Assembly: GCA_903873705.1 (NCBI GenBank)
Contig: CAIQPK010000077.1
Location: 1 to 64,000 of the forward strand
Direction: 5' to 3'
DNA from: an uncultured Acidobacteriota bacterium
GTDB lineage: Bacteria; Acidobacteriota; Terriglobia; Terriglobales; Acidobacteriaceae
Length of the DNA stretch: 64,000 nt
Positions 1 to 64,000 of the stretch are shown here, one piece after another (positions within the stretch are counted from its first letter, which is position 1; every line of letters starts with the position of its first letter). A program made the translations under genes and the position numbers. Below the pieces are notes generated by a model, which ran no database searches, was not told the DNA's origin, and worked only from the letters and a program-made list of their open reading frames with translations.

Positions 1-61
1 CCTCGATCTGCCGCAGCAAGCTCACAATCTGCTCAGCCGTATGCTTCTTCCCTCGCGCCAT
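1..61 (-). CDS. IS3-family-like transposase OrfA, 5' end only (runs off the window)
   Basis: The minus strand gives ATG at 61-59 with a good Shine-Dalgarno (AAAGGAG, about 6 nt upstream) and then 20 codons reading MARGKKHTAEQIVSLLRQIE. This resembles the N-terminus of OrfA proteins of IS3-family elements, whose first residues (K-K/R-H/Y-T/S-x-E-Q-I) begin a helix-turn-helix that binds the element ends. The rest lies left of the window, so length, frameshift site and intactness cannot be judged. Family assignment rests on this short N-terminus only. Confidence 0.6.
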   Translation of the reverse strand, partial: MARGKKHTAEQIVSLLRQIE

Positions 62-105
62 CTTCAGCTCCTTTAAGACCAGTTTCTCTCACTAAAACTG
101 GTACA
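1..105 (-). mobile_element. Probable insertion-sequence end beside tRNA-Lys
   Basis: Upstream of the transposase start lies an imperfect palindrome, ACCAGTTT at 78-85 and AAACTGGT at 95-102, typical of sequence near an IS terminus. The actual tip is not determined; 105 is a guess from the TGTACC (minus strand) that could be the terminal TG. The other end lies outside the window. Confidence 0.35.
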
Positions 106-159
106 TAAAAGACCGGGCACTGCATTTGCACTTGATCTGTCTATGGTGTGAAAAGGGAA

Positions 160-235
160 TGGTGGACGCGGTAGGGATCGAACCTACGACCAGTCGATTA
201 AGAGTCGAATGCTCTACCAGCTGAGCTACGCGTCC
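160..235 (-). tRNA. tRNA-Lys (anticodon CTT)
   Basis: The minus strand folds as a standard cloverleaf. The acceptor stem is GGACGCG/CGCGTCC and the D stem GCTC/GAGC. The anticodon loop CTCTTAA carries CTT at positions 34-36. The T arm is GTAGG-TTCGATC-CCTAC. Discriminator A and a genome-encoded CCA complete the 76-nt gene. The top pair of the anticodon stem is a mismatch, as in some other Lys tRNAs. Confidence 0.95.
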
Positions 236-304
236 AAGCCTTGAAACCTTCCCGGGGAGGGAGGGCGCGAATCGGAATTCTGTAGGGAATTCAGTCGCAG
301 ACAG

Positions 305-327
305 GTGCGATAAAGAACTTATCGCAC
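305..327. repeat. Perfect 9-bp inverted repeat upstream of tRNA-Lys
   Basis: GTGCGATAA (305-313) and TTATCGCAC (319-327) form a perfect hairpin with loop AGAAC. It lies 70-92 nt upstream of the tRNA on the minus strand and between the tRNA and the mqnD end. It has no U-tract, so a regulatory site is as likely as a terminator. Confidence 0.4.
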
Positions 328-371
328 GAAGGTTAGTGTACCACGATGTAGGGGTGGATTTCTCGGCCTGA

Positions 372-402
372 GCCCCCCAGGATACGCAGGTTCCCTGGGG
401 GC
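372..402 (-). terminator. GC-rich hairpin after mqnD
   Basis: About 20 nt beyond the mqnD stop, GCCCCC-CAGG (372-381) faces CCTGG-GGGC (394-402), a GC-rich stem with an 11-12 nt loop. No run of T follows on the minus strand, so intrinsic termination is only possible. Confidence 0.3.
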
Positions 403-421
403 AGTGGCCAACAAAAACCAG

Positions 422-1276
422 CTAGCCGACGAAGTCGACGTGGGCCTTGTGCGGGATGATACCCCGTTCGAAGCCCATATCGAGCAGTTTTCGGATGGCT
501 TCGCGACCGTCGTCGCCGTAGTTGATGGTGCGCTCGTTTACGTACATGCCGACGAAGCGATTGGCGAGCACGGGGTCAAGGTCGCGGGCAAACTGCATCG
601 CGTACTCGAGCGCCGCTTCGCGGTGATCGAGAGCGTGCTGGATGCTGTCGCGGAGGGCATTGGTGGTGATGAGCTGGACATCGCCGCCGAGCGAGCGGCG
701 GATCGCGTTGCCGCCCAGGGGAAGGGGAAGGCCGGTCTGCTCGCGCCACCAGACCCCCATGTCGAGGATCTTGACCAGGCCGTCGTTGGCGTAGGTGAGT
801 TGGCCTTCGTGGATGATGAGGCCCGCGTCGAACTCGCCTGAGAGTACCGCGGGGATGATCTTGTCGAAGTCCAACGTAACGGTTTCCACGTCGGGCATCA
901 CGAGCTTGAGGACAAGGTACGCGGTCGTCATGGTGCCGGGGACGGCGATGCGCATCTTCTTGACTTCGTCTAGCGTGAACTTGCGCTTGGCAACGATCAT
1001 CGGGCCGTAGTCTTCGCCCACTGAGCCACCGCAGGCCATCAGCGTGTAGTTGTCCTGCACGTAGGGGTACGCGTGAAAGCTGATCGCAGTGACGTCGTAG
1101 AACTGCTCGTTCATCGCCTTGCGATTGAGGGTTTCGATGTCGGTAAGGGTGTGATGGAAGGCGTAGCCGGGGACGCGCACCTTGCCGGTAGCTAGTCCGT
1201 AGAACATGAAGGCGTCGTCGGAGTCGGGGCTGTGCGCGATGCTGATGTTGCGAACGTCGGTTGCTGCAGTGGTCAT
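422..1276 (-). CDS. mqnD: 1,4-dihydroxy-6-naphthoate synthase-like protein (MqnD family)
   Basis: The 284-aa product belongs to the VitK2_biosynth fold (MqnA/MqnD), which resembles periplasmic binding proteins. The N-terminus contains IAHSPDSDDAFMFYGLATG, matching the HSPxxDxxF substrate-site motif of MqnD, rather than the differing start of MqnA. MqnD converts cyclic dehypoxanthine futalosine to 1,4-dihydroxy-6-naphthoate in the futalosine route to menaquinone. Length fits the family (about 270-290 aa). There is no signal peptide, consistent with a cytoplasmic enzyme. It is followed on the same strand by a GC-rich hairpin. Some close homologues are annotated only as ABC-type substrate-binding proteins, so MqnD is likely but not certain. 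Confidence 0.75.
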   Translation of the reverse strand: MTTAATDVRNISIAHSPDSDDAFMFYGLATGKVRVPGYAFHHTLTDIETLNRKAMNEQFYDVTAISFHAYPYVQDNYTLMACGGSVGEDYGPMIVAKRKFTLDEVKKMRIAVPGTMTTAYLVLKLVMPDVETVTLDFDKIIPAVLSGEFDAGLIIHEGQLTYANDGLVKILDMGVWWREQTGLPLPLGGNAIRRSLGGDVQLITTNALRDSIQHALDHREAALEYAMQFARDLDPVLANRFVGMYVNERTINYGDDGREAIRKLLDMGFERGIIPHKAHVDFVG

Positions 1277-1345
1277 TGTGTCCTTTGAAAAGGTGAAGAA
1301 GGTGAGGACGGCGCGTTGAGCGGTGTCCGAAAGAAGGTGAGCGAG

Positions 1346-1939
1346 TTAGCTACGCTGGAACCGGCTGAGCGAGCCGTAAAGGCCGGCAGCGATAACGATC
1401 ATGATGGCCTCGCCAGGAAGGAACGGAGCGATGGCGGCGATCCAAACCTGGTGGGCGGAAAGATTTCCGAAACGCATGAGCCAGCCTGCACCGCCGATGA
1501 ACAGGAGTGCGTTGGCGGCGGTGCAGGCGATGGCGGCGGATGCGAAGCGGGGCAACTTAGCCTGCAGACCACGCGTCATGGCGCCGATGACGAAGGCTAC
1601 AAAGGGATAGGCCATCAGGTAGCCGCCGGTGGGGCCGGCGATCTGCGCGATTCCGCCGAGACCATTCGGGGTGAAAACGGGGAGACCAATCGCGCCTTCG
1701 AGCAGGTACGCGATCATGGTGAAGAAGCCCGTTACGGGACCCAGTGTCAGGCCAACGATCAAGACAGCGAACGGCTGCAGCGACAGGGGCACGGGCGTGA
1801 ACCAGAGGGGCACGGAAGCGTGCGCCGCGGCCGCGACCACGAGCGTGGCGGCGATGCCGAAGATGATCTTGTCCGGAAGCGTGCGGGCGAGGCCGCCATC
1901 GAATGCGGTGAGGGAGGTCTGCTGAACGGCGGTGTGCAT
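1346..1939 (-). CDS. bioY: Biotin transporter BioY (ECF S-component)
   Basis: A 197-aa polytopic membrane protein with about six hydrophobic segments. It carries the BioY signature: FTPVPLSLQPFAVLIVGLTLG in helix 2-3, and the glycine-rich GLPVFTPNGLGGIAQIAGPTGGYL loop in two parts, ending GPTGGYLMAYP. BioY captures biotin alone or with an ECF module. No bioM/bioN genes are adjacent, so it may act as a solitary transporter or share an ECF module encoded elsewhere. GAGGA precedes the ATG at good spacing. The small membrane gene at 1968-2261 ends 28 nt upstream and may share its transcript. Imported biotin would be used by AccB (41078-41575). Confidence 0.93.
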   Translation of the reverse strand: MHTAVQQTSLTAFDGGLARTLPDKIIFGIAATLVVAAAAHASVPLWFTPVPLSLQPFAVLIVGLTLGPVTGFFTMIAYLLEGAIGLPVFTPNGLGGIAQIAGPTGGYLMAYPFVAFVIGAMTRGLQAKLPRFASAAIACTAANALLFIGGAGWLMRFGNLSAHQVWIAAIAPFLPGEAIMIVIAAGLYGSLSRFQRS

Positions 1940-1967
1940 GGTTTGTCCTCGGTGGAGCGAACTGGTG

Positions 1968-2261
1968 TCAGGTGCGGGGCTTGGGGCGAATGCGGGGTGC
2001 CTGGTAGGGGTCGCTCAGGTCGCCCATATCTTTGTTGTAGTAGGCCCAGTCGATACGCTTGACGGAGCTGGAAACAGGGCCTGGGGGCGGCGGTGGCGGA
2101 GGCCGGGGTGTGGCGAGCGATGTGGTGTTGTCGTCCGCGTTGACCTCGTCAGGATGATGACGCCGCCGGCGCGCGCGGCGAACGTACTGCATGATGGAGA
2201 TGAACGCCCACAGCAACGCCAGTAGCGCAATGGTCGATATGGCGAACAGCGTCTTCGGCAT
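1968..2261 (-). CDS. Small single-TM protein of unknown function
   Basis: Taking the ATG at 2261, the 97-aa product starts MPKTLFAISTIALLALLWAF, one N-terminal membrane helix. A basic stretch follows (RRARRRRHH, about residues 28-36), suggesting a cytoplasmic C-terminus. Then come a proline run (about residues 52-60) and an acidic/aromatic tail. A longer reading frame upstream adds about 64 low-complexity residues with no membrane or domain logic, so the internal ATG is preferred. No family is recognised. The gene lies just upstream of bioY in the same direction. Confidence 0.55.
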   Translation of the reverse strand: MPKTLFAISTIALLALLWAFISIMQYVRRARRRRHHPDEVNADDNTTSLATPRPPPPPPPGPVSSSVKRIDWAYYNKDMGDLSDPYQAPRIRPKPRT

Positions 2262-2437
2262 GGTGGGCCTGCTCAGTACAGATGCTCGCTTAGGATAACA
2301 AAGCAGCCGGTGAGTGGGTGGTGCGGATTCGCAGTACGAGCGGTGCAAAAAAAGGAGTGCCGAGGTGGGTTCCCCCTCGAAAGTGCAGGTCACTGCCCAG
2401 GCATCACACTGCCATACTGGAAGCACTGGGGCCCTGA

Positions 2438-2818
2438 ATGAGCAGCAAAACAACCATAAAGCAGTCTTCGCGATGGTCTGCCTTTACCGGCAGTACGCGG
2501 ACGCGTGTGTACAGTATGCGACGTAAGGCGGCCACCGTAGCGGTGACGGTGCTCGCGGTTTTTATGGGGTACCACGTGGTGTTTGGCCACAATGGGCTGA
2601 CGGCATTCGAACGCAAGCGCCAGGAAACACGGACGCTGAAGCACGAAATGCAGGACCTACAGCGGGAAAACGATCGTCTGCGCGGTCACGTCGATCGCCT
2701 GCAGACCGATGCCAGCGCGATCGAACACCAGGCGCGGGAAGAGTTGCACTACACGCGGCAGGGCGAGGTGATCTACACCCTGCCCGCCGACCCGGTACCC
2801 CCTCCCGCTGCTAAATAG
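2438..2818 (+). CDS. FtsB/DivIC-family septum formation initiator
   Basis: The 126-aa protein has a cytoplasmic basic N-terminus, one TM helix (about residues 30-50, ATVAVTVLAVFMGYHVVFG) and a coiled coil (about 58-100, KRQETRTLKHEMQDLQREN and following heptads). The short C-terminal region with REELHYTRQGEVIYTLP matches the FtsB/DivIC motif (ARExLGYxxPGExxy). Such proteins bridge FtsL and FtsQ in the divisome. An internal ATG at 2516 would shorten the cytoplasmic tail and is an alternative start. In many bacteria ftsB follows eno; here it is flanked by unrelated genes. Confidence 0.85.
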   Translation: MSSKTTIKQSSRWSAFTGSTRTRVYSMRRKAATVAVTVLAVFMGYHVVFGHNGLTAFERKRQETRTLKHEMQDLQRENDRLRGHVDRLQTDASAIEHQAREELHYTRQGEVIYTLPADPVPPPAAK

Positions 2819-2911
2819 TAACTTCGGTTGACTCTCCGGCTATCAAAACCTGGGCCAAATCCTGCGTTCTTGTCTCTAATGCTTCGCTTCCTGTTCGCTT
2901 ATGATGGTGAA

Positions 2912-3745
2912 ATGTGTCCTTCGCATCATTCCTCTGCGAGCCTGCGCCGTGAGCTAAGCGCGCGCAACCTTGAGCGTGCTGCACGGATGGAGCATGAGTC
3001 CACGTATGGCGCCGTGCCGAGTGTGGTTTACGTGGAAGACGAGCAGGGGGGACATGGGAATTTTCTGGCCGCTTCCTACCGCCGGATCGTTGCTGACCCG
3101 GAGTGGAAGCTGCGTCTGGCCAAGAGTTATGCGGCCAGTGCGCGTGTGCCGCGTTCGGGTGACCGGCAGCGCCACGAGCTGGATTGCGGCAACAGTTCCG
3201 ACGCACTGCTGATGAACGTCTTCTGCTATCCACGGGTGCTTTGCCGTCCCGAGCTTTGCCGGATCCTTGGCGTGGAGAGGGGGTTGCGGCCGGCTTTCGG
3301 CGTGAGGGCGGGCCTGCCGATGCAGCGCGGGGAGGTGGATCGTACGGAACTGGACATGGTGCTGGGTTCCGGCGAAGGGCGGCTACTGTTTGAAGCCAAG
3401 TTGACGGAGACAGGATTCCAGACGGCTTCTCTGCAGCGCCTGCTGCGTTATGAGGGTGTCGGTGATGTGTTTGATATGGACGCGCTGCCCAGAGGTGCGA
3501 ACGGTGTGCAGGGTTATCAATTGATTCGCGGCGTTCTCAGCGCCCGCCATACTGGTAGTCGCTTCGTGCTGTTGTGCGATGGGCGCCGTAAGGACCAACA
3601 CGAGATGTGGTTCCAGGTGCTGCGCTCCGTGATGAGCTTCGAGCTGCGCAGCCGCATGGCGTTGCTGAGCTGGCAGGAGGTCGCGGCAACGCTGCCGCCG
3701 GTGCCGCGGACTTTCCTTGCCGAGAAATATGGCATTGCACTTTAA
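2912..3745 (+). CDS. Conserved hypothetical protein with a PD-(D/E)xK nuclease-like motif
   Basis: From ATG 2912 the product is 277 aa; the frame is open from 2828, with another ATG at 2879. No named family is recognised. The segment TELDMVLGSGEGRLLFEAKL (3346-3405) has the shape of a PD-(D/E)xK core: an aspartate (codon 3353-3355) on one strand, a turn, then E-A-K (codons 3392-3400) on the next hydrophobic strand. The surrounding region also contains cysteines (DCGNSSDALLMNVFCYPRVLC). The motif is compatible with a DNA-cleaving or repair nuclease, but the fold is inferred. It sits between the FtsB-like gene and a PP2C phosphatase, all on the plus strand. Confidence 0.6.
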   Translation: MCPSHHSSASLRRELSARNLERAARMEHESTYGAVPSVVYVEDEQGGHGNFLAASYRRIVADPEWKLRLAKSYAASARVPRSGDRQRHELDCGNSSDALLMNVFCYPRVLCRPELCRILGVERGLRPAFGVRAGLPMQRGEVDRTELDMVLGSGEGRLLFEAKLTETGFQTASLQRLLRYEGVGDVFDMDALPRGANGVQGYQLIRGVLSARHTGSRFVLLCDGRRKDQHEMWFQVLRSVMSFELRSRMALLSWQEVAATLPPVPRTFLAEKYGIAL

Positions 3746-3838
3746 GGTGACTGCTACTCCCGCTTGCGATGTCTATACTGTTTGAAGTTTCTGAGCGCAG
3801 TTCACAAAATTGTGCGCGCCGTTGACGGGGAGAAGCAA

Positions 3839-4603
3839 GTGGCAGTATCCATCACGGCGGCGGCGCAGAGCGATATCGGTCGCGTTCGCAAGAGTAATCA
3901 GGATGCGTTTGGCGTAGCACCCGATGTGCGGCTCTACGTCGTTTGCGACGGTATGGGTGGAGCTGCCGGGGGCGAAATCGCCAGCCATCTCGCGGTCGAT
4001 GCGTTCATTGCGAGCTTTCGTGCAGCGTCGCATCGCGGGGCATCGGTGGAAGGGCCGCAGCGCTCGGCCAATGCGCTTTACCAGGCCGCACTGGCCGCGA
4101 ATGCTGCCGTACTGGCTCGGGCGGACGCTGAGCCGGCGCTGAATGGCATGGGATCGACGCTAGTCGCGGCGCACGTGGAAAGTGAGCGGGTGCACCTGGT
4201 TAATGTCGGCGACAGCCGTGCCTACCTGCTGCGTGATGACGACTGCCTGCAGCTTACGGTCGACCACTCTTACCTCGAAGAGCAGGTTCGGCTGGGGTAC
4301 ATGACGCGCGCAGCCGCCGACGCTTCGCCGATGCAATCGGTGATCACGCGAGCGGTCGGTATCCAGGAGGGCTTTGAGCCGGACCTGTCACGCGTGGAAG
4401 TGGTGGATGGCGACATTATCTTGCTCGCATCCGATGGTCTGACCCGGCACGTTGATGCCCCTGCGATTGCTCAGATTGTTAACGGTGAGGCGGGGCGCGA
4501 GGCCTCGCTGGTGGCCTGTTGCAAGGCGCTGGTGGACGCGGCGCTGGAGCGGGGCGGCTCGGACAATATCACCTGCGCGCTGATCCAAATCGCAATCGAC
4601 TAG
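3839..4603 (+). CDS. PP2C-family serine/threonine phosphatase (PrpC/Stp-like)
   Basis: The product from GTG 3839 is 254 aa, the standard size for bacterial PP2C proteins. GGGGAGA lies 5 nt upstream, which favours this GTG over the longer frame from 3764. Motifs are in order: SDIGRVRKSNQDAF, VVCDGMGGAAGGEIAS (metal-binding Asp), MGSTLVAA, VNVGDSRAYLLR, LTVDHSYLEEQVR, IILLASDGLTRHV and GGSDNITCALIQ. These are the metal-coordinating aspartates of the PPM fold. Such enzymes reverse Hanks-type kinase phosphorylation. No kinase gene is in the window, so its partner is unknown. Confidence 0.93.
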   Translation: MAVSITAAAQSDIGRVRKSNQDAFGVAPDVRLYVVCDGMGGAAGGEIASHLAVDAFIASFRAASHRGASVEGPQRSANALYQAALAANAAVLARADAEPALNGMGSTLVAAHVESERVHLVNVGDSRAYLLRDDDCLQLTVDHSYLEEQVRLGYMTRAAADASPMQSVITRAVGIQEGFEPDLSRVEVVDGDIILLASDGLTRHVDAPAIAQIVNGEAGREASLVACCKALVDAALERGGSDNITCALIQIAID

Positions 4604-4614
4604 TGGCCGGGCGG

Positions 4615-4992
4615 TTAGTTGCCTGTCCAGGTGTAGCGGACTTCGAATGGAAGCTCGCCGGGTTGGGGCGAGGCGATCATTTCGTCCAGGTCGTCGGCGT
4701 CGTACTGCACGCTGAGGCGCGTGGGAAGTTTGCCTTCGCGGACCAGGTTGCGGGCTTCGCCGTGGATCATGCCGACGCTGCGCACCACGCCGTAGATGCG
4801 GCGGTCGCGAATGCTGAGGCCGAGCGTTCCCTGGACCTGGTATTTGTCGGCGTCCTCGGTATCCGGCTCGCCCTCGACGACCTGCCAGTCGACGACGTCG
4901 GCTTTGGCGGACGGCCAGTTCTTTGCGCGTGCGAGGAATTCGGCGAGCTTTTTTGCTGCGACCCGCTTGACGACGAAATCGATCAAACCCAT
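4615..4992 (-). CDS. Conserved hypothetical protein, 125 aa
   Basis: From ATG 4992 (GGAG about 9 nt upstream) the protein starts MGLIDFVVKRVAAKKLAEFL, a short amphipathic helix, followed by a mixed alpha/beta body with many charged residues (KYQVQGTLGLSIRDRRIYGV, LVREGKLPTRLSVQYDADDL). There is no signal peptide or TM helix and no family is recognised. It is convergent with the PP2C gene (11-nt gap) and divergent from dnaE. Confidence 0.55.
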   Translation of the reverse strand: MGLIDFVVKRVAAKKLAEFLARAKNWPSAKADVVDWQVVEGEPDTEDADKYQVQGTLGLSIRDRRIYGVVRSVGMIHGEARNLVREGKLPTRLSVQYDADDLDEMIASPQPGELPFEVRYTWTGN

Positions 4993-5116
4993 AGCATCAC
5001 CACTCCCACGGTTTGACGCAGCCCTGCGTTCTCCGTTGCGGGAAAGCATATCGCAAGGTTGTGCGGACGGGTTTTCCTCATACAGGGCGCGGTTTATCAA
5101 GCAGTAAACTAGCAGC

Positions 5117-8100
5117 ATGGCGGCCGAGTTTACCCATCTGCATCTTCATACTGATTATTCGCTTCTCGACGGCGCATGCGATGTCGACAAGCTCGCCAAA
5201 CACCTGAGCAAGATCGGCCAGAAGTCGGCCGCCATGACCGACCACGGCAACATCTACGGCGCTGTGCACTTCTTCGACGCGATGAAGAAAAAGGAGCTGC
5301 ATCCGATCCTCGGCTGCGAGCTGTACGTCTGCAAGGAAGACGACCATCGCCGCGAGTTTGCCGACCCGGAGTCCAAGTACAACCACATGCTGGTGCTCGC
5401 GGAAAACGAGGAGGGCTACCGGAACCTCGTCCGCCTGACCAGCGAGGCGGCGCTGCACGGGTTCTACAAAAAGCCGCGCATTTCCAAGAGCTTTCTGGCC
5501 AAGCACGCCAAGGGGCTGATTGCGTTTTCCGGCTGCCTGGCCGGCGAGGTATCGCAACACATTCTGCAGGGAGACTACGAAGCAGCCAAAAAGTCTGCCG
5601 GCTTTTATCAGGACATGTTCGGGAAGGGAAATTACTTTCTCGAAATCCAGGACCACGGCCTGGAGCCGGACAAGCGCGCCACCGAGGCGATGTTCAGGCT
5701 GGAAAAAGACCTCGACATTCCGCTGATTGCGACCAACGATTCGCACTACATCGGGTCGGACGACTCCCGTGCGCACGAGATTCTGCTGTGTGTGCAGACC
5801 GCCGGCAGCATGAACGACCCCAAGCGTTTCAAGTTCGACACGCAGGAGTTTTACATCAAGACGGCCGAGGAAATGGCGCGACTGTTTCCGCACAATCCGA
5901 GCGTGATCTCCGGCACGATGCAGTTTCCTGAGCGCTGCAAGCTGGAGCTGGCGAAGGTCAAAAATCCGTTCCCGAAATTCGACTGCCCGAATGGCATGGA
6001 CCTCGACATGTACTTCGAAGAAGTGTGCCGCGCGGGCTGGCGAAAGCGTCGTGATACGGCGGTGAAGCACCTTGAAGATACGGGCAAGCTGAAGCGCACG
6101 CTCGCCGAGTATGAGGCGCGGCTGAACCGCGAGATTGATTGCATCAAGCAGATGAAGTTTCCCGGTTATTTCATGATTGTGTGGGACTTTATCCGCTACG
6201 CCCGAGAGCAGGGGATTCCAGTAGGCCCGGGGCGCGGATCGGCTGCGGGGTCGCTGGTTGCGTACGTGATGGAAATTACCGACATTGATCCCTTGCAGAA
6301 CGACCTGCTCTTCGAGCGCTTTCTGAACCCGGAGCGCGTGTCGATGCCCGATATCGATATCGACTTCGACATGAACCGACGCGGCGAAGTGATCGAGTAC
6401 GTGCGGCAAAAGTACGGCAACGACCAGGTCGCACAGATCATCACGTTCAACACGATGGCGGCGAAAGCGGCGATCAAGGACGTTGGCCGTGCGCTCGACA
6501 TGCCTTACGGCGAGGTCGACCGCATCGCCAAGCTGATCCCGCCAACGATCGGCATCACGATCGAGCAGGCGCTGAAGGACTCGCCACCGCTGGCTGCGGC
6601 TTACGACACGGACCAGAAGATTCGCGAGTTGATTGATACCGCGCTGCGCCTTGAAGGCCTGGTGCGCGGTGCTGGCGTTCATGCGGCTGGCGTGGTGATT
6701 GCGCCGCAGCCGCTGACGGAGTTAGTGCCCGTGACGCGGACCAAGGACGAGGCCATCGTTACCAGCTACGACATGAAGGCCGTTGAGAAAATGGGCCTGT
6801 TGAAGATGGACTTCCTCGGTCTGACGACGCTGACGGTAATCGACGATTGTCTGAAGCTGATCAAGTCCAATCGCGGCGAGGTGGTGGATCTAGCGCTGAT
6901 CGACCTTGAAGACGTCGAGACGTTTGAGAAAGTCTTTCATCGCGCGCTGACGTCGGGCGTATTTCAGTTTGAGTCCGGCGGCATGAGGGATGTGCTTCGG
7001 CGATATAAGCCGAACTCGATTGAGCATCTGACTGCGTTGAATGCGCTCTATCGGCCGGGGCCGATGAGCATGATCGACGACTTCATCGAGCGCAAGTGGG
7101 GACGCTCGCCGGTGGAGTACACGCTGCCTGAACTGGAGCCGCTGCTGAAGGAAACACTCGGCGTGATGGTGTACCAGGAGCAGGTGATGCAGATTTCGAG
7201 CGTCATCGGAGGCTACTCGTTGGGCGGCGCCGATCTGCTGCGTCGGGCAATGGGTAAGAAAGACGTTGCGGAGATGGAGAAGCAGCGCGAAATCTTCCTC
7301 AAGGGCGCGGCCGACCGCAAGTATCCCAAGACTCAGGCTGGCGAAATTTTCGACCAGATGGCGAAGTTCGCGGGTTACGGCTTCAACAAGTCGCACTCGG
7401 CGGCGTACTCGCTGCTGGCGTACCACACCGCGTGGTTGAAGACACATTACCCGGTGGAGTTCATGGCGGCCCTGCTGACGTCCGAAACGTCGAAGCCGGA
7501 AAATGTGGTCAAGTACATCGGCGAGTGCAAGGAGCTGGGCATCAGCGTCGTTCCGCCCAATGTGCAGGTATCCGCTGCGACCTTTACGCCGACCGGCGAC
7601 AGTATTCTGTTTGGGCTGGCGGCGATCAAGAACGTTGGGCACAACGCGATCGATTCGATCATCAAGGCACGTGCGGAGTTGCAGGCTGAGGGTAAGGCGG
7701 GGTTCGCTTCTCTGTGGGAGTTCTGCGAGAAGATCGACCTGCGGTTGATGAACAAGCGGGTGCTGGAGTCGTTGGCCAAGGCTGGTGCATTGGACGCCTT
7801 TGGCAAGCGATCTGCCGTATTCGCGGCGCTCGATTTGTGCATTGAGCAGGCACAGAAGTCGCAGAAAGATGCGGCGGCAGGGCAGCATGGACTCTTCGGC
7901 ATTTTCGACGAGCCGGCGGCGGGCGGCGCGAAAAAGGAAGAGGCCCTGCCGTCGGTACCGGAGTGGGACGAGCATACGCGGCTGCAGAACGAGAAGGATG
8001 TGCTGGGTTTCTTCGTCTCGGGCCACCCGATGGACAAGTATCGTGAGAAGCTGCGCAACATGAAGGTCGTCGACACGGCGACCGCCTGCGAGATGAAGCC

Positions 8101-8641
8101 GGAGCCGCAGGTATTTGTGCGCGGTCGCGCCGAGCAGGGCAATGAGATTCAGATTGCCGGCGTGATCACCGGCCTGAAGGTGGCGAAGTCCAAGCGCTCG
8201 GGCGAGATGTATGCGCAGGCGTTTCTCGAAGATACGGTCGGCAAGATCGAGCTCATCGCTTTCCCTGCGTCGTACGAGAAGCTGGCGGAGAAATTGAAGA
8301 TCGATGTACCGGTGATCGTGCGCGGATCGCTGCGTGGGGACGAGGACGCAGCGCCGAAGCTGTCGGTGTCCGGTATTCAGGCGCTGGAGGATGTGAAGAT
8401 CAAGTTGCCGGATGCGCTGCGGATCAAGGTGCCGCTGCACAGCACGGATGAACAGCTGCTGGAGAAGTTGAAGACGCTGTTTCTGGCGGCACCGGGCAAC
8501 GGTCGCGTGATGCTGCGTCTCGAAGAACCGGAGACCTTCCAGGTTGACCTTGAACCTGAGGGCATCATGGTGGCGGCCGACGTGTTGTTCATTGAGAACG
8601 TCGAAGCGCTGGTTGGCCGTGGCGGGGTACAGATCATCTGA
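5117..8641 (+). CDS. dnaE: DNA polymerase III subunit alpha
   Basis: The 1174-aa replicative polymerase has an N-terminal PHP domain (FTHLHLHTDYSLLDGACDV; MTDHGN). It is followed by the C-family palm with the catalytic aspartates in SMPDIDIDFDMNRRGEVIEY, the GPGRGSAAGSLVAY loop, fingers (GVMVYQEQVMQISS, GYGFNKSHSAAYSLLAY) and a C-terminal HhH plus OB domain (EIQIAGVITGLKVAKSKRSG). Length and architecture are those of DnaE1. There is no DEDDh exonuclease insertion, so proofreading would need a separate subunit. accA follows closely, the usual dnaE-accA neighbourhood in many bacteria. The ATG is 124 nt from the divergent hypothetical gene. Confidence 0.98.
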   Translation: MAAEFTHLHLHTDYSLLDGACDVDKLAKHLSKIGQKSAAMTDHGNIYGAVHFFDAMKKKELHPILGCELYVCKEDDHRREFADPESKYNHMLVLAENEEGYRNLVRLTSEAALHGFYKKPRISKSFLAKHAKGLIAFSGCLAGEVSQHILQGDYEAAKKSAGFYQDMFGKGNYFLEIQDHGLEPDKRATEAMFRLEKDLDIPLIATNDSHYIGSDDSRAHEILLCVQTAGSMNDPKRFKFDTQEFYIKTAEEMARLFPHNPSVISGTMQFPERCKLELAKVKNPFPKFDCPNGMDLDMYFEEVCRAGWRKRRDTAVKHLEDTGKLKRTLAEYEARLNREIDCIKQMKFPGYFMIVWDFIRYAREQGIPVGPGRGSAAGSLVAYVMEITDIDPLQNDLLFERFLNPERVSMPDIDIDFDMNRRGEVIEYVRQKYGNDQVAQIITFNTMAAKAAIKDVGRALDMPYGEVDRIAKLIPPTIGITIEQALKDSPPLAAAYDTDQKIRELIDTALRLEGLVRGAGVHAAGVVIAPQPLTELVPVTRTKDEAIVTSYDMKAVEKMGLLKMDFLGLTTLTVIDDCLKLIKSNRGEVVDLALIDLEDVETFEKVFHRALTSGVFQFESGGMRDVLRRYKPNSIEHLTALNALYRPGPMSMIDDFIERKWGRSPVEYTLPELEPLLKETLGVMVYQEQVMQISSVIGGYSLGGADLLRRAMGKKDVAEMEKQREIFLKGAADRKYPKTQAGEIFDQMAKFAGYGFNKSHSAAYSLLAYHTAWLKTHYPVEFMAALLTSETSKPENVVKYIGECKELGISVVPPNVQVSAATFTPTGDSILFGLAAIKNVGHNAIDSIIKARAELQAEGKAGFASLWEFCEKIDLRLMNKRVLESLAKAGALDAFGKRSAVFAALDLCIEQAQKSQKDAAAGQHGLFGIFDEPAAGGAKKEEALPSVPEWDEHTRLQNEKDVLGFFVSGHPMDKYREKLRNMKVVDTATACEMKPEPQVFVRGRAEQGNEIQIAGVITGLKVAKSKRSGEMYAQAFLEDTVGKIELIAFPASYEKLAEKLKIDVPVIVRGSLRGDEDAAPKLSVSGIQALEDVKIKLPDALRIKVPLHSTDEQLLEKLKTLFLAAPGNGRVMLRLEEPETFQVDLEPEGIMVAADVLFIENVEALVGRGGVQII

Positions 8642-8713
8642 GTGTGGAGCTGTGGAGCTGCACTGCGGCGAACCGAATTTCTCGGCATCGCATACAATCA
8701 ACAGGGATACGAA

Positions 8714-9565
8714 ATGGCAGAGACCCCACAGCAGAAACCCGCCCCCGCCGTCGCGCCTCCCCCATCCGAAGCCTGGATCAAGACGGAGATGGCTCGACAC
8801 CCGCAGCGTCCTTATCCCATGGATTACATCGAGGCACTGTTCACCGACTTCAGTGAAATTCACGGCGACCGCCAGTTCGGCGACGACGCCGCGATGAGTG
8901 CCGGAATGGCTTATTTCCATGGCGAGCCGGTGCTGGTGGTGGGCAACCTGAAGGGCCGCACGCTGAAGGAACGCGTCGCCCGCAAGTTTGGTTCGCCCGA
9001 CCCCGAAGGCTATCGCAAAGCCCTGCGAGCGATGCGCATTGCTGAGAAGTTTGGGCGACCGGTATTTACATTTATCGATCTGGCCGGCGCCAACCCCGGA
9101 CTGGGCGCGGAAGAGCGCGGTCAGGGCGAAGCCATCGCCCGAAACCTGCTCGAAATGTCTCGCCTGCGCGTTCCCAGTATCGCCACCATAACCGGAGAAG
9201 GCGGATCAGGCGGGGCACTCGCACTGGCCGTTGCGGACCGCGTGTTGATGCTGGAAAACGCCATTTACTCCGTGATTTCGCCGGAAGGCTGCGCCAGCAT
9301 TATGTGGAAGGATGCCACCAAGAAGCAGCAAGCCGCCACCGCGCTGCGTTACACCGCCACCGATGTGAAGGCCATGGGCTGTGTGGACGACGTGGTCCCC
9401 GAACCCGTTGGCGGAACGCAGGCCGATGCGGGGCAGGCTTTTTCGTTCGTCAATGACCGGCTGGTGCATCACCTCGGCGAGCTCAAGGGTATGTCGCTGG
9501 ACGCTATGCTGAACAAGCGCTACGAGAAGTTCCGCAACATCGCGCAGTTTTACAGCGTGGCGTAG
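8714..9565 (+). CDS. accA: Acetyl-CoA carboxylase carboxyltransferase subunit alpha
   Basis: The product from ATG 8714 (AGGGA 7 nt upstream) is 283 aa. It shows the AccA crotonase-like core: YIEALFTDFSEIHGDRQFGDD, NLKGRTLKERVARKFG, PVFTFIDLAGANPGLGAEER, ITGEGGSGGALALAVADRV and ISPEGCASIMWKD. It lacks most of the N-terminal helical extension of the 317-325 aa enterobacterial proteins, replaced by a short proline/alanine-rich start. AccA pairs with AccD to transfer carboxyl from biotin to acetyl-CoA. accD is not in the window; accB and accC are at 39.7-41.6 kb. dnaE ends 72 nt upstream. Confidence 0.97.
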   Translation: MAETPQQKPAPAVAPPPSEAWIKTEMARHPQRPYPMDYIEALFTDFSEIHGDRQFGDDAAMSAGMAYFHGEPVLVVGNLKGRTLKERVARKFGSPDPEGYRKALRAMRIAEKFGRPVFTFIDLAGANPGLGAEERGQGEAIARNLLEMSRLRVPSIATITGEGGSGGALALAVADRVLMLENAIYSVISPEGCASIMWKDATKKQQAATALRYTATDVKAMGCVDDVVPEPVGGTQADAGQAFSFVNDRLVHHLGELKGMSLDAMLNKRYEKFRNIAQFYSVA

Positions 9566-9609
9566 ACCCACTTTTCCTTGCAGCCCTAAGGAGCCGCCCC
9601 CTGTCGCCT

Positions 9610-10680
9610 TTGAATCTCACTCCGGCATCGCGTTCTGTATTGATTCCGCGCTCCATGGAGTTCGCCCTGTTTTTGACCGGGAGCCTTTGGGCGCTGGCGG
9701 CGCGCTCGGCTGCCGACCACGCTGCTGACGGTATTGCCGGCCGCTTCGGCATTGCGCTCTATGAACCTCTGCTGGCGGCCGCGTTCTTCGTCTTCCTGCT
9801 GCTGGTCGGCTTCGCGGCGATCCACTGGATTGCCGTTCGCGGCGCCTCACTTCGAAAAGTAAACGCCCTTCCGACGCGGCCCACGGCGGCCACCGAGTGG
9901 GGCATGGGGGTGGCGGTGGGCTGGGCGCTGGCGGTGGTCGCCGTGGTGCCGATGATGCTCGCCGGCGACCTGCATCCGAATTTCTGGTTGCAGCCGCGTG
10001 CTTTCGCGATGACGTTGTTGTCGCTGGTGACGCTGCTGATCGTGACGCTGGCACAGGAGGTCTTGTTCCGCGGCTGGTTGTTCACGCGGTTAGTCCGGGC
10101 GACCGGGCCTACGATAGCGACGCTGTTGATCTCGGGGCTCGTTGCGATGGTTTCGGCCTTCAACCCGGAAATGACCGCTCTCAGCCTGCTTGTCACCTTC
10201 CTGCTCAGCGTGATGTTCTCACTGGCTTATCTGCGCACTCACGCACTGTGGCTTCCGTGGGGACTGCACTTCGCGTGGAGCGCGTGTACCGCCGTGCTGT
10301 TCGGACTACCGCTAGCGGGGTCCAAGGTGTACGCCACGCTGGTGGACACCAGCCCATCAGGGCACGCCTGGGTGAGCGGCCGCTTCTATGGACCAGAAGG
10401 CGCTTTCTTCACCGCAATAGCGGCGATGGCGGCGATGGGGGTGCTGTACGCCGTGACACGAGACCTTTCCTGGCAGTACACGCTGCCTGAGATTGTGGCG
10501 GCAGGCTATGCGATGGACGTCGCTCCGCCCACTGAGCACACCCGGATGGAGCAGACCGCCAAGCCGGCGCCATTGGTGCAGATTCTCGCTACGACGCCGA
10601 GCGAAAGTTCGACGCTGCCAGTGATCGAGGAGCATCTCCGCCGCCCGGAGCCCGAACCGGAAAACGGCTTCGACCTCTAG
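9610..10680 (+). CDS. CPBP-family membrane protein with degenerate protease motifs
   Basis: A 356-aa multi-pass membrane protein whose central part (about residues 130-240) matches the CPBP/Rce1 domain. Motif 1 reads A-Q-E-V-L-F-R-G, where active members have E-E-x-x-x-R. The expected F-x-x-x-H of motif 2 appears as SAFN, and motif 3 is GLHFAWS, where HxxxN/D is usual. Three of the metal or catalytic positions are therefore changed, suggesting a non-proteolytic member. The cytoplasmic tail (about 300-356) is charged and proline-rich. The annotated start is TTG 9610 with AAGGAG about 16 nt upstream; ATG 9655 is an alternative that trims 15 residues. Confidence 0.75.
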   Translation: MNLTPASRSVLIPRSMEFALFLTGSLWALAARSAADHAADGIAGRFGIALYEPLLAAAFFVFLLLVGFAAIHWIAVRGASLRKVNALPTRPTAATEWGMGVAVGWALAVVAVVPMMLAGDLHPNFWLQPRAFAMTLLSLVTLLIVTLAQEVLFRGWLFTRLVRATGPTIATLLISGLVAMVSAFNPEMTALSLLVTFLLSVMFSLAYLRTHALWLPWGLHFAWSACTAVLFGLPLAGSKVYATLVDTSPSGHAWVSGRFYGPEGAFFTAIAAMAAMGVLYAVTRDLSWQYTLPEIVAAGYAMDVAPPTEHTRMEQTAKPAPLVQILATTPSESSTLPVIEEHLRRPEPEPENGFDL

Positions 10681-10769
10681 GCCAGGCGCTTTCTTGCGTG
10701 ACAATCCGCTGACATTTGCGATTTTGCGCTGAAAAGGCGCAAAATCTCCTCATCGCCGGAGGTGATCCC

Positions 10770-11876
10770 ATGGGCCCGCGCCTGCTTCGAACGCCAACGC
10801 TGCTGACACTCTGCTGCCTTGCAGCCACCTGCGCCGGCGCACAGGTTTTCGTGGTTGGGATGAAGACGGCCACGGAAGATGCCGTTACGGATTTCAAGCC
10901 CACGAGGCTCACGCTGCCCGAAGGTCATCTGAACGAACGCGAACGGCGCGAGCTGTTGCAAAACCTCGTCGCCGAGCAGGGATTTGCGCACCGCAACCTG
11001 CCGCTGGGTGCTGGATTGACCCTGCTGGCCAATGGCAACATGACTCCGGGCGGCGAAGAGTATCGCAAGATGCTTTACAAGCAGGGGCAATCGGCGGGGC
11101 CGGGTGACCGCGTCGAGATTTCAGCGGTCGACATCAAGCCGGACCGGATTGTGCTGGACTTCAACGGCGGCCCCTTCCCGAAGCATCGGTTCCTGAGCCA
11201 CATCCAGTTGAACGACGCTCCCATTGCCCAGCGCGGCCCGGACGTAACCGGCTGCCGTGTGACGCTGGTGTTCGAGGGCGGCGTTCCGGAGATCAGCGCG
11301 GCCGAGGTAAAGGCGCTGCTGGACCCGGTGATCGACTTTCACGCCAAGACCAGCGAAGAGGCATTTGCGTCCACGATGCCGCCCAAGGTGCGCGAGGCCG
11401 TTGCCGCGCATGAAGTGCTGGTGGGGATGTCGAAACGCATGGTGCTGGCGGCGATGGGGGCACCCAACTCCAAGAGCCGCGAACATGCGGATGCCAGCGA
11501 TGAGGACAGCCCACGCTACGAAGAATGGATCTACGGCGTGACCCCGCAGCCGATCCAGTTTGTGCGCTTCAAGGGCGACAAGGTCGTCCGGCTGGAGATT
11601 GCGGAGCTGGGCAAGCCGGTGGAGATCCGCGACAAGAACGAGCTGAACACGGTGACCGTCGCCGAAGATAACCGGCGCGTGGTCCAGTTGGGCGACGCAC
11701 AGGTGGGCGAGGAAGGGAAGCGCGCCGCCCCTCCACCAACCCTGCGCAAGCCGGGCGAGGCTCCGCCTGCGCCGGCACCGGGAGGGATGGCACCCGTGCA
11801 GATTCCGGGAAGCAGCAAGCCCGCTGACCCTTCCGCGCATCCGCAAGGGGATACGTCGCACCTGGGGTCAGAGTAA
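10770..11876 (+). CDS. Secreted protein with a BamE/SmpA-like domain
   Basis: From ATG 10770 (CGGAGGTGATCCC precedes it) the 368-aa protein begins with a signal peptide (MGPRLLRTPTLLTLCCLAAT, cleavage near CAGAQ). The middle is a conserved acidobacterial region of unknown role. At about residues 215-285 the order VLVGMSKRMVLAAMGAPNSK, then YEEWIYG, then IQFVRFKGDKVVRLE matches the BamE/SmpA pattern (GM-t-r-x-V-x-x-x-l-G-x-P, W-x-Y, v-x-F-x-x-g-k-V). The last 60 residues are proline/alanine-rich. A periplasmic or outer-membrane-associated role is likely; a role in the BAM complex is not shown. Confidence 0.7.
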   Translation: MGPRLLRTPTLLTLCCLAATCAGAQVFVVGMKTATEDAVTDFKPTRLTLPEGHLNERERRELLQNLVAEQGFAHRNLPLGAGLTLLANGNMTPGGEEYRKMLYKQGQSAGPGDRVEISAVDIKPDRIVLDFNGGPFPKHRFLSHIQLNDAPIAQRGPDVTGCRVTLVFEGGVPEISAAEVKALLDPVIDFHAKTSEEAFASTMPPKVREAVAAHEVLVGMSKRMVLAAMGAPNSKSREHADASDEDSPRYEEWIYGVTPQPIQFVRFKGDKVVRLEIAELGKPVEIRDKNELNTVTVAEDNRRVVQLGDAQVGEEGKRAAPPPTLRKPGEAPPAPAPGGMAPVQIPGSSKPADPSAHPQGDTSHLGSE

Positions 11877-11972
11877 GCAATCAGGATCCGGCTCGGCAAC
11901 AAAGCATGACATTTTGCTGACACGCGGTTCGTTGCGTTGTCTTAGGCTGGGGCAGTTGCTGGAAGGAGAGCC

Positions 11973-12731
11973 ATGCCCTTGATCGATGAGCCGTTGCGCA
12001 CGCTGGCGCAACTGGTTGCAGCAGAAAAGGCGGAAACCTGCGGGGAGCATTCGCGTCACAGCTATGTCACGGCGCATCAGTATCGTTTCGCGGAGATGCT
12101 GAGACTCTGTCGGAGTTTCGTTCCCTCAGCTTCGGCCCGCGTGCTCGACGTGGGGCGCAGCGAGCTCTCATCAGTTCTCCACAGCTACTACTTGAATCTG
12201 TCTACGCTGGGGCTGGATACGGCGCGGGATGACGGGGGGCATCGTGAAGTGACCGCGATGGATAGCGTCCCTCACATGACCTTCGATCTGCTGGACGCGG
12301 GCGAGGTAACTGCCTGGCCGGATTGCGAACCGTTCGACCTCATTGTTTTTTCCGAGGTGATCGAACACCTGCACGTCGCGCCGGAGTTTGTATTGGCCGC
12401 GTTAGGATCGCTGCTTGCGGATCGCGGTGTCCTTATCTGCACGACGCCAAACGCTGCCGAGGTTTCCAAACGGGTGCGGCTGATGTTCGGGAGCCATCCT
12501 TATGAGCGACTGCGACTGTACTCCAACAACCCCGGACACATCCGGGAGTATACCCGGCCGGAGCTCGAAGCCATTGGGGATAGCATAGGGCTGGATTGCG
12601 TTGAGCACCGCTATGTGGATTGGATGGCCAGCCGCAACCCGATTAAGGCGACGCTGGCACGGCTCTTGCGCGTCTACCCACCATTCCGGTCGTTCCAGGT
12701 GCATGTGTTTGCCCGGGCGAAAGAACGGTGA
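11973..12731 (+). CDS. Class I SAM-dependent methyltransferase
   Basis: The 252-aa protein has a Rossmann-type methyltransferase core (about residues 45-180). ARVLDVGRSELSSVLHSYY stands at motif I, with a changed glycine-rich loop. CEPFDLIVFSEVIEHLH is motif IV of Methyltransf_11/23 families, and LLADRGVLICTTPNA follows as motif V-VI. The C-terminal third (HPYERLRLYSNNPGHIREYT) resembles methyltransferases of polysaccharide or lipid pathways, but the substrate cannot be told. The loop GRSELSS in place of GxGxG weakens the cofactor-binding call a little. The start is well supported by GGAAGGAGAGCC just upstream. Confidence 0.8.
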   Translation: MPLIDEPLRTLAQLVAAEKAETCGEHSRHSYVTAHQYRFAEMLRLCRSFVPSASARVLDVGRSELSSVLHSYYLNLSTLGLDTARDDGGHREVTAMDSVPHMTFDLLDAGEVTAWPDCEPFDLIVFSEVIEHLHVAPEFVLAALGSLLADRGVLICTTPNAAEVSKRVRLMFGSHPYERLRLYSNNPGHIREYTRPELEAIGDSIGLDCVEHRYVDWMASRNPIKATLARLLRVYPPFRSFQVHVFARAKER

Positions 12732-12917
12732 GCCGGGGTTGCGGTCGACGTATCTTCGGGCGAACCGAAATCATGTAAACTAACACCTGCGCTTCACCCG
12801 CAGCACGCCTTCCTGCACGACGCCTCCACACCAGCGATACAACGCACCGGAGACCCCGCAGACTACGCGCGCGAACATGCGGGCAGCCACACTTTAGCAG
12901 TAGGGAGAACTACAGCA

Positions 12918-13097
12918 ATGGCGAAGATTGCCAAGACCGGCGACCGCAAGAAGGTCATGGATACACAGAAGAGCACGGATTGCCCGAAGTGCGCTAAGCC
13001 CACCCGTATCGTCAAGCGCGTCAAGGATCGTGAACGCAACGTTCCGGGCGGCGTTTACATCTCGTGCTCGGCCTGCGACTTCTTCGAGAAGCTCTAA
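12918..13097 (+). CDS. 59-aa zinc-ribbon protein
   Basis: A short gene beginning MAKIAKTGDRKKVMDTQK and ending with a Cys4 zinc ribbon: CPKC (residues 22-25) and CSAC (50-53), joined by a basic loop (RIVKRVKDRERNV). GGGAGA lies 9 nt before the ATG and the stop is TAA at 13095. The layout resembles small ribosome- or RNA-binding zinc ribbons, but the protein is not a recognised ribosomal protein. It is monocistronic, with about 160-190 nt of non-coding sequence on each side; CATGTAAACT near 12772-12781 could hold its -10 element. Confidence 0.75.
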   Translation: MAKIAKTGDRKKVMDTQKSTDCPKCAKPTRIVKRVKDRERNVPGGVYISCSACDFFEKL

Positions 13098-13259
13098 CTT
13101 ATCGAAGCTCGCAGCGCCTTGCGGGCATCTCACCCAGCGATTACGCAGCCGCCATAACCGGGCTCCAGCGCCTTGACGGTGCCGTGTGCCCGGCGTTTTC
13201 GCATGTATAGTCATGCGTGGATATCGGGGCCTGCACGCGGCCACACACGCGGAGGATCC

Positions 13260-14063
13260 ATGACGTTGGTGCTGCTGGACGCGTTGATTGCCGTAGCCGG
13301 AGTGCAGGCAGCTGCCGTCGGTGGCGCCTTCCTGTTGCGCTCCCGCGACAAGCTCCTGCAGCGCTTTCTTCCGCACCTGCTCAGCCTCGCCGTCGGCGTT
13401 CTGCTCACCACCGCATTGGTGGACTTGATGCCCGAGGCGATCAAACGCCTGGGCAACCGGCAGCTTACCTGGCTGCTGCTGGCCGGGTCCATGCTCGCGC
13501 TTTTTGCCATTGAGCGGATTTTTTCGGCTCTAACCGGCAGCTCGACTGAGCCCGAGGTGGGGGAGCTTGGTCAGGGTACTCACGTCCATCGCCACGCTCC
13601 CGGACGACAGGAACACAGCGCCAAGCCGATGAACCTGGTGCTCGCCGCGATGCTGCACAGCTTCGTCGACGGTGCGGCGATGACTACGGCCTTTATCGCC
13701 AGCCCGAGGATCGGTTGGTTGACCGCCGTCGCTATTGCGCTTCATGAGATTCCGCACCGGATCGGTGACTTTGCTGTTCTGATCCACCTGAAGCAGACAT
13801 CGCGCCGAGCGTTGCAGTTGGCTGTGCTGGCCGGACTGCCTTCGCTGCTGGGTGTGGTCATGGCCGGGTTTGCCGGGACTGGGCACATTGGTGGGGTAGC
13901 GTACCTGCTGCCGGTGAGTGCCGGCAGCTTTCTTTACATCGCCACAGTGAACCTGCTGCCGGAGATTCAACAGGAGTGCCGGGTATCGCGAGTGCTGTGG
14001 CAGCTGCTGTGGCTGCTGGCGGGGGCTGGGATTGTGGCGCTGGTTGTTGCGCTGGAAGGCTAG
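13260..14063 (+). CDS. ZIP-family metal cation transporter
   Basis: GGAGGA at 13251 sits 3 nt before ATG 13260, giving a 267-aa product in preference to the longer open frame from 13173. About seven to eight TM helices are visible. The metal path motifs are HSFVDGAAMTTAF (TM4, H-S-x-x-D-G) and ALHEIPHRIGDFAVL (TM5, H-E-x-x-H), diagnostic of ZIP transporters. A histidine-bearing cytosolic loop (HVHRHAPGRQEH, about residues 108-119) lies between TM3 and TM4, as in eukaryotic and bacterial ZIPs. Zinc is the usual substrate; iron or manganese are possible. It is the last core gene before the integrated island. Confidence 0.92.
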   Translation: MTLVLLDALIAVAGVQAAAVGGAFLLRSRDKLLQRFLPHLLSLAVGVLLTTALVDLMPEAIKRLGNRQLTWLLLAGSMLALFAIERIFSALTGSSTEPEVGELGQGTHVHRHAPGRQEHSAKPMNLVLAAMLHSFVDGAAMTTAFIASPRIGWLTAVAIALHEIPHRIGDFAVLIHLKQTSRRALQLAVLAGLPSLLGVVMAGFAGTGHIGGVAYLLPVSAGSFLYIATVNLLPEIQQECRVSRVLWQLLWLLAGAGIVALVVALEG

Positions 14064-14233
14064 TTGGGTTTGCCTCTCCTTGTTCGCCCCTAAAGGGTAT
14101 GTCCGATTCTTGGTACTTATGGAAAGTGTTGCGCTGACGAATGCCTTACCAAACGCATGGTTATGCCATTAAGCGCTTTCTTTCTCGTTGCGACCATCAT
14201 TTCTTCCGTTTTGTTGCTTTGGTGCGCTCAGCC
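14064..14233. other. AT-richer left edge of the integrated island
   Basis: Between the ZIP gene and the HNH gene lies about 170 nt with no credible frame. It is visibly richer in A/T than the neighbouring core genes and contains the left copy of the TGGTACTTAT repeat (14111-14120). GInt elements are described as having a short AT-rich 3' end, which this would be. Confidence 0.5.
14111..14120 (+). repeat. Candidate attachment-site repeat, left copy
   Basis: TGGTACTTAT occurs here and again at 22657-22666 in the same orientation, on the two outer sides of the recombinase operon plus cargo. Looser similarity extends upstream (ATGT, then TTC, before the core in both copies, with a 3-nt length difference). 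A chance 10-mer between two 200-nt windows is expected about once in 25 trials, so support is moderate. Confidence 0.4.
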
Positions 14234-14797
14234 TTAAGCAACAGCTGGGCAGCTCTGTGGAGCGGGAAGCATCTTCTTCGGAAGCCTATCTGGGGTCTGG
14301 ACTGTTTCCGGAACCTCAGGTCCCACCTGCTCGACGATTCCAGGCCGCGACGCCGGCTTTCCCTTGTTCGGCCTATTTCTTCGGTATCGTGAGCACCTCT
14401 TGGAACACGTATGGGTGTTCGAACGAGAGACAGGGTTCTTCAGAAGTCGGTCGAGCGGGATCGGTCGACCACATAACCTACAGGCCTTCTCGGGGAACAG
14501 TGCTTTGAAGCTTACTGATTTGATGTGGGGCCAGAGGGCTGCCAGATCGTTCCACTTGAGGAACTCATTCAAGCTCGGCGGTCTGTCTCTCTTCCGTGCA
14601 TTGCACCCTTCACACGCGAGAACGACATTGCTGATGCCCTTCGATCCCCCTCGGCTTCTTGGGATGAAGTGATCGACGGTGGCCCTCAGCCATCCCGTCG
14701 ACCTGTCGAACGAGATCTTCCCTTCGCAGTAAAAACATCTGTCCTCTTGCACCACCATGAGGAGGCTGACGAGACTTTGGCTTGGTCTAGACGGCAT
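14234..14797 (-). CDS. HNH endonuclease
   Basis: The 187-aa protein has a canonical HNH core at about residues 20-70: DRCFYCEG (first zinc knuckle), ATVDHFIPRSRGG (catalytic D-H), ISNVVLACEGCNARK (Asn and second knuckle). A second cysteine pair region follows (KACRLCGRPI and THTCSKRCSRYRR, about residues 105-150), perhaps another zinc site for DNA binding. The tail is proline-rich. Island HNH proteins can be restriction, homing or anti-phage nucleases; nothing here decides between these. It is the leftmost cargo gene of the GInt-like island. Confidence 0.88.
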   Translation of the reverse strand: MPSRPSQSLVSLLMVVQEDRCFYCEGKISFDRSTGWLRATVDHFIPRSRGGSKGISNVVLACEGCNARKRDRPPSLNEFLKWNDLAALWPHIKSVSFKALFPEKACRLCGRPIPLDRLLKNPVSRSNTHTCSKRCSRYRRNRPNKGKPASRPGIVEQVGPEVPETVQTPDRLPKKMLPAPQSCPAVA

Positions 14798-14858
14798 AGA
14801 TCTAGGCGAATAATAGGCGAACCAGCGCAGGGGTGCAAAGAGGTGTCGACTTCATACA

Positions 14859-15107
14859 TTACGCGATCGGGTTGGCCGGCGGCGGCGGCGACTCCCTCGC
14901 TCTGCGAGCCCGTTGAAGCCAGTCATCGGTAGCTTCGCGCAGGAACGTGGAGACGTCCTGATCAAACTCCCTGGCTAGCCCGGACAGCTCCTCCCACCAC
15001 GACAACGGGATGTTGAATTGAACGATCTTTGACGGCACCTTAGCCTTCCGCTGCAATGATGCCGGCAGCCCCAAAACGTCCGCCCCAGTCTCTGCGTTTC
15101 CCGCCAT
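14859..15107 (-). CDS. Ribbon-helix-helix-like small protein (possible antitoxin or regulator)
   Basis: The 82-aa protein contains KIVQFNIPLSWWEELSGLAR, a strand followed by a helix, then DQDVSTFLREATDDWLQRAR as a second helix. This is the order of MetJ/Arc-type RHH proteins, and the strand would pair in a dimer. Its start is 69 nt from the oppositely oriented XRE gene, an arrangement common for small regulators. No toxin partner is obvious next to it. The fold is inferred from the pattern only. Confidence 0.5.
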   Translation of the reverse strand: MAGNAETGADVLGLPASLQRKAKVPSKIVQFNIPLSWWEELSGLAREFDQDVSTFLREATDDWLQRARRARESPPPPANPIA

Positions 15108-15176
15108 GCTCGCACCTCACAATTTTGCTGTAGGCAATTGCCAACACATCGTTCGTAGGGTACACGCGATGATCGG

Positions 15177-15395
15177 GTGGTGTCCACTGACATTCGAGTA
15201 CGTCTCGGCAACCGCATCCGCACTCTGCGCCGAAAAGGCGGGTGGACGCAGGTGGAACTGGCCGAAAGGCTCGGCGTCGATCGCAGCTATCTGTCAGAGA
15301 TTGAAACCGGCAAGAAGGATCCTAGTTTACGGGTCTTGAAGACGATTGCCGATGGGTTTAAGCTTACCCTATCCAAACTCCTTCGCGGGTTGTAG
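15177..15395 (+). CDS. XRE-family helix-turn-helix regulator
   Basis: A 72-aa protein that is almost entirely a Cro/C1-type HTH: RLGNRIRTLRRKGGWTQVEL, AERLGVDRSYLSEIETGKKD and PSLRVLKTIADGFKLTLSKL. The start is GTG 15177 or the adjacent GTG 15180. It is divergent from the RHH-like gene, so the 69-nt spacer is a likely shared operator region. It may control the cargo or the recombinase operon; there is no direct evidence of targets. Confidence 0.88.
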   Translation: MVSTDIRVRLGNRIRTLRRKGGWTQVELAERLGVDRSYLSEIETGKKDPSLRVLKTIADGFKLTLSKLLRGL

Positions 15396-15439
15396 CCATC
15401 GATGGCAGTCACGCGATCATAGAAAGTCCGGCATAACCA

Positions 15440-15874
15440 ATGGTAGACCGTTTCAGATTATGGTGGCTGCGATGGAAACGAAATCGATCAGGCAGGGAAT
15501 ACTCGAAGTATGTTGCCCAAGCTTCTGGCGACGAACAAGAGTTTCGAATACAAGAAGCGATGAGTGTTCGGGATGATGAGCGGGACCAGATTATAAATCT
15601 CGAATCGCTCATCCTATTGGAAGAAGCTGAACACCTGGGCATTCCGGTTCCACCTCTTGACGATAAGGATTCTTGGGAAGGCGGGCGTCGCCCAGGCACG
15701 CATCGCCTCGGACTGCATGCGCAAGTTCTATTGCGCCAAGCAATCCGCAACGAGAAGAAGGAAAAGTGGGGCGTTGTGGCATTTCGCCTAAAGGAGCTGG
15801 CAGTCCCCTTAATCGGGGTGCTCGGGGCCCTCTGGGGTCTGCACAAATTCATCCACGCACTTCCTTCGAAGTGA
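15440..15874 (+). CDS. Hypothetical protein with one C-terminal TM helix
   Basis: A 144-aa protein, basic at the start (MVDRFRLWWLRWKRNRSGRE), with a charged helical middle (DDERDQIINLESLILLEEAE) and a single hydrophobic helix near the end (about residues 120-140, LAVPLIGVLGALWGLHKFI). The topology is that of a tail-anchored protein. No family is recognised. Ribosome-binding signals are weak. It follows the XRE gene by 44 nt on the same strand and is convergent with the Sel1 gene, 12 nt away. Confidence 0.55.
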   Translation: MVDRFRLWWLRWKRNRSGREYSKYVAQASGDEQEFRIQEAMSVRDDERDQIINLESLILLEEAEHLGIPVPPLDDKDSWEGGRRPGTHRLGLHAQVLLRQAIRNEKKEKWGVVAFRLKELAVPLIGVLGALWGLHKFIHALPSK

Positions 15875-15886
15875 GTTTTGGACGGT

Positions 15887-16831
15887 TCAATGCTCTTGCA
15901 GTTCGCCGAGGACCACGAGGCCATGTTTCACCAGCAGCCTGCCCTGCGCGTGAGTATTCCCCTGTTTCGCCGCTTTGCGATACCACTTGACGGCCTCAGG
16001 GATATTCTTTGCAACGCCATCTCCGAAGGAATATGCTTCGCCCATAAAGCATTGCGCGTCAGGGTATCCCTGCGCAGCAGCCTTCTGCGCCCATTCCACC
16101 GCCATAGCAGCATTCTTCTTAGCTCCATCACCCCGAAGGTAACAAAGGGCAAGATCGAACTGCGTCTCGGCGTCACCCAAAAAGTCTCGCGCTGTGGCAC
16201 AATCCCCATCGGCGGCAATTCGAACCCACGTCACAGCTCTTGCAACATCTTTTCGTACGCCTTGGCCATTTAGATAGAGGAGTGCTAATTGAAATTGCGC
16301 GCGGGCATTGTTTTGATCTGCCGATTTGCGAACCCACGTGGCTGCCTTCCTGTAATCTTGAGCTACGCCTTCACCTGAGAGGTACATCAGACCAAGAGCA
16401 AGTTGTGCGTCATCGTCGCCTTGCTTTGCAGCCTTTGTAAACCAATGCGCCGCCCGTTCGTCGTCTCGCTCGACACCACGTCCGGTTCGATATTGTCGCG
16501 CAAGTGCATCTTGAGCGACCATATTCCCGCATTCCGCCGCCTGCCGAAACCACTTGGAAGCTTCTGCTTCGTCCAGTAAGAAATCGAACCCCTCGCCGGC
16601 GGTCAAGAGGGCGCCCAGAAGCAAGATTGCCTCGACGTGATCCTGGGCGGCTGCTTCCCGCAACCAATCGATTGCGACTAGAACGTCCCGCCGCATTTCG
16701 TCGAAAGCGGCAGCTCGCTTTGCGCTACCTTCGTAAGCGACTGGGGATAGGGTTCCCCCCATTATTTCGATCAGTTTCAGAGCCGACTCATACTGATCCT
16801 GCGCGGTAATGATGTCACCTGGCATTGCCAT
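15887..16831 (-). CDS. Sel1-repeat (SLR/TPR-like) protein
   Basis: The 314-aa protein consists of six to eight Sel1-like repeats of about 36 residues, such as EASKWFRQAAECGNMVAQDA, LARQYRTGRGVERDDERAAH, LMYLSGEGVAQDYRKAATWV and AEAYSFGDGV-type units. These form an alpha-solenoid that mediates protein-protein contacts. There is no signal peptide, so it would act in the cytoplasm. One repeat (about residues 205-230, DGDCATARDFLGDAETQFDL) is irregular. It is encoded just downstream of ginD in the same direction, with 31 nt between them, and may be read from the recombinase operon. Confidence 0.88.
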   Translation of the reverse strand: MAMPGDIITAQDQYESALKLIEIMGGTLSPVAYEGSAKRAAAFDEMRRDVLVAIDWLREAAAQDHVEAILLLGALLTAGEGFDFLLDEAEASKWFRQAAECGNMVAQDALARQYRTGRGVERDDERAAHWFTKAAKQGDDDAQLALGLMYLSGEGVAQDYRKAATWVRKSADQNNARAQFQLALLYLNGQGVRKDVARAVTWVRIAADGDCATARDFLGDAETQFDLALCYLRGDGAKKNAAMAVEWAQKAAAQGYPDAQCFMGEAYSFGDGVAKNIPEAVKWYRKAAKQGNTHAQGRLLVKHGLVVLGELQEH

Positions 16832-16862
16832 GTCTCCGTACCCAATTATCCATACCCGAACG

Positions 16863-17345
16863 CTAGTTGGAGGTCTTGTTCGGGAAATGTTTTATTTCGG
16901 TCTGAGGCAGTACGCTCAATTTATCCAATTCTTCCCTGAGGTCGCGGTATCTGTTGTACAGCGACAGCAACTTACCCATGCCACCCATTTCGCCGACAGT
17001 TCGAATCATGGCTAGGTTGTGGATGCGCAGGATCTCAACCTGATGTTCGAGTTCGGATATCCGCGCATCCTTCTGTGCGAGCTGCGCCGCAAGGTTTTCA
17101 CGGGAGCGTTTCGGCGTTCGGATCTGCCATGCACGATACTGCTTCTGCTGTGCCTGAAAGCTTGCCAGCAGGCTCAAGCGCGCGGTACTGCGGGTAATGG
17201 AAGAAGCGTGTTTGATGGACGGGTGTTTTCTTGCAACGGCTCTCGCTGTGATGGTCTCATCAGCTTCAAGCATCTCTTGGAGGATCCGGACGACATCCGG
17301 ATCGCTGTCATTGTCTAACTTCTCGTGAGGTTCAGAGAATGTCAT
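16863..17345 (-). CDS. GinD-like small coiled-coil protein (Tn554 TnpC-like)
   Basis: Starting at ATG 17345, which overlaps the end of the third recombinase by 14 nt, the product is 160 aa. The N-terminal half has a possible HTH-like region (ADETITARAVARKHPSIKHA, SSITRS). A basic segment (YRAWQIRTPKRSREN) is followed by a coiled coil (AAQLAQKDARISELEHQVEI). Tn554 TnpC and GinD proteins have this size, composition and position after the recombinases; GinD is described as a putative helix-loop-helix protein needed for both integration and excision. Identity is inferred mainly from context. Confidence 0.7.
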   Translation of the reverse strand: MTFSEPHEKLDNDSDPDVVRILQEMLEADETITARAVARKHPSIKHASSITRSTARLSLLASFQAQQKQYRAWQIRTPKRSRENLAAQLAQKDARISELEHQVEILRIHNLAMIRTVGEMGGMGKLLSLYNRYRDLREELDKLSVLPQTEIKHFPNKTSN

Positions 17346-19740
17346 CAAGCACCGTCCCAACGGGGTTATTGGAGCCACGCGATAGATCAGGGCCATCAGG
17401 AAAGACCTGCTCCCCCGGCGGCGTTGCCAGAAGCTTCCGGACTCCTGCTAGCCGGGTCTTCGCGTGGCTCAGTTGATTGTCTATTCCGATGGTGCCCGGG
17501 ACCCATGTGTGCACCGACTGCGGTGACGCCGTAAGACTGCTGCCGTTTTCTTCGCCGGCCACCGCCTCAAGTTCTAGCGGAGCCACACGACCGATGCGCT
17601 GTTTCCTAGCTTCGATAGCCTGCACGGCCGTGTCCAAGCGCGCCTCCAGCTGAACAAGATTATGCCGGTTTTCCGTTAGGTTGGTCGCGGACAGGTGCCT
17701 GCATCCGGTGAAGCATTCCAGGTGTTTCGGGCATGGATCGACCAGGAAGCTGTTGATGCAGTGTCCGTATGGCGTGGAATGGAACCCGTCGGCTTCGGCA
17801 CGCAGGTACTCGAGCGCGGCGTCTTCTCCTTGCGTCTGTTGAATTCTCTTGAATGCCTGAACGATAGGACCGGCCGCCTTTCCTGCTTTGATCAACCGTG
17901 CCACCGTAGCTGAGTTCTCGCCCAGACGTGCTTCCACGTCTGGCTTCAAGTCGATCTGGTCCAAATCTTCGGCAAGACTGCGGTGGTCATAAACGTACGA
18001 CTGGGCCACGCTCCTGCGATTGAAGCGCTTTGTGATGATGGTGTCGGCGATTCCCAATCGGAATAGTTCGGTGTTCTGGAGGTGTCGAAGACTGTGCGGA
18101 CGAATACTCAATTCTCGATCTTCATCGGTTTGCCCATAAGTAGAGAAGAGGCTCTCTTTACCGGCGCCAGTAAGAGACCAGGTGATCATCTGGCGATCCA
18201 TTCGGCCAACGGCACAGAACCGTGTGACGTCGCAGAGACCCGTATCCTTCGAGTCCGCCAATGCGCGTTTGGGCATGAGAAACATGAGATCCCAAGCAGG
18301 GAGCTCCCCGCTAGCAAGTTTGATCGGGGTATGGTCTGAGCGTTTGGTTGGAAGTTCGTTCTTCAGAAACTCCTCCAAGTCGTCTACGCTGACAAAGACC
18401 TCCGCCCAGACCTTCTTCCCCCGCCAGACTTCGCCGTTGGCGTTACGGAGCGGGACGGCCAATCTGTTCAGATACTGGTATGTGGTTAGGTGAAGCCCAC
18501 GGCCTCCTTGTACGGCCTGGAGTTGTGCTGAACGCAGACCCTCAAAGACCTTGGGGTCATAATGGCGCTGATATTCCGATACATAGTTCCGTCGAACATC
18601 GTCGGGAAGATCGACGAAGAAGGGATTCCCGGACAAGTAGGTGTAGATTTCTAGCGCTCGAACCATCGATCCGCTCTCAAACTGAGGCAGGATGCGGCCT
18701 GTTTCAACCTGGCGGCGCAAGGTTGCACGGAGTGGTTCAGTCGCCGTCACAACTTCGTCGAGGGTGGGTGCGAGCACCTCCTCGAATACATGCGGAACAT
18801 ACTGCACTGTTTCGAACAGAGCGAGGCCGTCCTCGTATAGGACTCGCTGCTTTTCCGCAAAATGACGAAGCATGAGCGAGCGAGATATGCCGCCGGACTG
18901 GCCCGCCGGCTGCCCGTGGAGGTCCACGTGCTCGCGGTACCGTTTCCAGTCCGCGGGGAACATGGCGCATTCGCCATCGCGCAGCCCGGTGAGTATCAGC
19001 GTCTTTGCTTGCGCGAACCTCAATAGATCTAGAAAGCTCCTCGGAGTCTCCGTAAAGACGATGCGGGTGAGTTCCCAGAATGCCCGACGCTCCGGCAGTT
19101 TCTCCGCGCTCTTCCTCTGGTCCAGTTCCGAGCGGAGTTCATCCATCGATTTGATAAACTTTGAAGCTCTTATGTGGACCTTCTTGTCCCGAACAAGCGC
19201 TGGTGCGAGAGGACCGGCATCGGTCAGGTGATTCGAATCCAGGATGCTTTTCACGACACCAAACAGAAGATCGGCCAGTTTACCGGACGCCTGTATCTTC
19301 CTAGCCGTGTCGATGGCAAAGATGACATCGTCTACCCGGATCGCCCAGGGCTCGGTATTCGGAGTACAAGTTGCTAGTACGCGCAAGGGGCGGATGACAT
19401 TGCAAGCCACATGGGGACAGGTGTTGCGACGAACGAACAACTGGTCGATCGCGCAGGCTTTGATGAGATCCTGCCAACCTTGAGACAGTGAACTCTTGCT
19501 GTACGTGCGCAATGGTCCAGGGGGCGGGGACGCGTTCAGCAGGTCGACTGTCTTCTGGTCGGTGCCGAGATCATTCAACCAGGAAACTGGCGGTGGCGAC
19601 GCACCAACCATCCGAGTCAGATTCCATCCTTGGCCGGGGATGGCTATACCATCCGGACCAAGTTGAACCCCCCAGTTCACACCACGCTGTTCGGCGATCA
19701 TCTTGGAGTCCGTTATGTAGGTTTCAAGGTAGGAGTTCAT
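17332..19740 (-). CDS. GinC-like large tyrosine recombinase
   Basis: The 802-aa protein carries a C-terminal tyrosine-recombinase domain. TGLRDGECAMFPADW has the first catalytic Arg. RPHSLRHLQNTELFRLG has H-x-x-R-H, and RRSVAQSYVYDHRS holds the probable nucleophilic Tyr. Beyond it is a cysteine/histidine cluster (YGHCINSFLVDPCPKHLECF, TGCRHLS), probably zinc-binding and typical of the GinC/TnpB type. A terminal coiled region follows (about residues 690-750). The long N-terminal half has no recognised domain. ATG 19740 overlaps the preceding recombinase by 17 nt, implying coupled translation. Confidence 0.82.
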   Translation of the reverse strand: MNSYLETYITDSKMIAEQRGVNWGVQLGPDGIAIPGQGWNLTRMVGASPPPVSWLNDLGTDQKTVDLLNASPPPGPLRTYSKSSLSQGWQDLIKACAIDQLFVRRNTCPHVACNVIRPLRVLATCTPNTEPWAIRVDDVIFAIDTARKIQASGKLADLLFGVVKSILDSNHLTDAGPLAPALVRDKKVHIRASKFIKSMDELRSELDQRKSAEKLPERRAFWELTRIVFTETPRSFLDLLRFAQAKTLILTGLRDGECAMFPADWKRYREHVDLHGQPAGQSGGISRSLMLRHFAEKQRVLYEDGLALFETVQYVPHVFEEVLAPTLDEVVTATEPLRATLRRQVETGRILPQFESGSMVRALEIYTYLSGNPFFVDLPDDVRRNYVSEYQRHYDPKVFEGLRSAQLQAVQGGRGLHLTTYQYLNRLAVPLRNANGEVWRGKKVWAEVFVSVDDLEEFLKNELPTKRSDHTPIKLASGELPAWDLMFLMPKRALADSKDTGLCDVTRFCAVGRMDRQMITWSLTGAGKESLFSTYGQTDEDRELSIRPHSLRHLQNTELFRLGIADTIITKRFNRRSVAQSYVYDHRSLAEDLDQIDLKPDVEARLGENSATVARLIKAGKAAGPIVQAFKRIQQTQGEDAALEYLRAEADGFHSTPYGHCINSFLVDPCPKHLECFTGCRHLSATNLTENRHNLVQLEARLDTAVQAIEARKQRIGRVAPLELEAVAGEENGSSLTASPQSVHTWVPGTIGIDNQLSHAKTRLAGVRKLLATPPGEQVFPDGPDLSRGSNNPVGTVLDDIL

Positions 19741-21226
19741 TGCTTTGCTCTCCGAGTTCGGTTAGGACGGCCTGAATGGTGGAGATTGTCTCCGCCAATT
19801 GAAATGCCGGTGATCCACGCTCTCCCTTCGAAGATGAGTAGAAAAGCTTCATCACGCCGCGCAAGTCTTCCAACACCTTCTTGTGGACGCCGGCGTCCAC
19901 AACCGGCATAAACTTGGGGCACCCATAGCAGGACGTGATCGGGTTGTATGGACAGCTGGGTTGGCCCTGCGAACACCCTCCAATCCCAGCAATGGGTATT
20001 CCGTGCGGAACGCCGGCAATCTGCTGATCCCCCTTGAGTTCGGCCAGTTCCTTGTACGATATGAAGCGGTCACGAGCGATCTTTACGACCCCTTGGTAAA
20101 CAGCCGATACTCCAAGTGCCTGGTTAACTCGTTCTCCCTGTGAAGCCGACGAACGAAAGTACGGAAGTCCGGTATTCAGATCGGAGTGACCCATGAAAGC
20201 CGCGAGCTCTTCTTCACTAGCACCCGCATCGATGAGGCGCTGCGCGGCGGTGTGCCGCAATTCGCCGGCCGTGCGACGCCGAGTGATGAACTCTGTCATA
20301 TCGGCAATGACTTGTCCACACTCGCGGGGACTGCATTGGTACACGTGGTCGCCTCCAGCGAGGCCCCTTTTCCGCGCCCCCTTTACCAGCTGGATGAAGA
20401 GTGGACTCCACTCACGCTTTGCTCTGCATACCATCGGAAAGACACGCTTAGGGGAACGTTGTTTGATCATTGAGAATGTGAGATGAACGGCGGGACGGTG
20501 ATCGAGGCCATCGTCCCATATCCGGATATTACGCATCTCCAACATGGCAATTTGCTTCGCCCGCAGACCGAACTGGTATGAACAAGCTAGCATTGCGATA
20601 CTCACAAGAAAGCTATATGAAACGGACGCAGGCCCCGCATCAATCCGGGCACTCACTTCATCAATTTTTCGGATGATTTCGACCTCTTCCGAAACGGTGA
20701 GGAAGACATCACCGATACGGACCGAAGCGTACTTGTCGACCTTGGGATATGGCAATTGGGAGACCAGGTCAAGCCATTCCGGCCCCCACGCACCAATCGA
20801 AAATCTACAGCAGAAACAAAGAAGATTTCCCAGCGGCGCGAATACCCCATAGTGAAGTTTGCACGCGTGAACCTGTAGCCATTGCTTTCGAGCATTTTGC
20901 GGGCTGCAAGCCAATAAACCCATGATTTTATCAATGGGGACGAATTTGAGAGCACTGAGGTATTTGTAGGCCGTCACGGGGGACAAATCACCGAGTACAA
21001 ACGCGCACCAACACTTAAGTATTCTGCGGACTCGTTCGTCAAAGACGCTGAACTCGAGTGTACGGTCCTCCCCATCGAAGTCGAGGTTCCACTGATCGGA
21101 GTTGCTTGGGTTGGCGACTTCACCATAGCTGTCGGTGAAGTTATCGTAGTACCGAACGACCGCTGGCAAAGGCGGCAGATTAGCAAGGAGTTCACTTACT
21201 GCTTCCGGCGTCGACAGAGCGTTCAT
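19724..21226 (-). CDS. GinB-like tyrosine recombinase
   Basis: The product from ATG 21226, which follows the ginA-like stop by 1 nt and has AAAGG upstream, is 500 aa. The catalytic domain (about residues 190-420) shows CSYQFGLRAKQIAMLEMR (first Arg), then TAGELRHTAAQRLIDAG, where the His of H-x-x-R is Gly although R-H-T is intact. MGHSDLNTGLPYFRSS gives the third-motif His and probable Tyr. The C-terminus has a cysteine-rich block (GGCSQGQPSCPYNPITSCYG, CPKF), a likely zinc site shared with the next recombinase. The missing His may reduce or specialise its catalytic role. Confidence 0.82.
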   Translation of the reverse strand: MNALSTPEAVSELLANLPPLPAVVRYYDNFTDSYGEVANPSNSDQWNLDFDGEDRTLEFSVFDERVRRILKCWCAFVLGDLSPVTAYKYLSALKFVPIDKIMGLLACSPQNARKQWLQVHACKLHYGVFAPLGNLLCFCCRFSIGAWGPEWLDLVSQLPYPKVDKYASVRIGDVFLTVSEEVEIIRKIDEVSARIDAGPASVSYSFLVSIAMLACSYQFGLRAKQIAMLEMRNIRIWDDGLDHRPAVHLTFSMIKQRSPKRVFPMVCRAKREWSPLFIQLVKGARKRGLAGGDHVYQCSPRECGQVIADMTEFITRRRTAGELRHTAAQRLIDAGASEEELAAFMGHSDLNTGLPYFRSSASQGERVNQALGVSAVYQGVVKIARDRFISYKELAELKGDQQIAGVPHGIPIAGIGGCSQGQPSCPYNPITSCYGCPKFMPVVDAGVHKKVLEDLRGVMKLFYSSSKGERGSPAFQLAETISTIQAVLTELGEQSNELLP

Positions 21227-21227
21227 T

Positions 21228-22436
21228 TCAACCTTTAGGGATGTTCCTGAGTATCTCAACTCGATCATCGAAGGCGTTGTTCCACACCGATGCAAGCCTG
21301 TCCTCAAAGACGGCTCGTGCGTACCGCAAAGGCATATCGGAATCTCGAGACCATCCAAAGTACCCACGCATTCGCTGCAATGCATCCGTCATTTCTACGC
21401 CAGAAGCAAGCAGTTGGTTGAGCCTGACGACTGCACTGGTATGTCTAAGATCATGGGGACTCAGAGAGTCGTCGCCCGTATGGTCGATGAGAACCTTACG
21501 AAGCCGCGGAGGAAGGGAAGCAGATAGCTTCTGGAAAAGCTTGGTCACTCCTTCAGTAGAAAGGGGGGTTTTCTTCTGAGAGTTGATCAGGAACGAATGG
21601 TCTGGTCTGCCCCGATAGTTCTGCACGTACTCCTGGACAATCAACGCAGTCATTTTACTGACCGGCACCGTCCGGATTGATTGCGCGTTCTTGATTCTCG
21701 GTTTCGAGTAGCGAGGGTCATCATCTTCGTATTCGTTGTATCTAACGGCCATCCAGTAGCGAGTCTCTTGGCGGTTCCGGTCGAAGCCGCACTTGATTAC
21801 GTCGACCGGAAAGTTCAGGACCTCGCCACGGCGCAATCCTTGGTGCATTAGCAGGATGAAAATCGTGTAAATGCGCCAGCGCGAATTGCCGCGCCGAAAT
21901 GGGTTGGTTGGGGACTCAGGATCTAGCATTTCATATAGTGCTTCAACTACTTCGGATGGGAGAGACCTGATTCTTTCTGGTCGGCGACGTTTCCCGATGT
22001 GCAGGTGCGCATTCAAAAGCTCAAGCTCCCTGAGACGGCCCACAAGAGTATGGTGGTCTTGGCGTGTGATCGCACCTCTGGAGAGCCGTTGCACCGTTTC
22101 AGTCACGAATCGCAGCGCTGACTGCCACCGGTCCTCGGCGGAGGACGCGGCAGGTTGGCCTCTCAGCATGAAGAAGTACGCTTCTAGGGCACTACTGATG
22201 GCATCGATATCAAGATGAGCGAGCGCGTCGTCCAGTCTGCCTGATCCCAGCGTTTGGTCTGCGTGGTGGCAGAAATGCTCGAGCTGGCGAAGCCTCCCTT
22301 CGAGGGTTGGCTCCGCGAGGTCTGCGGGTAAAAACGATGCCCATACGGCAACCCAGTATCTCGGCACTCCAAAGCTGTCTATGAGCATTGGGCCGGTCAA
22401 AGATGGTACGAAAGATTTGCGCACTTTGACGAGCAT
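21228..22436 (-). CDS. GinA-like tyrosine recombinase
   Basis: From ATG 22436 (GGAGAGGG upstream) the product is 402 aa. An N-terminal SAM-like/core-binding region (about residues 25-170) precedes a catalytic domain with all expected elements: HQGLRRGEVLNFP (Arg I), IKNAQSIRTVPVS (beta-hairpin Lys), SPHDLRHTSAVVRLNQLL (H-x-x-R), GYFGWSRDSD (Trp at the His/Trp position) and PLRYARA (Tyr). It is the first gene of the operon. The longer open frame to 22643 runs through the inverted-repeat region and lacks domain sense, so the internal ATG is preferred. Confidence 0.85.
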   Translation of the reverse strand: MLVKVRKSFVPSLTGPMLIDSFGVPRYWVAVWASFLPADLAEPTLEGRLRQLEHFCHHADQTLGSGRLDDALAHLDIDAISSALEAYFFMLRGQPAASSAEDRWQSALRFVTETVQRLSRGAITRQDHHTLVGRLRELELLNAHLHIGKRRRPERIRSLPSEVVEALYEMLDPESPTNPFRRGNSRWRIYTIFILLMHQGLRRGEVLNFPVDVIKCGFDRNRQETRYWMAVRYNEYEDDDPRYSKPRIKNAQSIRTVPVSKMTALIVQEYVQNYRGRPDHSFLINSQKKTPLSTEGVTKLFQKLSASLPPRLRKVLIDHTGDDSLSPHDLRHTSAVVRLNQLLASGVEMTDALQRMRGYFGWSRDSDMPLRYARAVFEDRLASVWNNAFDDRVEILRNIPKG

Positions 22437-22484
22437 CACACCCTCTCCATGGCCGGGTAGAGCCGGGGAAAAACGCGTTGGCGC

Positions 22485-22593
22485 GGGCTGTGGAAAAGAC
22501 GTGTGGAGGAAAAGTCCAAAGAACAGAGACGGACTTTCCCTCCACACTTGGAAATCCCGCAAGTGCGCGGGATTACCACTTTGCCCACAGCCC
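22485..22593. repeat. Nested inverted-repeat array upstream of the recombinase operon
   Basis: Three inverted repeats lie within 110 nt. A 17-bp pair with one mismatch (22501-22517 and 22531-22547, 13-nt loop) begins GTGTGGAGG and ends CCTCCACAC. AATCCCGC/GCGGGATT (22553-22560 and 22567-22574) is perfect. GGGCTGTGG/CCACAGCCC (22485-22493 and 22585-22593) brackets both. TGTGGAAAAG at 22490-22499 and TGTGGAGGAAAAG at 22502-22514 also look like direct half-sites. Binding sites for the recombinases or GinD, or a recombination hairpin, would fit. Confidence 0.65.
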
Positions 22594-22656
22594 CTACTGC
22601 GGCTTATATTTACTCGAAACCAGAAACAAAAGCAAGGTCGCATGTTGCTTCCTCAA

Positions 22657-22666
22657 TGGTACTTAT
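22657..22666 (+). repeat. Candidate attachment-site repeat, right copy
   Basis: Second copy of TGGTACTTAT, 8.5 kb from the left copy and beyond the recombinase operon. If this is the crossover region, the host sequence resumes at about 22667. Confidence 0.4.
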
Positions 22667-22699
22667 TTCCCATTCAACGCAACAGTCTGAAAACTACCT

Positions 22700-22729
22700 T
22701 TGTGTCCGATAACACATATTCTGTATAGT
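22700..22729 (+). promoter_or_regulatory. Candidate sigma-70 promoter for the glycosyltransferase gene
   Basis: TTGTGT (22700-22705) and TATAGT (22724-22729) are 18 nt apart, with a 5' leader of about 80 nt to ATG 22817. The -35 overlaps a small palindrome, TGTGT-CCGATA-ACACA (22701-22716). It lies just outside the inferred right edge of the island. Confidence 0.4.
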
Positions 22730-22816
22730 GACGCTGGTGCGATGGCGCCAGCCCTTTTTGGCAGCGTTTGGACTGATCTTGGTACACTCGCGCCAACGCT
22801 ATTCCCCCGGAGATCT

Positions 22817-23977
22817 ATGCGCATTGCCCAGGCCGTCTTTGGGGTTTTTCATCACTTTGAGCTGGCGCGTGAACTGGAGCGGCGTGGCCACCTCCAGCGC
22901 GTTTACTCCACGTGGCCGTGGTCGCGGCTCAAACGTGAAGGCCTTCCGCACAACAAGGTTGAGACGTTCCCCTGGATCCATGTTCCGGAGTACCTGCTGG
23001 CCCGTGCCGGCGTTGACTGGCCATGGGCGTCGGATGGGCTGGGCTATGCCAACGCCCTCGCCTTCGACCGCTGGACCGCTGGCCGGATCGGCGATTGCGA
23101 TGCTTTGATCGCTATTTCGGGCGCCGGCCTCTTGACCGGCCGAAAGCTGCAGGAGCGTGGCGGCGTCTTCATCTGCGACCGTGGGTCAACTCACCAACGC
23201 TACCAGGAGATGGTCGTCGCCGAAGAGTTCGCGCGGTGGGGCGTGGAGCGGGCTGTTTCCGACGAACGTGACACCCTACGCGAGGAAGCTATTTACGCGC
23301 AGGCCGACGCCATCACGGTACCGTCCCATGCCGCCGCCCGCAGCTTTGCGGCCATGGGGGTAACCATGGCGAAGGTTTCGGTGATCCCCTATGGCGTGCG
23401 ACTGGAGAACTTTTACCCCGTTGTAGAACCGGCGACGGACAGCTTCGAGGTGCTGTTTGCCGGCTCGGTAACGCTACGCAAGGGCTTTCCCTATCTACTG
23501 CAGGCTTTTGCCGCGCTACGCCACCCGCACAAGCGGTTGCGGGTTGCGGGAGCGGTCGGTCCGGAGATGAAGGGCGTGCTCGGACGACTACCGTTGGAGG
23601 GCGTCGAGTTCCTGGGAAACCTCCCACAGGAGCGGTTGCGGGAGCTGATGAGTTCCAGCCACGTCCTGGTTTTGCCGAGCATTGAGGAGGGTTTGGCGCT
23701 GGTGCAGGCCCAGGCGCTGGCGTGCGGATGTCCGATAATATGCTCGACGAATACTGGCGGCGAAGACCTCTTTACCGATGGTGTTGAGGGATTCATCGTA
23801 CCGATTCGCGATCCCGCAGCGCTCACCCACGCCATGCAGTTGCTGGCCGATTCCCCGGACCGACTGCAGCTGATGCGCACGGCCGCATTTCAGAGGGTCA
23901 AGTCCATCGGAGGCTGGTCGGAGTACGGGGATCGCTGGGAGCAGCTGCTGCAACGGCTCACAGGCGCTTCCATCTAG
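22817..23977 (+). CDS. GT4-type glycosyltransferase
   Basis: Starting at ATG 22817 (CGGAGA 5 nt upstream), the 386-aa GT-B protein begins MRIAQAVFGVFHHFELAREL. The C-terminal nucleotide-sugar domain includes VSVIPYGVRLENFYPV, FEVLFAGSVTLRKGFPYLL, VEFLGNLPQERLRELMSSSH and LVLPSIEEGLALVQAQALAC, with the E-x7-E of GT4 enzymes present as EEGLALVQAQA. Acceptor and sugar are unknown. It overlaps the convergent thiS gene by 4 nt at its end. It is the first core gene to the right of the island. Confidence 0.88.
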   Translation: MRIAQAVFGVFHHFELARELERRGHLQRVYSTWPWSRLKREGLPHNKVETFPWIHVPEYLLARAGVDWPWASDGLGYANALAFDRWTAGRIGDCDALIAISGAGLLTGRKLQERGGVFICDRGSTHQRYQEMVVAEEFARWGVERAVSDERDTLREEAIYAQADAITVPSHAAARSFAAMGVTMAKVSVIPYGVRLENFYPVVEPATDSFEVLFAGSVTLRKGFPYLLQAFAALRHPHKRLRVAGAVGPEMKGVLGRLPLEGVEFLGNLPQERLRELMSSSHVLVLPSIEEGLALVQAQALACGCPIICSTNTGGEDLFTDGVEGFIVPIRDPAALTHAMQLLADSPDRLQLMRTAAFQRVKSIGGWSEYGDRWEQLLQRLTGASI

Positions 23978-24210
23978 GTCAGTCCCCCGCCCACAAAGTG
24001 GACGATTTCCAGGCGGTCTCCCCCACGGACAACCGTTTCCGCCCAGATGCTGCGCCGGACGATCTCGCCGTTCAGCTCTACGGCGACCCGGTCAGTCTTT
24101 AGTTCAAGCGCGTTTAGAAGGACGTCGAGCTGCGACGGATCTGCTGCATTTTCAACGATACGCGGCTTGCCATTCAACTGAATAGTGAGGGGTTGGGCGC
24201 TCAGATCCAT
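23974..24210 (-). CDS. thiS: Sulfur carrier protein ThiS with two extra C-terminal residues
   Basis: A 78-aa beta-grasp protein: LTIQLNGKPRIVENAADPSQ, LDVLLNALELKTDRVAVELN and the end GDRLEIVHFVGGGLT. ThiS normally ends in Gly-Gly, which is adenylated and thiocarboxylated before sulfur is passed to ThiG. Here Leu-Thr follows the GGG, so the active terminus would need trimming. Those last codons are where it overlaps the convergent glycosyltransferase by 4 nt. thiD lies 27 nt upstream in the same direction; thiG is 32 kb away. Confidence 0.85.
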   Translation of the reverse strand: MDLSAQPLTIQLNGKPRIVENAADPSQLDVLLNALELKTDRVAVELNGEIVRRSIWAETVVRGGDRLEIVHFVGGGLT

Positions 24211-24237
24211 ACTCTTTCAAGCCTAGCACCCATCGCC

Positions 24238-25080
24238 TCAGCGGTTTTGAAGGGGCCAGAGCAGGTTCATCGGCCCCCTGCCCCTGCCGAGACCGGGAGC
24301 GCTCAGCAGGGCCTGGGTTACAAAAGCCTTCGCCGCGTGCACAGCGGCCTCAGGTGCATCGCCCAACACCAACCGTGCAAGCAGTGCGGAAGAAAACGCG
24401 CAGCCTGTTCCGTGTGTGGATGTGGTATCGATGTGTTCTGCATCGAAGCGTTGGAGCTTCCCGTCTGGTGTCAGCAAGGTATCGACCGGGCGGGAGAGTT
24501 CGCCTCCAGTCGCGACAATGTGGAGGTGCGGGTATCTCTTCCGGAGGGACAGGAGAGCTGCATCAGCCTCGTCTGGGGATCCGGTCGGACAGCCTGACAA
24601 TACCGCCAGTTCAGCGCGGTTCGGTGTGATCCAGTCGACGACGGGCAGGAGCTCCTGCTTCATCGCCTCGACGCCTTCGGCATCCAGCAAAGCTGCGCCG
24701 GAGCTGGAGAGCAGCACCGGATCGAGTACGACCGGGCATCCAGTGGCTCGCCACCCACGTACATGAGATGTGACCGCGCGTACTGCTTCCGCTGTTCCGA
24801 GCATGCCGATCTTGAATCCAGCCGGAGGAAGGTCAGCGTCAAGCGTGCGTAAAGTGGGGCCAATGAGGTCCGGAACGGGAGTGACGGAAACCACTCCTGT
24901 GGTCGATTGGACAGTAAGGGCGGTGATGCAGGCGGTGCCAAACAAGCCAAAAGCGGCAAAAACCTGCAAATCCGCGGTAATTCCGGCCCCCGAGGACGGA
25001 TCGAAGCCGGCAATGGTCAACACGGTTTTGGGTGTCGAATCGGGACAAATAGAGGAATCAAAAGGGATGCCGGAATGCAA
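24238..25080 (-). CDS. thiD: Hydroxymethylpyrimidine/phosphomethylpyrimidine kinase
   Basis: The ribokinase-fold enzyme phosphorylates HMP and HMP-P for thiamine synthesis. Motifs are TVLTIAGFDPSSGAGITADL (N-terminal substrate loop), FKIGMLGTAEAVRAV, PVVLDPVLLSSSGAALLD and DTTSTHGTGCAFSSALLARL (anion hole and catalytic Asp region, here HGTGC). TTG 25080 is chosen as start because AGGGGGAGGGG lies 5 nt upstream, giving 280 aa. A GTG at 25164 in the same frame would add a 28-residue unconserved extension. It is read with thiS. No TPP riboswitch motif is visible upstream. Confidence 0.92.
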   Translation of the reverse strand: MHSGIPFDSSICPDSTPKTVLTIAGFDPSSGAGITADLQVFAAFGLFGTACITALTVQSTTGVVSVTPVPDLIGPTLRTLDADLPPAGFKIGMLGTAEAVRAVTSHVRGWRATGCPVVLDPVLLSSSGAALLDAEGVEAMKQELLPVVDWITPNRAELAVLSGCPTGSPDEADAALLSLRKRYPHLHIVATGGELSRPVDTLLTPDGKLQRFDAEHIDTTSTHGTGCAFSSALLARLVLGDAPEAAVHAAKAFVTQALLSAPGLGRGRGPMNLLWPLQNR

Positions 25081-25241
25081 CGTTTCCCCTCCCCCTGGTG
25101 TCCTACCATATAGCGGTTTTGTGTGCCCATTTTTCGGCACATTTCGATATCTAATCTGTACCACAACCGGGCCCTTTTTGCAATAGCTAAGTGGCTTATA
25201 AATGTTTGACTTAGCTGTTCTTAATTGAGGACAATAGAGAC

Positions 25242-25814
25242 ATGAAACGAAACGTGCAGAAACCGGGTGTGGCCCGGCGATCCACGGGGCGCGGAATGCG
25301 GTTGGGAATGATCGCCGTAGCCATTGGACTTACTGGCGCGGCTCTCGCAAGTACGGTGCCGACAGAGGCCCCTAAGGCTTCCCCCTCGGCAAAACGCTCA
25401 CGCTTTAGTATTGAGACGGGTGTAGCTTCCTGGTACGGCGGTAAGTTCAACGGCCGCAGAACCGCATCGGGTGAGAAGTTCGATATGAACCTCTTCACCT
25501 GCGCTCACCGCAGCCTCCCTCTTGGGAGCTGGGTACGGGTGACCAATCTCCACAACAAGAAATCCGTCCTTCTGCGAGTAAACGACCGGGGGCCGGTGCC
25601 CGAGAACGTGATGCTCGACCTGTCCTACGCCGCCGCTCGAAAGCTCGGGGTTGCTGGACTCGGCAAGGTGAAGCTGGAGCCGCTGCACGCCAATGATCCG
25701 GCTGTATTGGCGCTCAAGCACCAGCAGGTGGAAAGCAAGCGACCCCAGTTGCAGCAGATTGCTTCCACTGCCTCCGGGGTGCCGGTACTGCCGACGATGA
25801 TTGCCTACCGCTAG
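25242..25814 (+). CDS. rlpA: RlpA-family septal ring lytic transglycosylase-like protein
   Basis: The 190-aa protein has an N-terminal hydrophobic segment (LGMIAVAIGLTGAALAST, about residues 21-38), a signal peptide or anchor. A double-psi beta-barrel domain follows: VASWYGGKFNGRRTASGEKF, FTCAHRSLPLGSWVRVTNL and VLLRVNDRGPVPENVMLDLS. Glu and Asp residues in the barrel are those of RlpA enzymes that cut peptidoglycan glycan strands lacking stem peptides. There is no SPOR domain, unlike the E. coli protein, and no clear lipobox. AGGA is 10 nt upstream of the ATG. Confidence 0.88.
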   Translation: MKRNVQKPGVARRSTGRGMRLGMIAVAIGLTGAALASTVPTEAPKASPSAKRSRFSIETGVASWYGGKFNGRRTASGEKFDMNLFTCAHRSLPLGSWVRVTNLHNKKSVLLRVNDRGPVPENVMLDLSYAAARKLGVAGLGKVKLEPLHANDPAVLALKHQQVESKRPQLQQIASTASGVPVLPTMIAYR

Positions 25815-25834
25815 TTCCGTACCCTGAAAACCGG

Positions 25835-26734
25835 CTAAACCGATTGCGGGTCACCATGCGTGACCCGCAAATCGCTTAAGCGCAGTGCCAGCGACTTCGC
25901 TCCGCCGCCACTCTTCAAAAACTCGCCCAGCGATAGCCGGTCGACCGTGAAGCCGTGTGCGGTCAGGGTAGCCGTGAGGTCGTCGCTGATCTCACCGGTG
26001 AAGAGCCGTTTGCCGACGTTGAGCGATGAGCAAGCCAGCCGGGTGGCATCGTGCTCGCTTACCGCAATGCGCTTCTCTGCCGGGAAGGCCGCTTCGATCT
26101 GCGCGAGCGAGGCAGCGTCGAAGGCTCCCGGGTAGTAGAGCAGGTGCCCGTCGGACAGTGGCGCGAAACAGGTGTCCAGGTGATAGAAGCGCGGGTCGAC
26201 CAGGTGCAGGGAGTGCACGGGGACGTGCCACGCGTCGGCGATGTGCCGGTGGGAGGAGCGGCAGGTGCGCACGCCATGGGCAGCCCAAAGCTCAGTGCCC
26301 TCGGCGTTGAAGAGTATGTCGCCTTCACCTTCGAAGGCGGTCTCGCGCGGCGTGTTCCAGATGAGGAAGCCGTGCTGCTCCATCCAGGTGCGGAGGTGGG
26401 GCGTTTCGGCCTGGCGCTGCGGACAGCTGAAGCTGGCCAGTGCGCTCATGCCGTGGTGTACGAGGGCGCCGTGGCCGAGGAAGGTCATGTCCGGGCATCC
26501 GGGCTCGGGATGCACCAGGCGGACGTCTGCGACGGTCTGCAGCGCGGTGTAGAGTGCCTTCCACTGCGTGAAGGCAAGGTCGCGTGAGCAGCGATGCAGG
26601 TTGTTCGCCATCCAGGGATTGATGGCGTAATCCACGTCATACCACTGCGGCGGACACATCAGGAATGTGGGGCGGGTAAAGTGCGGGGTGGAGGCTGGGG
26701 AGGGGGTCGCTAAAGCAATGATGCTGGATGACAT
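25835..26734 (-). CDS. Amidinotransferase-fold (DDAH/arginine dihydrolase-like) protein, catalytic Cys replaced by Ser
   Basis: About 299 aa from ATG 26734; GTG 26770 would add 12 residues. The pentein-fold markers are FLMCPPQWYDVDYAINPWM, FEGEGDILF and FYHLDTCFAPL (catalytic His). Such enzymes hydrolyse arginine or methylated arginines, or transfer amidino groups, through a C-terminal cysteine in an S-G-G-G-x-x-C context. Here that segment reads LKSGGGAKSLALRLSD, so the cysteine position is Ser (codon TCG). It may be a non-hydrolytic homologue, or a nearby residue may substitute. It is followed 20 nt later by the convergent rlpA end. Confidence 0.75.
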   Translation of the reverse strand: MSSSIIALATPSPASTPHFTRPTFLMCPPQWYDVDYAINPWMANNLHRCSRDLAFTQWKALYTALQTVADVRLVHPEPGCPDMTFLGHGALVHHGMSALASFSCPQRQAETPHLRTWMEQHGFLIWNTPRETAFEGEGDILFNAEGTELWAAHGVRTCRSSHRHIADAWHVPVHSLHLVDPRFYHLDTCFAPLSDGHLLYYPGAFDAASLAQIEAAFPAEKRIAVSEHDATRLACSSLNVGKRLFTGEISDDLTATLTAHGFTVDRLSLGEFLKSGGGAKSLALRLSDLRVTHGDPQSV

Positions 26735-26760
26735 AAAAACTGGGTCCTGCTTTCCGTCGA

Positions 26761-26773
26761 AGAGTGTCACTCT
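26761..26773. promoter_or_regulatory. Small palindromes upstream of the amidinotransferase-fold gene
   Basis: AGAGTG-T-CACTCT (26761-26773) overlaps CTCCGGAG (26771-26778), just upstream of the preferred ATG at 26734. They could be operators or part of the 5' leader. There is no direct support for function. Confidence 0.25.
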
Positions 26774-26919
26774 CCGGAGGCCGTTTCGTCAAGAGACAAA
26801 GGTGTTACTTTTGATTCTTTTCGGGGTATCGGCCCGAGCACATCGCAACGTTAGATGCACGCCGTGAAAACCCGGTGAAAACAGGAACAAATCAGTAGAA
26901 AACTGACTCAAAATAGAAC

Positions 26920-26940
26920 ACCCGCCGGCAACCGGCGGGT
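26920..26940 (-). terminator. Intrinsic terminator after the outer-membrane-like gene
   Basis: ACCCGCCGG (26920-26928) and CCGGCGGGT (26932-26940) form a perfect 9-bp GC-rich stem with a 3-nt loop. On the minus strand it is followed by GTTCTATTTTG, a weak U-tract. It lies 24 nt beyond the stop codon at 26965. Confidence 0.8.
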
Positions 26941-26964
26941 CTCGTATAACGACACAAAAGCGTT

Positions 26965-28665
26965 CTAGAAGTTGAAAGCGAAGCCGCCCTGTATGGCACG
27001 GGGCGCCTGCGCGAGATACAACAGGTGACCATCACTAGAAACGACGGGCTGATAACCCTGCGCGAGCAGGTTGGTGGCTTCGATGACGGCATCAATGCCA
27101 TCCGGTATCCAGCGTCCGCACCACAGACGCTGCCGCACATAGACGCCGAGATAAGCATCCTGATCCGGTGCATTGAAGGCGTTGACCTGGGTTAGCGTGT
27201 GTTCGGGCTGCCAATGGTACTGGCCGCGAACCTCGGTGCCCGTCTTGAGGATCCTGCCGCGCAAAGAAGCGCTGGCAGCATAAGTGTTGCGGGAAACGAT
27301 GCCGCCCCCGGCGCTCGCAATGGTGGCTCCGTCGGCCATGCGGCTGACCAGGGCTGTGCCAAGGTCGTAGCCCACGAAGGCGGTTAATGAAGGCGTGATG
27401 GGCTGGCTAAGCGAGACGCTGGCGCCGTGGCCGGTGTAGCTTGCCGCGCTGAGCGCAAAGCTTGCCGTGGTGGAGTCGGCCAGCACCGCCGCGGCGTCGT
27501 GGTCGGCGTGGGTAAGTACGCCATCGCCGTTGATGCCGACATTATCCAACTTGTCCGTGTAGACGGCGGCCTGCAAGACGCGGCTGCCCAGTTTATGGCT
27601 AATCGAGAGTTCGTGGTGGCTTCCCTTGTTGCTCAGCGGACGGCCGGTTCCGTCAGTCAAGACGCGCAGAACGGGCTTCAGCTGGTCGAGGTCCTCGGAA
27701 CTCTGCAGGTCGCGCCCTGCTGCGAAGCGATACTCCACCAGCGTGCCCGCGCCGGTGCGCACGGTCAGCTTCATGTAGGGCTGCGCAGAAAACCGGGTGT
27801 ACTTCAGATGGTCAGCCTTCAAGAGCGACCCGGCATCAAGAACGGCTGCATCCCCAAACTTGAATACCTGCGTGCTGGCAAGCCGCATCACCGTGGCGCC
27901 GTTGGAAAAGCCGTCGGTGAGCTCGGGATGGGATTGATAGCTGGTAACCAGCCTGCTGCTTCCGCCGAAGATGGAGCGGCGCTCATAGCCGGCGACGACT
28001 TCTGCCGATGGCGCAACCAGAAATGGCGCGCGCGAGCCGGCCACGTCGGCCCGCAGGACGGTGCCGTCGCCGTTTTCAATGGTCCGATCGATAAGGACAA
28101 TCTGGTGCATACCGCCCTGCCCCAGCCCGCCGTCGCCACTGGTGACGCTGAGCCGCGCGTGGGTCTTGGCGCGGTGGGAGTTGTCGGCACTGGAGGAAAC
28201 GAGGACGGTGCTGTCGTCGACCAGGCGCAGCAGCGGCCGGTTGGCTGGCGAGCGCAGGGTCCACTTCCAATCATCAGCCGGCTCGCTGGCGCGGCGCTTT
28301 TGGGCGGGAAGCCAGTTTTCGGCTTCGTAAAGCGTACTCATTGTCAGGTTGATTATGGCCTGTGCGCCGGCCTGGAGACTGACGTTCTGGCGCTGTGCAG
28401 GGAGGAAAAACGCCGCTGTGGCGCGCAGGTGATAGCGCCCGGGTGTAATGCTGGGGATGATGTAGCGACCGTGATTATCGGTCAGGGCGCTGGCGATCTC
28501 GGTGGCATCGGCGGTTAGCACTTCTACCAGCGCGCCCATTTGGGGAACGCCCTGCGCATCGCGCACGACGCCGCTCAGCATGGCGCTGCTGGACGCAGCA
28601 AAACCTGGCTTCGCCAACGGCATCATCAGCGCCAGCATCGTCAACAAACTGGTTCGGTTCCGCAT
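26965..28665 (-). CDS. Carboxypeptidase-regulatory-like / outer-membrane beta-barrel-like protein
   Basis: From ATG 28665 (GAGGG 9 nt upstream) the 566-aa protein has a signal peptide (SLLTMLALMMPLAKPGFA). A CarboxypepD_reg-like beta-sandwich follows (about residues 27-105: LSGVVRDAQGVPQMGALVEV, NHGRYIIPSITPGRYHLRAT), then a long region of alternating strands ending in AIQGGFAFNF. The terminal Phe is an outer-membrane barrel signature. It resembles acidobacterial TonB-receptor-like proteins but has no visible plug domain or TonB box, so a non-TonB barrel is possible. It is encoded downstream of the GWxTD gene on the same strand. Confidence 0.7.
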   Translation of the reverse strand: MRNRTSLLTMLALMMPLAKPGFAASSSAMLSGVVRDAQGVPQMGALVEVLTADATEIASALTDNHGRYIIPSITPGRYHLRATAAFFLPAQRQNVSLQAGAQAIINLTMSTLYEAENWLPAQKRRASEPADDWKWTLRSPANRPLLRLVDDSTVLVSSSADNSHRAKTHARLSVTSGDGGLGQGGMHQIVLIDRTIENGDGTVLRADVAGSRAPFLVAPSAEVVAGYERRSIFGGSSRLVTSYQSHPELTDGFSNGATVMRLASTQVFKFGDAAVLDAGSLLKADHLKYTRFSAQPYMKLTVRTGAGTLVEYRFAAGRDLQSSEDLDQLKPVLRVLTDGTGRPLSNKGSHHELSISHKLGSRVLQAAVYTDKLDNVGINGDGVLTHADHDAAAVLADSTTASFALSAASYTGHGASVSLSQPITPSLTAFVGYDLGTALVSRMADGATIASAGGGIVSRNTYAASASLRGRILKTGTEVRGQYHWQPEHTLTQVNAFNAPDQDAYLGVYVRQRLWCGRWIPDGIDAVIEATNLLAQGYQPVVSSDGHLLYLAQAPRAIQGGFAFNF

Positions 28666-28819
28666 TACCCGCGCCCTCATTCTGCTTGCGCGCTCACTGC
28701 TCTCCGAAAATGCCTCTGCCTGGGAACGACCATCGCGTGTGTTTCCTGCGTGGTCTTCTTGCCCAAATCCGGCAGAAGCGGGACCCTTGCTTCTACTGCT
28801 CGTCATTCTACCGCTAAGT

Positions 28820-30589
28820 CTACTGTTCGACCACAAACGGGGCCGTTTCGGCGATTTCCTGCTTGGAATTACCGTCGTTCACCTTGATGGTGACCGAATA
28901 CCTGCCCGGCTGCAGACTGGCCAGCGGAAGGCTCTTTTCAAGGGTTAGCTGGTCTGCATTGGGGTTCAGCTTGGACGCGCTTTCCGAGGTGTCCAGAATG
29001 CGCTTGTTGGTTGCCGTGTCCAGAATCTGGTACTCGATGGTGGCATTGTTCTGCTTGTTTTCACCGATGCCCAGGTTATAGACCTGCATCCAGAAGTTCA
29101 GGTTCTGGCCGCGATGGAAGACGACCGGAGTGGTCACTGTGGGCGGCACGCGCGGACGGATCTTGGTGTTGCCGATTACGAAGTTGCCCAGGCTGACGTC
29201 CTTGGACGGCACGCGCTCCATCAGGTCCGCCAGGATAAGGGAGGACGAAGACAGGCGGTCGTCATCGTACTTGGGCACGTTGACGCTGCGCTTCCAGATT
29301 CCGATGTGTTCCGGGTTATTCACGTCTTTGATGGCGATTTCGACTTTGTACAGGCCGGGACGGAGCGGCAGGGCCTTCCAGTAAACCGAAACTTCCTGCT
29401 GCTTGCGGTCAAGCAGGTCGCTGGAGGTTTCCACCTTCACAGTCTCCTCGAACGTCTGCACGGCGCGGTGATTGAGGGTCGAAACGCGGCCAAGGATGTT
29501 GACGGTGGCGGTGGCATAGCCGTCCTTGTTGCTGAACGTCATGTCCTTGTTTCGGATCTGCAGGGTGAGCGGCACCATGACAGTGTCATTGGTGAGCTTG
29601 ACGTAGTCGGTGCGGACGTCGAAAAGGAACGGCGGACCGGATAGCACGGTGGACTTGGTTAGAAATTGATCCAGGTCGGCAAACTTGACCGGCGGCGGAG
29701 AGAAGATTTTGGAGAAGGTGTCCAGGCGGTCGAACTGCTTCCCCTGTTCGGCGTCGGACATCGGTCCTGGGCCGAGTTGTTCCCCGCCATTGGCGCCGCT
29801 CATGCGCTCCTGCTGGCTGGACTTGCCCATGCTCTCGTAGAGTGTGGGGCCGGCGCCCGGAACGTGCTTGAGGGCATCTTTTTCGGAACGGTCGATGGTG
29901 GCGTGGTACTCGCCGCACATGCAGCTGTCGACGAACTCGATCTCTACGTTCTCGCCGATGCCGTCCAGGTACCGGTAGTTCCATATCTCGAACGGAAAGG
30001 TCGATGTGCTGCCGCCACCTTCCTGCGTGGTGCGCTGGTACTGGCCGCCAGAGGGGTGAGAGTCGATGCTGTCGGGTTTACCGTACGCGATGTAGATGTG
30101 GCCGCGGTCCGTGCGCCAACCGGGGACGCCGGCGGCGAAATGCTCGTTGGCGTAGGCGATGCGCAGGTAATGCTGTTCGCGGAACTCATTTTCGGGGGAG
30201 TCGGGGTTGGGATTGCGGCGAAGCCAGAACTGCTCGATGAATTGTTCGCGCTCTTCCTCGTTAGAGAGGTTTTTGAACGCACGGGCCTCTTCGTCGGTGA
30301 TGATCCACTTGACGTCTTCGTTGAGCCACTTCTTGTCTTCAGGCGAAAGCTCGTGGGTGAGGGCTTTGCGGCGGTTGCGTTCGTCACGGTCGCTGAGGCG
30401 GCGCTTCAGCGGGTCAGGCCGTTCTTCGATCGGGTCGGTCTTGTCAACCCCGCCCTTGTCTGCGCCCCCATTGACTGTCGGGTTCTGCCCGGCATTTCCG
30501 CCCTTGGCGGGTGCCTGGGCACGCGCTGCGGCAGAGCCACTCGTAAGCAGCAGAACGAGTGAAAGGGAGATCAACAAACGAAGACGCAT
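28820..30589 (-). CDS. GWxTD domain-containing secreted protein
   Basis: From ATG 30589 (CAGGAG upstream) the product is 589 aa with a signal peptide (LRLLISLSLVLLLTSGSAAA). The GWxTD domain occupies about residues 75-230: EEREQFIEQFWLRRNPNPDS, PGWRTDRGHIYIAYGKPDSI and FEIWNYRYL. The C-terminal half is beta-rich (VMVPLTLQIRNKDM, LRPGLYKVEIAIKD, LASLQPGRYSVTIKVND), consistent with Ig-like sandwiches. The family is typical of Acidobacteriota and Bacteroidota; its biochemical role is unknown. It probably forms a unit with the gene at 26965-28665, 154 nt downstream. Confidence 0.9.
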   Translation of the reverse strand: MRLRLLISLSLVLLLTSGSAAARAQAPAKGGNAGQNPTVNGGADKGGVDKTDPIEERPDPLKRRLSDRDERNRRKALTHELSPEDKKWLNEDVKWIITDEEARAFKNLSNEEEREQFIEQFWLRRNPNPDSPENEFREQHYLRIAYANEHFAAGVPGWRTDRGHIYIAYGKPDSIDSHPSGGQYQRTTQEGGGSTSTFPFEIWNYRYLDGIGENVEIEFVDSCMCGEYHATIDRSEKDALKHVPGAGPTLYESMGKSSQQERMSGANGGEQLGPGPMSDAEQGKQFDRLDTFSKIFSPPPVKFADLDQFLTKSTVLSGPPFLFDVRTDYVKLTNDTVMVPLTLQIRNKDMTFSNKDGYATATVNILGRVSTLNHRAVQTFEETVKVETSSDLLDRKQQEVSVYWKALPLRPGLYKVEIAIKDVNNPEHIGIWKRSVNVPKYDDDRLSSSSLILADLMERVPSKDVSLGNFVIGNTKIRPRVPPTVTTPVVFHRGQNLNFWMQVYNLGIGENKQNNATIEYQILDTATNKRILDTSESASKLNPNADQLTLEKSLPLASLQPGRYSVTIKVNDGNSKQEIAETAPFVVEQ

Positions 30590-30748
30590 GGCCGTACTCC
30601 TGTTCCAGAAACACAATGCAGACACGCCCCTCATTCTATTCTCCATTTCGGCCCTGCACAAGGATTTCGGTCAACCGGTTGTGACCAGCGGGAGCCCCGC
30701 TGCTGCTATGATTTACGCATCGAGATGACATTTGCTTCATCGTATTGG

Positions 30749-30778
30749 ACGTTGCCGTTTCAGCTTCGTTTGCAACGT
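30749..30778. promoter_or_regulatory. Inverted repeat in the MacA-like gene's upstream region
   Basis: ACGTTGC (30749-30755) and GCAACGT (30772-30778) are perfect arms separated by 16 nt, about 100 nt before ATG 30876. This could be an operator for a dimeric regulator of the efflux genes. The 286-nt interval 30590-30875 holds no other clear element. Confidence 0.3.
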
Positions 30779-30875
30779 TAGCGGAACCAAACCGGACACA
30801 TCGTCGTATGTCACTTTGCGCGTAGTCGTTGGGGGACGAATTTCCTAGATAACCCACCAATGAGAGAAAGCTGGA

Positions 30876-32261
30876 ATGAGCCTCAAAAAGATTATCGCCA
30901 TCGTCGTGGTTGCCCTGGTCCTGGTTGGAGTGGTCGCGGGCACCATTATCCATGCCCGTTCGAGCGTGCTGGCTGTCAGCACCGGCAAGGCCAGTAAGCA
31001 GGACCTGGTATCGGTCGTCAGCGGAACCGGCCAGATCAAGCCCAAGACCTATGTGAACGTCGGCGCTACCGCCTTCGGCCGCATCACGCACCTGTACGTG
31101 AAGGAAGGCGATCACGTGAAGGCCGGCCAGTTGGTGGCTACGGTCGAAAGCGAGCAGCCAGCGTCCGCCGTGCAGGCCCAGCAGGCTACCATCGCCTCAA
31201 ACCGAACCACGGTTGAGTCCTACCAGGCCGCGGAGAAGACGGCCGAGGCCAATGTCGCCCAGGCTCAGGCCGACCTCGAACAGAAGAAGTTCGACTACCA
31301 GCGAGCTGAGCAGCTTTACCAGGAAAAGCTGATCGCCAAGCAGGATTTTGACGCCAAGAAGGCAGCCTATGATGTTTCGATCGCTACGGTGGCGCAACGC
31401 AAGGCGGCCGTAGCGCAGTCGCAGGCGCAGACGGCCAGCTCACGCAGCCAGGTGTCGCAATCGGAAGCGATGTTGCGGGGCAATAACTACAACCTGGGAC
31501 TTACCCAGAGCAAGGCGCCCTTTGATGCGCTGGTGACAAACGTCCCGGTGCGCGAGGGCGAAACTGTGGTTCTCGGCATCCAGAACGCACAGGGTTCGAC
31601 GCTGATGACGCTGGCCGATATGTCCGTTATTACGGCTGAAGTGAAGGTGGACGAGACCGACATCGTGAACGTGGCGATGAATCAGCCGGTCGACGTGACA
31701 GTGGATGCCCTTCCCGGCCGGGTTTTCAAAGGCCATGTCACCGAAGTGGGCGACCAGGCGCTGCTGCGCACCACCGGTGTGGCGACGTCGCAGTCGACCA
31801 CGGGAGCGGAAGAGGCCAAGGACTTCAAAGTCGTCGTGACGTTGGACCAGGCGAGCGATGATCTGCGCCCAGGCCTTTCGACCACCGCCAAGATCACCAC
31901 GGCACACAAGACCGACACCTTGATCATTCCGATTCAATCGCTGGTACAGCGCGACCTGGCTGCCGAGCAGGACCTCTTCAAGGCCAACGGCAAAGCCCCG
32001 ACTACCGCTCCGACCAAGAAGCCCGTCCTGGTGCAAGGTGTCTACCAGCTGCAGACCACGGGCGGCAAGCTGCGCGTCAACTTCGTTCCCGTTGCCACCG
32101 GCATCACCGGGGCGACGGATATCGAGGTGATTTCGGGGCTGAAGGATGGCGACGAAATCGTGACGGGCCGCTACAAGGTGCTGCGCACTCTGAAGAGCGG
32201 AACCACCGTTAAACGCGACAACTCCATCCAGACCACGCCGGATGAGGAAGACAAGTCCTAG
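30876..32261 (+). CDS. MacA-like periplasmic adaptor (HlyD family)
   Basis: The 461-aa protein has an N-terminal membrane anchor ([19 protein letters not shown]). A lipoyl half-motif follows ([20 protein letters not shown]), then an alpha-helical hairpin (about residues 90-190: [40 protein letters not shown]), the second lipoyl half ([18 protein letters not shown]) and beta-barrel domains. Such adaptors link an inner-membrane MacB-type ABC pump to an outer-membrane channel. The ATPase gene follows by 71 nt, but no MacB permease is next to it. An insert rich in Thr/Pro/Lys ([10 protein letters not shown]) is present in the membrane-proximal domain. Confidence 0.87.
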
Positions 32262-32332
32262 CGCCCCTCTACGCGCCTCAACATGCCCATGGCGGGCACC
32301 ATCGTTTCGCGCAACATCTTCAAGGAGCCTTC

Positions 32333-33106
32333 ATGGCGGCAACAGTTACACCCGTTCCGGAGCGCATCGGCGCTAACGCCGACGGCCCTCATGCCGGCGA
32401 CGTCATCGTCACCAATAACATCTGGAAGACCTACGAGATGGGTGACCAGGAAGTCCATGCCCTGCGTGGCGTCGACATCCGCATCAAGCATAACGAGTAC
32501 GTCGCCATCATGGGCCCTTCGGGTTCCGGCAAGTCCACGTTGATGAACCTGCTGGGCTGCCTGGACTCGCCAACGAAGGGCAAGTACTGGCTGAACGGTC
32601 ACGACGTCTCCGAGCTGAACGACGACGAGCTCGCCCGCATCCGCAACAAGGAGATCGGCTTCGTCTTCCAGACCTTTAACCTGCTGGCCCGCGCCACGTC
32701 GCTACATAACGTGGAGCTGCCGCTGATCTACAACGGCACCCCCGCTGCCGCCCGCATCGAGCGCGCCCGGGAAGTGCTCACGCAGGTCGGTCTGGAAGCC
32801 CGCATGGACCACAAGCCCAACGAGCTCTCCGGCGGTCAACGCCAGCGCGTGGCGATTGCCCGCGCGCTGGTCAACAAGCCCTCCATCATCCTGGCTGACG
32901 AGCCTACCGGCAACCTTGACTCAAAGACGTCGGTTGAAATCATGGCCCTGTTCGACGACCTGCACGCCAAGGGCAACACCATCATCCTCGTCACCCACGA
33001 GCCTGATATCGCGGAGTTTGCGCACCGCATCATTTCGATCCGCGACGGCTCCGTAGCGTCGGACGGCCCATCCCATAGGGTGGCAGGCATTCACGATTCA
33101 CGTTAG
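32333..33106 (+). CDS. ABC transporter ATP-binding protein (MacB/LolD type)
   Basis: The 257-aa ATPase has Walker A (GPSGSGKST), Q-loop ([20 protein letters not shown]), signature ([17 protein letters not shown]), Walker B and D-loop ([15 protein letters not shown]) and H-loop (TIILVTHEP). [16 protein letters not shown] is characteristic of the MacB/LolD/SalX group that works mechanically with extracytoplasmic loops. A short N-terminal tail precedes the domain. It is a stand-alone ATPase, so it needs a permease encoded elsewhere. AAGGAG is 8 nt upstream of the ATG. Confidence 0.92.
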
Positions 33107-33161
33107 TCGTGCGCTGCGGGGCTGCATACGTCTGAGTGTCTGGCGCATCTAAACTGGTGTG

Positions 33162-35801
33162 ATGGCCTTCCGCGTACGTTTGCTTGCCCTGTCGCTCCTG
33201 CTGCTTTCTCTGCTTAAGGGTGCCCACGCGGCCGATGCGCGTTTCGACCTCGTCGGCCCCCGCATCGACGTGCGGGTTACCCGTGTGGCTGCCGACGGCA
33301 CGAGCCAGACACTGCCGATCGCGTCGGTCCCAAACCTGCAGCCCGGCGACAAGATCTGGATCCACCCCGACCTGCCTCCCACGCAATCTGTGCATTACCT
33401 GCTGGTCTGTGTCTTCCTGCGCGGCACCACCAATCCCCCGCCGCCGGACTGGTTCATTCGCATTGAGACGTGGAACAAAAAGGTGCGTGACGAGGGCATA
33501 ATGGTGACCGTTCCCGTCGAGGCCCAGCAGGCCGTCATGCTGCTGGCGCCCGAAACGGGTGGCGACTTCTCTACCCTGCGTTCCGCCGTCAACGGCCGCC
33601 CCGGCGTCTTCGTTCGCGCCGCACAGGACCTTGCCGCGGCGGGCTTCGAGCAGGCGCGCATTGAGAAGTACATCGCTTCCATCCGCCGTGTTCCGCCCTC
33701 CGATCCGGTCGATCTGCAAAAACACTCCGACCTGCTGGCCCGCACGCTCGCGCTCAAACCGAACGATGAGTGCTTCAAGCGTCCGGTGGACACGCAGTTC
33801 ACCTGTCTGACCCAGACCGGAACGCAGACGCTGCTCGACGACGGCCACGGCCAGTCGATGGTGGCGGCACTCTCGAGCGGCCCCAACTCTGACTTCATCA
33901 ACGCCGCGAGTTATACGTCCGTTGCCGGCGGCGGCGTCTACTCCGCCTACGTGGGCGCCATCGTCGACCTGGTGCGCATCATGGGCAACCTGCACACGGC
34001 GCAGTACCAGTACGTTCCGGCGATTGCTTTCCCGCAGGGCGAAGCGTTGAATCTTCGCCTGAACACGCCGCCATCGTTCCATAATCCGAAGTCGGTGCTC
34101 GTGATTGGCCTGCCGACGGTGCAGGCGGCGGTCCCTCCGCCGCTACGTCCTGCCGATGCCCACCACGTCGTGTGCCTGCTGGAGCCTTCCGTGGTGCTGC
34201 CGATCGAGGGTGCGCCGCTGGTGTTCTCGACGGACTTTGCGCATGACGTGGTGCTGCACCTCAACACCCCGCCGGGTGCTCCGGCGGAGGCGGATATCCC
34301 GCTTCGTCCGGATGCTTACCAGGGTGGCCTGATCCTTCAGCAGCATGAGGAACATCACGTACCGCTCCACGATCCACTGCCCCTGGCGGCGGGCGCGGCG
34401 GCACAGAATAGCGCGGCTAAGACCGAGCCGAACAAGCCAGTTGCCGCCTCGGAACCCCGGCCGGTAATGCTGACCGGGACCATACAGGGGCGATGGGGCT
34501 TTGACGCGTTCGCCGGTCCCACCGTTTCGTTGCAGCAGGAGCCGGGCACGGGCTGGCACCTGGTGGAGCCTTCGGACGGTCAAGGGCTCAGCCTGATCGC
34601 CGGGCATGCGGCGCAGATATTGCTCGCTTCAACCGGGAGCGCGTGCGTGCACACCCTAGTGGCAAGAGCAGCTACCGGTACGGAGGGGTTGCCAATTGCG
34701 TTCAAATCCGCGCAAACACCCGACGGACCCAACACGCTCGAGCTCACGCTGCCGCTGCAGCCCCATGTCACGCCGGGCGACCTGCATCTCGCCATCCAGC
34801 AGTATGGCCAGCCTAGACCAGACGCCGTATCGGTTCGCACCTTCGCCGAGCCTGCCAGCATCAGCACGGTCGAAATCCACGCCGGCGACCGGTCGCTGAT
34901 GCTGACGGGAGCACACCTGTCACAAGTGGCCAGCTTAACCCTGGGCGATCTCGTCTTCAAACCGGAGGCAATGGACGCCACAGGGCGCAACGACACGGCA
35001 CTTCGGCTCGCCCTGGCGGCCAACGCTGCCGCGCCGCCCACTCACGCCGATGATCATCTCTCCGCCCAGGTAGCCCTGCTTGACGGTCGCATGTTGCGTG
35101 TTCCTGTGATCGTGTCCTCCTCGCGCCCGTCGATCAGCTTGCTTGGCAAGACGGTCGGCGCAACCGCCGACACCGACATCACGCTGCCCAATGCGGACGA
35201 TGTTCCGCTCACCGCTTCCCTCACCTTTACGCTCAAGACGCCAGCAGCTTTCCCGCGTGACGGACAGGTGGAAGTGGAAACGGTCGACGGCACGCTGCGC
35301 GCGGTGCTGACGCTCGCGCCCTCGGGAGGCCTGCTGTTGCAGGACCCGCGCACCATCGTCGCCCACCTTGATCCACTGCGGTCGTTCGGTCCCAGCGCAT
35401 TCGGTCCGCTGCGCGTGCGCGCCATCTATCCCGAAGGAGCGGACGCAAAAACCACCGTAGAGTCTCCGGCGAGCGACTGGCTTCCGCTCGCGATACTGGT
35501 GCGGCTGCCTACTCTAACGCAGCTCCAATGCCCCGCTGACGGCGCCGAATCCTGCACACTTACCGGAGCAAATCTGTTCCTGATTGACGCGGTCTCCGCC
35601 GACCCCGTCTTCAGATCCCCGGTCACCGTTCCGGATGGCTTTACCGGCACAACGTTGACCGTTCCTCACGTGACCGCGCAGACGCTCTTTCTGCACCTGC
35701 GCGACGACCCCGCGACCGTCGTTCCTGCGGACGTGCCGGCACCTCCGGCAGCGTCGACGACAACTCGCTCCCGCGCGGTGCGTGAACGGCCCGGACAGTA
35801 G
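33162..35801 (+). CDS. Large secreted protein of unknown function (879 aa)
   Basis: It has an N-terminal signal peptide (FRVRLLALSLLLLSLLKGAHA, first 20 or so residues). An N-terminal region follows that looks like a capsule/SLBB-related or acidobacterial domain (DLVGPRIDVRVTRVAADGT, KIWIHPDLPPTQSVHYLL). The rest is a long beta-rich body of probable Ig-like modules (VMLTGTIQGRWGFDAFAGPT, LMLTGAHLSQVASLTLGDLV, SCTLTGANLFLIDAVSADPV). Few cysteines are present. No enzyme motif is visible and no family is recognised with confidence. It begins 55 nt after the ATPase gene and may share its transcript. A strong bidirectional terminator follows. The -1 codon is GTG 33159, an alternative start. Confidence 0.65.
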   Translation: MAFRVRLLALSLLLLSLLKGAHAADARFDLVGPRIDVRVTRVAADGTSQTLPIASVPNLQPGDKIWIHPDLPPTQSVHYLLVCVFLRGTTNPPPPDWFIRIETWNKKVRDEGIMVTVPVEAQQAVMLLAPETGGDFSTLRSAVNGRPGVFVRAAQDLAAAGFEQARIEKYIASIRRVPPSDPVDLQKHSDLLARTLALKPNDECFKRPVDTQFTCLTQTGTQTLLDDGHGQSMVAALSSGPNSDFINAASYTSVAGGGVYSAYVGAIVDLVRIMGNLHTAQYQYVPAIAFPQGEALNLRLNTPPSFHNPKSVLVIGLPTVQAAVPPPLRPADAHHVVCLLEPSVVLPIEGAPLVFSTDFAHDVVLHLNTPPGAPAEADIPLRPDAYQGGLILQQHEEHHVPLHDPLPLAAGAAAQNSAAKTEPNKPVAASEPRPVMLTGTIQGRWGFDAFAGPTVSLQQEPGTGWHLVEPSDGQGLSLIAGHAAQILLASTGSACVHTLVARAATGTEGLPIAFKSAQTPDGPNTLELTLPLQPHVTPGDLHLAIQQYGQPRPDAVSVRTFAEPASISTVEIHAGDRSLMLTGAHLSQVASLTLGDLVFKPEAMDATGRNDTALRLALAANAAAPPTHADDHLSAQVALLDGRMLRVPVIVSSSRPSISLLGKTVGATADTDITLPNADDVPLTASLTFTLKTPAAFPRDGQVEVETVDGTLRAVLTLAPSGGLLLQDPRTIVAHLDPLRSFGPSAFGPLRVRAIYPEGADAKTTVESPASDWLPLAILVRLPTLTQLQCPADGAESCTLTGANLFLIDAVSADPVFRSPVTVPDGFTGTTLTVPHVTAQTLFLHLRDDPATVVPADVPAPPAASTTTRSRAVRERPGQ

Positions 35802-35812
35802 GGCAGACGCAG

Positions 35813-35840
35813 AAAAGCCCGGCAACACTGCCGGGCTTTT
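35813..35840. terminator. Bidirectional intrinsic terminator
   Basis: AAAAGCCCGGCA (35813-35824) and TGCCGGGCTTTT (35829-35840) are a perfect 12-bp stem with ACAC loop, with T-runs on both strands. It separates the convergent 33162-35801 gene and the APC permease at 35859. Confidence 0.93.
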
Positions 35841-35858
35841 CGTTCCTCGATAGAGACG

Positions 35859-37463
35859 TTACCCGGCCAGCTCTCCTGGCAGTTCTCCACGCTGTACTCG
35901 GCTGTTTTTTACGCCGTATGTGAAGTAAACCACCAGTCCAATCGCCAGCCAGATCAGCAGACGCGCCCAGTTGAGCCAACCCAATTTCACCATCATGTAG
36001 CCGTTGAAGAGAATGCCGAGGATCGGCACCAGCGGCACCCAGGGTGTGCGGAATGGCCGAGCCTTGTTCGGGTCTGTCTTGCGCAGCACGATGATCGAGA
36101 TGCAGACGATGACGAAGGCCAACAGCGTGCCGATATTGACCATCTTGCCGATATCGTCGATCGGCGTCAGCGCACCGACAATGGCAGCAATGAGGCCGAC
36201 GAGGTACGTGTTCTTGAATGGGGTCCGGAACTTCGGATGAATTTCTGCGAAGAAGCGCTTGGGCAGAAGGCCGTCGTTGGCCATCGCGTAAAGCACGCGG
36301 GTCTGTCCGAGCAGCATGACCAGCATCACGCTCGTCAGGCCGGCGAGGGCGCCTGCGGTAATGATGTCGCTCGCCCACGGCAGACCGCGATCAAGGAATG
36401 CGCGAGCAATCGGGGCTTCGATGCTGATCTGTTGCCAGGGCACCATGCCCGTCAATACGGCGGCGACACCAATGTAAAGCAACGTGCAGACAGCCAGTGA
36501 GACGATGATGCCGATGGGTAGGTCTCGCTGCGGATTCTTGGCTTCCTGAGCCGTGGTCGATACAGCGTCGAAGCCGATGTATGCGAAGAAGATATAAGCC
36601 GCGCCCGAGCCGATACCAGCCAGGCCGAACGGCGCGAACTGCTGCCAGTTGGAACCCCAGTTTGCCGGGTGCACGTAGTGCGATCCGAGACCAAGCACGA
36701 AGAGCACCACCGCAACCTTCAGCACCACGATGAAGGAGTTGAACTTTGCTGATTCCTGGATGCCGATAGCCAAAATCGTCGTGACCACGAGTGCGATCAC
36801 GAAGGCCGGCAGATTTAAACCGATCTCGTGTCCAAACATGATCGGAGCATTCAGCAGGACGTGCGCGCGGGAAAGCATGTCAGCGGAGGGTGCAGCTTTC
36901 AGAACGCCCAGTTGAGTGATGTACTCCTGGGTTCCTGGCGTCAGGCCAGGAAAGTTCGATGCCATGATCTGCCGGCCGACGTTATCAACAGCCACGCCCA
37001 CCGCCGTCCAATGGTCGTAGGCCAGCCAGAGCGGAAACTTGATGTGAAAAATCTGCATCAGCTCGATGAAGTGGTTCGACCATCCCGAGCTGACGGTGCT
37101 GGCACCCATCGCATACTCCAGCGTAAGATCCCAGCCGATGATCCAGGCCACCAGCTCACCCAGCGTCGCGTAAGCGTAAGTATAAGCCGAACCCGCCAGG
37201 GGGATCATCGCGGCAAACTCCGCATAGCAGAGTCCTGCAAACGCGCAGCCCAGGCCCGATAAAACAAACGACAACATCAAGCTTGGTCCGGCGTAGTGCG
37301 CACCGAGACCGGACAGCACAAAAATTCCCGCGCCGATGACGGCTCCGATACCTAGAGCAGTCAGCTGAAACGGTCCGAGCGTGCGCTTCAGGGTTCCCGC
37401 GCCCTCGGCTCCAGCCTCAGCCATCAAAACCTTCATCGACTTAGTTGCAAAAAGATTCGCCAT
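35859..37463 (-). CDS. APC-family amino acid permease (cationic amino acid transporter-like)
   Basis: A 534-aa membrane protein with about 12-14 TM helices. It starts with the APC N-terminal signature LTALGIGAVIGAGIFVLSGL, which holds the GIGAVIGAGIF unwound helix that contacts the amino-acid carboxylate. FAAMIPLAGSAYTYAYATLG and IFFAYIGFDAVSTTAQEAKN follow, resembling the CAT/YfnA group of cationic amino acid transporters. The C-terminus has two extra helices (RTPWVPLVPILGILFNGYMM). It lies 42 nt downstream of the second permease gene (37506-39041) and probably forms a unit with it. Confidence 0.88.
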   Translation of the reverse strand: MANLFATKSMKVLMAEAGAEGAGTLKRTLGPFQLTALGIGAVIGAGIFVLSGLGAHYAGPSLMLSFVLSGLGCAFAGLCYAEFAAMIPLAGSAYTYAYATLGELVAWIIGWDLTLEYAMGASTVSSGWSNHFIELMQIFHIKFPLWLAYDHWTAVGVAVDNVGRQIMASNFPGLTPGTQEYITQLGVLKAAPSADMLSRAHVLLNAPIMFGHEIGLNLPAFVIALVVTTILAIGIQESAKFNSFIVVLKVAVVLFVLGLGSHYVHPANWGSNWQQFAPFGLAGIGSGAAYIFFAYIGFDAVSTTAQEAKNPQRDLPIGIIVSLAVCTLLYIGVAAVLTGMVPWQQISIEAPIARAFLDRGLPWASDIITAGALAGLTSVMLVMLLGQTRVLYAMANDGLLPKRFFAEIHPKFRTPFKNTYLVGLIAAIVGALTPIDDIGKMVNIGTLLAFVIVCISIIVLRKTDPNKARPFRTPWVPLVPILGILFNGYMMVKLGWLNWARLLIWLAIGLVVYFTYGVKNSRVQRGELPGELAG

Positions 37464-37505
37464 CCGCTGTTCTGTCTCCCTGGCCTTATATCTTCAAGTG
37501 AATGT

Positions 37506-39041
37506 TTATGCGGTAACGGTCTTCCGCAACGTCAACCAATACACCGGCAGTCCTAAAAGAACCAGGATCAGGCCCGGCCATGTGTACTGAGGCTTGTATC
37601 GCAACAGTACACCACAAATCCACAACGCCATCACAATGTACAGCGCCGGCAGCACCGGGTAGCCGAACGCCTTGTACGGGCGCGGTGCGTCAGGCTGCGT
37701 GCGGCGCAGTACGAACAGACCGATGATGGTCAGCGCATAGAACACCAGCACGGCGAAGATCACGTAATCCAGCAGGTCGCCGTAGCGGCCGCTGAGGCAC
37801 AGAACGCAGCACCACGCCCACTGTATCCACAGCGAGTTGGTGGGCGTTTTCGACTTCGGGTTCAGCTTGCCGACGCTTTTGAAGAACAGCCCGTCCTTGC
37901 TCATCGCGTAATAAACGCGCGCGCCTGAGAGCAGCAGACCGTTGACGCAGCCGAAGGTTGAGATCAGGATCGCGCCAGCCATCAGCTTCGCGCCAATCGC
38001 ACCGAACGCCGCTTCCATCACTGCCGTGGCGACCCGGTCCTGCTGCGCGTACATGATGCCGCGGCCCATCACGTCGGTCGCCGTAGCCGAGCCCGACATT
38101 GGAAGCACACTCAGGTAAACAAAGTTGCAAAGCACGTACAGGAGCAGCACCACACCCGTGCCCAGCGCCAGCGACAACGGAAGGTTTCGCTTCGGGTTCT
38201 GAATCTCGCCTGCGGTGAACGTTACGTTGTTCCAGGCGTCCGCCGAGAAGAGCGATCCCACCTGGACCACGGCGACGACCGTAAACGCACCCACCAGCGC
38301 CGACCCGCCGCCCATGCTGAAAAACGTGCCAATGGAGATCGGGTGCAGCGTAGAAAAGCCCGACCCTGCCCAGAAGTTATCCCAGTTAGGCCCGAAGTTC
38401 GCAGCCGTCGCCGCCACGTTCTTCGCCACCAGGCCTACCAGCACCACCGCTGCCAGCGCCAGCACCTTCGCACTGGTGAAGACGTTCTGGATACCCGCAC
38501 CCAGCTTTACGCCGAGCGTATTGGTGAACGTCAGCAGCGTGATGATGATGAGGGCGGCGAGGTTGGCGGTGCTCAGACCAAGGTTTCCCCAGCTTTCGCT
38601 ATGGATGAGCCAGTTCGTCTGGCTGATGCTCGGGAAGAAGACGCCGAGAAACTTGCCGAAGCCCACGCCCACAGCCGCGATCGTTCCGGTCTGGATGACC
38701 AGGAATAACGTCCAGCCATAAAGAAAGCCCCATAAGGGTCCGAGCGACTCACGCAGGTAAACGTACTGGCCGCCAGCTTTGGGCATCATGGCGGCAAGCT
38801 CGCCGTAGCTCAGCGCGCCGATCATGGTCATCACCGCTGTCACCAGCCACGCGGCGATCAGGAGCGCGGGCGAGCCCAGCGTTCGGCTCATGTCGGCCGA
38901 GACGATAAAGATGCCTGAACCGATCATGGAACCGATGACGAGGGCCGTAGCAGAAAACAGCCCCATGCCCTGCACAAAGTGCGGGGACGTGGTCGTTTGA
39001 ACGGAGGGAGAGTCCGGATTCTGTGGGTTCACGTTCCCCAT
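37506..39041 (-). CDS. APC-family amino acid permease
   Basis: A 511-aa permease with about 12 TM helices. Family markers are TALVIGSMIGSGIFIVSADM, ELAAMMPKAGGQYVYLRESL and WNNVTFTAGEIQNPKRNLPL, which match the LAT/serine-threonine-exchanger-like group of APC proteins. Substrate is not predictable. It starts 6 nt before the stop of thiE, so it may be co-transcribed with the accB-accC-thiE genes. The N-terminus carries a short polar leader (MGNVNPQNPDSPSVQTTTSP). Confidence 0.87.
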   Translation of the reverse strand: MGNVNPQNPDSPSVQTTTSPHFVQGMGLFSATALVIGSMIGSGIFIVSADMSRTLGSPALLIAAWLVTAVMTMIGALSYGELAAMMPKAGGQYVYLRESLGPLWGFLYGWTLFLVIQTGTIAAVGVGFGKFLGVFFPSISQTNWLIHSESWGNLGLSTANLAALIIITLLTFTNTLGVKLGAGIQNVFTSAKVLALAAVVLVGLVAKNVAATAANFGPNWDNFWAGSGFSTLHPISIGTFFSMGGGSALVGAFTVVAVVQVGSLFSADAWNNVTFTAGEIQNPKRNLPLSLALGTGVVLLLYVLCNFVYLSVLPMSGSATATDVMGRGIMYAQQDRVATAVMEAAFGAIGAKLMAGAILISTFGCVNGLLLSGARVYYAMSKDGLFFKSVGKLNPKSKTPTNSLWIQWAWCCVLCLSGRYGDLLDYVIFAVLVFYALTIIGLFVLRRTQPDAPRPYKAFGYPVLPALYIVMALWICGVLLRYKPQYTWPGLILVLLGLPVYWLTLRKTVTA

Positions 39042-39047
39042 ACCCTA

Positions 39048-39668
39048 TCACAAATGGTCGAAAAAGTCTCGGACAACCTGCCCGGGCGTCTGGCCGGTGG
39101 TAAAAATCGCCGAGATGACGGCGACCGAATCGGCACCGGCGTCGATGACGCTGCGGGCATTCTGGAGGGTGATGCCGCCGATAGCAACCAGCGGCTTGCG
39201 CGTCAAAGCCCGCGCCTGGCGCACGCCTTCAACTCCTATCACCGGCTCAGTGTCGAGCTTGGTCGACGTCCCAAACACCGGCCCAACCGCGATGTAATCC
39301 GCTTCACTGGCGTCGGCTGCGATCACCTGTTCCTCGTTGTGCGTTGAAACGCCGATGACACCACTGCCAACCGCGTGCTTTGCGTCGTGTGGCGAGAGAT
39401 CGAGATGACCCACGTGCACGCCGCTCCACCCTGCGAGTCTCGCCAGGTCGGCGCGGTCGTTCATGATCAACCTCGCTTGAGTGGCCGCGAAGACGCTGGA
39501 AAGTATCGCTGCTGCGGTGAGCACTTCCTGCGGCGAGCCGTTCTTATCGCGATACTGCAATAGCGTCACGCCGGCATCGCGCAATTCCCTGGCGAAGTCA
39601 GCGAGTCCGACGCCGCGCACCTTCAGCACCCCGGCGTCGATGATCGGATACAGCGGCGGCAGCAGCAC
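39048..39668 (-). CDS. thiE: Thiamine phosphate synthase
   Basis: The 206-aa TIM-barrel enzyme joins HMP-PP and HET-P (thiazole phosphate) to thiamine phosphate. Motifs are LYPIIDAGVLK, VTLLQYRDKNGSPQEVLTA (pyrophosphate loop), LIMNDRADLARLAGWSGVHV, GVIGVSTHNEEQV, YIAVGPVFGTSTK and LVAIGGITLQNARSVIDAGA. It is close to the family length. It begins 3 nt after the accC stop, so it is read in the biotin-carboxylase operon. Confidence 0.95.
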   Translation of the reverse strand: MLLPPLYPIIDAGVLKVRGVGLADFARELRDAGVTLLQYRDKNGSPQEVLTAAAILSSVFAATQARLIMNDRADLARLAGWSGVHVGHLDLSPHDAKHAVGSGVIGVSTHNEEQVIAADASEADYIAVGPVFGTSTKLDTEPVIGVEGVRQARALTRKPLVAIGGITLQNARSVIDAGADSVAVISAIFTTGQTPGQVVRDFFDHL

Positions 39669-39671
39669 GGG

Positions 39672-41045
39672 CTACTCCGCCGCAGACTTCTTGAATTCTT
39701 TCTGCCGTTCCAAAAAGCGCTCCATGAACTTTGTATCGAACGCGCCCGAACGGAATTCTTCATCCGCGAAAATCTTCTGATGCAGCGGAATCGTCGTATG
39801 AATGCCCTGCACCACGAACTGTGAGAGCGCGCGCTGCATCTTGTTCATCGCCTCTTCGCGATCCGCGCCATGGCAGATCAGCTTGGCGATCAGGGAGTCG
39901 TAATACTGCGGAACCACGCCGTCCTGGTACATCGCCGTGTCGACGCGGACTCCGTTGCCGCCGGGAACATTGAACGCGGTGATCTTGCCCGGCGAGGGCG
40001 TGAATTTCTCCGGGTGCTCGGCATTGATGCGGCATTCGATGGCGTGGCCGATGATCTTTGGCACTTCGGGCACGATGTCAGGAAGCTTCTCGCCACTGGC
40101 AATGCGCAGCTGCGCTTTCACGAGGTCAACGCCTGTCACCATCTCCGTAACGCAGTGCTCCACCTGGATGCGGGTGTTCATTTCGATGAAGTAGATCTGG
40201 CCGTCCTCGTCCATCAGGAACTCAATCGTGCCGGCGTTCCAGTAGCCGATGTCCTTCAACGACCGCTTGATGACCTTGCCCATCTCTTCGCGCTGTTTCG
40301 GCGTGATCTGCAGGCTGGGCGCTTCTTCAATCAGCTTCTGATGGCGCCGCTGAATCGAGCACTCGCGCTCGCCCAGCGACATGACATTGCCATGCTCGTC
40401 AGCCAGCACCTGGAACTCGATGTGGCGTGGCCGTTCGATGAACTTCTCCATGTACAGGTCGCCGTTCGAGAACGCGTTCAGCGCCTCGGTTGACGCCGCC
40501 TGGAACGCTCCGGGCAACTCTTCCTTCGACCGCACGATGCGCATGCCGCGCCCGCCGCCACCGGCGACCGCTTTCAGGATCACGGGGTAACCCACGGTCT
40601 GCGCCCACTCCAGCGCTTCACCTTCAGACCCCATCACGCCGTCCGAACCGGGCAGGATCGGCACCTTGGCCTTTTTCATTGTCTGGCGCGCGGTCGACTT
40701 CTCACCCATCATCCGCGTCACTTCCGGCGGGGGTCCGATGAACTTGATGTTCGAAGCCCTGCAGACCTCGGCGAAGTTGGCGTTCTCGCTCAGTAGGCCA
40801 TAGCCGGGATGGATGGCGTCTGCGCCGGCGATTTCAGCTGCAGAAATCACCGCCGGCACATTGAGATAGCTGTCGGCGGACTTAGGTGGCCCAATGCAGA
40901 TAGCCTCATCGGCGAAGCGTACATGCAGGCTGTTGCGGTCGGCCTCGGAGTAGACGGCGACCGTGCGGATGCCCATCTCCTTGCACGCCGAAATAACGCG
41001 CAGCGCAATTTCTCCGCGATTGGCAATCAGTACCTTACGAATCAT
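39672..41045 (-). CDS. accC: Acetyl-CoA carboxylase, biotin carboxylase subunit
   Basis: The 457-aa ATP-grasp enzyme carboxylates the biotin on AccB. It shows [36 protein letters not shown], the glycine-rich [12 protein letters not shown] lid, [34 protein letters not shown], and [20 protein letters not shown] with the catalytic N-x-R and H. Length is standard. It lies downstream of accB (32 nt) and upstream of thiE (3 nt), all minus strand. AccA is encoded at 8714-9565; AccD is not in the window. Confidence 0.97.
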
Positions 41046-41077
41046 CTAGCGTCCTATTTTTCTGGTTCGTGCCTGGA

Positions 41078-41575
41078 TTACTTCTTGATGGCAAACAGCG
41101 GCTGTCCGTACTCCACCGGCTGACCGGCGGCGGGCATAATACGGACGACCTCGCCCGCGGCGTCGCTTTCGATCTCGTTCATCAGTTTCATGGCTTCAAC
41201 AATGCACAACACCGTGCCCACTTCCACGCGGTCGCCGACCTTCACGAACGGCTCAGCATCCGGCGATGGCGCGGAATAGAACGTGCCCACAATCGGCGAC
41301 TTGACAATGTGCGACCCGGCATCCGGGTCAACCGGGGCTGCCGCAGGCGCAGCCGGAGCCGCGCTCGCTGCCATTGCGGGAACCGATGCTCCGCCTTGCG
41401 AGGCCATCAGCCGCGCCAGCTGGTTCATATCCAGCCCAGCAACGGGCGCCGGCGCGGTGCCCTCAAACTTGATGCGAACCTTCAGGTCCTTGCGCTCCAT
41501 ATCGAACTCGGCGATCGCGTTCGCCTTCAGAAACTCCACCAGTTCGCGAAGCTCATTCAACTCATTGCCATCCAT
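41078..41575 (-). CDS. accB: Biotin carboxyl carrier protein of acetyl-CoA carboxylase
   Basis: A 165-aa protein with an N-terminal helical region ([20 protein letters not shown]), an alanine/proline-rich linker (about residues 55-85) and the lipoyl/biotinyl domain. The latter carries the carrier lysine in [14 protein letters not shown], with [20 protein letters not shown] and [10 protein letters not shown] around it. It lacks nothing obvious and has normal length. The M24 peptidase gene is 27 nt upstream, the common pepQ-accB-accC order. Confidence 0.96.
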
Positions 41576-41602
41576 CGTGTCTTGCTCCTCGGTCTAACTG
41601 CT

Positions 41603-42706
41603 TTATAACTCGATCCACGTCTTCGAACTGGCTGCCGTCAGCACATCGCCGCCGCGTGGGGTCACCAGCACTTCATCTTCAATACGTATGCCGAACGCTT
41701 CCGGGATGTATACCCCCGGTTCAATTGTGATGACCATTCCCGGCTCCAGCACCTGAGTCTGCTTGGATGCCACCCGGGGGCCTTCGTGTATCTCCAGCCC
41801 GACGCCGTGGCCGGTGGAGTGCGTAAAAAACTTGTCCAGCGACTTTCTGCCAAAACGGGCCCGGCGCAGCACACCGCGTGCTGCTTCATCCACTTCGCCG
41901 CAGGTTGCTCCCGGCTTTACCGCCGCAACCGCAGCAACTTGCGCATCAAGCACCAGATGATACACGTCTCGCTGCTGCGGGGTGGCCTTGCCCACGTGTA
42001 CCGTGCGGGTCATGTCGGAGCAGTAGCCGGCCAGCACCACACCAAAATCCAGCGTACAGAAGCCTTGTCTGGGCAATTTGGCTGCCGTAGCGCGGCCGTG
42101 TGGCAGGGACGAACGCTTGCCGCTGGCAACGATGGTCTCAAAGCTCATGCCATCGGCTCCGGCACGCCGGGCGGCCAGTTCCAGTTGCGCCGCCACTTCC
42201 ATCTCCGGGATTCCCGGGGCGATCACCCTTAGCGCGACCTCGAACAACGAACACCCCACCTTCGCAGCCCGGCGCATCCGCGCAATCTCGTCGGCGTCCT
42301 TGACTTCGCGCAGCCGTGCGATCAAGCCATCCGCAGCCGTAAAGAAACTCCGGCGAATGTTACCGGGCAGGGCGGAACGCATGCGCGTCAGGGCGGCGAC
42401 AGTCGTCTGGGCGGAGTCGAAGCCGCAGTTCTTGATTCCCTGTTCGGCGAGCCATTCGGTCGCGGCCACAGTGGCCGGCTTGGGAGAAATGGTGACCCTT
42501 AGGCCCTTGGCCTCGGCTTTGGCCTGTGTGGTGTACCGGCCGTCGGTAAACAGGACCGCCCGCGCCCCGGCCATTGCCAGCGCGCCGTTCGAGCCCGTAA
42601 ATCCGCTCAGGTATCGCACATCGGGCGCATGCGTTACCAGCAAGCCGCCCACGTTGGCCTGGCCTGCGGCGGCTTGTGCGCGCCGTCTCCTCAACACTTC
42701 ATTCAC
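41603..42706 (-). CDS. M24-family aminopeptidase (Xaa-Pro peptidase-like)
   Basis: About 367 aa from GTG 42706; upstream in-frame starts would run into the divergent metallophosphoesterase gene. The N-terminal creatinase-like domain ([20 protein letters not shown]) is followed by the pita-bread domain with the five metal ligands: [20 protein letters not shown] (two Asp), [15 protein letters not shown] (His), [20 protein letters not shown] (Glu) and DEVLVT. It cleaves amino-terminal residues preceding proline. The pairing with accB is a frequent arrangement. The N-terminus is uncertain because its ribosome-binding site is poor. Confidence 0.9.
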
Positions 42707-42775
42707 ACCTCTGATTCTACCTTCCGAGCCCCCTCGCCGCCACGGTGACCCTTTCCCATCAACAGGAAGGAGAGG

Positions 42776-43672
42776 ATGGCCCCGTATCATGGAGGAGTGT
42801 TTGATCAGTCCGTTCGCCCGCCCCTATCCCTTACCCGCCGCGCCTTCATTGGCTCGGCATCCCTGGCCACGGCGGGCCTGGTTATTTACGCGGGCACGCA
42901 TGCCCGCCACGAGCTGGAAACGGTTCGCCGCACGATTCCCATCCGCAACCTGGCGGACAGCTTTCGCGGCTTCCGCATCGTGCAGATCAGCGACATTCAC
43001 CTCGTCGAATGGACCGAGCCGTGGTTCGTGCAGCGCGTGGTCGATGCTGCCAACCAGCTCAACCCCGACCTCGTCGTCCTCACCGGCGACTTCATCAGCC
43101 GGGGACCCTATCCGCTGGCGACTGCTTACCGTGCCATGCCAGTGTGCGCGGAGATCCTCTCCGGATTGCGCTGCCCGCAGCGCTACGCCATTCTGGGCAA
43201 CCACGATGTCACGGTCGACTCGGGCATGGTGATCCGCTCGCTCGCGTCCGTTGGTATCCCCACGCTGGTGAACCACTACGCCGCCATCGAACGCGGTTCA
43301 GACCGTATCTGGCTCTCGGGAGTCGACGACCCCGGCACCAGCGTTCCCGACCTGATGCAGGCGATCCCCCGCACCCCCGACGCGCCGGTCATTCTGCTGG
43401 CGCACGAGCCGGATTACGCGGACAGCGTGATCTCCCACCCAAGGGCGGGTCAAGTCGACCTGATGCTCTCCGGGCACTCCCACGGTGGGCAGGTACGCCT
43501 CCCACTTCTCGGGCCGCTGATCCTTCCTCCGATGGGCAAAAAGTACGTCGCAGGGCACTTCCAGCTCGGCAACATGCAGCTTTACGTGAACCGCGGCATC
43601 GGCACGGTGGGTCTACCGTTTCGACTGGATTGTCCTTCGGAGATTACCGAGATCACGTTGCAACAGGGCTAG
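42776..43672 (+). CDS. Metallophosphoesterase with twin-arginine leader
   Basis: The 298-aa protein begins with a Tat-like leader, SLTRRAFIGSASLATAGLVI (RR motif then hydrophobic helix). A calcineurin-type phosphoesterase domain follows: FRIVQISDIHLVEWTE (D-x-H), PDLVVLTGDFISRGP (GD), YAILGNHDVTV (GNHD), VILLAHEPD and LMLSGHSHGGQVRLPLLGP (GHxH). All metal ligands are present. Enzymes of this type (YkuE-like) act on phospholipids or nucleotides in the periplasm. It is divergent from the peptidase gene and its last 20 nt overlap the convergent gene at 43653. Confidence 0.92.
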   Translation: MAPYHGGVFDQSVRPPLSLTRRAFIGSASLATAGLVIYAGTHARHELETVRRTIPIRNLADSFRGFRIVQISDIHLVEWTEPWFVQRVVDAANQLNPDLVVLTGDFISRGPYPLATAYRAMPVCAEILSGLRCPQRYAILGNHDVTVDSGMVIRSLASVGIPTLVNHYAAIERGSDRIWLSGVDDPGTSVPDLMQAIPRTPDAPVILLAHEPDYADSVISHPRAGQVDLMLSGHSHGGQVRLPLLGPLILPPMGKKYVAGHFQLGNMQLYVNRGIGTVGLPFRLDCPSEITEITLQQG

Positions 43673-44138
43673 AGTATTGCTCCTGCTGGCGCAGGTAGAG
43701 CTGATGCAAGTGATATTGGAAATAGAAGGTGCCCAGCAAGAAGGTCATCAACGGGTCAAGTTTCAGCGGCGTTGCGGTGACCTCGTTGAAGTAATACTCC
43801 AATTCCTCGCGAACAGTAAAAACGGCCATCAACTGAATGGCGAAAATGCTGATAAAAATCAGTACTCCCCAAAAGCCATGTAGAGATATCCAGGCAAACA
43901 CGGGAGAAGGCATGAGCCCAATGAGAGCGTCGGCAACGCACCAACGGACAGCGCGAGAGGACGCATAACGCCCCTTCAACCAGGCAGCCTGCACCAGCAA
44001 CCAGATGCTCAACACGGCCACTGCGCTGGGGGTCCATCGGCCTAAATACAGGGAAAGTTTTAGACCAGTCACTATGGCCGCGACAAGCCACCACCATCCG
44101 ATTCCGAGGAGGCGAGGGATACCAGCGGAATCTTCCAT
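43653..44138 (-). CDS. Hypothetical membrane protein, 161 aa
   Basis: Four hydrophobic segments are visible: IGWWWLVAAIVTGLKLSLYL, TPSAVAVLSIWLLVQAAWLK, ADALIGLMPSPVFAWISL and FWGVLIFISIFAIQLMAVFT. A cytoplasmic tail follows (EELEYYFNEVTATPLKLD, then FQYHLHQLYLRQQEQ). No family is recognised. It overlaps the metallophosphoesterase gene tail-to-tail by 20 nt and lies 3 nt downstream of the HTH gene, suggesting joint transcription with it. Confidence 0.6.
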   Translation of the reverse strand: MEDSAGIPRLLGIGWWWLVAAIVTGLKLSLYLGRWTPSAVAVLSIWLLVQAAWLKGRYASSRAVRWCVADALIGLMPSPVFAWISLHGFWGVLIFISIFAIQLMAVFTVREELEYYFNEVTATPLKLDPLMTFLLGTFYFQYHLHQLYLRQQEQYSSPVAT

Positions 44139-44141
44139 GAA

Positions 44142-44396
44142 CTAGCGTGCCCGGGCTACCGGCTTCTTTTTCTCCACCTGCACCGGAGGAGCCACCGACA
44201 CACCGCTCTTCTCGTCCATCCAACCGTCCAGCAGGCTCTTACGGAAGCGCCACCGGTTCCCCAACTTGAATGCCGGCACAAAACCTTCAGAAGCGTAGCG
44301 GTAAAGCGTGTCCGCACTGATGCCGAGGTAATCCGCAGCCTGCCGGATGTCCATCACTTCCCTCGTCCCCATGTTGACTTGCGCTGATCCGGCCAT
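44142..44396 (-). CDS. Helix-turn-helix DNA-binding protein (excisionase/MerR-like)
   Basis: From ATG 44396 (GGAGAAGACG just upstream) the 84-aa product has a winged HTH of the excisionase-family type: MDIRQAADYLGISADTLYRY, ASEGFVPAFKLGNRWRFRKS and LLDGWMDEK. The basic C-terminal tail (VQVEKKKPVARAR) may add DNA contact. This domain is found in phage Xis proteins and in chromosomal regulators; no integrase lies beside it, so the latter is more likely. The small membrane gene follows 3 nt later. Confidence 0.85.
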   Translation of the reverse strand: MAGSAQVNMGTREVMDIRQAADYLGISADTLYRYASEGFVPAFKLGNRWRFRKSLLDGWMDEKSGVSVAPPVQVEKKKPVARAR

Positions 44397-44448
44397 CGTC
44401 TTCTCCACAAACCGTTGTGCGGGTTTTCTACCTACTCTGTACGGCGTC

Positions 44449-45597
44449 TCACCGTTGTACCCCGTTTTCCACAGGCTTACAAGAAGAATCGACGCCTTGC
44501 GCCACACTTTTCTGCTCCCGGGCAAGCGGGGCTGTTGACCAGTTTGCAATATGGGGCGCCTCCACGTCGGTCGGTAGCCCGGGCTCAGGCGACCACAGCG
44601 GCACGCCCCGCTCCGCTGCTACAACCCTAATCCGCTCAATCGGTTGCCGCCAGGCGTGCAGGGCAAGGCTGAAGAGTCCCCAGTGGATGGGCATCAGCAA
44701 TCCTGCCCTGACAGCCCCACCCATCGCCTCGAAGGCGCGTACGGCGTTATCCGGTCCAAGGTGGATCGCCTCCCACAACGGGTCGTAGGCGCCAATCTCC
44801 AGCATCGTCAGGTCAAAGCCGTTGTACTGAGCCGCAATTTCGGCAAAACCGTCCCACATACCGGAGTCTGCGCCGAAATAAATCCTATGCTTCGGGCCTT
44901 CGAAGACGAAGGAACTCCACAGGGTCTTGAAGCGGTCCAGCACGCCCCTCCCCGAAAAGTGGCGAGCCGGCCATGCTGTCAGCTTTAGCTTCGAGCCTGA
45001 CTCCTTACCGGGAATTTCGGTGGATTCGGTCCAGTCGAGCTCCCGTATTTGTCGTGCAGGCACGTTGAACTTGCGCAGAAGTTCACCGACGCCCAGCGAC
45101 GTCACCCAGACCGCCTTTGCGGCACAATGCAGCGTGGCCAACTGCCGAACGGTGTGCTCGCCCAGGTGGTCGAAGTGGTTGTGGGAAATGAGCACGGCGT
45201 CCAGCGAAGGCAGGTCATCGAGCCGCAGCGTCGGCGGGAAGAAGCGCTTGGGACCTGTCCACTGAAATGGGCTCACGCGCTGCTCCCAGATCGGGTCGAC
45301 AAGCACCCGAAAGCCGTCAATCTCGACCAGCATCGCCGAATGACCAAACCACGTCACGCGGAGGCCGGTAGCCGGCGGCGCAGCATAAACGCTCGGGTCG
45401 GTTCTGAACGTCGGCAAGGGCTGCTTCGGCACGCGCTCTTCGCGACCGAAGAGCATCCGCGGCAGTACCTTCAGCGAAACGCTAAGGAATTCCAGTTTCG
45501 TGGGCACGGGGTTGACGAAGTTCCGCCCCGATTTTTCTGCGTGTTTTAAATAGCTCATCCAGTCGATTGGATGCGCCGCAGCACACTCGCGAACCAC
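44449..45597 (-). CDS. Metallo-beta-lactamase-fold hydrolase (NAPE-PLD/UlaG-like)
   Basis: The 382-aa protein contains VTWFGHSAMLVEIDGFRVLV and DPIWEQR (domain entry). ISHNHFDHLGEHTVRQLA follows, the H-x-H-x-D-H metal motif. Then come PARHFSGRGVLDRFK (His), IYFGADSGMWDGF (bridging Asp) and LLMPIHWGLFSLALH (final His). This set matches the NAPE-PLD-like and RomA-like branch of phosphodiesterases/lactonases. The substrate is unknown; membrane lipids are one possibility. A GTG at 45597 is the assigned start; ATG 45558 is another. It lies 13 nt downstream of the HAD phosphatase. Confidence 0.85.
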   Translation of the reverse strand: MVRECAAAHPIDWMSYLKHAEKSGRNFVNPVPTKLEFLSVSLKVLPRMLFGREERVPKQPLPTFRTDPSVYAAPPATGLRVTWFGHSAMLVEIDGFRVLVDPIWEQRVSPFQWTGPKRFFPPTLRLDDLPSLDAVLISHNHFDHLGEHTVRQLATLHCAAKAVWVTSLGVGELLRKFNVPARQIRELDWTESTEIPGKESGSKLKLTAWPARHFSGRGVLDRFKTLWSSFVFEGPKHRIYFGADSGMWDGFAEIAAQYNGFDLTMLEIGAYDPLWEAIHLGPDNAVRAFEAMGGAVRAGLLMPIHWGLFSLALHAWRQPIERIRVVAAERGVPLWSPEPGLPTDVEAPHIANWSTAPLAREQKSVAQGVDSSCKPVENGVQR

Positions 45598-45610
45598 CCT
45601 GTAGAGGGTC

Positions 45611-46450
45611 TTAGGGCAAGAAATAGAACGGGTTGGGCAATTTCACGCTGACCTCGGCGCGCGGTTCCCCGTTCAGGTCACTCCACTGGTCGCCCACGTT
45701 CAGGACGATGCGGTAGCCCTCTGCGGTAATCTGCCGGCGCCGGCCAGATTTATACACCAGCGTGCTCATCCGTTTTTCCTCGTCGTTGCGCAGGTAGAGG
45801 CCCTTCCAGCCGTGATATCCCGCCGATTCCAGGTTGCGAGCGGTGGCTTCGAGCTGGCCATCAGGGCGTCCCGTGATGAAAAAGACGTCCAGTCCCGCGG
45901 CCTTCGCGTGATTGAAAAGCCGCACGGCGCCGGGGATGGCGACCGCCGCTGCCGGACTGACGATCCAGTCGTCGTTCAGGCTCCGTATGAACCCATAGTC
46001 CTCACGTTGCATCTCGCAGTAACCCGTGAGGGAGGTCTCGTCGATATCGAAGACGACGGCGAGCTTGTCGCCCTTGTGTCGCGTTGCCAGCTGACGATCC
46101 AGCGCTGCTTCGGCACGCTTGTACTGCGCGTCGATGTCAGCCCAGTAGCAGCCGATCTCGCCCACGCAATCGGCGTAATCGGCAAGCCGATAGCGCGCAA
46201 GCTCGAAGTTTTCCATCGGCGTGGTCGCGGGCAGGGTAGATGCATCGGCTGCGCCGGCGGCTTCAATCGCCTCAGCCTTTGCCACCGACATGCGCGTAGC
46301 GGGATTAGGTGGTGGTGCGCCAGGCTTGCACACCGGTGGCCCATAGTGATCTGTCGGCACCACGGGCGCCTGTGCAGCTCCCATCGTTACACACAGCAGC
46401 ATTGCCGCTGCCAGTCGCACCATCGTTACGCGCCGTTCACTTGTTCTCAA
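45611..46450 (-). CDS. HAD-superfamily acid phosphatase (class IIIB type), exported
   Basis: The 279-aa protein has a signal peptide (MVRLAAAMLLCVTMGAAQA) and the HAD class IIIB core: LAVVFDIDETSLTGYCEM (D-x-D nucleophile), VDVFFITGRP-type motif II (LDVFFITGRPDGQLEAT), KRMSTLVYKSGRRR with the motif III Lys, and IVLNVGDQWSDLNG (acidic motif IV). TTG 46450 overlaps the end of the fadD-like gene by 4 nt (ATTGA) with GGAG in position; ATG 46423 is an alternative without ribosome-binding signals. Such phosphatases act on nucleotides or phosphoesters in the periplasm. Confidence 0.85.
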   Translation of the reverse strand: MRTSERRVTMVRLAAAMLLCVTMGAAQAPVVPTDHYGPPVCKPGAPPPNPATRMSVAKAEAIEAAGAADASTLPATTPMENFELARYRLADYADCVGEIGCYWADIDAQYKRAEAALDRQLATRHKGDKLAVVFDIDETSLTGYCEMQREDYGFIRSLNDDWIVSPAAAVAIPGAVRLFNHAKAAGLDVFFITGRPDGQLEATARNLESAGYHGWKGLYLRNDEEKRMSTLVYKSGRRRQITAEGYRIVLNVGDQWSDLNGEPRAEVSVKLPNPFYFLP

Positions 46451-48213
46451 TGCACGTCTCCGCCGTAAAACTTCGCAATCATGTCCTTGTAGCGCTCGGT
46501 GATGACGCGCCGCTTCAGCTTCATGCTGGGCGTCAATTCACCGCCCTCAACGCTCCACTCCTCGGGCACCACGCCAACCTTCTTGATCGACTCGTAGGGC
46601 GCCAGGCTGCCGTTTATCTTGGCAACCAGGTCCTCATACATCTTCTGCACCCTGGGATCGCGGACCAACGCAGCGTGGTCGCCGGCGTTGACGCCATTCT
46701 GTTTGGCCCAACTGTTCAGCGCCTCGAAGTTCGGCGAGATGATAACGCTGGCGAACTTCTGGCGGTCGCCAATCAGCGCCGCCTGACCGATGACGGTGTT
46801 CGCCTTCAGCTTATTCTCGATCGGTTGCGGCGCAATGAATTTACCGCCGCTGGTCTTCAACAGTTCCTTCTTGCGGTCAGTGATGGAAAGAAAACCGTCC
46901 TCGATCTTGCCGATATCGCCGGTCTTGAACCAGCCGTCGTCGGTGAATTCCTTTTTCGTCGCCTCGGCGTTGGTCCAGTACCCGACGAAAACGGCCGGGC
47001 CCTTGACCTCGAGTTCGCCGTCGTCAGCCATGCGCGTCTCCATGTTCGGTACCACTTGTCCGACGGTGCCGATACGGTAGGCATCGTACGTGTTGCGCGA
47101 AATGACCGGCGAGGTCTCGGTCATGCCGTAGCCCTCGAAGATGCGGATGCCGACGTGGATGAACCAGGCTGCCGTATCCATGCCCAGCGGAGCCCCACCG
47201 GCGATAAATACGCGGGCCCGGCCGCCGAAGGCTTCACGGATCTTCGAGTACACCAGCTTGTTCGCCAGCTTCCATCCTGGTCCGCTCGGCACTTCGCCGC
47301 GTTTGACGATCTCCTCGTTGGCCTTGCCACGGCCGATCGCCCAGTTCAAAATCGTCTTCTTCAGGCCGGTCGACTTATGCTCAACCGACTGCCGAATCTT
47401 CTCGTATACCCGCGGTACGGCAAGGAACACGGTTGGCCGCACGTCCTTCATCGCCTTGGCGAGGTTGTCGAACTTGGGGCAGTAAGCCAGTACAGCGCCC
47501 AGCGCATACAGAGCATAGTCGAGGTGCCGCGCCGTCACGTGGCTCAGGGGGAGGAACGAGATTGAGGTATCGCCCTTGCGCACGTCCAGACCATCCGTGG
47601 AAAAGCGCAGGTTGCTCGCCAGGTTGCCATGTGTCAACATGACGCCCTTCGGATCGCCGGTGGTGCCGGAGGTGTAGATGATTGTCGCCAGGTCTTCGGG
47701 CTTCGTTTCCTTCACCATGGCGTCGAAAGCAGCGTCGGCTTCTTCCAGTTCCGGGGCGCGCTTCATGATCTCGGCGAAGCTGTCGGCGTTGGGGAAGTCG
47801 CCGCTGTCCATCACGATCACGCGCTGCAGCTCGGGCAGGCTGCCGGCGGCGACCACCTTGTCATACTGGTCGCGCGTGGAGACGATGATGATCTTGGCGC
47901 CGGCATTGTTTAGCATGAAGGCCATCTGCTCGGGCGTCAGTGTTTGGTAAAGCGGCACGTCCACCGCCCCCATGCCGAGGATGGCGAAGTCCGCCACCGC
48001 CCACTCCCAGCGGTTTTCGCTCACCATGGCGATACGGTCGCCCGGCTCAATGCCCCACTTCTTCAACTGCTCCACCATCGCACGGACACGGCCGTACATC
48101 TGCTTCGAGGTGATCGGCTTCCATGCACCGGCGGTGTACCAGAGCACGACCGTCTCTTCGCCCTTGCTGCTCATGCGCTCGAACACGCTGTTCACTGTCT
48201 GTAATTCCAGCAT
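46447..48213 (-). CDS. Long-chain fatty acid-CoA ligase (AMP-binding)
   Basis: The 588-aa acyl-adenylating enzyme has the P-loop (ATIIYTSGTTGDPKGVMLTH), the A5 motif (FEGYGMTETSPVISRNTY), A7-A8 (GWFKTGDIGKIEDGFLSITD, RKKELLKTSGGKFIAPQPIE) and the C-terminal lysine region (GELTPSMKLKRRVITERYKD). It belongs to the longer FadD15/ACSL-like branch, with the insertion before the C-terminal domain. It activates fatty acids to acyl-CoA through acyl-AMP. The acid phosphatase gene overlaps its stop. Confidence 0.93.
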   Translation of the reverse strand: MLELQTVNSVFERMSSKGEETVVLWYTAGAWKPITSKQMYGRVRAMVEQLKKWGIEPGDRIAMVSENRWEWAVADFAILGMGAVDVPLYQTLTPEQMAFMLNNAGAKIIIVSTRDQYDKVVAAGSLPELQRVIVMDSGDFPNADSFAEIMKRAPELEEADAAFDAMVKETKPEDLATIIYTSGTTGDPKGVMLTHGNLASNLRFSTDGLDVRKGDTSISFLPLSHVTARHLDYALYALGAVLAYCPKFDNLAKAMKDVRPTVFLAVPRVYEKIRQSVEHKSTGLKKTILNWAIGRGKANEEIVKRGEVPSGPGWKLANKLVYSKIREAFGGRARVFIAGGAPLGMDTAAWFIHVGIRIFEGYGMTETSPVISRNTYDAYRIGTVGQVVPNMETRMADDGELEVKGPAVFVGYWTNAEATKKEFTDDGWFKTGDIGKIEDGFLSITDRKKELLKTSGGKFIAPQPIENKLKANTVIGQAALIGDRQKFASVIISPNFEALNSWAKQNGVNAGDHAALVRDPRVQKMYEDLVAKINGSLAPYESIKKVGVVPEEWSVEGGELTPSMKLKRRVITERYKDMIAKFYGGDVH

Positions 48214-48262
48214 TCACATCTCCCGTGGTGCGCCTGTACTGTTATGGGCGGTGATTCCGCGC

Positions 48263-49177
48263 CTAACTCAAAATACTCTTTGAAAGATACCGCTCTGCCG
48301 AGTCGGGCACCATCGTTACGATGCGCTTTCCGGCGCCGAGCTCTTTAGCGACCGTCACCGCAGCAAAGATGTTAGCCCCAGCGCTCGACCCGCCCAGTAT
48401 GCCTTCCTCTCGAGCCATGCGTTTCACCATGGGAAAAGCTTCGTCGTCCATGACGCGCACGATGCGGTCGCAGACCGAGCGGTCAAAGGTTGCCGGCACG
48501 AACGAAGCGCCGATGCCCTCAACCTTGTGCGGCCCCGGGGCGCCACCTTGCAGCACGCTGCCCTGGGTCTCTACGGCGACCGCGAGGACGTTGGGGATCC
48601 GCTTTTTTAGCAGACGGGCAATACCGGTGAAGGTTCCCGCGGAGCCAACTCCCAGCACCACGGCGTCGATGCGGCCTTCCATTTGCTCGAAGATTTCAAC
48701 GGCGGTGGTGGTTTCGTGAAAATCGGGATTGGCGGGATTTTCAAACTGCATCGCCGCAAACGCACCGTGAGTGGCGCGTTCAAACTCCAGCGCCCGGCGG
48801 ATGGCACCGGCCATCATCTCGCCCTCGGGTGTGCGTTCGACTTCTGCACCCAGGCCGCGCATTAGAATGCACTTCTCTTCCGCAAATCCTTCCGGTACGA
48901 AGAGCTTCACGCGATACCCCCGCTGCACACCGATGAGCGCCAGCCCCACACCCGTATTGCCCGCCGTTGCTTCGCAGATGGTTCCGCCGGGCTTCAGCAC
49001 GCCTCGCCGTTCGGCATCGAGCACGATGCCCAGGGCCGCGCGGTCCTTCACGCTGCCGCCAGGGTTCATCGTCTCCAGTTTGACCCATACTTCGCCGCCA
49101 TCGCCGCCTACGACGCGGTTCAACCGCACCATCGGGGTGTGCCCTACCAGCTGCAATACGTCAGTTCCAGTTCGCAT
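48263..49177 (-). CDS. Cysteine synthase family protein (O-acetylserine sulfhydrylase-like)
   Basis: The 304-aa PLP enzyme shows TPMVRLNRVVGGDGGEVWVK, then PGGSVKDRAALGI (PLP-binding Lys), ICEATAGNTGVGLALIGVQR (substrate loop), VVLGVGSAGTFTGIARLLKK (phosphate-binding glycines) and EGILGGSSAGANIFAAV. The residues fit CysK/CysM; the family also contains cystathionine beta-synthases, so the exact substrate is uncertain. Cysteine is the sulfur source for ThiS and iron-sulfur clusters. The fadD-like gene is 49 nt downstream. Confidence 0.9.
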   Translation of the reverse strand: MRTGTDVLQLVGHTPMVRLNRVVGGDGGEVWVKLETMNPGGSVKDRAALGIVLDAERRGVLKPGGTICEATAGNTGVGLALIGVQRGYRVKLFVPEGFAEEKCILMRGLGAEVERTPEGEMMAGAIRRALEFERATHGAFAAMQFENPANPDFHETTTAVEIFEQMEGRIDAVVLGVGSAGTFTGIARLLKKRIPNVLAVAVETQGSVLQGGAPGPHKVEGIGASFVPATFDRSVCDRIVRVMDDEAFPMVKRMAREEGILGGSSAGANIFAAVTVAKELGAGKRIVTMVPDSAERYLSKSILS

Positions 49178-49256
49178 CCACTCCCCTGAAGGCCCGGTTA
49201 CCCAAGCGCTCTGTCTGCATCACGCTCGACTCAAGAGAGTACCGCATTCGCCCCAC

Positions 49257-50357
49257 TCACTGCCCGGGCGAAGGTGGCTGCGTCGAGGCCACTTTGGGGA
49301 AATACCCGGTCCGCGTGCGAACCTGCAGACCACGGAAACCCTTTTCTTTGGCCTCCACATGCACCTGCCGGTAGCCGCCGAGCGTCGGCGACTTCGTGGA
49401 CCGGTACGCAATCGTGTATTGCGTGCGGATGTCCTGCGCCACCATGGCCGCAATGCCGTCCACTTCCTTCAGCGACTTCGGAAAATACGCCTGCCCGCCG
49501 GTCTGCTCCGCTAGCTGCGACAGCACTTCCCTGGCATGTCGCGACTCGCGCCGGTCGGAATCATCGCCGAATAACAAGCCGATGGCGTAGATCGCCGGGC
49601 CGTCCAGGTCCTGCACGCGTTCGATCGTCTGCGGCAGCGACGCGATCGACGCATTGTCGTCACCGTCGGTGATGATCAGCAGCACCTGCTTGGGCTGCTT
49701 GGCATTCTTGCTCAGGTAGTCGGCCGAGGCCACCACGGCGTCGTACAGCGCCGTCCCGCCGCTGGACTTGACGTAGCTCAACCCCGACTGCAGCTTGGCG
49801 ATATCACTGGTGAAGTCCTGATCAATGTAAGCCTCGGAGCTGAAGTCCACCAGGAAAGCTTCGTCCTGTCGATTCGAGAGCCTGACGAGATTGATGGACG
49901 CGGCATCGACCGCGGTGCGCTTGTCGTACATGGAGCCGGAGCTGTCGATCAAAATGCCGAGCGAAACGGGCAGATCTTCATGGCGGAAGCTGGCGATGGT
50001 CTGCGGTACGCCGTCTTCGTAGACGTGGAAAGCATCCTTGGTCAAGCTTTCCACACTCCGCCCTGAGGCGTCGATCACCGACGCGTTAAGCCGCACTTCG
50101 GTGGCATTTTCACGCAGCGTGAACTTGCCGTTTTCACGGACGACGTCCCTGCTTTCGGGAGCTGCGCCAGGCGCCGTGGGTGTTCCCGGTGCATTGTCCG
50201 GGTCGGGCGACGGCACGGGATCGAAATCGATCGAAAGTGATGAAGGTTGGCGGCTTTGTGGAGGTGCCGTGGCCGTCTGCGCCGAAGCGACAGCAGTGAC
50301 GGCAGCCAGCATTGCCAGGCCCAGTTGCCACACCCACCTGTTACTGCGACGGCGCAT
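49257..50357 (-). CDS. VWA-domain protein, acidobacterial type
   Basis: The 366-aa protein has a signal or anchor helix (WQLGLAMLAAVTAVASAQTA). A Pro-rich linker and a beta-rich segment (ATEVRLNASVIDASGRSVES, FHVYEDGVPQTIASFRHEDL) follow. Then comes a von Willebrand A domain with a full MIDAS: LGILIDSSGSMYDKR (D-x-S-x-S), SSGGTALYDAVV (Thr) and LLIITDGDDNASI (Asp). This matches the VWFA-related Acidobacterial domain (TIGR03436). Roles are unknown; secretion and adhesion are suggested for the family. It overlaps the next gene upstream by 17 nt. Confidence 0.9.
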   Translation of the reverse strand: MRRRSNRWVWQLGLAMLAAVTAVASAQTATAPPQSRQPSSLSIDFDPVPSPDPDNAPGTPTAPGAAPESRDVVRENGKFTLRENATEVRLNASVIDASGRSVESLTKDAFHVYEDGVPQTIASFRHEDLPVSLGILIDSSGSMYDKRTAVDAASINLVRLSNRQDEAFLVDFSSEAYIDQDFTSDIAKLQSGLSYVKSSGGTALYDAVVASADYLSKNAKQPKQVLLIITDGDDNASIASLPQTIERVQDLDGPAIYAIGLLFGDDSDRRESRHAREVLSQLAEQTGGQAYFPKSLKEVDGIAAMVAQDIRTQYTIAYRSTKSPTLGGYRQVHVEAKEKGFRGLQVRTRTGYFPKVASTQPPSPGQ

Positions 50358-51372
50358 AGTACCCCTCGCGATTGTGGACCGTCAGAGACGGCAGTCCCGG
50401 CGGCGGCATCAAGCGCACTTTCACTTTACGCCATTGGCCGTCGCGCCGGTTATCGGTAGGCGAATAGCCGATGACGTACTCGTTGCGCAGCTCCTGGCTG
50501 ATCTTCTGGGCCACGTCCGACAAATCCTGTAGATCAACGACGGGAAAAACACGCCCACCGGTTGCTTCCGAGATCGACCGCAGCAGCTCAGGCCCCTCGC
50601 GCTCCTCGGTGGTGGGCGCAAACATGTCAAAGATGCCGATGGAGTAGATCTGAACTTCGCTCTCGCGCACCGCCCGCTGCAGTTCGCCATCGGTGTAGCG
50701 GCTGCGGTTGTCGCCGCCATCTGAGATCACCAGCAGCGCCTTGCGCTGGTACTTCGAGGTCTTGAGCTTGCTGACTCCCAGGTAGACGGCGTCGATGAGT
50801 GCCGTGCGATTCTGCGTCTTCAACATCACCATGCGCGCTTCCACGTCGTCGACTTCGGAAGTGTAATCGACAATGACGGCGGGCCGGTCATTGAAGCCGA
50901 CCACGAAGAACTCGTCCTGCGGATTGCACGTCCGCAGGAACTCGCTCAGTGCCTTGCGTGCGCGCAGAAACTTGGAGTCCATACTGCCGCTCAGATCGAA
51001 CACAATACCAATCGATAGCGGCGCGTCCTGGGTGGCGAAAGTCTTGATCGTCTGCGGCTGGTTGTTGTCGAAGATGGCAAAGTTGGTGCGTTCAAGACCC
51101 GTGACCAGCCGATTCAACGGGTCGGTCACGGTCATCGGTACCAACACCAGGTTGACGTCGACGCGGATGTTTGAGGCCGGCGACGACGCGGCGCTGCGGA
51201 CGATATTATCCGTGCCCTCAATAACCGGGCGCGTGTCCTTGGGGGCCCGGGGTGCCGGTGGCTCGGCTGTGTGGACGTCGCCCAGCGGATTTTCCTGCGC
51301 GGCCAGACGCAACCCTGCAGCCAGAAATAAAACCAGAAGCCAGCGACCTATCGTCTTTGCCTCAAGACCCAC
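50341..51372 (-). CDS. VWA-domain protein, acidobacterial type (tandem paralogue)
   Basis: The 343-aa paralogue of the neighbouring protein: signal peptide (GRWLLVLFLAAGLRLAAQEN), beta-rich segment (VDVNLVLVPMTVTDPLNRLV), VWA domain with LSIGIVFDLSGSMDSKF (D-x-S-x-S) and KALLVISDGGDNRSR. The ORF ends at TYR-type C-terminus LTVHNREGYYAPSQ. Its stop overlaps the start of the second VWA gene by 17 nt, so the two are translationally coupled and probably act together. The 223 nt upstream of it, shared with the divergent membrane protein gene, carry their promoters. Confidence 0.9.
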   Translation of the reverse strand: MGLEAKTIGRWLLVLFLAAGLRLAAQENPLGDVHTAEPPAPRAPKDTRPVIEGTDNIVRSAASSPASNIRVDVNLVLVPMTVTDPLNRLVTGLERTNFAIFDNNQPQTIKTFATQDAPLSIGIVFDLSGSMDSKFLRARKALSEFLRTCNPQDEFFVVGFNDRPAVIVDYTSEVDDVEARMVMLKTQNRTALIDAVYLGVSKLKTSKYQRKALLVISDGGDNRSRYTDGELQRAVRESEVQIYSIGIFDMFAPTTEEREGPELLRSISEATGGRVFPVVDLQDLSDVAQKISQELRNEYVIGYSPTDNRRDGQWRKVKVRLMPPPGLPSLTVHNREGYYAPSQ

Positions 51373-51595
51373 GGCACACTCTCCAGCTACCTAGCCAACC
51401 GACCGCACAAAACACTACCACCACGGGCAACGTCGGGAAAAGGGACGTTCTAGTTCTAGACGTTCCGATTCCAAAAAGGGCTGCCCGGTTGTTGACCGTT
51501 GTTATCTTCAGTCTAGGCCGGGGGTCAGTGAATCCCAAAATATGTCACAGCTATGTCACGGGCAGCGCGCGACGTCTGCGATCTTTCCCGTTACC

Positions 51596-53188
51596 ATGGC
51601 CCCACCGGAACAAATGACCAGAACCCTTCGCCCGACATTTCTGATGCTGACGATCGCCGCTGCCGGTATGGGTGCGCTGCTGGCCTTTCTGCCTGCTGCC
51701 GGCCACGATCAGCTCTGGTGCTTGTACGTGGCGCGACGCGTTCTGGATGGAACACCGCTTTACGGCCCGCAGTTGATGGAGTCCAACCCGCCACTGATCA
51801 TCTGGCTTTCCCTGCTGCCCGTCCTGCTGGAACGCCTGCTGCACCTGCCGGCAGCTGCGCTGGGTAAAGGTCTGGTCGTGCTGCTCGATTTGGAAGTCGC
51901 GGCAATTTGCGCTCGCCAGCTGCGTCGTCTACTGCCCCCTGTATCAGCGAGCCAACTCGCGGCATTGGCTTTCGCCTTTGTGGTTCTGTTCAACGTTGTT
52001 CCCGCCCGTGATCTCGGCCAACGGGATTACCTGCTGGCCCTTCTCTGCCTTCCCTACCTCATCTCCGCCGCCGGGCGCCTGTCACAGCCCGCGCAGAACA
52101 GCGCCGCCCTGCTGTCATCAGTCGCGATTGGCCTCGCCGCCGGAGTCGGCATTGCTCTCAAGCCTCACCAGGCCATTTTGCCGATCGCCGTTGAGTTGTT
52201 CCTGCTCGTGCGCTCCCGCCAGATTCGGTCGCTGCTCCGTCCGGAGCCGTGCGCCATCCTTGTGGCCGGTGTGGTCTATGTCGCAGCTGTCCACAGCGTC
52301 ACCCCCGCCTACTTCACGACCATTCTCCCCATCCTGCGCGATACGTACTGGGCGGTCGGCTCACTGAGCCTTCCGCAGCTCATTTGGGAAGCTGTTGAAC
52401 TGCACGTCCTTGCTACGGTGGCCTTCGTCGTCTACTTCCGCTTCCGCCGGGGTCCAGCCGATACCGCCACGTCCGCGCTGGCTGCGCTGTTTCTAGTGGC
52501 TGGCTGCGCTTCTACTCTCGCCTACTATCTGCAAGGCACAGGCTGGTACTACCAGCAGCTTCCCGCGATCACCTTCTTTGCCTTCGCCCTGGTCCTCATG
52601 CTGCTCCCTTCGCTGCATTTGCAGTCTCCTCGCTGGCTGCTCCCTTCTAGCATCGGTCTCTCCGTTCTGGCCCTCGCGCTCACGACGCACTTCATGGACT
52701 ACCCGTTCACCGAGGCCCGCAGCTTCCCCATCGACACCCCCGACCCCGCCTTATTCGCCAACCTCCCGCCAGGTACCCCGGTCGCCACGCTTACCACCAC
52801 CGTCGACGACACGGTCATGCCCGCCGCCCGCTTTCACCTCACCATCGCGCAGCGCTACCCGCACCTGTGGATGCTCCCCGCCATCCTGCGCAACGAACAA
52901 CCGGATGCTCGCCACCCTCCGAGCCATATCATCCCACCGGCTCGCTTGGCTGAGCTCGATGCCCTTCAGCATCGCTTCATGGTGGAAGACCTGGAGCGCT
53001 GGAAGCCGCCGTTGGTGCTCGTCGAGCACTGCCAGAAGCCCGGCGTTCATTGCCAGCTTCTTGAGGACCGCGACGACGATCTCCTCGCCTGGTTTCTGCG
53101 CGACCCCGCGTTCGCCGCAGCCTGGAAGCCCTATACTTTCGTCGTCTCCCGCGGCCCCTACGATGCCTACGCCAGAACATCCCCCTGA
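51596..53188 (+). CDS. Multi-pass membrane glycosyltransferase-like protein
   Basis: From ATG 51596 the protein has 530 aa and about ten TM helices. It begins TFLMLTIAAAGMGALLAFLP and then HDQLWCLYVARRVLDGTPLY followed by MESNPPLIIWLSLLPVLLER. The D-x-x-x-Y-x-x-x-x-x-L-x-G and N-P-P-L-I pattern matches PMT/ArnT-like GT-C lipid-linked sugar transferases. Six or more helices follow, then a soluble C-terminal domain (about residues 390-530). Lipid acceptor and sugar are unknown. ATG 51614 is an alternative start. It is followed 7 nt later by the EndoIII-like gene. Confidence 0.75.
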   Translation: MAPPEQMTRTLRPTFLMLTIAAAGMGALLAFLPAAGHDQLWCLYVARRVLDGTPLYGPQLMESNPPLIIWLSLLPVLLERLLHLPAAALGKGLVVLLDLEVAAICARQLRRLLPPVSASQLAALAFAFVVLFNVVPARDLGQRDYLLALLCLPYLISAAGRLSQPAQNSAALLSSVAIGLAAGVGIALKPHQAILPIAVELFLLVRSRQIRSLLRPEPCAILVAGVVYVAAVHSVTPAYFTTILPILRDTYWAVGSLSLPQLIWEAVELHVLATVAFVVYFRFRRGPADTATSALAALFLVAGCASTLAYYLQGTGWYYQQLPAITFFAFALVLMLLPSLHLQSPRWLLPSSIGLSVLALALTTHFMDYPFTEARSFPIDTPDPALFANLPPGTPVATLTTTVDDTVMPAARFHLTIAQRYPHLWMLPAILRNEQPDARHPPSHIIPPARLAELDALQHRFMVEDLERWKPPLVLVEHCQKPGVHCQLLEDRDDDLLAWFLRDPAFAAAWKPYTFVVSRGPYDAYARTSP

Positions 53189-53195
53189 GCATGCC

Positions 53196-53894
53196 ATGTA
53201 CGCCCTCGACAAACTTATCCCGCGACTCGAGCAACATTACGGTGCGCCCGAGCCACCCCCGGCCCGCGGCCCATTCGAGCTCATCCTGTGGGAAAACGCC
53301 TGCTATCTTCTCTCCGACGAGCGCCGCAAGGAAGTCTTCGACAGCCTTCGCCGGCTGGTCGGCCTCAACGCCGCTTCTATTGCCAACGCCTCCGAAGAAG
53401 TCCTCCTCCCCCTCGCCACCCGCGGCGGCATGAGGCCCGAAACCCGCGTGTTTCGCTGGCGAGAGATCGCCCGCATCACGCTCGGGCAGTTCGACGGCAA
53501 CCTCGACGCCGTGCTCAGCCGTCCTCTCAGCCAAGGCCGCCGCGCCCTCAAGCTCTTTCCCAACATTGGCGACCCCGGCGCCGACAAGATCCTGCTCTTC
53601 TGCGGCATCGCGTCCACGCTTCCGCTCGAATCGAACGGCCTTCGCGTCCTCGCCCGCATCGGCTACGGCCGCCAGCAGAAGGATTATGGCAAGACCTACC
53701 GCTCCGTCCAGGCCGATCTCTCCCCCGACCTCCCCGCTTCTCCCGTCGTCCTTCAGAAGTCCTTTCTTCTGCTCCGTGCCCACGGCCAGACGCTCTGCAA
53801 GGAAACAGCGCCCCGCTGTCATGAATGCCCCGTCGCAAAACACTGCGACTACGCCTCGAAACGTGCCGCCTCCTTCCTGGCACCGGTGCGGTAG
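53196..53894 (+). CDS. Endonuclease III-like (HhH-GPD) protein with [4Fe-4S] cluster motif
   Basis: From ATG 53196 the product is 232 aa. The HhH-GPD fold is indicated by YALDKLIPRLEQHYG, ILWENACYLLSDERRKEVFD and FPNIGDPGADKILLFCG (helix-hairpin-helix). The C-terminal cluster motif LCKETAPRCHECPVAKHCDY is C-x6-C-x2-C-x5-C, as in EndoIII and MutY. The canonical Lys/Asp catalytic pair is less clear: the HhH loop reads LFPNIGDPGADK where L-P-G-V-G-x-K-T is typical. A base-excision role is likely, but the substrate is open. Confidence 0.8.
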   Translation: MYALDKLIPRLEQHYGAPEPPPARGPFELILWENACYLLSDERRKEVFDSLRRLVGLNAASIANASEEVLLPLATRGGMRPETRVFRWREIARITLGQFDGNLDAVLSRPLSQGRRALKLFPNIGDPGADKILLFCGIASTLPLESNGLRVLARIGYGRQQKDYGKTYRSVQADLSPDLPASPVVLQKSFLLLRAHGQTLCKETAPRCHECPVAKHCDYASKRAASFLAPVR

Positions 53895-53957
53895 GCCCCT
53901 ACCCGGCAGGTCAGGCGCAATCCACCTACCACGCCCCGGCCCTCGTACAATGATGGA

Positions 53958-55319
53958 ATGGCTCAGCTCTACCCCTTCCGCGCTCTCCGCTACGACACCA
54001 CCCGCGTCAACCTGCACGACGTCGTCACCCAGCCCTACGACAAGATTTCCGCGTCCATGCAGGACGCGTACTACGCTGCCAGCCCCTACAACCTGATCCG
54101 CGTCATCCTCGGCAAGACCAAGTCGAAGGACACCGATACCGAGAACGTCTACACCCGCGCCGCCGCCACCCTGAATGAGTGGCGCGCCGAAGGCATTCTG
54201 CGCGAAGAAGCCGAGCCCGCCCTCTACGGCTACGCCCAGACGTACGTCGCCCCCGGCACGGTAGAAGTGCGCGAGCGCCGTGGCTTCATCGCTCTCGGCC
54301 AGCTGTACGACTACGCCGACCAGGTCGTCTACCGCCACGAGCAGACCTTTCCCAAGCACAAGTCGGACCGCCTCGCCCTCTTCAAGGCCACCCGCGCCTA
54401 CTGCGAGCAGATATACATGCTCTACTCCGACCCGACCTTCACCGCGGAAGAGCTCATCTTCGGCGCAAAGGACAAAACCACCAAACCAGCCGACCTTGAA
54501 GTCACCGACGAGTACAACGTCCAGCACCGCGTCTGGAAGCTGACTGACCCGGCGCTCATCGAACGCGTGCTCGCGGCCATGGCCGACAAGAAGCTCATCA
54601 TCGCTGACGGCCACCACCGCTACGAGACCTCCACCGCCTACATGCACGAGCGCGCCGCCGAACTCGGCATCAGCGAAGACGCCGCTCCCAAAACCGACGC
54701 CGGCCTTCCAGCTCCCGCCTTCCCCGAGGCCGCCATGATGATGACCTTCGTCAACATGGACCAGCCTGGCATCACCATCCTTCCCACTCACCGCGTCGTC
54801 TTCGGCCTGATCGGCTTTAGTGGCCGAGAGTTCGCGGAAAAAGCCGCCCGCTACTTCGACGTGGAAGAAATCCCCAACACCCCCGAAGGCCTCTTCCCCG
54901 GCGCGCCTTCCCTGCTCGACCGCCTGAAGCAGGCCCCCGGCGTCGCCTTCATCGCCGCCACCCGCGATGGCGACTTCCTCCTCCGCGCGAGGGCCGAAGC
55001 CATTACCCCGCTGCTCGCCGAACTCTCACCCCGCCAGCAGCAGTTGGACGTCGTGCAGCTGCACAAAGTCATCCTGGAAAAGCTGCTCAGCCTGAACGAA
55101 GAGACCGTCCGTGCCGGCTCCAACGTCCGCTATCTCCGCGAGGCGACGGAAGCCCTTGCCCAGGTAGGCAGCGGCAACGCCGACGTGGCCTTCCTGACCA
55201 AGCCCGTCACACTCGAACAGATGAAGGACATCTCCCTCAACCTCGAAGTGATGCCGCAGAAGTCCACCGACTTCTACCCCAAGCTGCTTTCGGGACTGGC
55301 GATGTACACGTTGGACTAG
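53958..55319 (+). CDS. DUF1015-family protein (SerK-like)
   Basis: The 453-aa protein starts MAQLYPFRALRYDTTRVNLH and then DVVTQPYDKISASMQDAYYA, the N-terminal signature of DUF1015. The ParB-like core includes KKLIIADGHHRYETSTAYMH and AMMMTFVNMDQPGITILPTH. Archaeal members are ADP-dependent serine kinases (SerK) that make O-phosphoserine; whether this bacterial member does the same is not shown. It has no signal peptide. Its own gene follows the EndoIII-like gene by 63 nt, and the two may be one transcript. Confidence 0.85.
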   Translation: MAQLYPFRALRYDTTRVNLHDVVTQPYDKISASMQDAYYAASPYNLIRVILGKTKSKDTDTENVYTRAAATLNEWRAEGILREEAEPALYGYAQTYVAPGTVEVRERRGFIALGQLYDYADQVVYRHEQTFPKHKSDRLALFKATRAYCEQIYMLYSDPTFTAEELIFGAKDKTTKPADLEVTDEYNVQHRVWKLTDPALIERVLAAMADKKLIIADGHHRYETSTAYMHERAAELGISEDAAPKTDAGLPAPAFPEAAMMMTFVNMDQPGITILPTHRVVFGLIGFSGREFAEKAARYFDVEEIPNTPEGLFPGAPSLLDRLKQAPGVAFIAATRDGDFLLRARAEAITPLLAELSPRQQQLDVVQLHKVILEKLLSLNEETVRAGSNVRYLREATEALAQVGSGNADVAFLTKPVTLEQMKDISLNLEVMPQKSTDFYPKLLSGLAMYTLD

Positions 55320-55371
55320 ATTTCGCTGGAATCAGCCGACACAGAGGCGCATACTTCGAGCAGGAGGCCAC

Positions 55372-55893
55372 ATGGCGACGTCCCCGGCTTTGCTCTCCAT
55401 AGAGGAGTACCTCCGCAGCAGTTACGACCCCGACGCCGATTACGTTGACGGCGAGATTCAGGAGCGTCACTTGGGCGAGTACGAGCATGGGAAGATCCAA
55501 GGCTGGATATTTCAGATATTCAACTTGAATCGGCGTTCATGGGCAACAGACGTCGTCGTAGAGCAGCGTATCCGCATCAATTCCAGCCGCGTACGTGTCT
55601 GCGAGGCGGCTGTTTTGCGTGCCGGCGCCCCGCGTGAACGCGTTGCGCAGTCCGCGCCGCTCATCTGCATCGAAATCCTTTCTCCCGAAGATCGCATTTC
55701 CCGCGCAGAGCGCGTCCTCGCCGACTACTTTGCCATGGGCGTTCCCAACATCTGGCTTATTGACCCCATTCGTCGCACCGCGCACACCTACGACGGCACC
55801 GGACTCCGCGTAGCCGACCCCTACAACCTCACCGTACCCGGAACACCCATCCACCTCGATCTCACCGAGGCCTTCGCCGCCCTGGACGAGTAG
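55372..55893 (+). CDS. Uma2-family protein (DUF820, PD-(D/E)xK-like fold)
   Basis: The 173-aa protein matches Uma2: LSIEEYLRSSYDPDADYVDG, EIQERHLGEYEHGKIQGWIF, PLICIEILSPEDRISRAERV, FAMGVPNIWLIDPIRRTAHT. The metal-site strand in Uma2 usually reads R-x-P-D; here it is RVRVCEAAVL, with Cys-Glu in the Pro-Asp position. The following C-I-E-I-L-S-P-E-D strand keeps its acidic residue. Nuclease function is inferred from the fold in other members. AGGAGG is just upstream of the ATG. Confidence 0.88.
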   Translation: MATSPALLSIEEYLRSSYDPDADYVDGEIQERHLGEYEHGKIQGWIFQIFNLNRRSWATDVVVEQRIRINSSRVRVCEAAVLRAGAPRERVAQSAPLICIEILSPEDRISRAERVLADYFAMGVPNIWLIDPIRRTAHTYDGTGLRVADPYNLTVPGTPIHLDLTEAFAALDE

Positions 55894-55912
55894 CAGCATT
55901 TACTCTGGCATC

Positions 55913-56548
55913 ATGTCCGGCGTGATCCCTGCCAGCCCCACCCTCATCGGCCACCACGTGCGCCTCGAATCCCTCGCGCGCCATCATGCAGCCGGCCTCG
56001 CCGCCGCGTCCGCAGTCGATCCATCGCTCTACAACCTGAGCCCGATCCCCCAAGGCGAAGCCGAAGCGCTCGATTACATCGACGCCGCCACCGCCTTACG
56101 CGACGCTGGCGAAGCCGTCCCCTATGCCACCGTTTCCATAGCTGACGGCACTGTCGTTGGATCAACACGCTTCTTCAACTTCGACCGCTGGGCCTGGCCG
56201 CAGACCTCACCCCATCACAGCGCGCATGTGCTCGATGGCTGCGAAATCGGCTACACCTGGCTTGGCGCACGGGCCATCCGCACGCCGGTCAACACGGAGG
56301 CAAAACTCCTCATGCTCACCCACGCGTTCGAGGTCTGGAACACCCTCCGCGTCTGCTTCCACACCGACGCCCGCAACGAGCGTTCCGCCAATGCCCTCGC
56401 CCGGATTGGCGCGAAGCCGGAGGGCCTGCTTCGTGCCCACCGCATGGCCGCCGACTTCATTCCCCGCGACTCGCTACGCTTCTCCATCACCGCGGCCGAG
56501 TGGCCGGAAGTCAAAGCCTCCCTCCAGCGCCGCCTCGAAACCACCTGA
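55913..56548 (+). CDS. GNAT-family N-acetyltransferase (RimJ/RimL-like)
   Basis: The 211-aa acetyltransferase starts PTLIGHHVRLESLARHHAAG. The core has ATVSIADGTVVGSTRFFNFD and EIGYTWLGARAIRTPVNTEA, a RimJ/L-like beta4-alpha3 region in which the usual Q/R-x-x-G-x-G/A signature is not clear. It continues with LLMLTHAFEVWNTLRVCFHT, RNERSANALARIGAKPEGL and LRAHRMAADFIPRDSLRFSI. Acceptor unknown. It is convergent with thiG, with 3 nt between the two stops. Confidence 0.9.
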   Translation: MSGVIPASPTLIGHHVRLESLARHHAAGLAAASAVDPSLYNLSPIPQGEAEALDYIDAATALRDAGEAVPYATVSIADGTVVGSTRFFNFDRWAWPQTSPHHSAHVLDGCEIGYTWLGARAIRTPVNTEAKLLMLTHAFEVWNTLRVCFHTDARNERSANALARIGAKPEGLLRAHRMAADFIPRDSLRFSITAAEWPEVKASLQRRLETT

Positions 56549-56551
56549 GAT

Positions 56552-57322
56552 CTATCGCGAAACCCCATCCAGCGGCGAGCTGGCCGTAGCGTAAAGCTTG
56601 CGCCCCATCCGTCCCGCCTCAAACGCCTCACGCCCCGCCTCGGTGGCCTTCTTCATCGCCGACGCCATCAGCACCGGCTGCTTCGCCCCGGCAATTGCCG
56701 TATTCAGCAGCACCGCGTCGAAGCCCATTTCCATCGCCAGCGCTGCGTCGCTCGCCGTACCCAGACCGGCATCCACCACCAGCGGCACCTCGGTAATCAA
56801 CTCGCGCATCATCCGCAAGGTATAGCTATTCGCGATGCCCAGGCCTGTGCCGATCGGCGCTCCCAGCGGCATCACCGCTGCCGCACCCACGTCGATCAGC
56901 CGTTTCGCAAACACAATATCGTCAGTGGTGTACGGCAGCACCGTAAACCCTTCCTTCACCAGCACGCGGGTAGCCTCAACCGTTGCCTGAACATCCGGAT
57001 AAAGCGTCGCCTGGTCGCCGATCACCTCAATCTTCACCCAGTCCGAAAGCCCCACCTCGCGCCCCAGCCGCGCCGCCCGGATCGCCTCTTCCGCGGTGTA
57101 GCACCCCGCCGTATTCGGCAGCAGAAAGTACTTCTTCGGATCGATAAAATCCAGCAGCGATTCCTTGGCGCGGTCCAACTCCACGCGCCGTACCGCTACC
57201 GTCACCATCTCTGCGCCAGAGGCCTCAATGGCGTCCCGTGTCTCCGCGCCGTCCTTGTACTTCCCCGTTCCCACAATCAACCGCGAACTAAAAGTCCGCC
57301 CTGCAATCACCAACTCACTCAT
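56552..57322 (-). CDS. thiG: Thiazole synthase ThiG
   Basis: The 256-aa TIM-barrel enzyme condenses 1-deoxyxylulose-5-phosphate, dehydroglycine or iminoacetate, and sulfur from ThiS-thiocarboxylate to form the thiamine thiazole. Motifs are [73 protein letters not shown] (Schiff-base lysine region), [20 protein letters not shown] and [20 protein letters not shown]. It is the last gene on the minus strand here. A long structured leader (57353-57490) with four hairpins and a possible short peptide lies upstream; no TPP riboswitch is evident. Confidence 0.97.
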
Positions 57323-57352
57323 ACCTCAATCCTAATGCCTTCACCCAAAACA

Positions 57353-57386
57353 CAAACGGCCCGCCCCGGTTGGGGCGAGCCGTTTT
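57353..57386. terminator. Strong bidirectional hairpin upstream of thiG
   Basis: AAACGGC (57354-57360) pairs with GCCGTTT (57379-57385) and CGCCCC with GGGGCG inside it, with one C/A mismatch and a GGTT loop, giving about 13 paired positions. TTTT follows on the plus strand; on the minus strand GTTTGTGTTTT follows. It would end transcripts from the small peptide gene before thiG. Confidence 0.8.
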
Positions 57387-57410
57387 GCGGTGATCTGGTG
57401 GGATTGACTT

Positions 57411-57435
57411 GAGGCATCCGTCTCGGATGGGCCTC
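57411..57435 (-). repeat. Hairpin in the thiG leader
   Basis: GAGGCATCCG (57411-57420), a TCT loop, then CGGATGGGCCTC (57424-57435) form a stem with a 2-nt bulge. It follows the first terminator-like element on the minus strand and may be part of a structured leader RNA. Confidence 0.5.
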
Positions 57436-57455
57436 GGAGGAGTACGTACTTCGGT

Positions 57456-57473
57456 AAAAAGACCTCCAGGTCT
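57456..57473 (-). terminator. Terminator after the small peptide frame
   Basis: On the minus strand AGACC-TGGA-GGTCT (57473-57460) is a 5-6 bp hairpin followed directly by TTTTT (57460-57456). A second hairpin, TAGAGCG-TCCG-CGCTCTA on the same strand at 57473-57490, abuts it and includes the peptide's stop codon. Confidence 0.75.
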
Positions 57474-57487
57474 AGAGCGCGGACGCT

Positions 57488-57544
57488 CTAAGCCTCAGTC
57501 ACCTCACGTTGAGTACTGCCACAACTGGAACAATCAATTTTCAT
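57488..57544 (-). CDS. Possible 18-22 aa cysteine-containing peptide gene
   Basis: An 18-codon frame reads MKIDCSSCGSTQREVTEA, with a CSSC motif and a TAG stop. A perfect Shine-Dalgarno, AAAGGAGG (57557-57564), lies 12 nt upstream. An in-frame ATG at 57556, touching the Shine-Dalgarno, would give 22 residues starting MIQS. A promoter (57580-57608) precedes it and a terminator follows within 20 nt, so it looks like a complete small transcription unit. There is no recognised homologue, maturation enzyme or target nearby. It could be a leader peptide for thiG attenuation, a small Cys peptide product, or a chance frame. Confidence 0.5.
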   Translation of the reverse strand: MKIDCSSCGSTQREVTEA

Positions 57545-57579
57545 AGACTGGATCATCCTCCTTTCCCGTGTTGATAGGT

Positions 57580-57608
57580 ACAGTACTGCATGGTTAACCC
57601 CATGTCAA
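57580..57608 (-). promoter_or_regulatory. Sigma-70 promoter for the small peptide transcript
   Basis: On the minus strand TTGACA (57608-57603), a perfect -35, is 17 nt from TACTGT (57585-57580), a fair -10. Transcription would start near 57573, giving a leader of about 10 nt to AAAGGAGG. Confidence 0.6.
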
Positions 57609-57672
57609 CCCGCGCGGTGCTCGGATTACGCATCAGACCATAGAACGCTATTTCCGAGGAGCAACAAACACC

Positions 57673-57894
57673 ATGAAACCCGCAACTATCGTCGGCATCG
57701 TCCTCATTCTTATCGGCATCGTCGGCTTCGCGCTCGGCGGCTTCAGCTTCTCGCATGAGAAGAAGGACGTGGACATGGGTCCCGTGCAGATCTCTCACGA
57801 GCAGACCAAGACGGTTCCAATCCCTCCCATACTCAGCGGCATTGCGCTGGTCGGCGGCATCGCCTTGGTGGTGGTAGGAGCGAAGGGCCGCTAA
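57673..57894 (+). CDS. Small two-TM protein of unknown function
   Basis: A 73-aa protein with two membrane helices: TIVGIVLILIGIVGFALGGF and ILSGIALVGGIALVVVGAKG. A polar loop joins them (HEKKDVDMGPVQISHEQTKT). GAGGAG is 11 nt upstream of the ATG. The pattern is common to small acidobacterial and proteobacterial membrane proteins near DUF3185, but assignment is loose. It is divergent from the small peptide transcript, 64 nt from its promoter. Confidence 0.7.
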   Translation: MKPATIVGIVLILIGIVGFALGGFSFSHEKKDVDMGPVQISHEQTKTVPIPPILSGIALVGGIALVVVGAKGR

Positions 57895-57963
57895 TCGCTC
57901 TCGCTCGCCACCAGGCTCTCCGGCAGCAGAGAGCGGCTAAACTCATCAGATGGTGAGAGCCAG

Positions 57964-59385
57964 ATGATCCGCACGATTTTTGCTCCCCGCCATCTCCCGG
58001 TCATCTGCTTGCTAGCCGTGTTGCTGCCGTGCGCCGCTGGCCAAAGCCAGCAGCCCAACTCGGCGGATCAAAACCATCCGCAGGAGCCGCTAACGGTCTT
58101 TCCTCATCCTGAGTCTGCGCCGTACTTCATCTTCGGCCAGGCCAACGTAGTCTTCCAGGGCCACCCCGGCGTCCCCGCGCCTTACTCCGGTCCTAATTCG
58201 ATGCTCGCGCGCGGGGAGTACAAGGTGTCGCTGGTCGGTACGCTTTTTCTCGGACTGCAGCTATATCACCACCTCCGCTACAACACTGACCTCATCTACG
58301 ACGAAGAATCATCAGGAGGGCGCGGGATATCTGAAGCGCTCGGTCTCGCCGGGTTTACCAATCTCGACGTTGTCCGCAACCCCACGCTCGGCTCGGTCCC
58401 TTACATGGCGCGCGCGCAGCTCCACCAGACCATCGGCTTCACCAGCAAGCTGGTCGACGCCCAGCGCACCCCGTTCTCGCTGGCAACCCGCGTACCCGAG
58501 CGCCGCCTCGACCTCCGTGCCGGTAAGCTCTCCATGCCCGACATCATGGACGTCAACGGCCCGGGCTCAGACTCCCACCTGCAGTTCCTTAATTGGACCG
58601 TCGACAACAACGGCGCCTGGGACTACGCCGCAGACACCCGCGGCTACACCTACGGCGCGGTCGCCGAGTACGACGACGTGCAGTGGTCGGCACGCTACAT
58701 CCTCGCGCTCATGCCCACCGTCGCCAACGGTGTCGACCTCGACTGGAACCTGCGCCGTGCCCACGCCGACAACGTCGAGCTCGAATACCGTCACCTGCCT
58801 CTCGGCCATCTCCTTTCTGCGGAGCGCAGGGGAACGATTCGCCTCCTCGGCTTCGTCAACCACGCCAACATGGGTGTCTACCGCACCCAGAACGCGCTCG
58901 CCATCGCGTCACACACTACGCCCGATATCACGGCCCACGCGCCGCGTACTACGGTAAAGTACGGCGTCGGCCTCAACTTCGAGCAGGAACTCACGCCTGA
59001 TCTGCGCGCCTTCGGCCGCTTCGGCTGGAACGAAGGCCAGCACGAAAGCTACGCCTACACCGAGGTCGACCAGACCTTTGAGCTCGGCACAGACCTCACC
59101 GGCAATCGATGGGGACGCCCCAGCGACAAGGTCGCGGTAGTCGGCGTCTCGAACGCGATCAAGCGCAACCACCAGCAGTATCTCGCGCTCGGTGGGCAGG
59201 GCTTCCTGCTGGGCGACGGTCGTCTGCGGTACGCCCGCGAGGACATCCTCGAAACCTACTACACGGCCCACACCTGGCGCGGCCTCTTCACATCTGTTGA
59301 CGCCCAACTTATTGCGCATCCGGGCTACAACCAGGATCGCGGGCCCGTTGCAGTGTTCACGGTTCGTACCCACGTCGATTTCTAG
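57964..59385 (+). CDS. OprB-like carbohydrate porin
   Basis: The 473-aa protein has a signal peptide (VICLLAVLLPCAAGQSQQ) and an outer-membrane barrel. FIFGQANVVFQGHPGVPAPY and SGPNSMLARGEYKVSLVGTL match the start of OprB-type porins. LRAGKLSMPDIMDVNG, WARYI-like strands (QWSARYILALMPTVANGVDL) and RLRYAREDILETYYTAHTWR follow. It ends VFTVRTHVDF, with a terminal Phe for BAM recognition. Substrates of the family are sugars and other small solutes. GGTGAGAG precedes the ATG. The 275 nt after it contain no feature. Confidence 0.82.
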   Translation: MIRTIFAPRHLPVICLLAVLLPCAAGQSQQPNSADQNHPQEPLTVFPHPESAPYFIFGQANVVFQGHPGVPAPYSGPNSMLARGEYKVSLVGTLFLGLQLYHHLRYNTDLIYDEESSGGRGISEALGLAGFTNLDVVRNPTLGSVPYMARAQLHQTIGFTSKLVDAQRTPFSLATRVPERRLDLRAGKLSMPDIMDVNGPGSDSHLQFLNWTVDNNGAWDYAADTRGYTYGAVAEYDDVQWSARYILALMPTVANGVDLDWNLRRAHADNVELEYRHLPLGHLLSAERRGTIRLLGFVNHANMGVYRTQNALAIASHTTPDITAHAPRTTVKYGVGLNFEQELTPDLRAFGRFGWNEGQHESYAYTEVDQTFELGTDLTGNRWGRPSDKVAVVGVSNAIKRNHQQYLALGGQGFLLGDGRLRYAREDILETYYTAHTWRGLFTSVDAQLIAHPGYNQDRGPVAVFTVRTHVDF

Positions 59386-59660
59386 CGGTTGATCGGCGAC
59401 TGAGTATCCACAACGCAGGCCCACAGCCCAGGAAGGTAGGTCCCCAATAGCCAACTCCGCAGAAAACGACATCCATAAAGCCCAGTATCAGCCGGCCCTT
59501 TGGCGAGTCGGGTGCCTCAATCAGCATCCGATCACATTGTCACAACCCATTCAACGCGTAACGTACAGCCACCGTTTTCTGGCTGGAATGGCAATGAAGA
59601 TAACGATTTTCGCGCAGGGTTAACGGTCTTTGAGGGTGAGGACAGTATCCTTTCATAACG

Positions 59661-60206
59661 ATGTCAAACGCTCATACTGTCTTGAAGGCCCTGCGCAAAG
59701 TCCATCTCTATTTCGGCCTCTTCATTTCACCGGCCCTGCTTTTTTTCGCCTTCACCGGTGCCCTGCAGACCTTCAGCCTGCACGAAACCACGCGCGGCAG
59801 CGACTACAAACCGCCTGCCTGGGCAGTCACACTCGCACAACTTCATAAGAAGCAGACAACCATCGTTCCATCCGGAAAAAAGCCCAAGGGTGAGGTCGAA
59901 AAGCCGCACCCGAGCTACGACGATCACGACCACGGCGATGTTCAAGGTGCCGCCCCGAAAAAGGTTCATACCGATGAAGCAACCGCCGATAACTCCGCGA
60001 AAGCTCCGTCAGCCCCAATGGCTCCGCCAGCTCCGCAAAAGAGCCATGTGCCGATGAAAATCTTCTTCCTCGCCGTGTCTCTCGGTCTGCTTACCATGAC
60101 CTTCACCGGCATCTACATGGCGTACAAATACAGCCGCAGCAACGTGGTGGTCACGCTCGTGCTCGTGGCCGGCATCGTGGTGCCGTTCCTGCTCCTCCCT
60201 TTCTAA
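59661..60206 (+). CDS. PepSY-associated TM-type membrane protein with a His/Asp-rich linker
   Basis: The 181-aa protein begins ALRKVHLYFGLFISPALLFF, the TM helix that opens PepSY-TM proteins, and continues with AFTGALQTFSLHET. A long periplasmic or cytoplasmic linker (about residues 60-130) contains HPSYDDHDHGDVQGAAPKK and proline/alanine repeats. Two more helices follow (MKIFFLAVSLGLLTMTFTGI, VVVTLVLVAGIVVPFLLLPF). Full-length PepSY-TM proteins have four helices and PepSY domains; those domains are missing here. The acidic His cluster could bind metal. Signals around the ATG are weak. Confidence 0.7.
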   Translation: MSNAHTVLKALRKVHLYFGLFISPALLFFAFTGALQTFSLHETTRGSDYKPPAWAVTLAQLHKKQTTIVPSGKKPKGEVEKPHPSYDDHDHGDVQGAAPKKVHTDEATADNSAKAPSAPMAPPAPQKSHVPMKIFFLAVSLGLLTMTFTGIYMAYKYSRSNVVVTLVLVAGIVVPFLLLPF

Positions 60207-60239
60207 GCCGCAGCGCGGGCTGCGTCTTATACTGTGGGC

Positions 60240-61190
60240 ATGTCCCTGCCGCTGGTGTTCGAGCTCGCTGCCTTCATTTTCGGCCTGCTCTTGGGCAGCT
60301 TTCTGAACGTCTGCATCGTGCGCCTGCCGTTTCACGAAAGCATCGTAAAGCCGCGCTCGCGCTGCCCGCGCTGTCTGCACACGCTCAGCTGGTACGACAA
60401 CATTCCGCTGCTCAGCTGGATCAACCTCCGCGCGCACTGCCGCCACTGCCGCGCGTCGATTCCCTGGCGCTATCCGCTGGTGGAGTTCTCCGTGGCGGTG
60501 TGGTTCGTCATTATCGCGCACCGCATCGTGCAGGCCGCCGTCTTCATCTCGGCAGCCAATGTCACGATGCCCGTCCGGATTGACATGGGGGTCGGCGGCG
60601 GCACGTACCTGCTCGCCACCCTCATCATGGGCTTCCTGCTCATCGGCCTGCTCGTGATGGACTGGCAGACCAGCACCCTGCCGGATGCTTTCACTCTGTC
60701 CGGCATCGTCGTCGGCATCTTCCTTATCGCCGTCCAGGCGCTCTTCCTCGCGCCGGACGAAGCCGCCATCCACCTCGACACCGCCCACAACCTCCGCATG
60801 TCCAGCCCGGGCTCGTTCATTGATCGCGGCAACGTCTTCCTTACTGGCCCCGAGCACCTGCTCCTTGGCCGCGTCGCCGCGGTCATGGGCGCGGCCCTCA
60901 TCCCACTCATCATCCGGTGGATCTACAAGCTCGTCCGCGGACAGCAAGGTATGGGTCTCGGCGATGCCAAGCTGATGGCCATGATCGGCGCCTTCCTCGG
61001 CTTCTGGCCCGCAGTAGTGGCCTTCGTCCTCGGCTGCTTCCTCATCTTCCCGTACGCGGTCACGCTGCTGCTCCGCAAGCGAGCCAACCGCTCCAGCGAG
61101 CTTCCCTTCGGCAGCTTCCTCGCCGCGGGAGGTCTGCTCACCGCCCTCATCGGCCCGGCGTTGCTCGACTGGTACCGCTCGTTTCTCTAA
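60240..61190 (+). CDS. pilD: Type IV prepilin peptidase
   Basis: From ATG 60240 (GTG 60234 is possible) the 316-aa protein is a polytopic A24 protease/methylase. The N-terminal cytoplasmic domain has a zinc motif, CPRC and CRHCRASIPWRYPLVE. The first catalytic Asp is in MDWQTSTLPDAFTLSGI and the second in GMGLGDAKLMAMIGAFLGFW. It cleaves class III signal peptides of type IV pilins and type II secretion pseudopilins and methylates the new N-terminus. No pilin gene is in the window. It is followed by the DUF3224 gene at 27 nt. Confidence 0.95.
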   Translation: MSLPLVFELAAFIFGLLLGSFLNVCIVRLPFHESIVKPRSRCPRCLHTLSWYDNIPLLSWINLRAHCRHCRASIPWRYPLVEFSVAVWFVIIAHRIVQAAVFISAANVTMPVRIDMGVGGGTYLLATLIMGFLLIGLLVMDWQTSTLPDAFTLSGIVVGIFLIAVQALFLAPDEAAIHLDTAHNLRMSSPGSFIDRGNVFLTGPEHLLLGRVAAVMGAALIPLIIRWIYKLVRGQQGMGLGDAKLMAMIGAFLGFWPAVVAFVLGCFLIFPYAVTLLLRKRANRSSELPFGSFLAAGGLLTALIGPALLDWYRSFL

Positions 61191-61217
61191 CTCAGCATCC
61201 CCACTAACGGAGCCTCG

Positions 61218-61700
61218 ATGAACCTCCGCACCGCCACACTCTTCGCCGTCCTTGCTCCCGCTGCTTTCGCTCAGCAAATCCCGAAAGGCGCTCCCATGTC
61301 CCACCAGACCACCGGCTCCTTTGAGCCTAATGTCAAGCCGCTCCCCGCCGACTTCGCCAACGCCCCCAACCTCGGCCGGATGACCATCAACAAAACGCTC
61401 CACGGCGGCATTGAAGGCACCAGCGTCGGCCAAATGCTTACTGCGATGTCGGAAACCAAGGGCTCAGCCGGCTACGTCGCCGTCGAAACCATCACCGGCA
61501 GCGTCGACGGCCACAAGGGCACCTTCTCGCTGATCCATCTAGGCCTCATGGACCGTGGCAAGCCGTCTCTCACCGTCACCGTTGTCCCCGATTCTGGCAC
61601 TGCCGAACTCACCGGCCTTACGGGCACCTTCACCATCGATATCGCCCCCGACGGCAAGCACACCTATACCTTCGCTTACACCCTTCCGCCCGCACCATAA
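61218..61700 (+). CDS. DUF3224 domain protein, probably exported
   Basis: The 160-aa protein has a signal peptide (MNLRTATLFAVLAPAAFAQQ) and a DUF3224 beta-barrel body (MSHQTTGSFEPNVKPLPADF, TINKTLHGGIEGTSVGQMLT, YVAVETITGSVDGHKGTFSL, GTAELTGLTGTFTIDIAPDG). The family has an allene-oxide-cyclase-like fold and no known enzymatic role. Most members lack a signal peptide, so export is a notable variation. Confidence 0.88.
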   Translation: MNLRTATLFAVLAPAAFAQQIPKGAPMSHQTTGSFEPNVKPLPADFANAPNLGRMTINKTLHGGIEGTSVGQMLTAMSETKGSAGYVAVETITGSVDGHKGTFSLIHLGLMDRGKPSLTVTVVPDSGTAELTGLTGTFTIDIAPDGKHTYTFAYTLPPAP

Positions 61701-61735
61701 CGGTGGCATAGCCCACATAAACGGTGTGTCGCTCC

Positions 61736-61764
61736 TTGACTCTTGACCAAGTCACTTCTAGTCT
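61736..61764 (+). promoter_or_regulatory. Candidate nuo operon promoter
   Basis: TTGACT (61736-61741) is 17 nt from TAGTCT (61759-61764), with nuoA's ATG only about 6 nt beyond the -10. If correct, the transcript would start near the ATG and be leaderless or use an upstream promoter. Confidence 0.3.
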
Positions 61765-61769
61765 TAAAA

Positions 61770-62183
61770 ATGGCCATGCAGACGACACCCTACATCTGGC
61801 AATACCTTCCTCTCGTGCTGCAGATCCTGGTCGCCCTGGCCCTGGCCGGCGGCATGGTGGGCGCGTCTTTTTTCGTCGGCAAACACAAGCGATCCCGCAC
61901 CAAGCTCGGCGCGTACGAATGCGGCATGGACCCGGTCGGCGATGCCCGCGGCCGCTTCTCCGTCCGCTTCTACATGGTCGCCATGCTCTTCATCCTCTTC
62001 GACGTCGAAGCCGTCTTCATGCTGCCCTGGGCCGTCGTCTACCGCGAGCTGGCGTCCATCACCGGCAGCAAGCTCTTCGGCTTCTGGGAAATGCTCGTCT
62101 ACATCGGCTTCGTCGCCGTCGGCCTCTTCTACGTCTGGAAGAAGGGCATCCTCAACTGGTCCAACGACAAGGCTGATCTCTAG
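61770..62183 (+). CDS. nuoA: NADH-quinone oxidoreductase subunit A
   Basis: From ATG 61770 (137 aa) the protein has three TM helices: YLPLVLQILVALALAGGMVG, MVAMLFILFDVEAVFMLPWA and FWEMLVYIGFVAVGLFYVWK. The loop Y-E-C-G-M-D-P-V-G-D-A-R-G-R-F, holding the conserved cysteine of subunit A, lies between TM1 and TM2. It is part of the membrane arm of complex I. nuoC follows by 12 nt; nuoB is not between them. Confidence 0.95.
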   Translation: MAMQTTPYIWQYLPLVLQILVALALAGGMVGASFFVGKHKRSRTKLGAYECGMDPVGDARGRFSVRFYMVAMLFILFDVEAVFMLPWAVVYRELASITGSKLFGFWEMLVYIGFVAVGLFYVWKKGILNWSNDKADL

Positions 62184-62195
62184 CCGCAGGAACAT

Positions 62196-62714
62196 ATGCC
62201 TGATCCGCAAACCGAAGCTCAACCCGAGGCGCCAGAACCCACGACCGGCAAGCAGGCCGCCCTCGCGCATTACATCGGCGCAGCAGGGACGAAGCTCATC
62301 GAATCCGAGTGCTTCATCGACGCCAAGTGGGCGCTCAACGAGCTCACCATAGAAGTCATTCCTGAAGCCATCGTCGCGGTTTGCGAAGCCGTCAAGCACG
62401 ACGGCTACAACTTCTTCGAAGACCTCACCGCCGTCGACTGGTATCCCACCGAGCCCCGCTTCCGCCTCGCCTACTCCATCCTGAGCATGGGCCTCAAGAA
62501 GCGCATCCGCCTGGTCGCACGCGTCTCCGGCGACAGCCCGAAGCTCGACAGCATCACCGGCGTCTGGCCCGCAGCCAACTTCTATGAGCGCGAAGTCTTC
62601 GACCTCTTTGGCGTCCACTTCGCCGGGCACCCCCGCCTTACCCGCATCATGATGCCCGACAACTGGGAAGGCCATCCGCTGCGCAAGGATTACCCGGTGG
62701 AGGGCTACCGCTAA
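62196..62714 (+). CDS. nuoC: NADH-quinone oxidoreductase subunit C
   Basis: The 172-aa protein contains the 30-kDa subunit fold: NFFEDLTAVDWYPTEPRFRL, NFYEREVFDLFGVHFAGHPR and LTRIMMPDNWEGHPLRKDYP, the diagnostic ending. It joins the peripheral arm with NuoD, near the quinone site. An N-terminal extension of about 25 residues rich in Pro/Glu precedes the domain. CAGGAAC stands just before the ATG. Its TAA overlaps the nuoD ATG by one base. Confidence 0.96.
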   Translation: MPDPQTEAQPEAPEPTTGKQAALAHYIGAAGTKLIESECFIDAKWALNELTIEVIPEAIVAVCEAVKHDGYNFFEDLTAVDWYPTEPRFRLAYSILSMGLKKRIRLVARVSGDSPKLDSITGVWPAANFYEREVFDLFGVHFAGHPRLTRIMMPDNWEGHPLRKDYPVEGYR

Positions 62715-64000
62715 TGGCCTTCATCGACGAACTCGACAAACCCAAAACCCGTGACACCACCGGCGCCACACTCGCCGGCTTCCGCAACGCCGAGGACATG
62801 GTCATCCCGGGCGTCGAAGACGTTATCGCTTCCTCCACCGGCCACCACGCCCCGCACGGCACCGACCCCGTCTCCAACCAGACGATGATCCTCAACATGG
62901 GACCGCAGCACCCGTCGACGCACGGCGTGCTGAGGCTGGTGATCGAACTCGACGGCGAAACCATCGTCTCGCTCGCGCCCGACATCGGCTACCTGCACAC
63001 CGGCATCGAAAAGACCTGCGAAGCCAAGTTCTACCAGCAGGTCATCCCGCTCACCGACCGCATCGACTACCTCGCGCCCATGGCCAACAACCTCGCCTAC
63101 GCGCTGGCGGTCGAGAAGCTGCTCGGCCTCGAAATCCCGGAACGCGCGCAGGTCATCCGCGTCATGTTCATGGAACTGATGCGCATCAACTCGCACCTCG
63201 TCTGGCTGGGCACGCACGCCATGGACATCGGCGCGCTCACCGTCTTCCTCTACTGCTTCCGCGAGCGCGAGCAGTTGCTGCGCATCTTCGAAGCCGTCAG
63301 CGGCCAACGCATGATGACCAGCTACATCCGCATCGGCGGCCTCGCGCTGGAAATGCCCCCGGGCCTGACGGACAGCATCAAGACTTTCCTCGACGACTTC
63401 CCATCGAAGATCGCCGAGTACGAAGGCCTGCTCAACAACAACCCCATCTGGAAGTCGCGCCTGCAGGGCGTTGGCTACCTCACTGCGGCCGAAGCTATTT
63501 CCCTCGGCGTCACCGGCCCCCCGCTGCGTGCGTCCGGCGTCGACTTCGACCTCCGCCGCGACATGCCCTACTCCGGCTACGAGAACTACCAGTTCAAGGT
63601 CTGCGTCTCCGACGGCTGCGACGTATGGGCCCGCTACATCGTCCGCATGGATGAAATGCGCGAGTCGGTCAGCATATGCCACCAGGCGCTCACGAAGCTC
63701 GCCGCGCTCGAAGGCCAGCGCATCGTCGCCGACGCGCCGAAAATCATCCTTCCCGACCGCGAACAGATGAAGACCCAGATGGAGTCGCTCATCCATCACT
63801 TCAAGATCGTCACGGAAGGCTTTGCTGTCCCTGCGGGCGAGGCAACCAGCTCCATCGAAGCGCCCCACGGCATGATGAACTACTACGTCGTATCCGACGG
63901 CACAGCCAAGCCCTATCGCGTGCACATGCGTAATGCGGATTTTGCCAACCTGCAGGCGCTGGAGACGATGTGCAAGGGTAAGTTGATCGCGGATGTGGTT
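62714..64000 (+). CDS. nuoD: NADH-quinone oxidoreductase subunit D (runs off the window)
   Basis: The 429 codons present start MAFIDELDKPKTRDTTGATL. They include the 49-kDa subunit signature (ILNMGPQHPSTHGVLRLVIE), DIGYLHTGIEKTCEAKFYQQ, the quinone-site His region (GPQHPSTHG), FMELMRINSHLVWLGTHAMD and EAPHGMMNYYVVSDGTAKPY. An extension of about 55 residues precedes the core. The start codon overlaps the nuoC stop (TAATG), so translation is coupled. The C-terminus lies right of the window. Confidence 0.97.
   Translation, partial: MAFIDELDKPKTRDTTGATLAGFRNAEDMVIPGVEDVIASSTGHHAPHGTDPVSNQTMILNMGPQHPSTHGVLRLVIELDGETIVSLAPDIGYLHTGIEKTCEAKFYQQVIPLTDRIDYLAPMANNLAYALAVEKLLGLEIPERAQVIRVMFMELMRINSHLVWLGTHAMDIGALTVFLYCFREREQLLRIFEAVSGQRMMTSYIRIGGLALEMPPGLTDSIKTFLDDFPSKIAEYEGLLNNNPIWKSRLQGVGYLTAAEAISLGVTGPPLRASGVDFDLRRDMPYSGYENYQFKVCVSDGCDVWARYIVRMDEMRESVSICHQALTKLAALEGQRIVADAPKIILPDREQMKTQMESLIHHFKIVTEGFAVPAGEATSSIEAPHGMMNYYVVSDGTAKPYRVHMRNADFANLQALETMCKGKLIADVV

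Follow-up and report, generated by a model that had tools for sequence, protein, structure and literature searches.

What is the short run of expression signals that precedes a thiG-like gene in an uncultured member of the Acidobacteriaceae, and does it serve that gene or stand on its own? The locus occupies positions 57608-57354 on the minus strand of the window, by which we mean the whole stretch of 64,000 nt that was analysed, and is flanked by thiG and a divergent small ORF. The preliminary description had proposed a complete miniature transcription unit, and its signals are indeed present on the minus strand, where comparison with relatives shows them to make up one real gene. A -35 element, TTGACA (57603-57608), is followed after a spacer of 17 nt by a -10 element, TACTGT (57580-57585). 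Then come the predicted 5' end with an extended Shine-Dalgarno (SD) sequence, ACACGGGAAAGGAGGATGATCC (57550-57571, placed from alignments A1 and A5), which includes the SD core AAAGGAGG (57557-57564), and a mini-ORF of 18 codons, MKIDCSSCGSTQREVTEA, whose frame, start and stop are kept (57488-57544, from the ATG at 57544 to the TAG at 57488). Further downstream lie a GACC..GGTC hairpin with five T (57456-57472), which the alignment places within the variable middle part of the RNA, and a terminator-like hairpin, P4, with 14 pairs, covarying arms and a T-rich tail (57354-57385). We interpret this layout as a predicted free-standing RNA gene of about 220 nt upstream of the thiG-like gene, with a 5' end predicted near 57571.

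Taken one by one, these signals are statistically weak or ordinary. The core AAAGGAGG is expected by chance 1.54 times per window, which makes it weak as a lone signal, and a strict promoter scan found no promoter at the unit. Across 56 loci, the -35 region has TTGA or TTGC in all 56 and TTGAC in 32, and in 52 a TANNNT hexamer falls in the 22 nt that immediately precede the RNA (both are raw counts). We accept the unit as real because of its conservation. That single signals are common by chance would suit a functionless chance arrangement, but this explanation is refuted by the conservation of the locus, the covariation of its arms and the maintenance of its frame, and we give it practically no weight.

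The gene occurs at one place in its own genome. Within the genus, 26 of the 28 genomes gave a strong match, its own included; the exceptions are one genome without a match (G011, 67% complete) and one with a match at chance level only (G014, 89% complete). Another genome (G017) carries two strong copies on different contigs (G017:C43:236-427 and G017:C88:16337-16521), the result of a duplication or of a mixed assembly. No strong match was found in 14 genomes of another family of the same order, which were included in the genus-level search alone. At the scale of the phylum, an 18-mer from the end of the ORF was found exactly in 39 of 396 genomes, with one copy each. The family, with 44 genomes sampled, accounts for 38 of the 39, and the reversed pattern, used as a control on the same genomes, gave no match. 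The covariance model R1 reached a rough E ≤ 1 in 73 of the 396 genomes, with strong matches also in other families, and was found once in each of 42 of the 44 sampled genomes of the family (G376 and G400 have no match). A sequence model of the 5' part of the RNA, R2, run on the 396 genomes, matched 146 at E ≤ 0.1 and 80 at E ≤ 1e-3. The latter cover the family and ten other Acidobacteriota families, and the remaining 316 genomes had no R2 match at this threshold. R2 matches that score about 15.8 bits and cover positions 5-30, of which several members of one family have two in each genome, resemble 16S antisense. When 16 further R2 matches were fetched, 12 were judged genuine by eye and four were not (L290, L291, L293 and L294). 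One Nitrospirota contig (L202) shows the same peptide end, SEVAAS and a stop, with a matching arm by eye. The preliminary description had made its reading depend on the conservation of frame and hairpins among close relatives, and both are conserved. From these comparisons we regard it as almost certain that the locus is a conserved autonomous gene; as judged from the assemblies, it is a separate gene, nearly always in single copy.

The reading frame was surveyed in 56 loci, 55 of the family and one of another family (L032). In all 56, the frame opened by the first ATG that lies 6 nt or more beyond the SD is also that of GAG GTG. The ORF has exactly 17 codons in 42 loci and 11 to 20 in the others (15-20 in family loci, 11 in L032), and it ends in TAG (47 loci), TAA (6) or TGA (2), one stop being lost at a contig end. 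Three codons lead from GAG GTG to the stop in 34 of 35 diverse members, though the intervening codons vary. The 35th (L103) has an earlier GAGGTG, and its real end also fits the three-codon rule; the newly found families show the same stop spacing. It had been suggested that the unit encodes a CxxC peptide of 18 to 22 residues. The short ORF is maintained, but the motif is not: among 37 distinct 17-codon ORFs, Cys stands at codon 5 in 10 and at codon 8 in 25, and these positions are otherwise mostly Ser. Since start, frame and stop are kept while Cys and Ser interchange, the frame appears to be selected and the CxxC does not. The 22-residue version is also disfavoured, as its upstream ATG directly adjoins the SD, and only 30 of the 56 loci keep that ATG in frame with no stop in between. 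The same counts do not support the proposed link to cysteine, and a role as cysteine sensor was rejected because the Cys codons are not kept in these 37 ORFs. The distance from SD to ATG is 12-14 nt in 54 of the 56 loci. Such a distance exceeds the usual optimum, so strong translation is not certain. On the conservation of the frame, we nevertheless consider it very probable that the mini-ORF is translated.

A conserved and probably translated frame may exist for its product, a tiny functional peptide acting as a signal or after modification, with the RNA folds serving stability only. The kept frame, start and stop agree with this, as does a C-terminal end, EV-x-x-x, that is similar in examined members across the phylum. 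Yet the N-terminal half of the peptide is loosely kept and variable in length, and codons 12-17 show no third-position change among the 37 distinct 17-codon ORFs, which points to a constraint on the RNA there. The fixed part of the peptide is the part that pairs in helix H1 (described below), so RNA pairing can explain it, and we find a functional peptide unlikely.

The leader ACACGGGAAAGGAGGATGATCC is a near-complete complement of the 3' tail of 16S rRNA, AGAAAGGAGGTGATCCAGCC, with one inserted base. AAGGAGG and GAGGTG are invariant in all 35 sequences of alignment A5. The 16S end GGCTGGATCACCTCCTTTCT was found in five of six family genomes examined. The assembly from which the window derives (G000) is without GGCTGGATCACCTCCTTT, and the 16S 3' end hence seems to be missing from it. 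Many distant members have the leader GAAAGGAGGTGGTCCAG, which is a complement when G-U pairs are allowed, whereas the version of the family has the one inserted base. Such a leader might make the RNA a trap for ribosomes: the 16S-tail complement and the SD-like GAGGUG near the stop would retain 30S subunits or ribosomes at termination, thereby buffering the free ribosomes. The invariance of the two motifs in A5 would fit, together with the retention of the 16S-tail complement in other families and the rarity in the own genome of sites like GAAAGGAGGTGATCC (none within one mismatch, two at two mismatches). However, one gene per genome would need very high abundance, the complement is interrupted by the inserted base within the family, and the covarying arms downstream would be left unexplained. 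We therefore think ribosome trapping distinctly improbable.

These downstream arms belong to two helices that join the end of the ORF to strands just before the terminator. In helix H1, the ORF contributes GGUGRCUG and the strand ahead of the terminator CAGNYCACC. In the window its 5' arm is GGTGACTG (57496-57503, codons V-T-E; placed by covariation and by eye) and its 3' arm is CAGATCACC (57389-57397, placed by covariation), inside the conserved stretch AATCCCACCAGATCACCG, which resembles the GATCACC of the 16S tail. In the long-range helix LR, the last codon, the stop and the following bases, GGCTTAGAGCGTCC (57481-57494), pair with a strand 5' of AAUCYCAA, GGATGCCTCAAGTC (57406-57419), both arms being placed by covariation. 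Two local hairpins compete with this form: P1, around the stop codon (57472-57491), predicted by minimum free energy and covariation, and P3, GAGGCCCATCC/GGATGCCTC (57411-57435), predicted by minimum free energy with weaker covariation. P1 competes with LR, and P3 and LR share one 3' arm, so P1/P3 exclude LR.

We tested the RNAalifold prediction obtained from A1, a MAFFT alignment of 37 sequences made without structure. It contained 51 cells with changes on both sides of a pair against 12.1 in shuffles (0 of 500), and 12 pairs with such changes against 6.8 (1 of 500). Shifting the 3' partner by one column reduced pairing from 95% to about 45%. Within H1, five of the eight pairs never vary in A1 and one changes on both sides. 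In A3, where 46 sequences were fitted to the structure model and thus lean towards it, 172 cells changed on both sides against 45.7 in shuffles (0 of 500), and all eight pairs of the part of LR farther from H1 did so. The arms pair at -23.4 kcal/mol within species and at -18.4 kcal/mol across species (0 of 5000 permutations, relatedness uncontrolled; based on 43 rows of A3, after three of its 46 had been dropped for arms missing or too short). All these controls flatter the fold, because the structure comes from the same alignment, A3 was itself fitted to that structure and the shuffles take no account of relatedness. By eye, the next pair of H1 varies as A-U, G-C and U-A in the last families to be found. 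The covariation of P1/P3 is weaker: 24 cells against 11.1 (0 of 500), with further standard pair types not unusual relative to shuffles (72 of 500). For the window RNA, the energy model comes out in favour of the local hairpins P1, P2 and P3, and the pair probability of H1 never exceeds 0.05. The closed form, with H1 and LR, hence rests on covariation and not on energy. The hairpins noted in the preliminary description belong to a structured RNA, which folds better than its shuffles (z = -4.07). We conclude from the covariation that the end of the ORF is paired with the strands just before the terminator and that this pairing co-evolves. We read H1/LR and P1/P3 as two conserved competing folds, and both are probably functional.

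Competing folds between a short ORF and a terminator raise the possibility of attenuation. The neighbour (56552-57322, minus strand), which we take to be thiG, bears this name provisionally, from the preliminary description. If the RNA were its attenuator or leader, translation of the mini-ORF would choose between termination and read-through into thiG. A leader ORF, competing hairpins and a terminator do stand in order, and thiG relatives are found downstream in 39 of 55 loci, directly (within about 450 nt) in 35 and farther in 4. Against this, no thiG was found in the fetched flank of the other 16 loci. The signals had been described as ending just before thiG, and the unit does end there, but thiG is preceded by a separate promoter-like box, the -10-like TAGGAT (57329-57334), which lies outside the RNA. 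A TANNNT box lies 6-9 nt before the thiG start in 35 of 37 loci, compared with 2.9% at random positions; this count, a prediction and not a mapped start, covers the loci with a clear start and excludes two without. None of four SD pentamers occurs upstream of thiG in these loci, and the box is present also where thiG is far from the RNA (L003, L006 and L007). The covarying arms of H1 and LR do not overlap the arms of P4, so the competing helices leave out the terminator and no antiterminator excluding it was seen. The 37 distinct 17-codon ORFs keep no regulatory codon run. Finally, representatives of other lineages have different predicted neighbours (by eye, in 38 chosen loci, L095 giving no result). 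These neighbour ORFs were predicted mechanically and many may be in the wrong frame; the names rnr, arfB and thiG are presumptive. Attenuation of thiG was rejected on the basis of the gene's own box and of the copies without thiG in the fetched flank, and the link to thiG made in the preliminary description is not borne out. We judge the attenuator highly improbable, and any switch role for thiG unlikely on these predictions. As a separate observation, thiG appears to be leaderless in the family (57334-57320 in the window), with a TANNNT box and no recognised Shine-Dalgarno sequence in 35 of 37 loci.

The reading we favour is that of an autonomous small structured mRNA, or dual-function sRNA, of about 220 nt whose fold would be opened by ribosomes reaching the stop codon; it seems to us plausible, if somewhat short of probable. 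The 5' leader, as a near-complement of the whole free 16S tail, would load ribosomes very efficiently. A ribosome reaching the stop codon would cover the 5' arms of H1 and LR, and the RNA would then shift to the local-hairpin form. This form would free the pre-terminator strand, AAUCYCAACAGNYCACCG, and the closed form would return when ribosome loading fails. The freed strand, which resembles the 16S tail, could pair in trans with ribosome-binding sites of mRNAs; alternatively, the change of fold may set the stability of the RNA. The peptide, its fixed C-terminal end apart, would be a by-product. Among the parts of this model, we consider it likely that the RNA acts in trans and not on thiG, and put forward the translation-gated exposure of the pre-terminator strand tentatively.

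We then compared the RNA with known ones. The preliminary description knew of no described counterpart, and none was found in Rfam 15 or in the full-text literature searched. At gathering score, Rfam 15 finds only a tRNA in the window and the mini-gene matches no family. The tRNA-like ends and the tag frame of a tmRNA were not found in it, and ARAGORN reports only a tRNA-Lys in the window. The RNA is not described in the searched portions of the literature, which include parts of PMC5089854, PMC5082802, PMC10117765, PMC3927594 and PMC11005374. According to the portion of PMC5089854 covered, UpsM is an sRNA from the mraZ leader in Rhodobacter, expression of mraZ requires transcription to read through from the promoter of UpsM, and the sORF of UpsM is stated to be confined to R. 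sphaeroides. The two RNAs share a length of about 200 nt, an intrinsic terminator, an sORF and a potential to refold, but here the next gene carries a promoter-like box of its own; on this partial description (PMC5089854), UpsM was rejected as the same RNA. As far as the excerpts of PMC10117765 and PMC7298713 go, rnTrpL/peTrpL of Sinorhizobium is likewise a dual-function RNA with a short ORF that acts beyond its own operon, properties that here are only proposed. However, rnTrpL is a leaderless trp attenuator before trpE, whereas the frame described here is led by an SD and has no such operon (PMC10117765, PMC7298713).

Another likeness is with CC2171 (RF01867), an sRNA of Caulobacter. Its consensus starts with GAAAGGAGGUGAUCCAG, which is present here with one inserted base. 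In loci of the MSHC type, a short GUG frame directly follows GAAAGGAGGUGAUCCAG, and early bases of this ORF find their pairing partner immediately upstream of the terminator, a layout similar to the one described here. In contrast, the GUG and UCUCAUUGUC that follow GAAAGGAGGUGAUCCAG in CC2171 are absent from our RNA, and CC2171 has a different peptide (MSHC...), a CAUUGUC/GACAAUG helix and no shared H1 sequence. The gene scores 21 bits against RF01867 (E of 0.012-0.042), compared with a gathering score of 75, and so falls outside the family. No other place in its genome matches RF01867 at E ≤ 10; since this lax threshold yields some match in 10 of 14 control genomes too, the 21-bit match alone proves nothing.

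A search with the pattern GAAAGGAGGTGRTCCAGTG returned at least 119 stretches with matches. Among the listed matches, 80 titles name mostly Alphaproteobacteria, and also Gemmatimonadota, Phycisphaerales, Nitrospirota, Acidobacteria and one Nitrosomonadales contig. Among these at least 119 listed stretches, 118 frames close within their stretch, 117 of them after 11-33 codons. The exceptions are L160, a misfit with 57 codons and a signal-peptide-like product, and L135, which runs off its stretch. The shortness of the frames is not evidence in itself, as random frames have similar lengths, but the conservation of peptides and lengths within lineages is, and among the listed matches both agree within lineages (at least 51 frames of 18 codons and at least 18 of 14). 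Consensus folds were predicted for groups chosen by peptide that cover 99 of the 119 listed loci. In these predictions, the SD of 50 sequences of Rhodobacterales type pairs with CAUCUCC/CACCUCC ahead of the terminator, CAUUGUC pairs with GACAAUG in 35 of MSHC type, and the SD of 14 of Bradyrhizobium type pairs with a UCACCUC inside the ORF. The cut-off of RF01867 was reached in five of 18 loci scanned, all of MSHC type, and three Rhodobacterales-type loci scanned had no Rfam match.

The Rhodobacterales-type RNA is found upstream of a GGQ-type ribosome-rescue gene that is presumably ArfB-like. An arfB-like gene lies near at least 39 of the 119 listed loci (including L132, L198 and L246), at 180-320 nt from the start of the RNA in 32 of these 39. 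As a general partner arfB was rejected, since the Acidobacteriota loci L001-L129 gave no match to it. The Rhodobacterales-type RNA resembles ours in its 16S-tail complement, its short frame (18 codons there) and its terminator, and its pre-terminator strand can pair with the SD. It differs from the Acidobacteriota RNA in sequence, in pairing partner and in its neighbour, an arfB-like gene and not thiG.

Two further sets of loci deserve mention. In the Bradyrhizobium type (L162, L175, L203 and others), the 14-codon frame holds a UCACCUC able to fold back onto the SD, and CUCGCUGG, next to it, has a pairing partner in CCAGCGAG downstream. These two pairings overlap, which would make a switch if the predicted structures form. 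Short frames with a full 16S-tail complement and a terminator-like hairpin were also observed in two Phycisphaerales loci (L143 and L208) and one of Gemmatimonadota (L151).

It is conceivable, if rather doubtful, that the Acidobacteriota RNA, CC2171 and the Rhodobacterales and Bradyrhizobium RNAs form one old translation-gated class. Its members would combine a 16S-tail complement that is nearly complete, a mini-ORF (11-33 codons) and, ahead of the terminator, a strand that in many cases copies the 16S tail. This strand would be hidden or free depending on the passage of ribosomes through the mini-ORF, and one small RNA would let the cell read its supply of free ribosomes.

What we describe looks like a new small-RNA family, and the shape of its members could depend on their own translation. 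With it, the Acidobacteriota gain a structured RNA that is conserved and readily open to testing. The comparison also joins the Rfam entry CC2171 and the RNAs beside arfB into one testable layout, an mRNA whose codons would be the switch. If translation gates its shape, the RNA would sense the supply of ribosomes directly.
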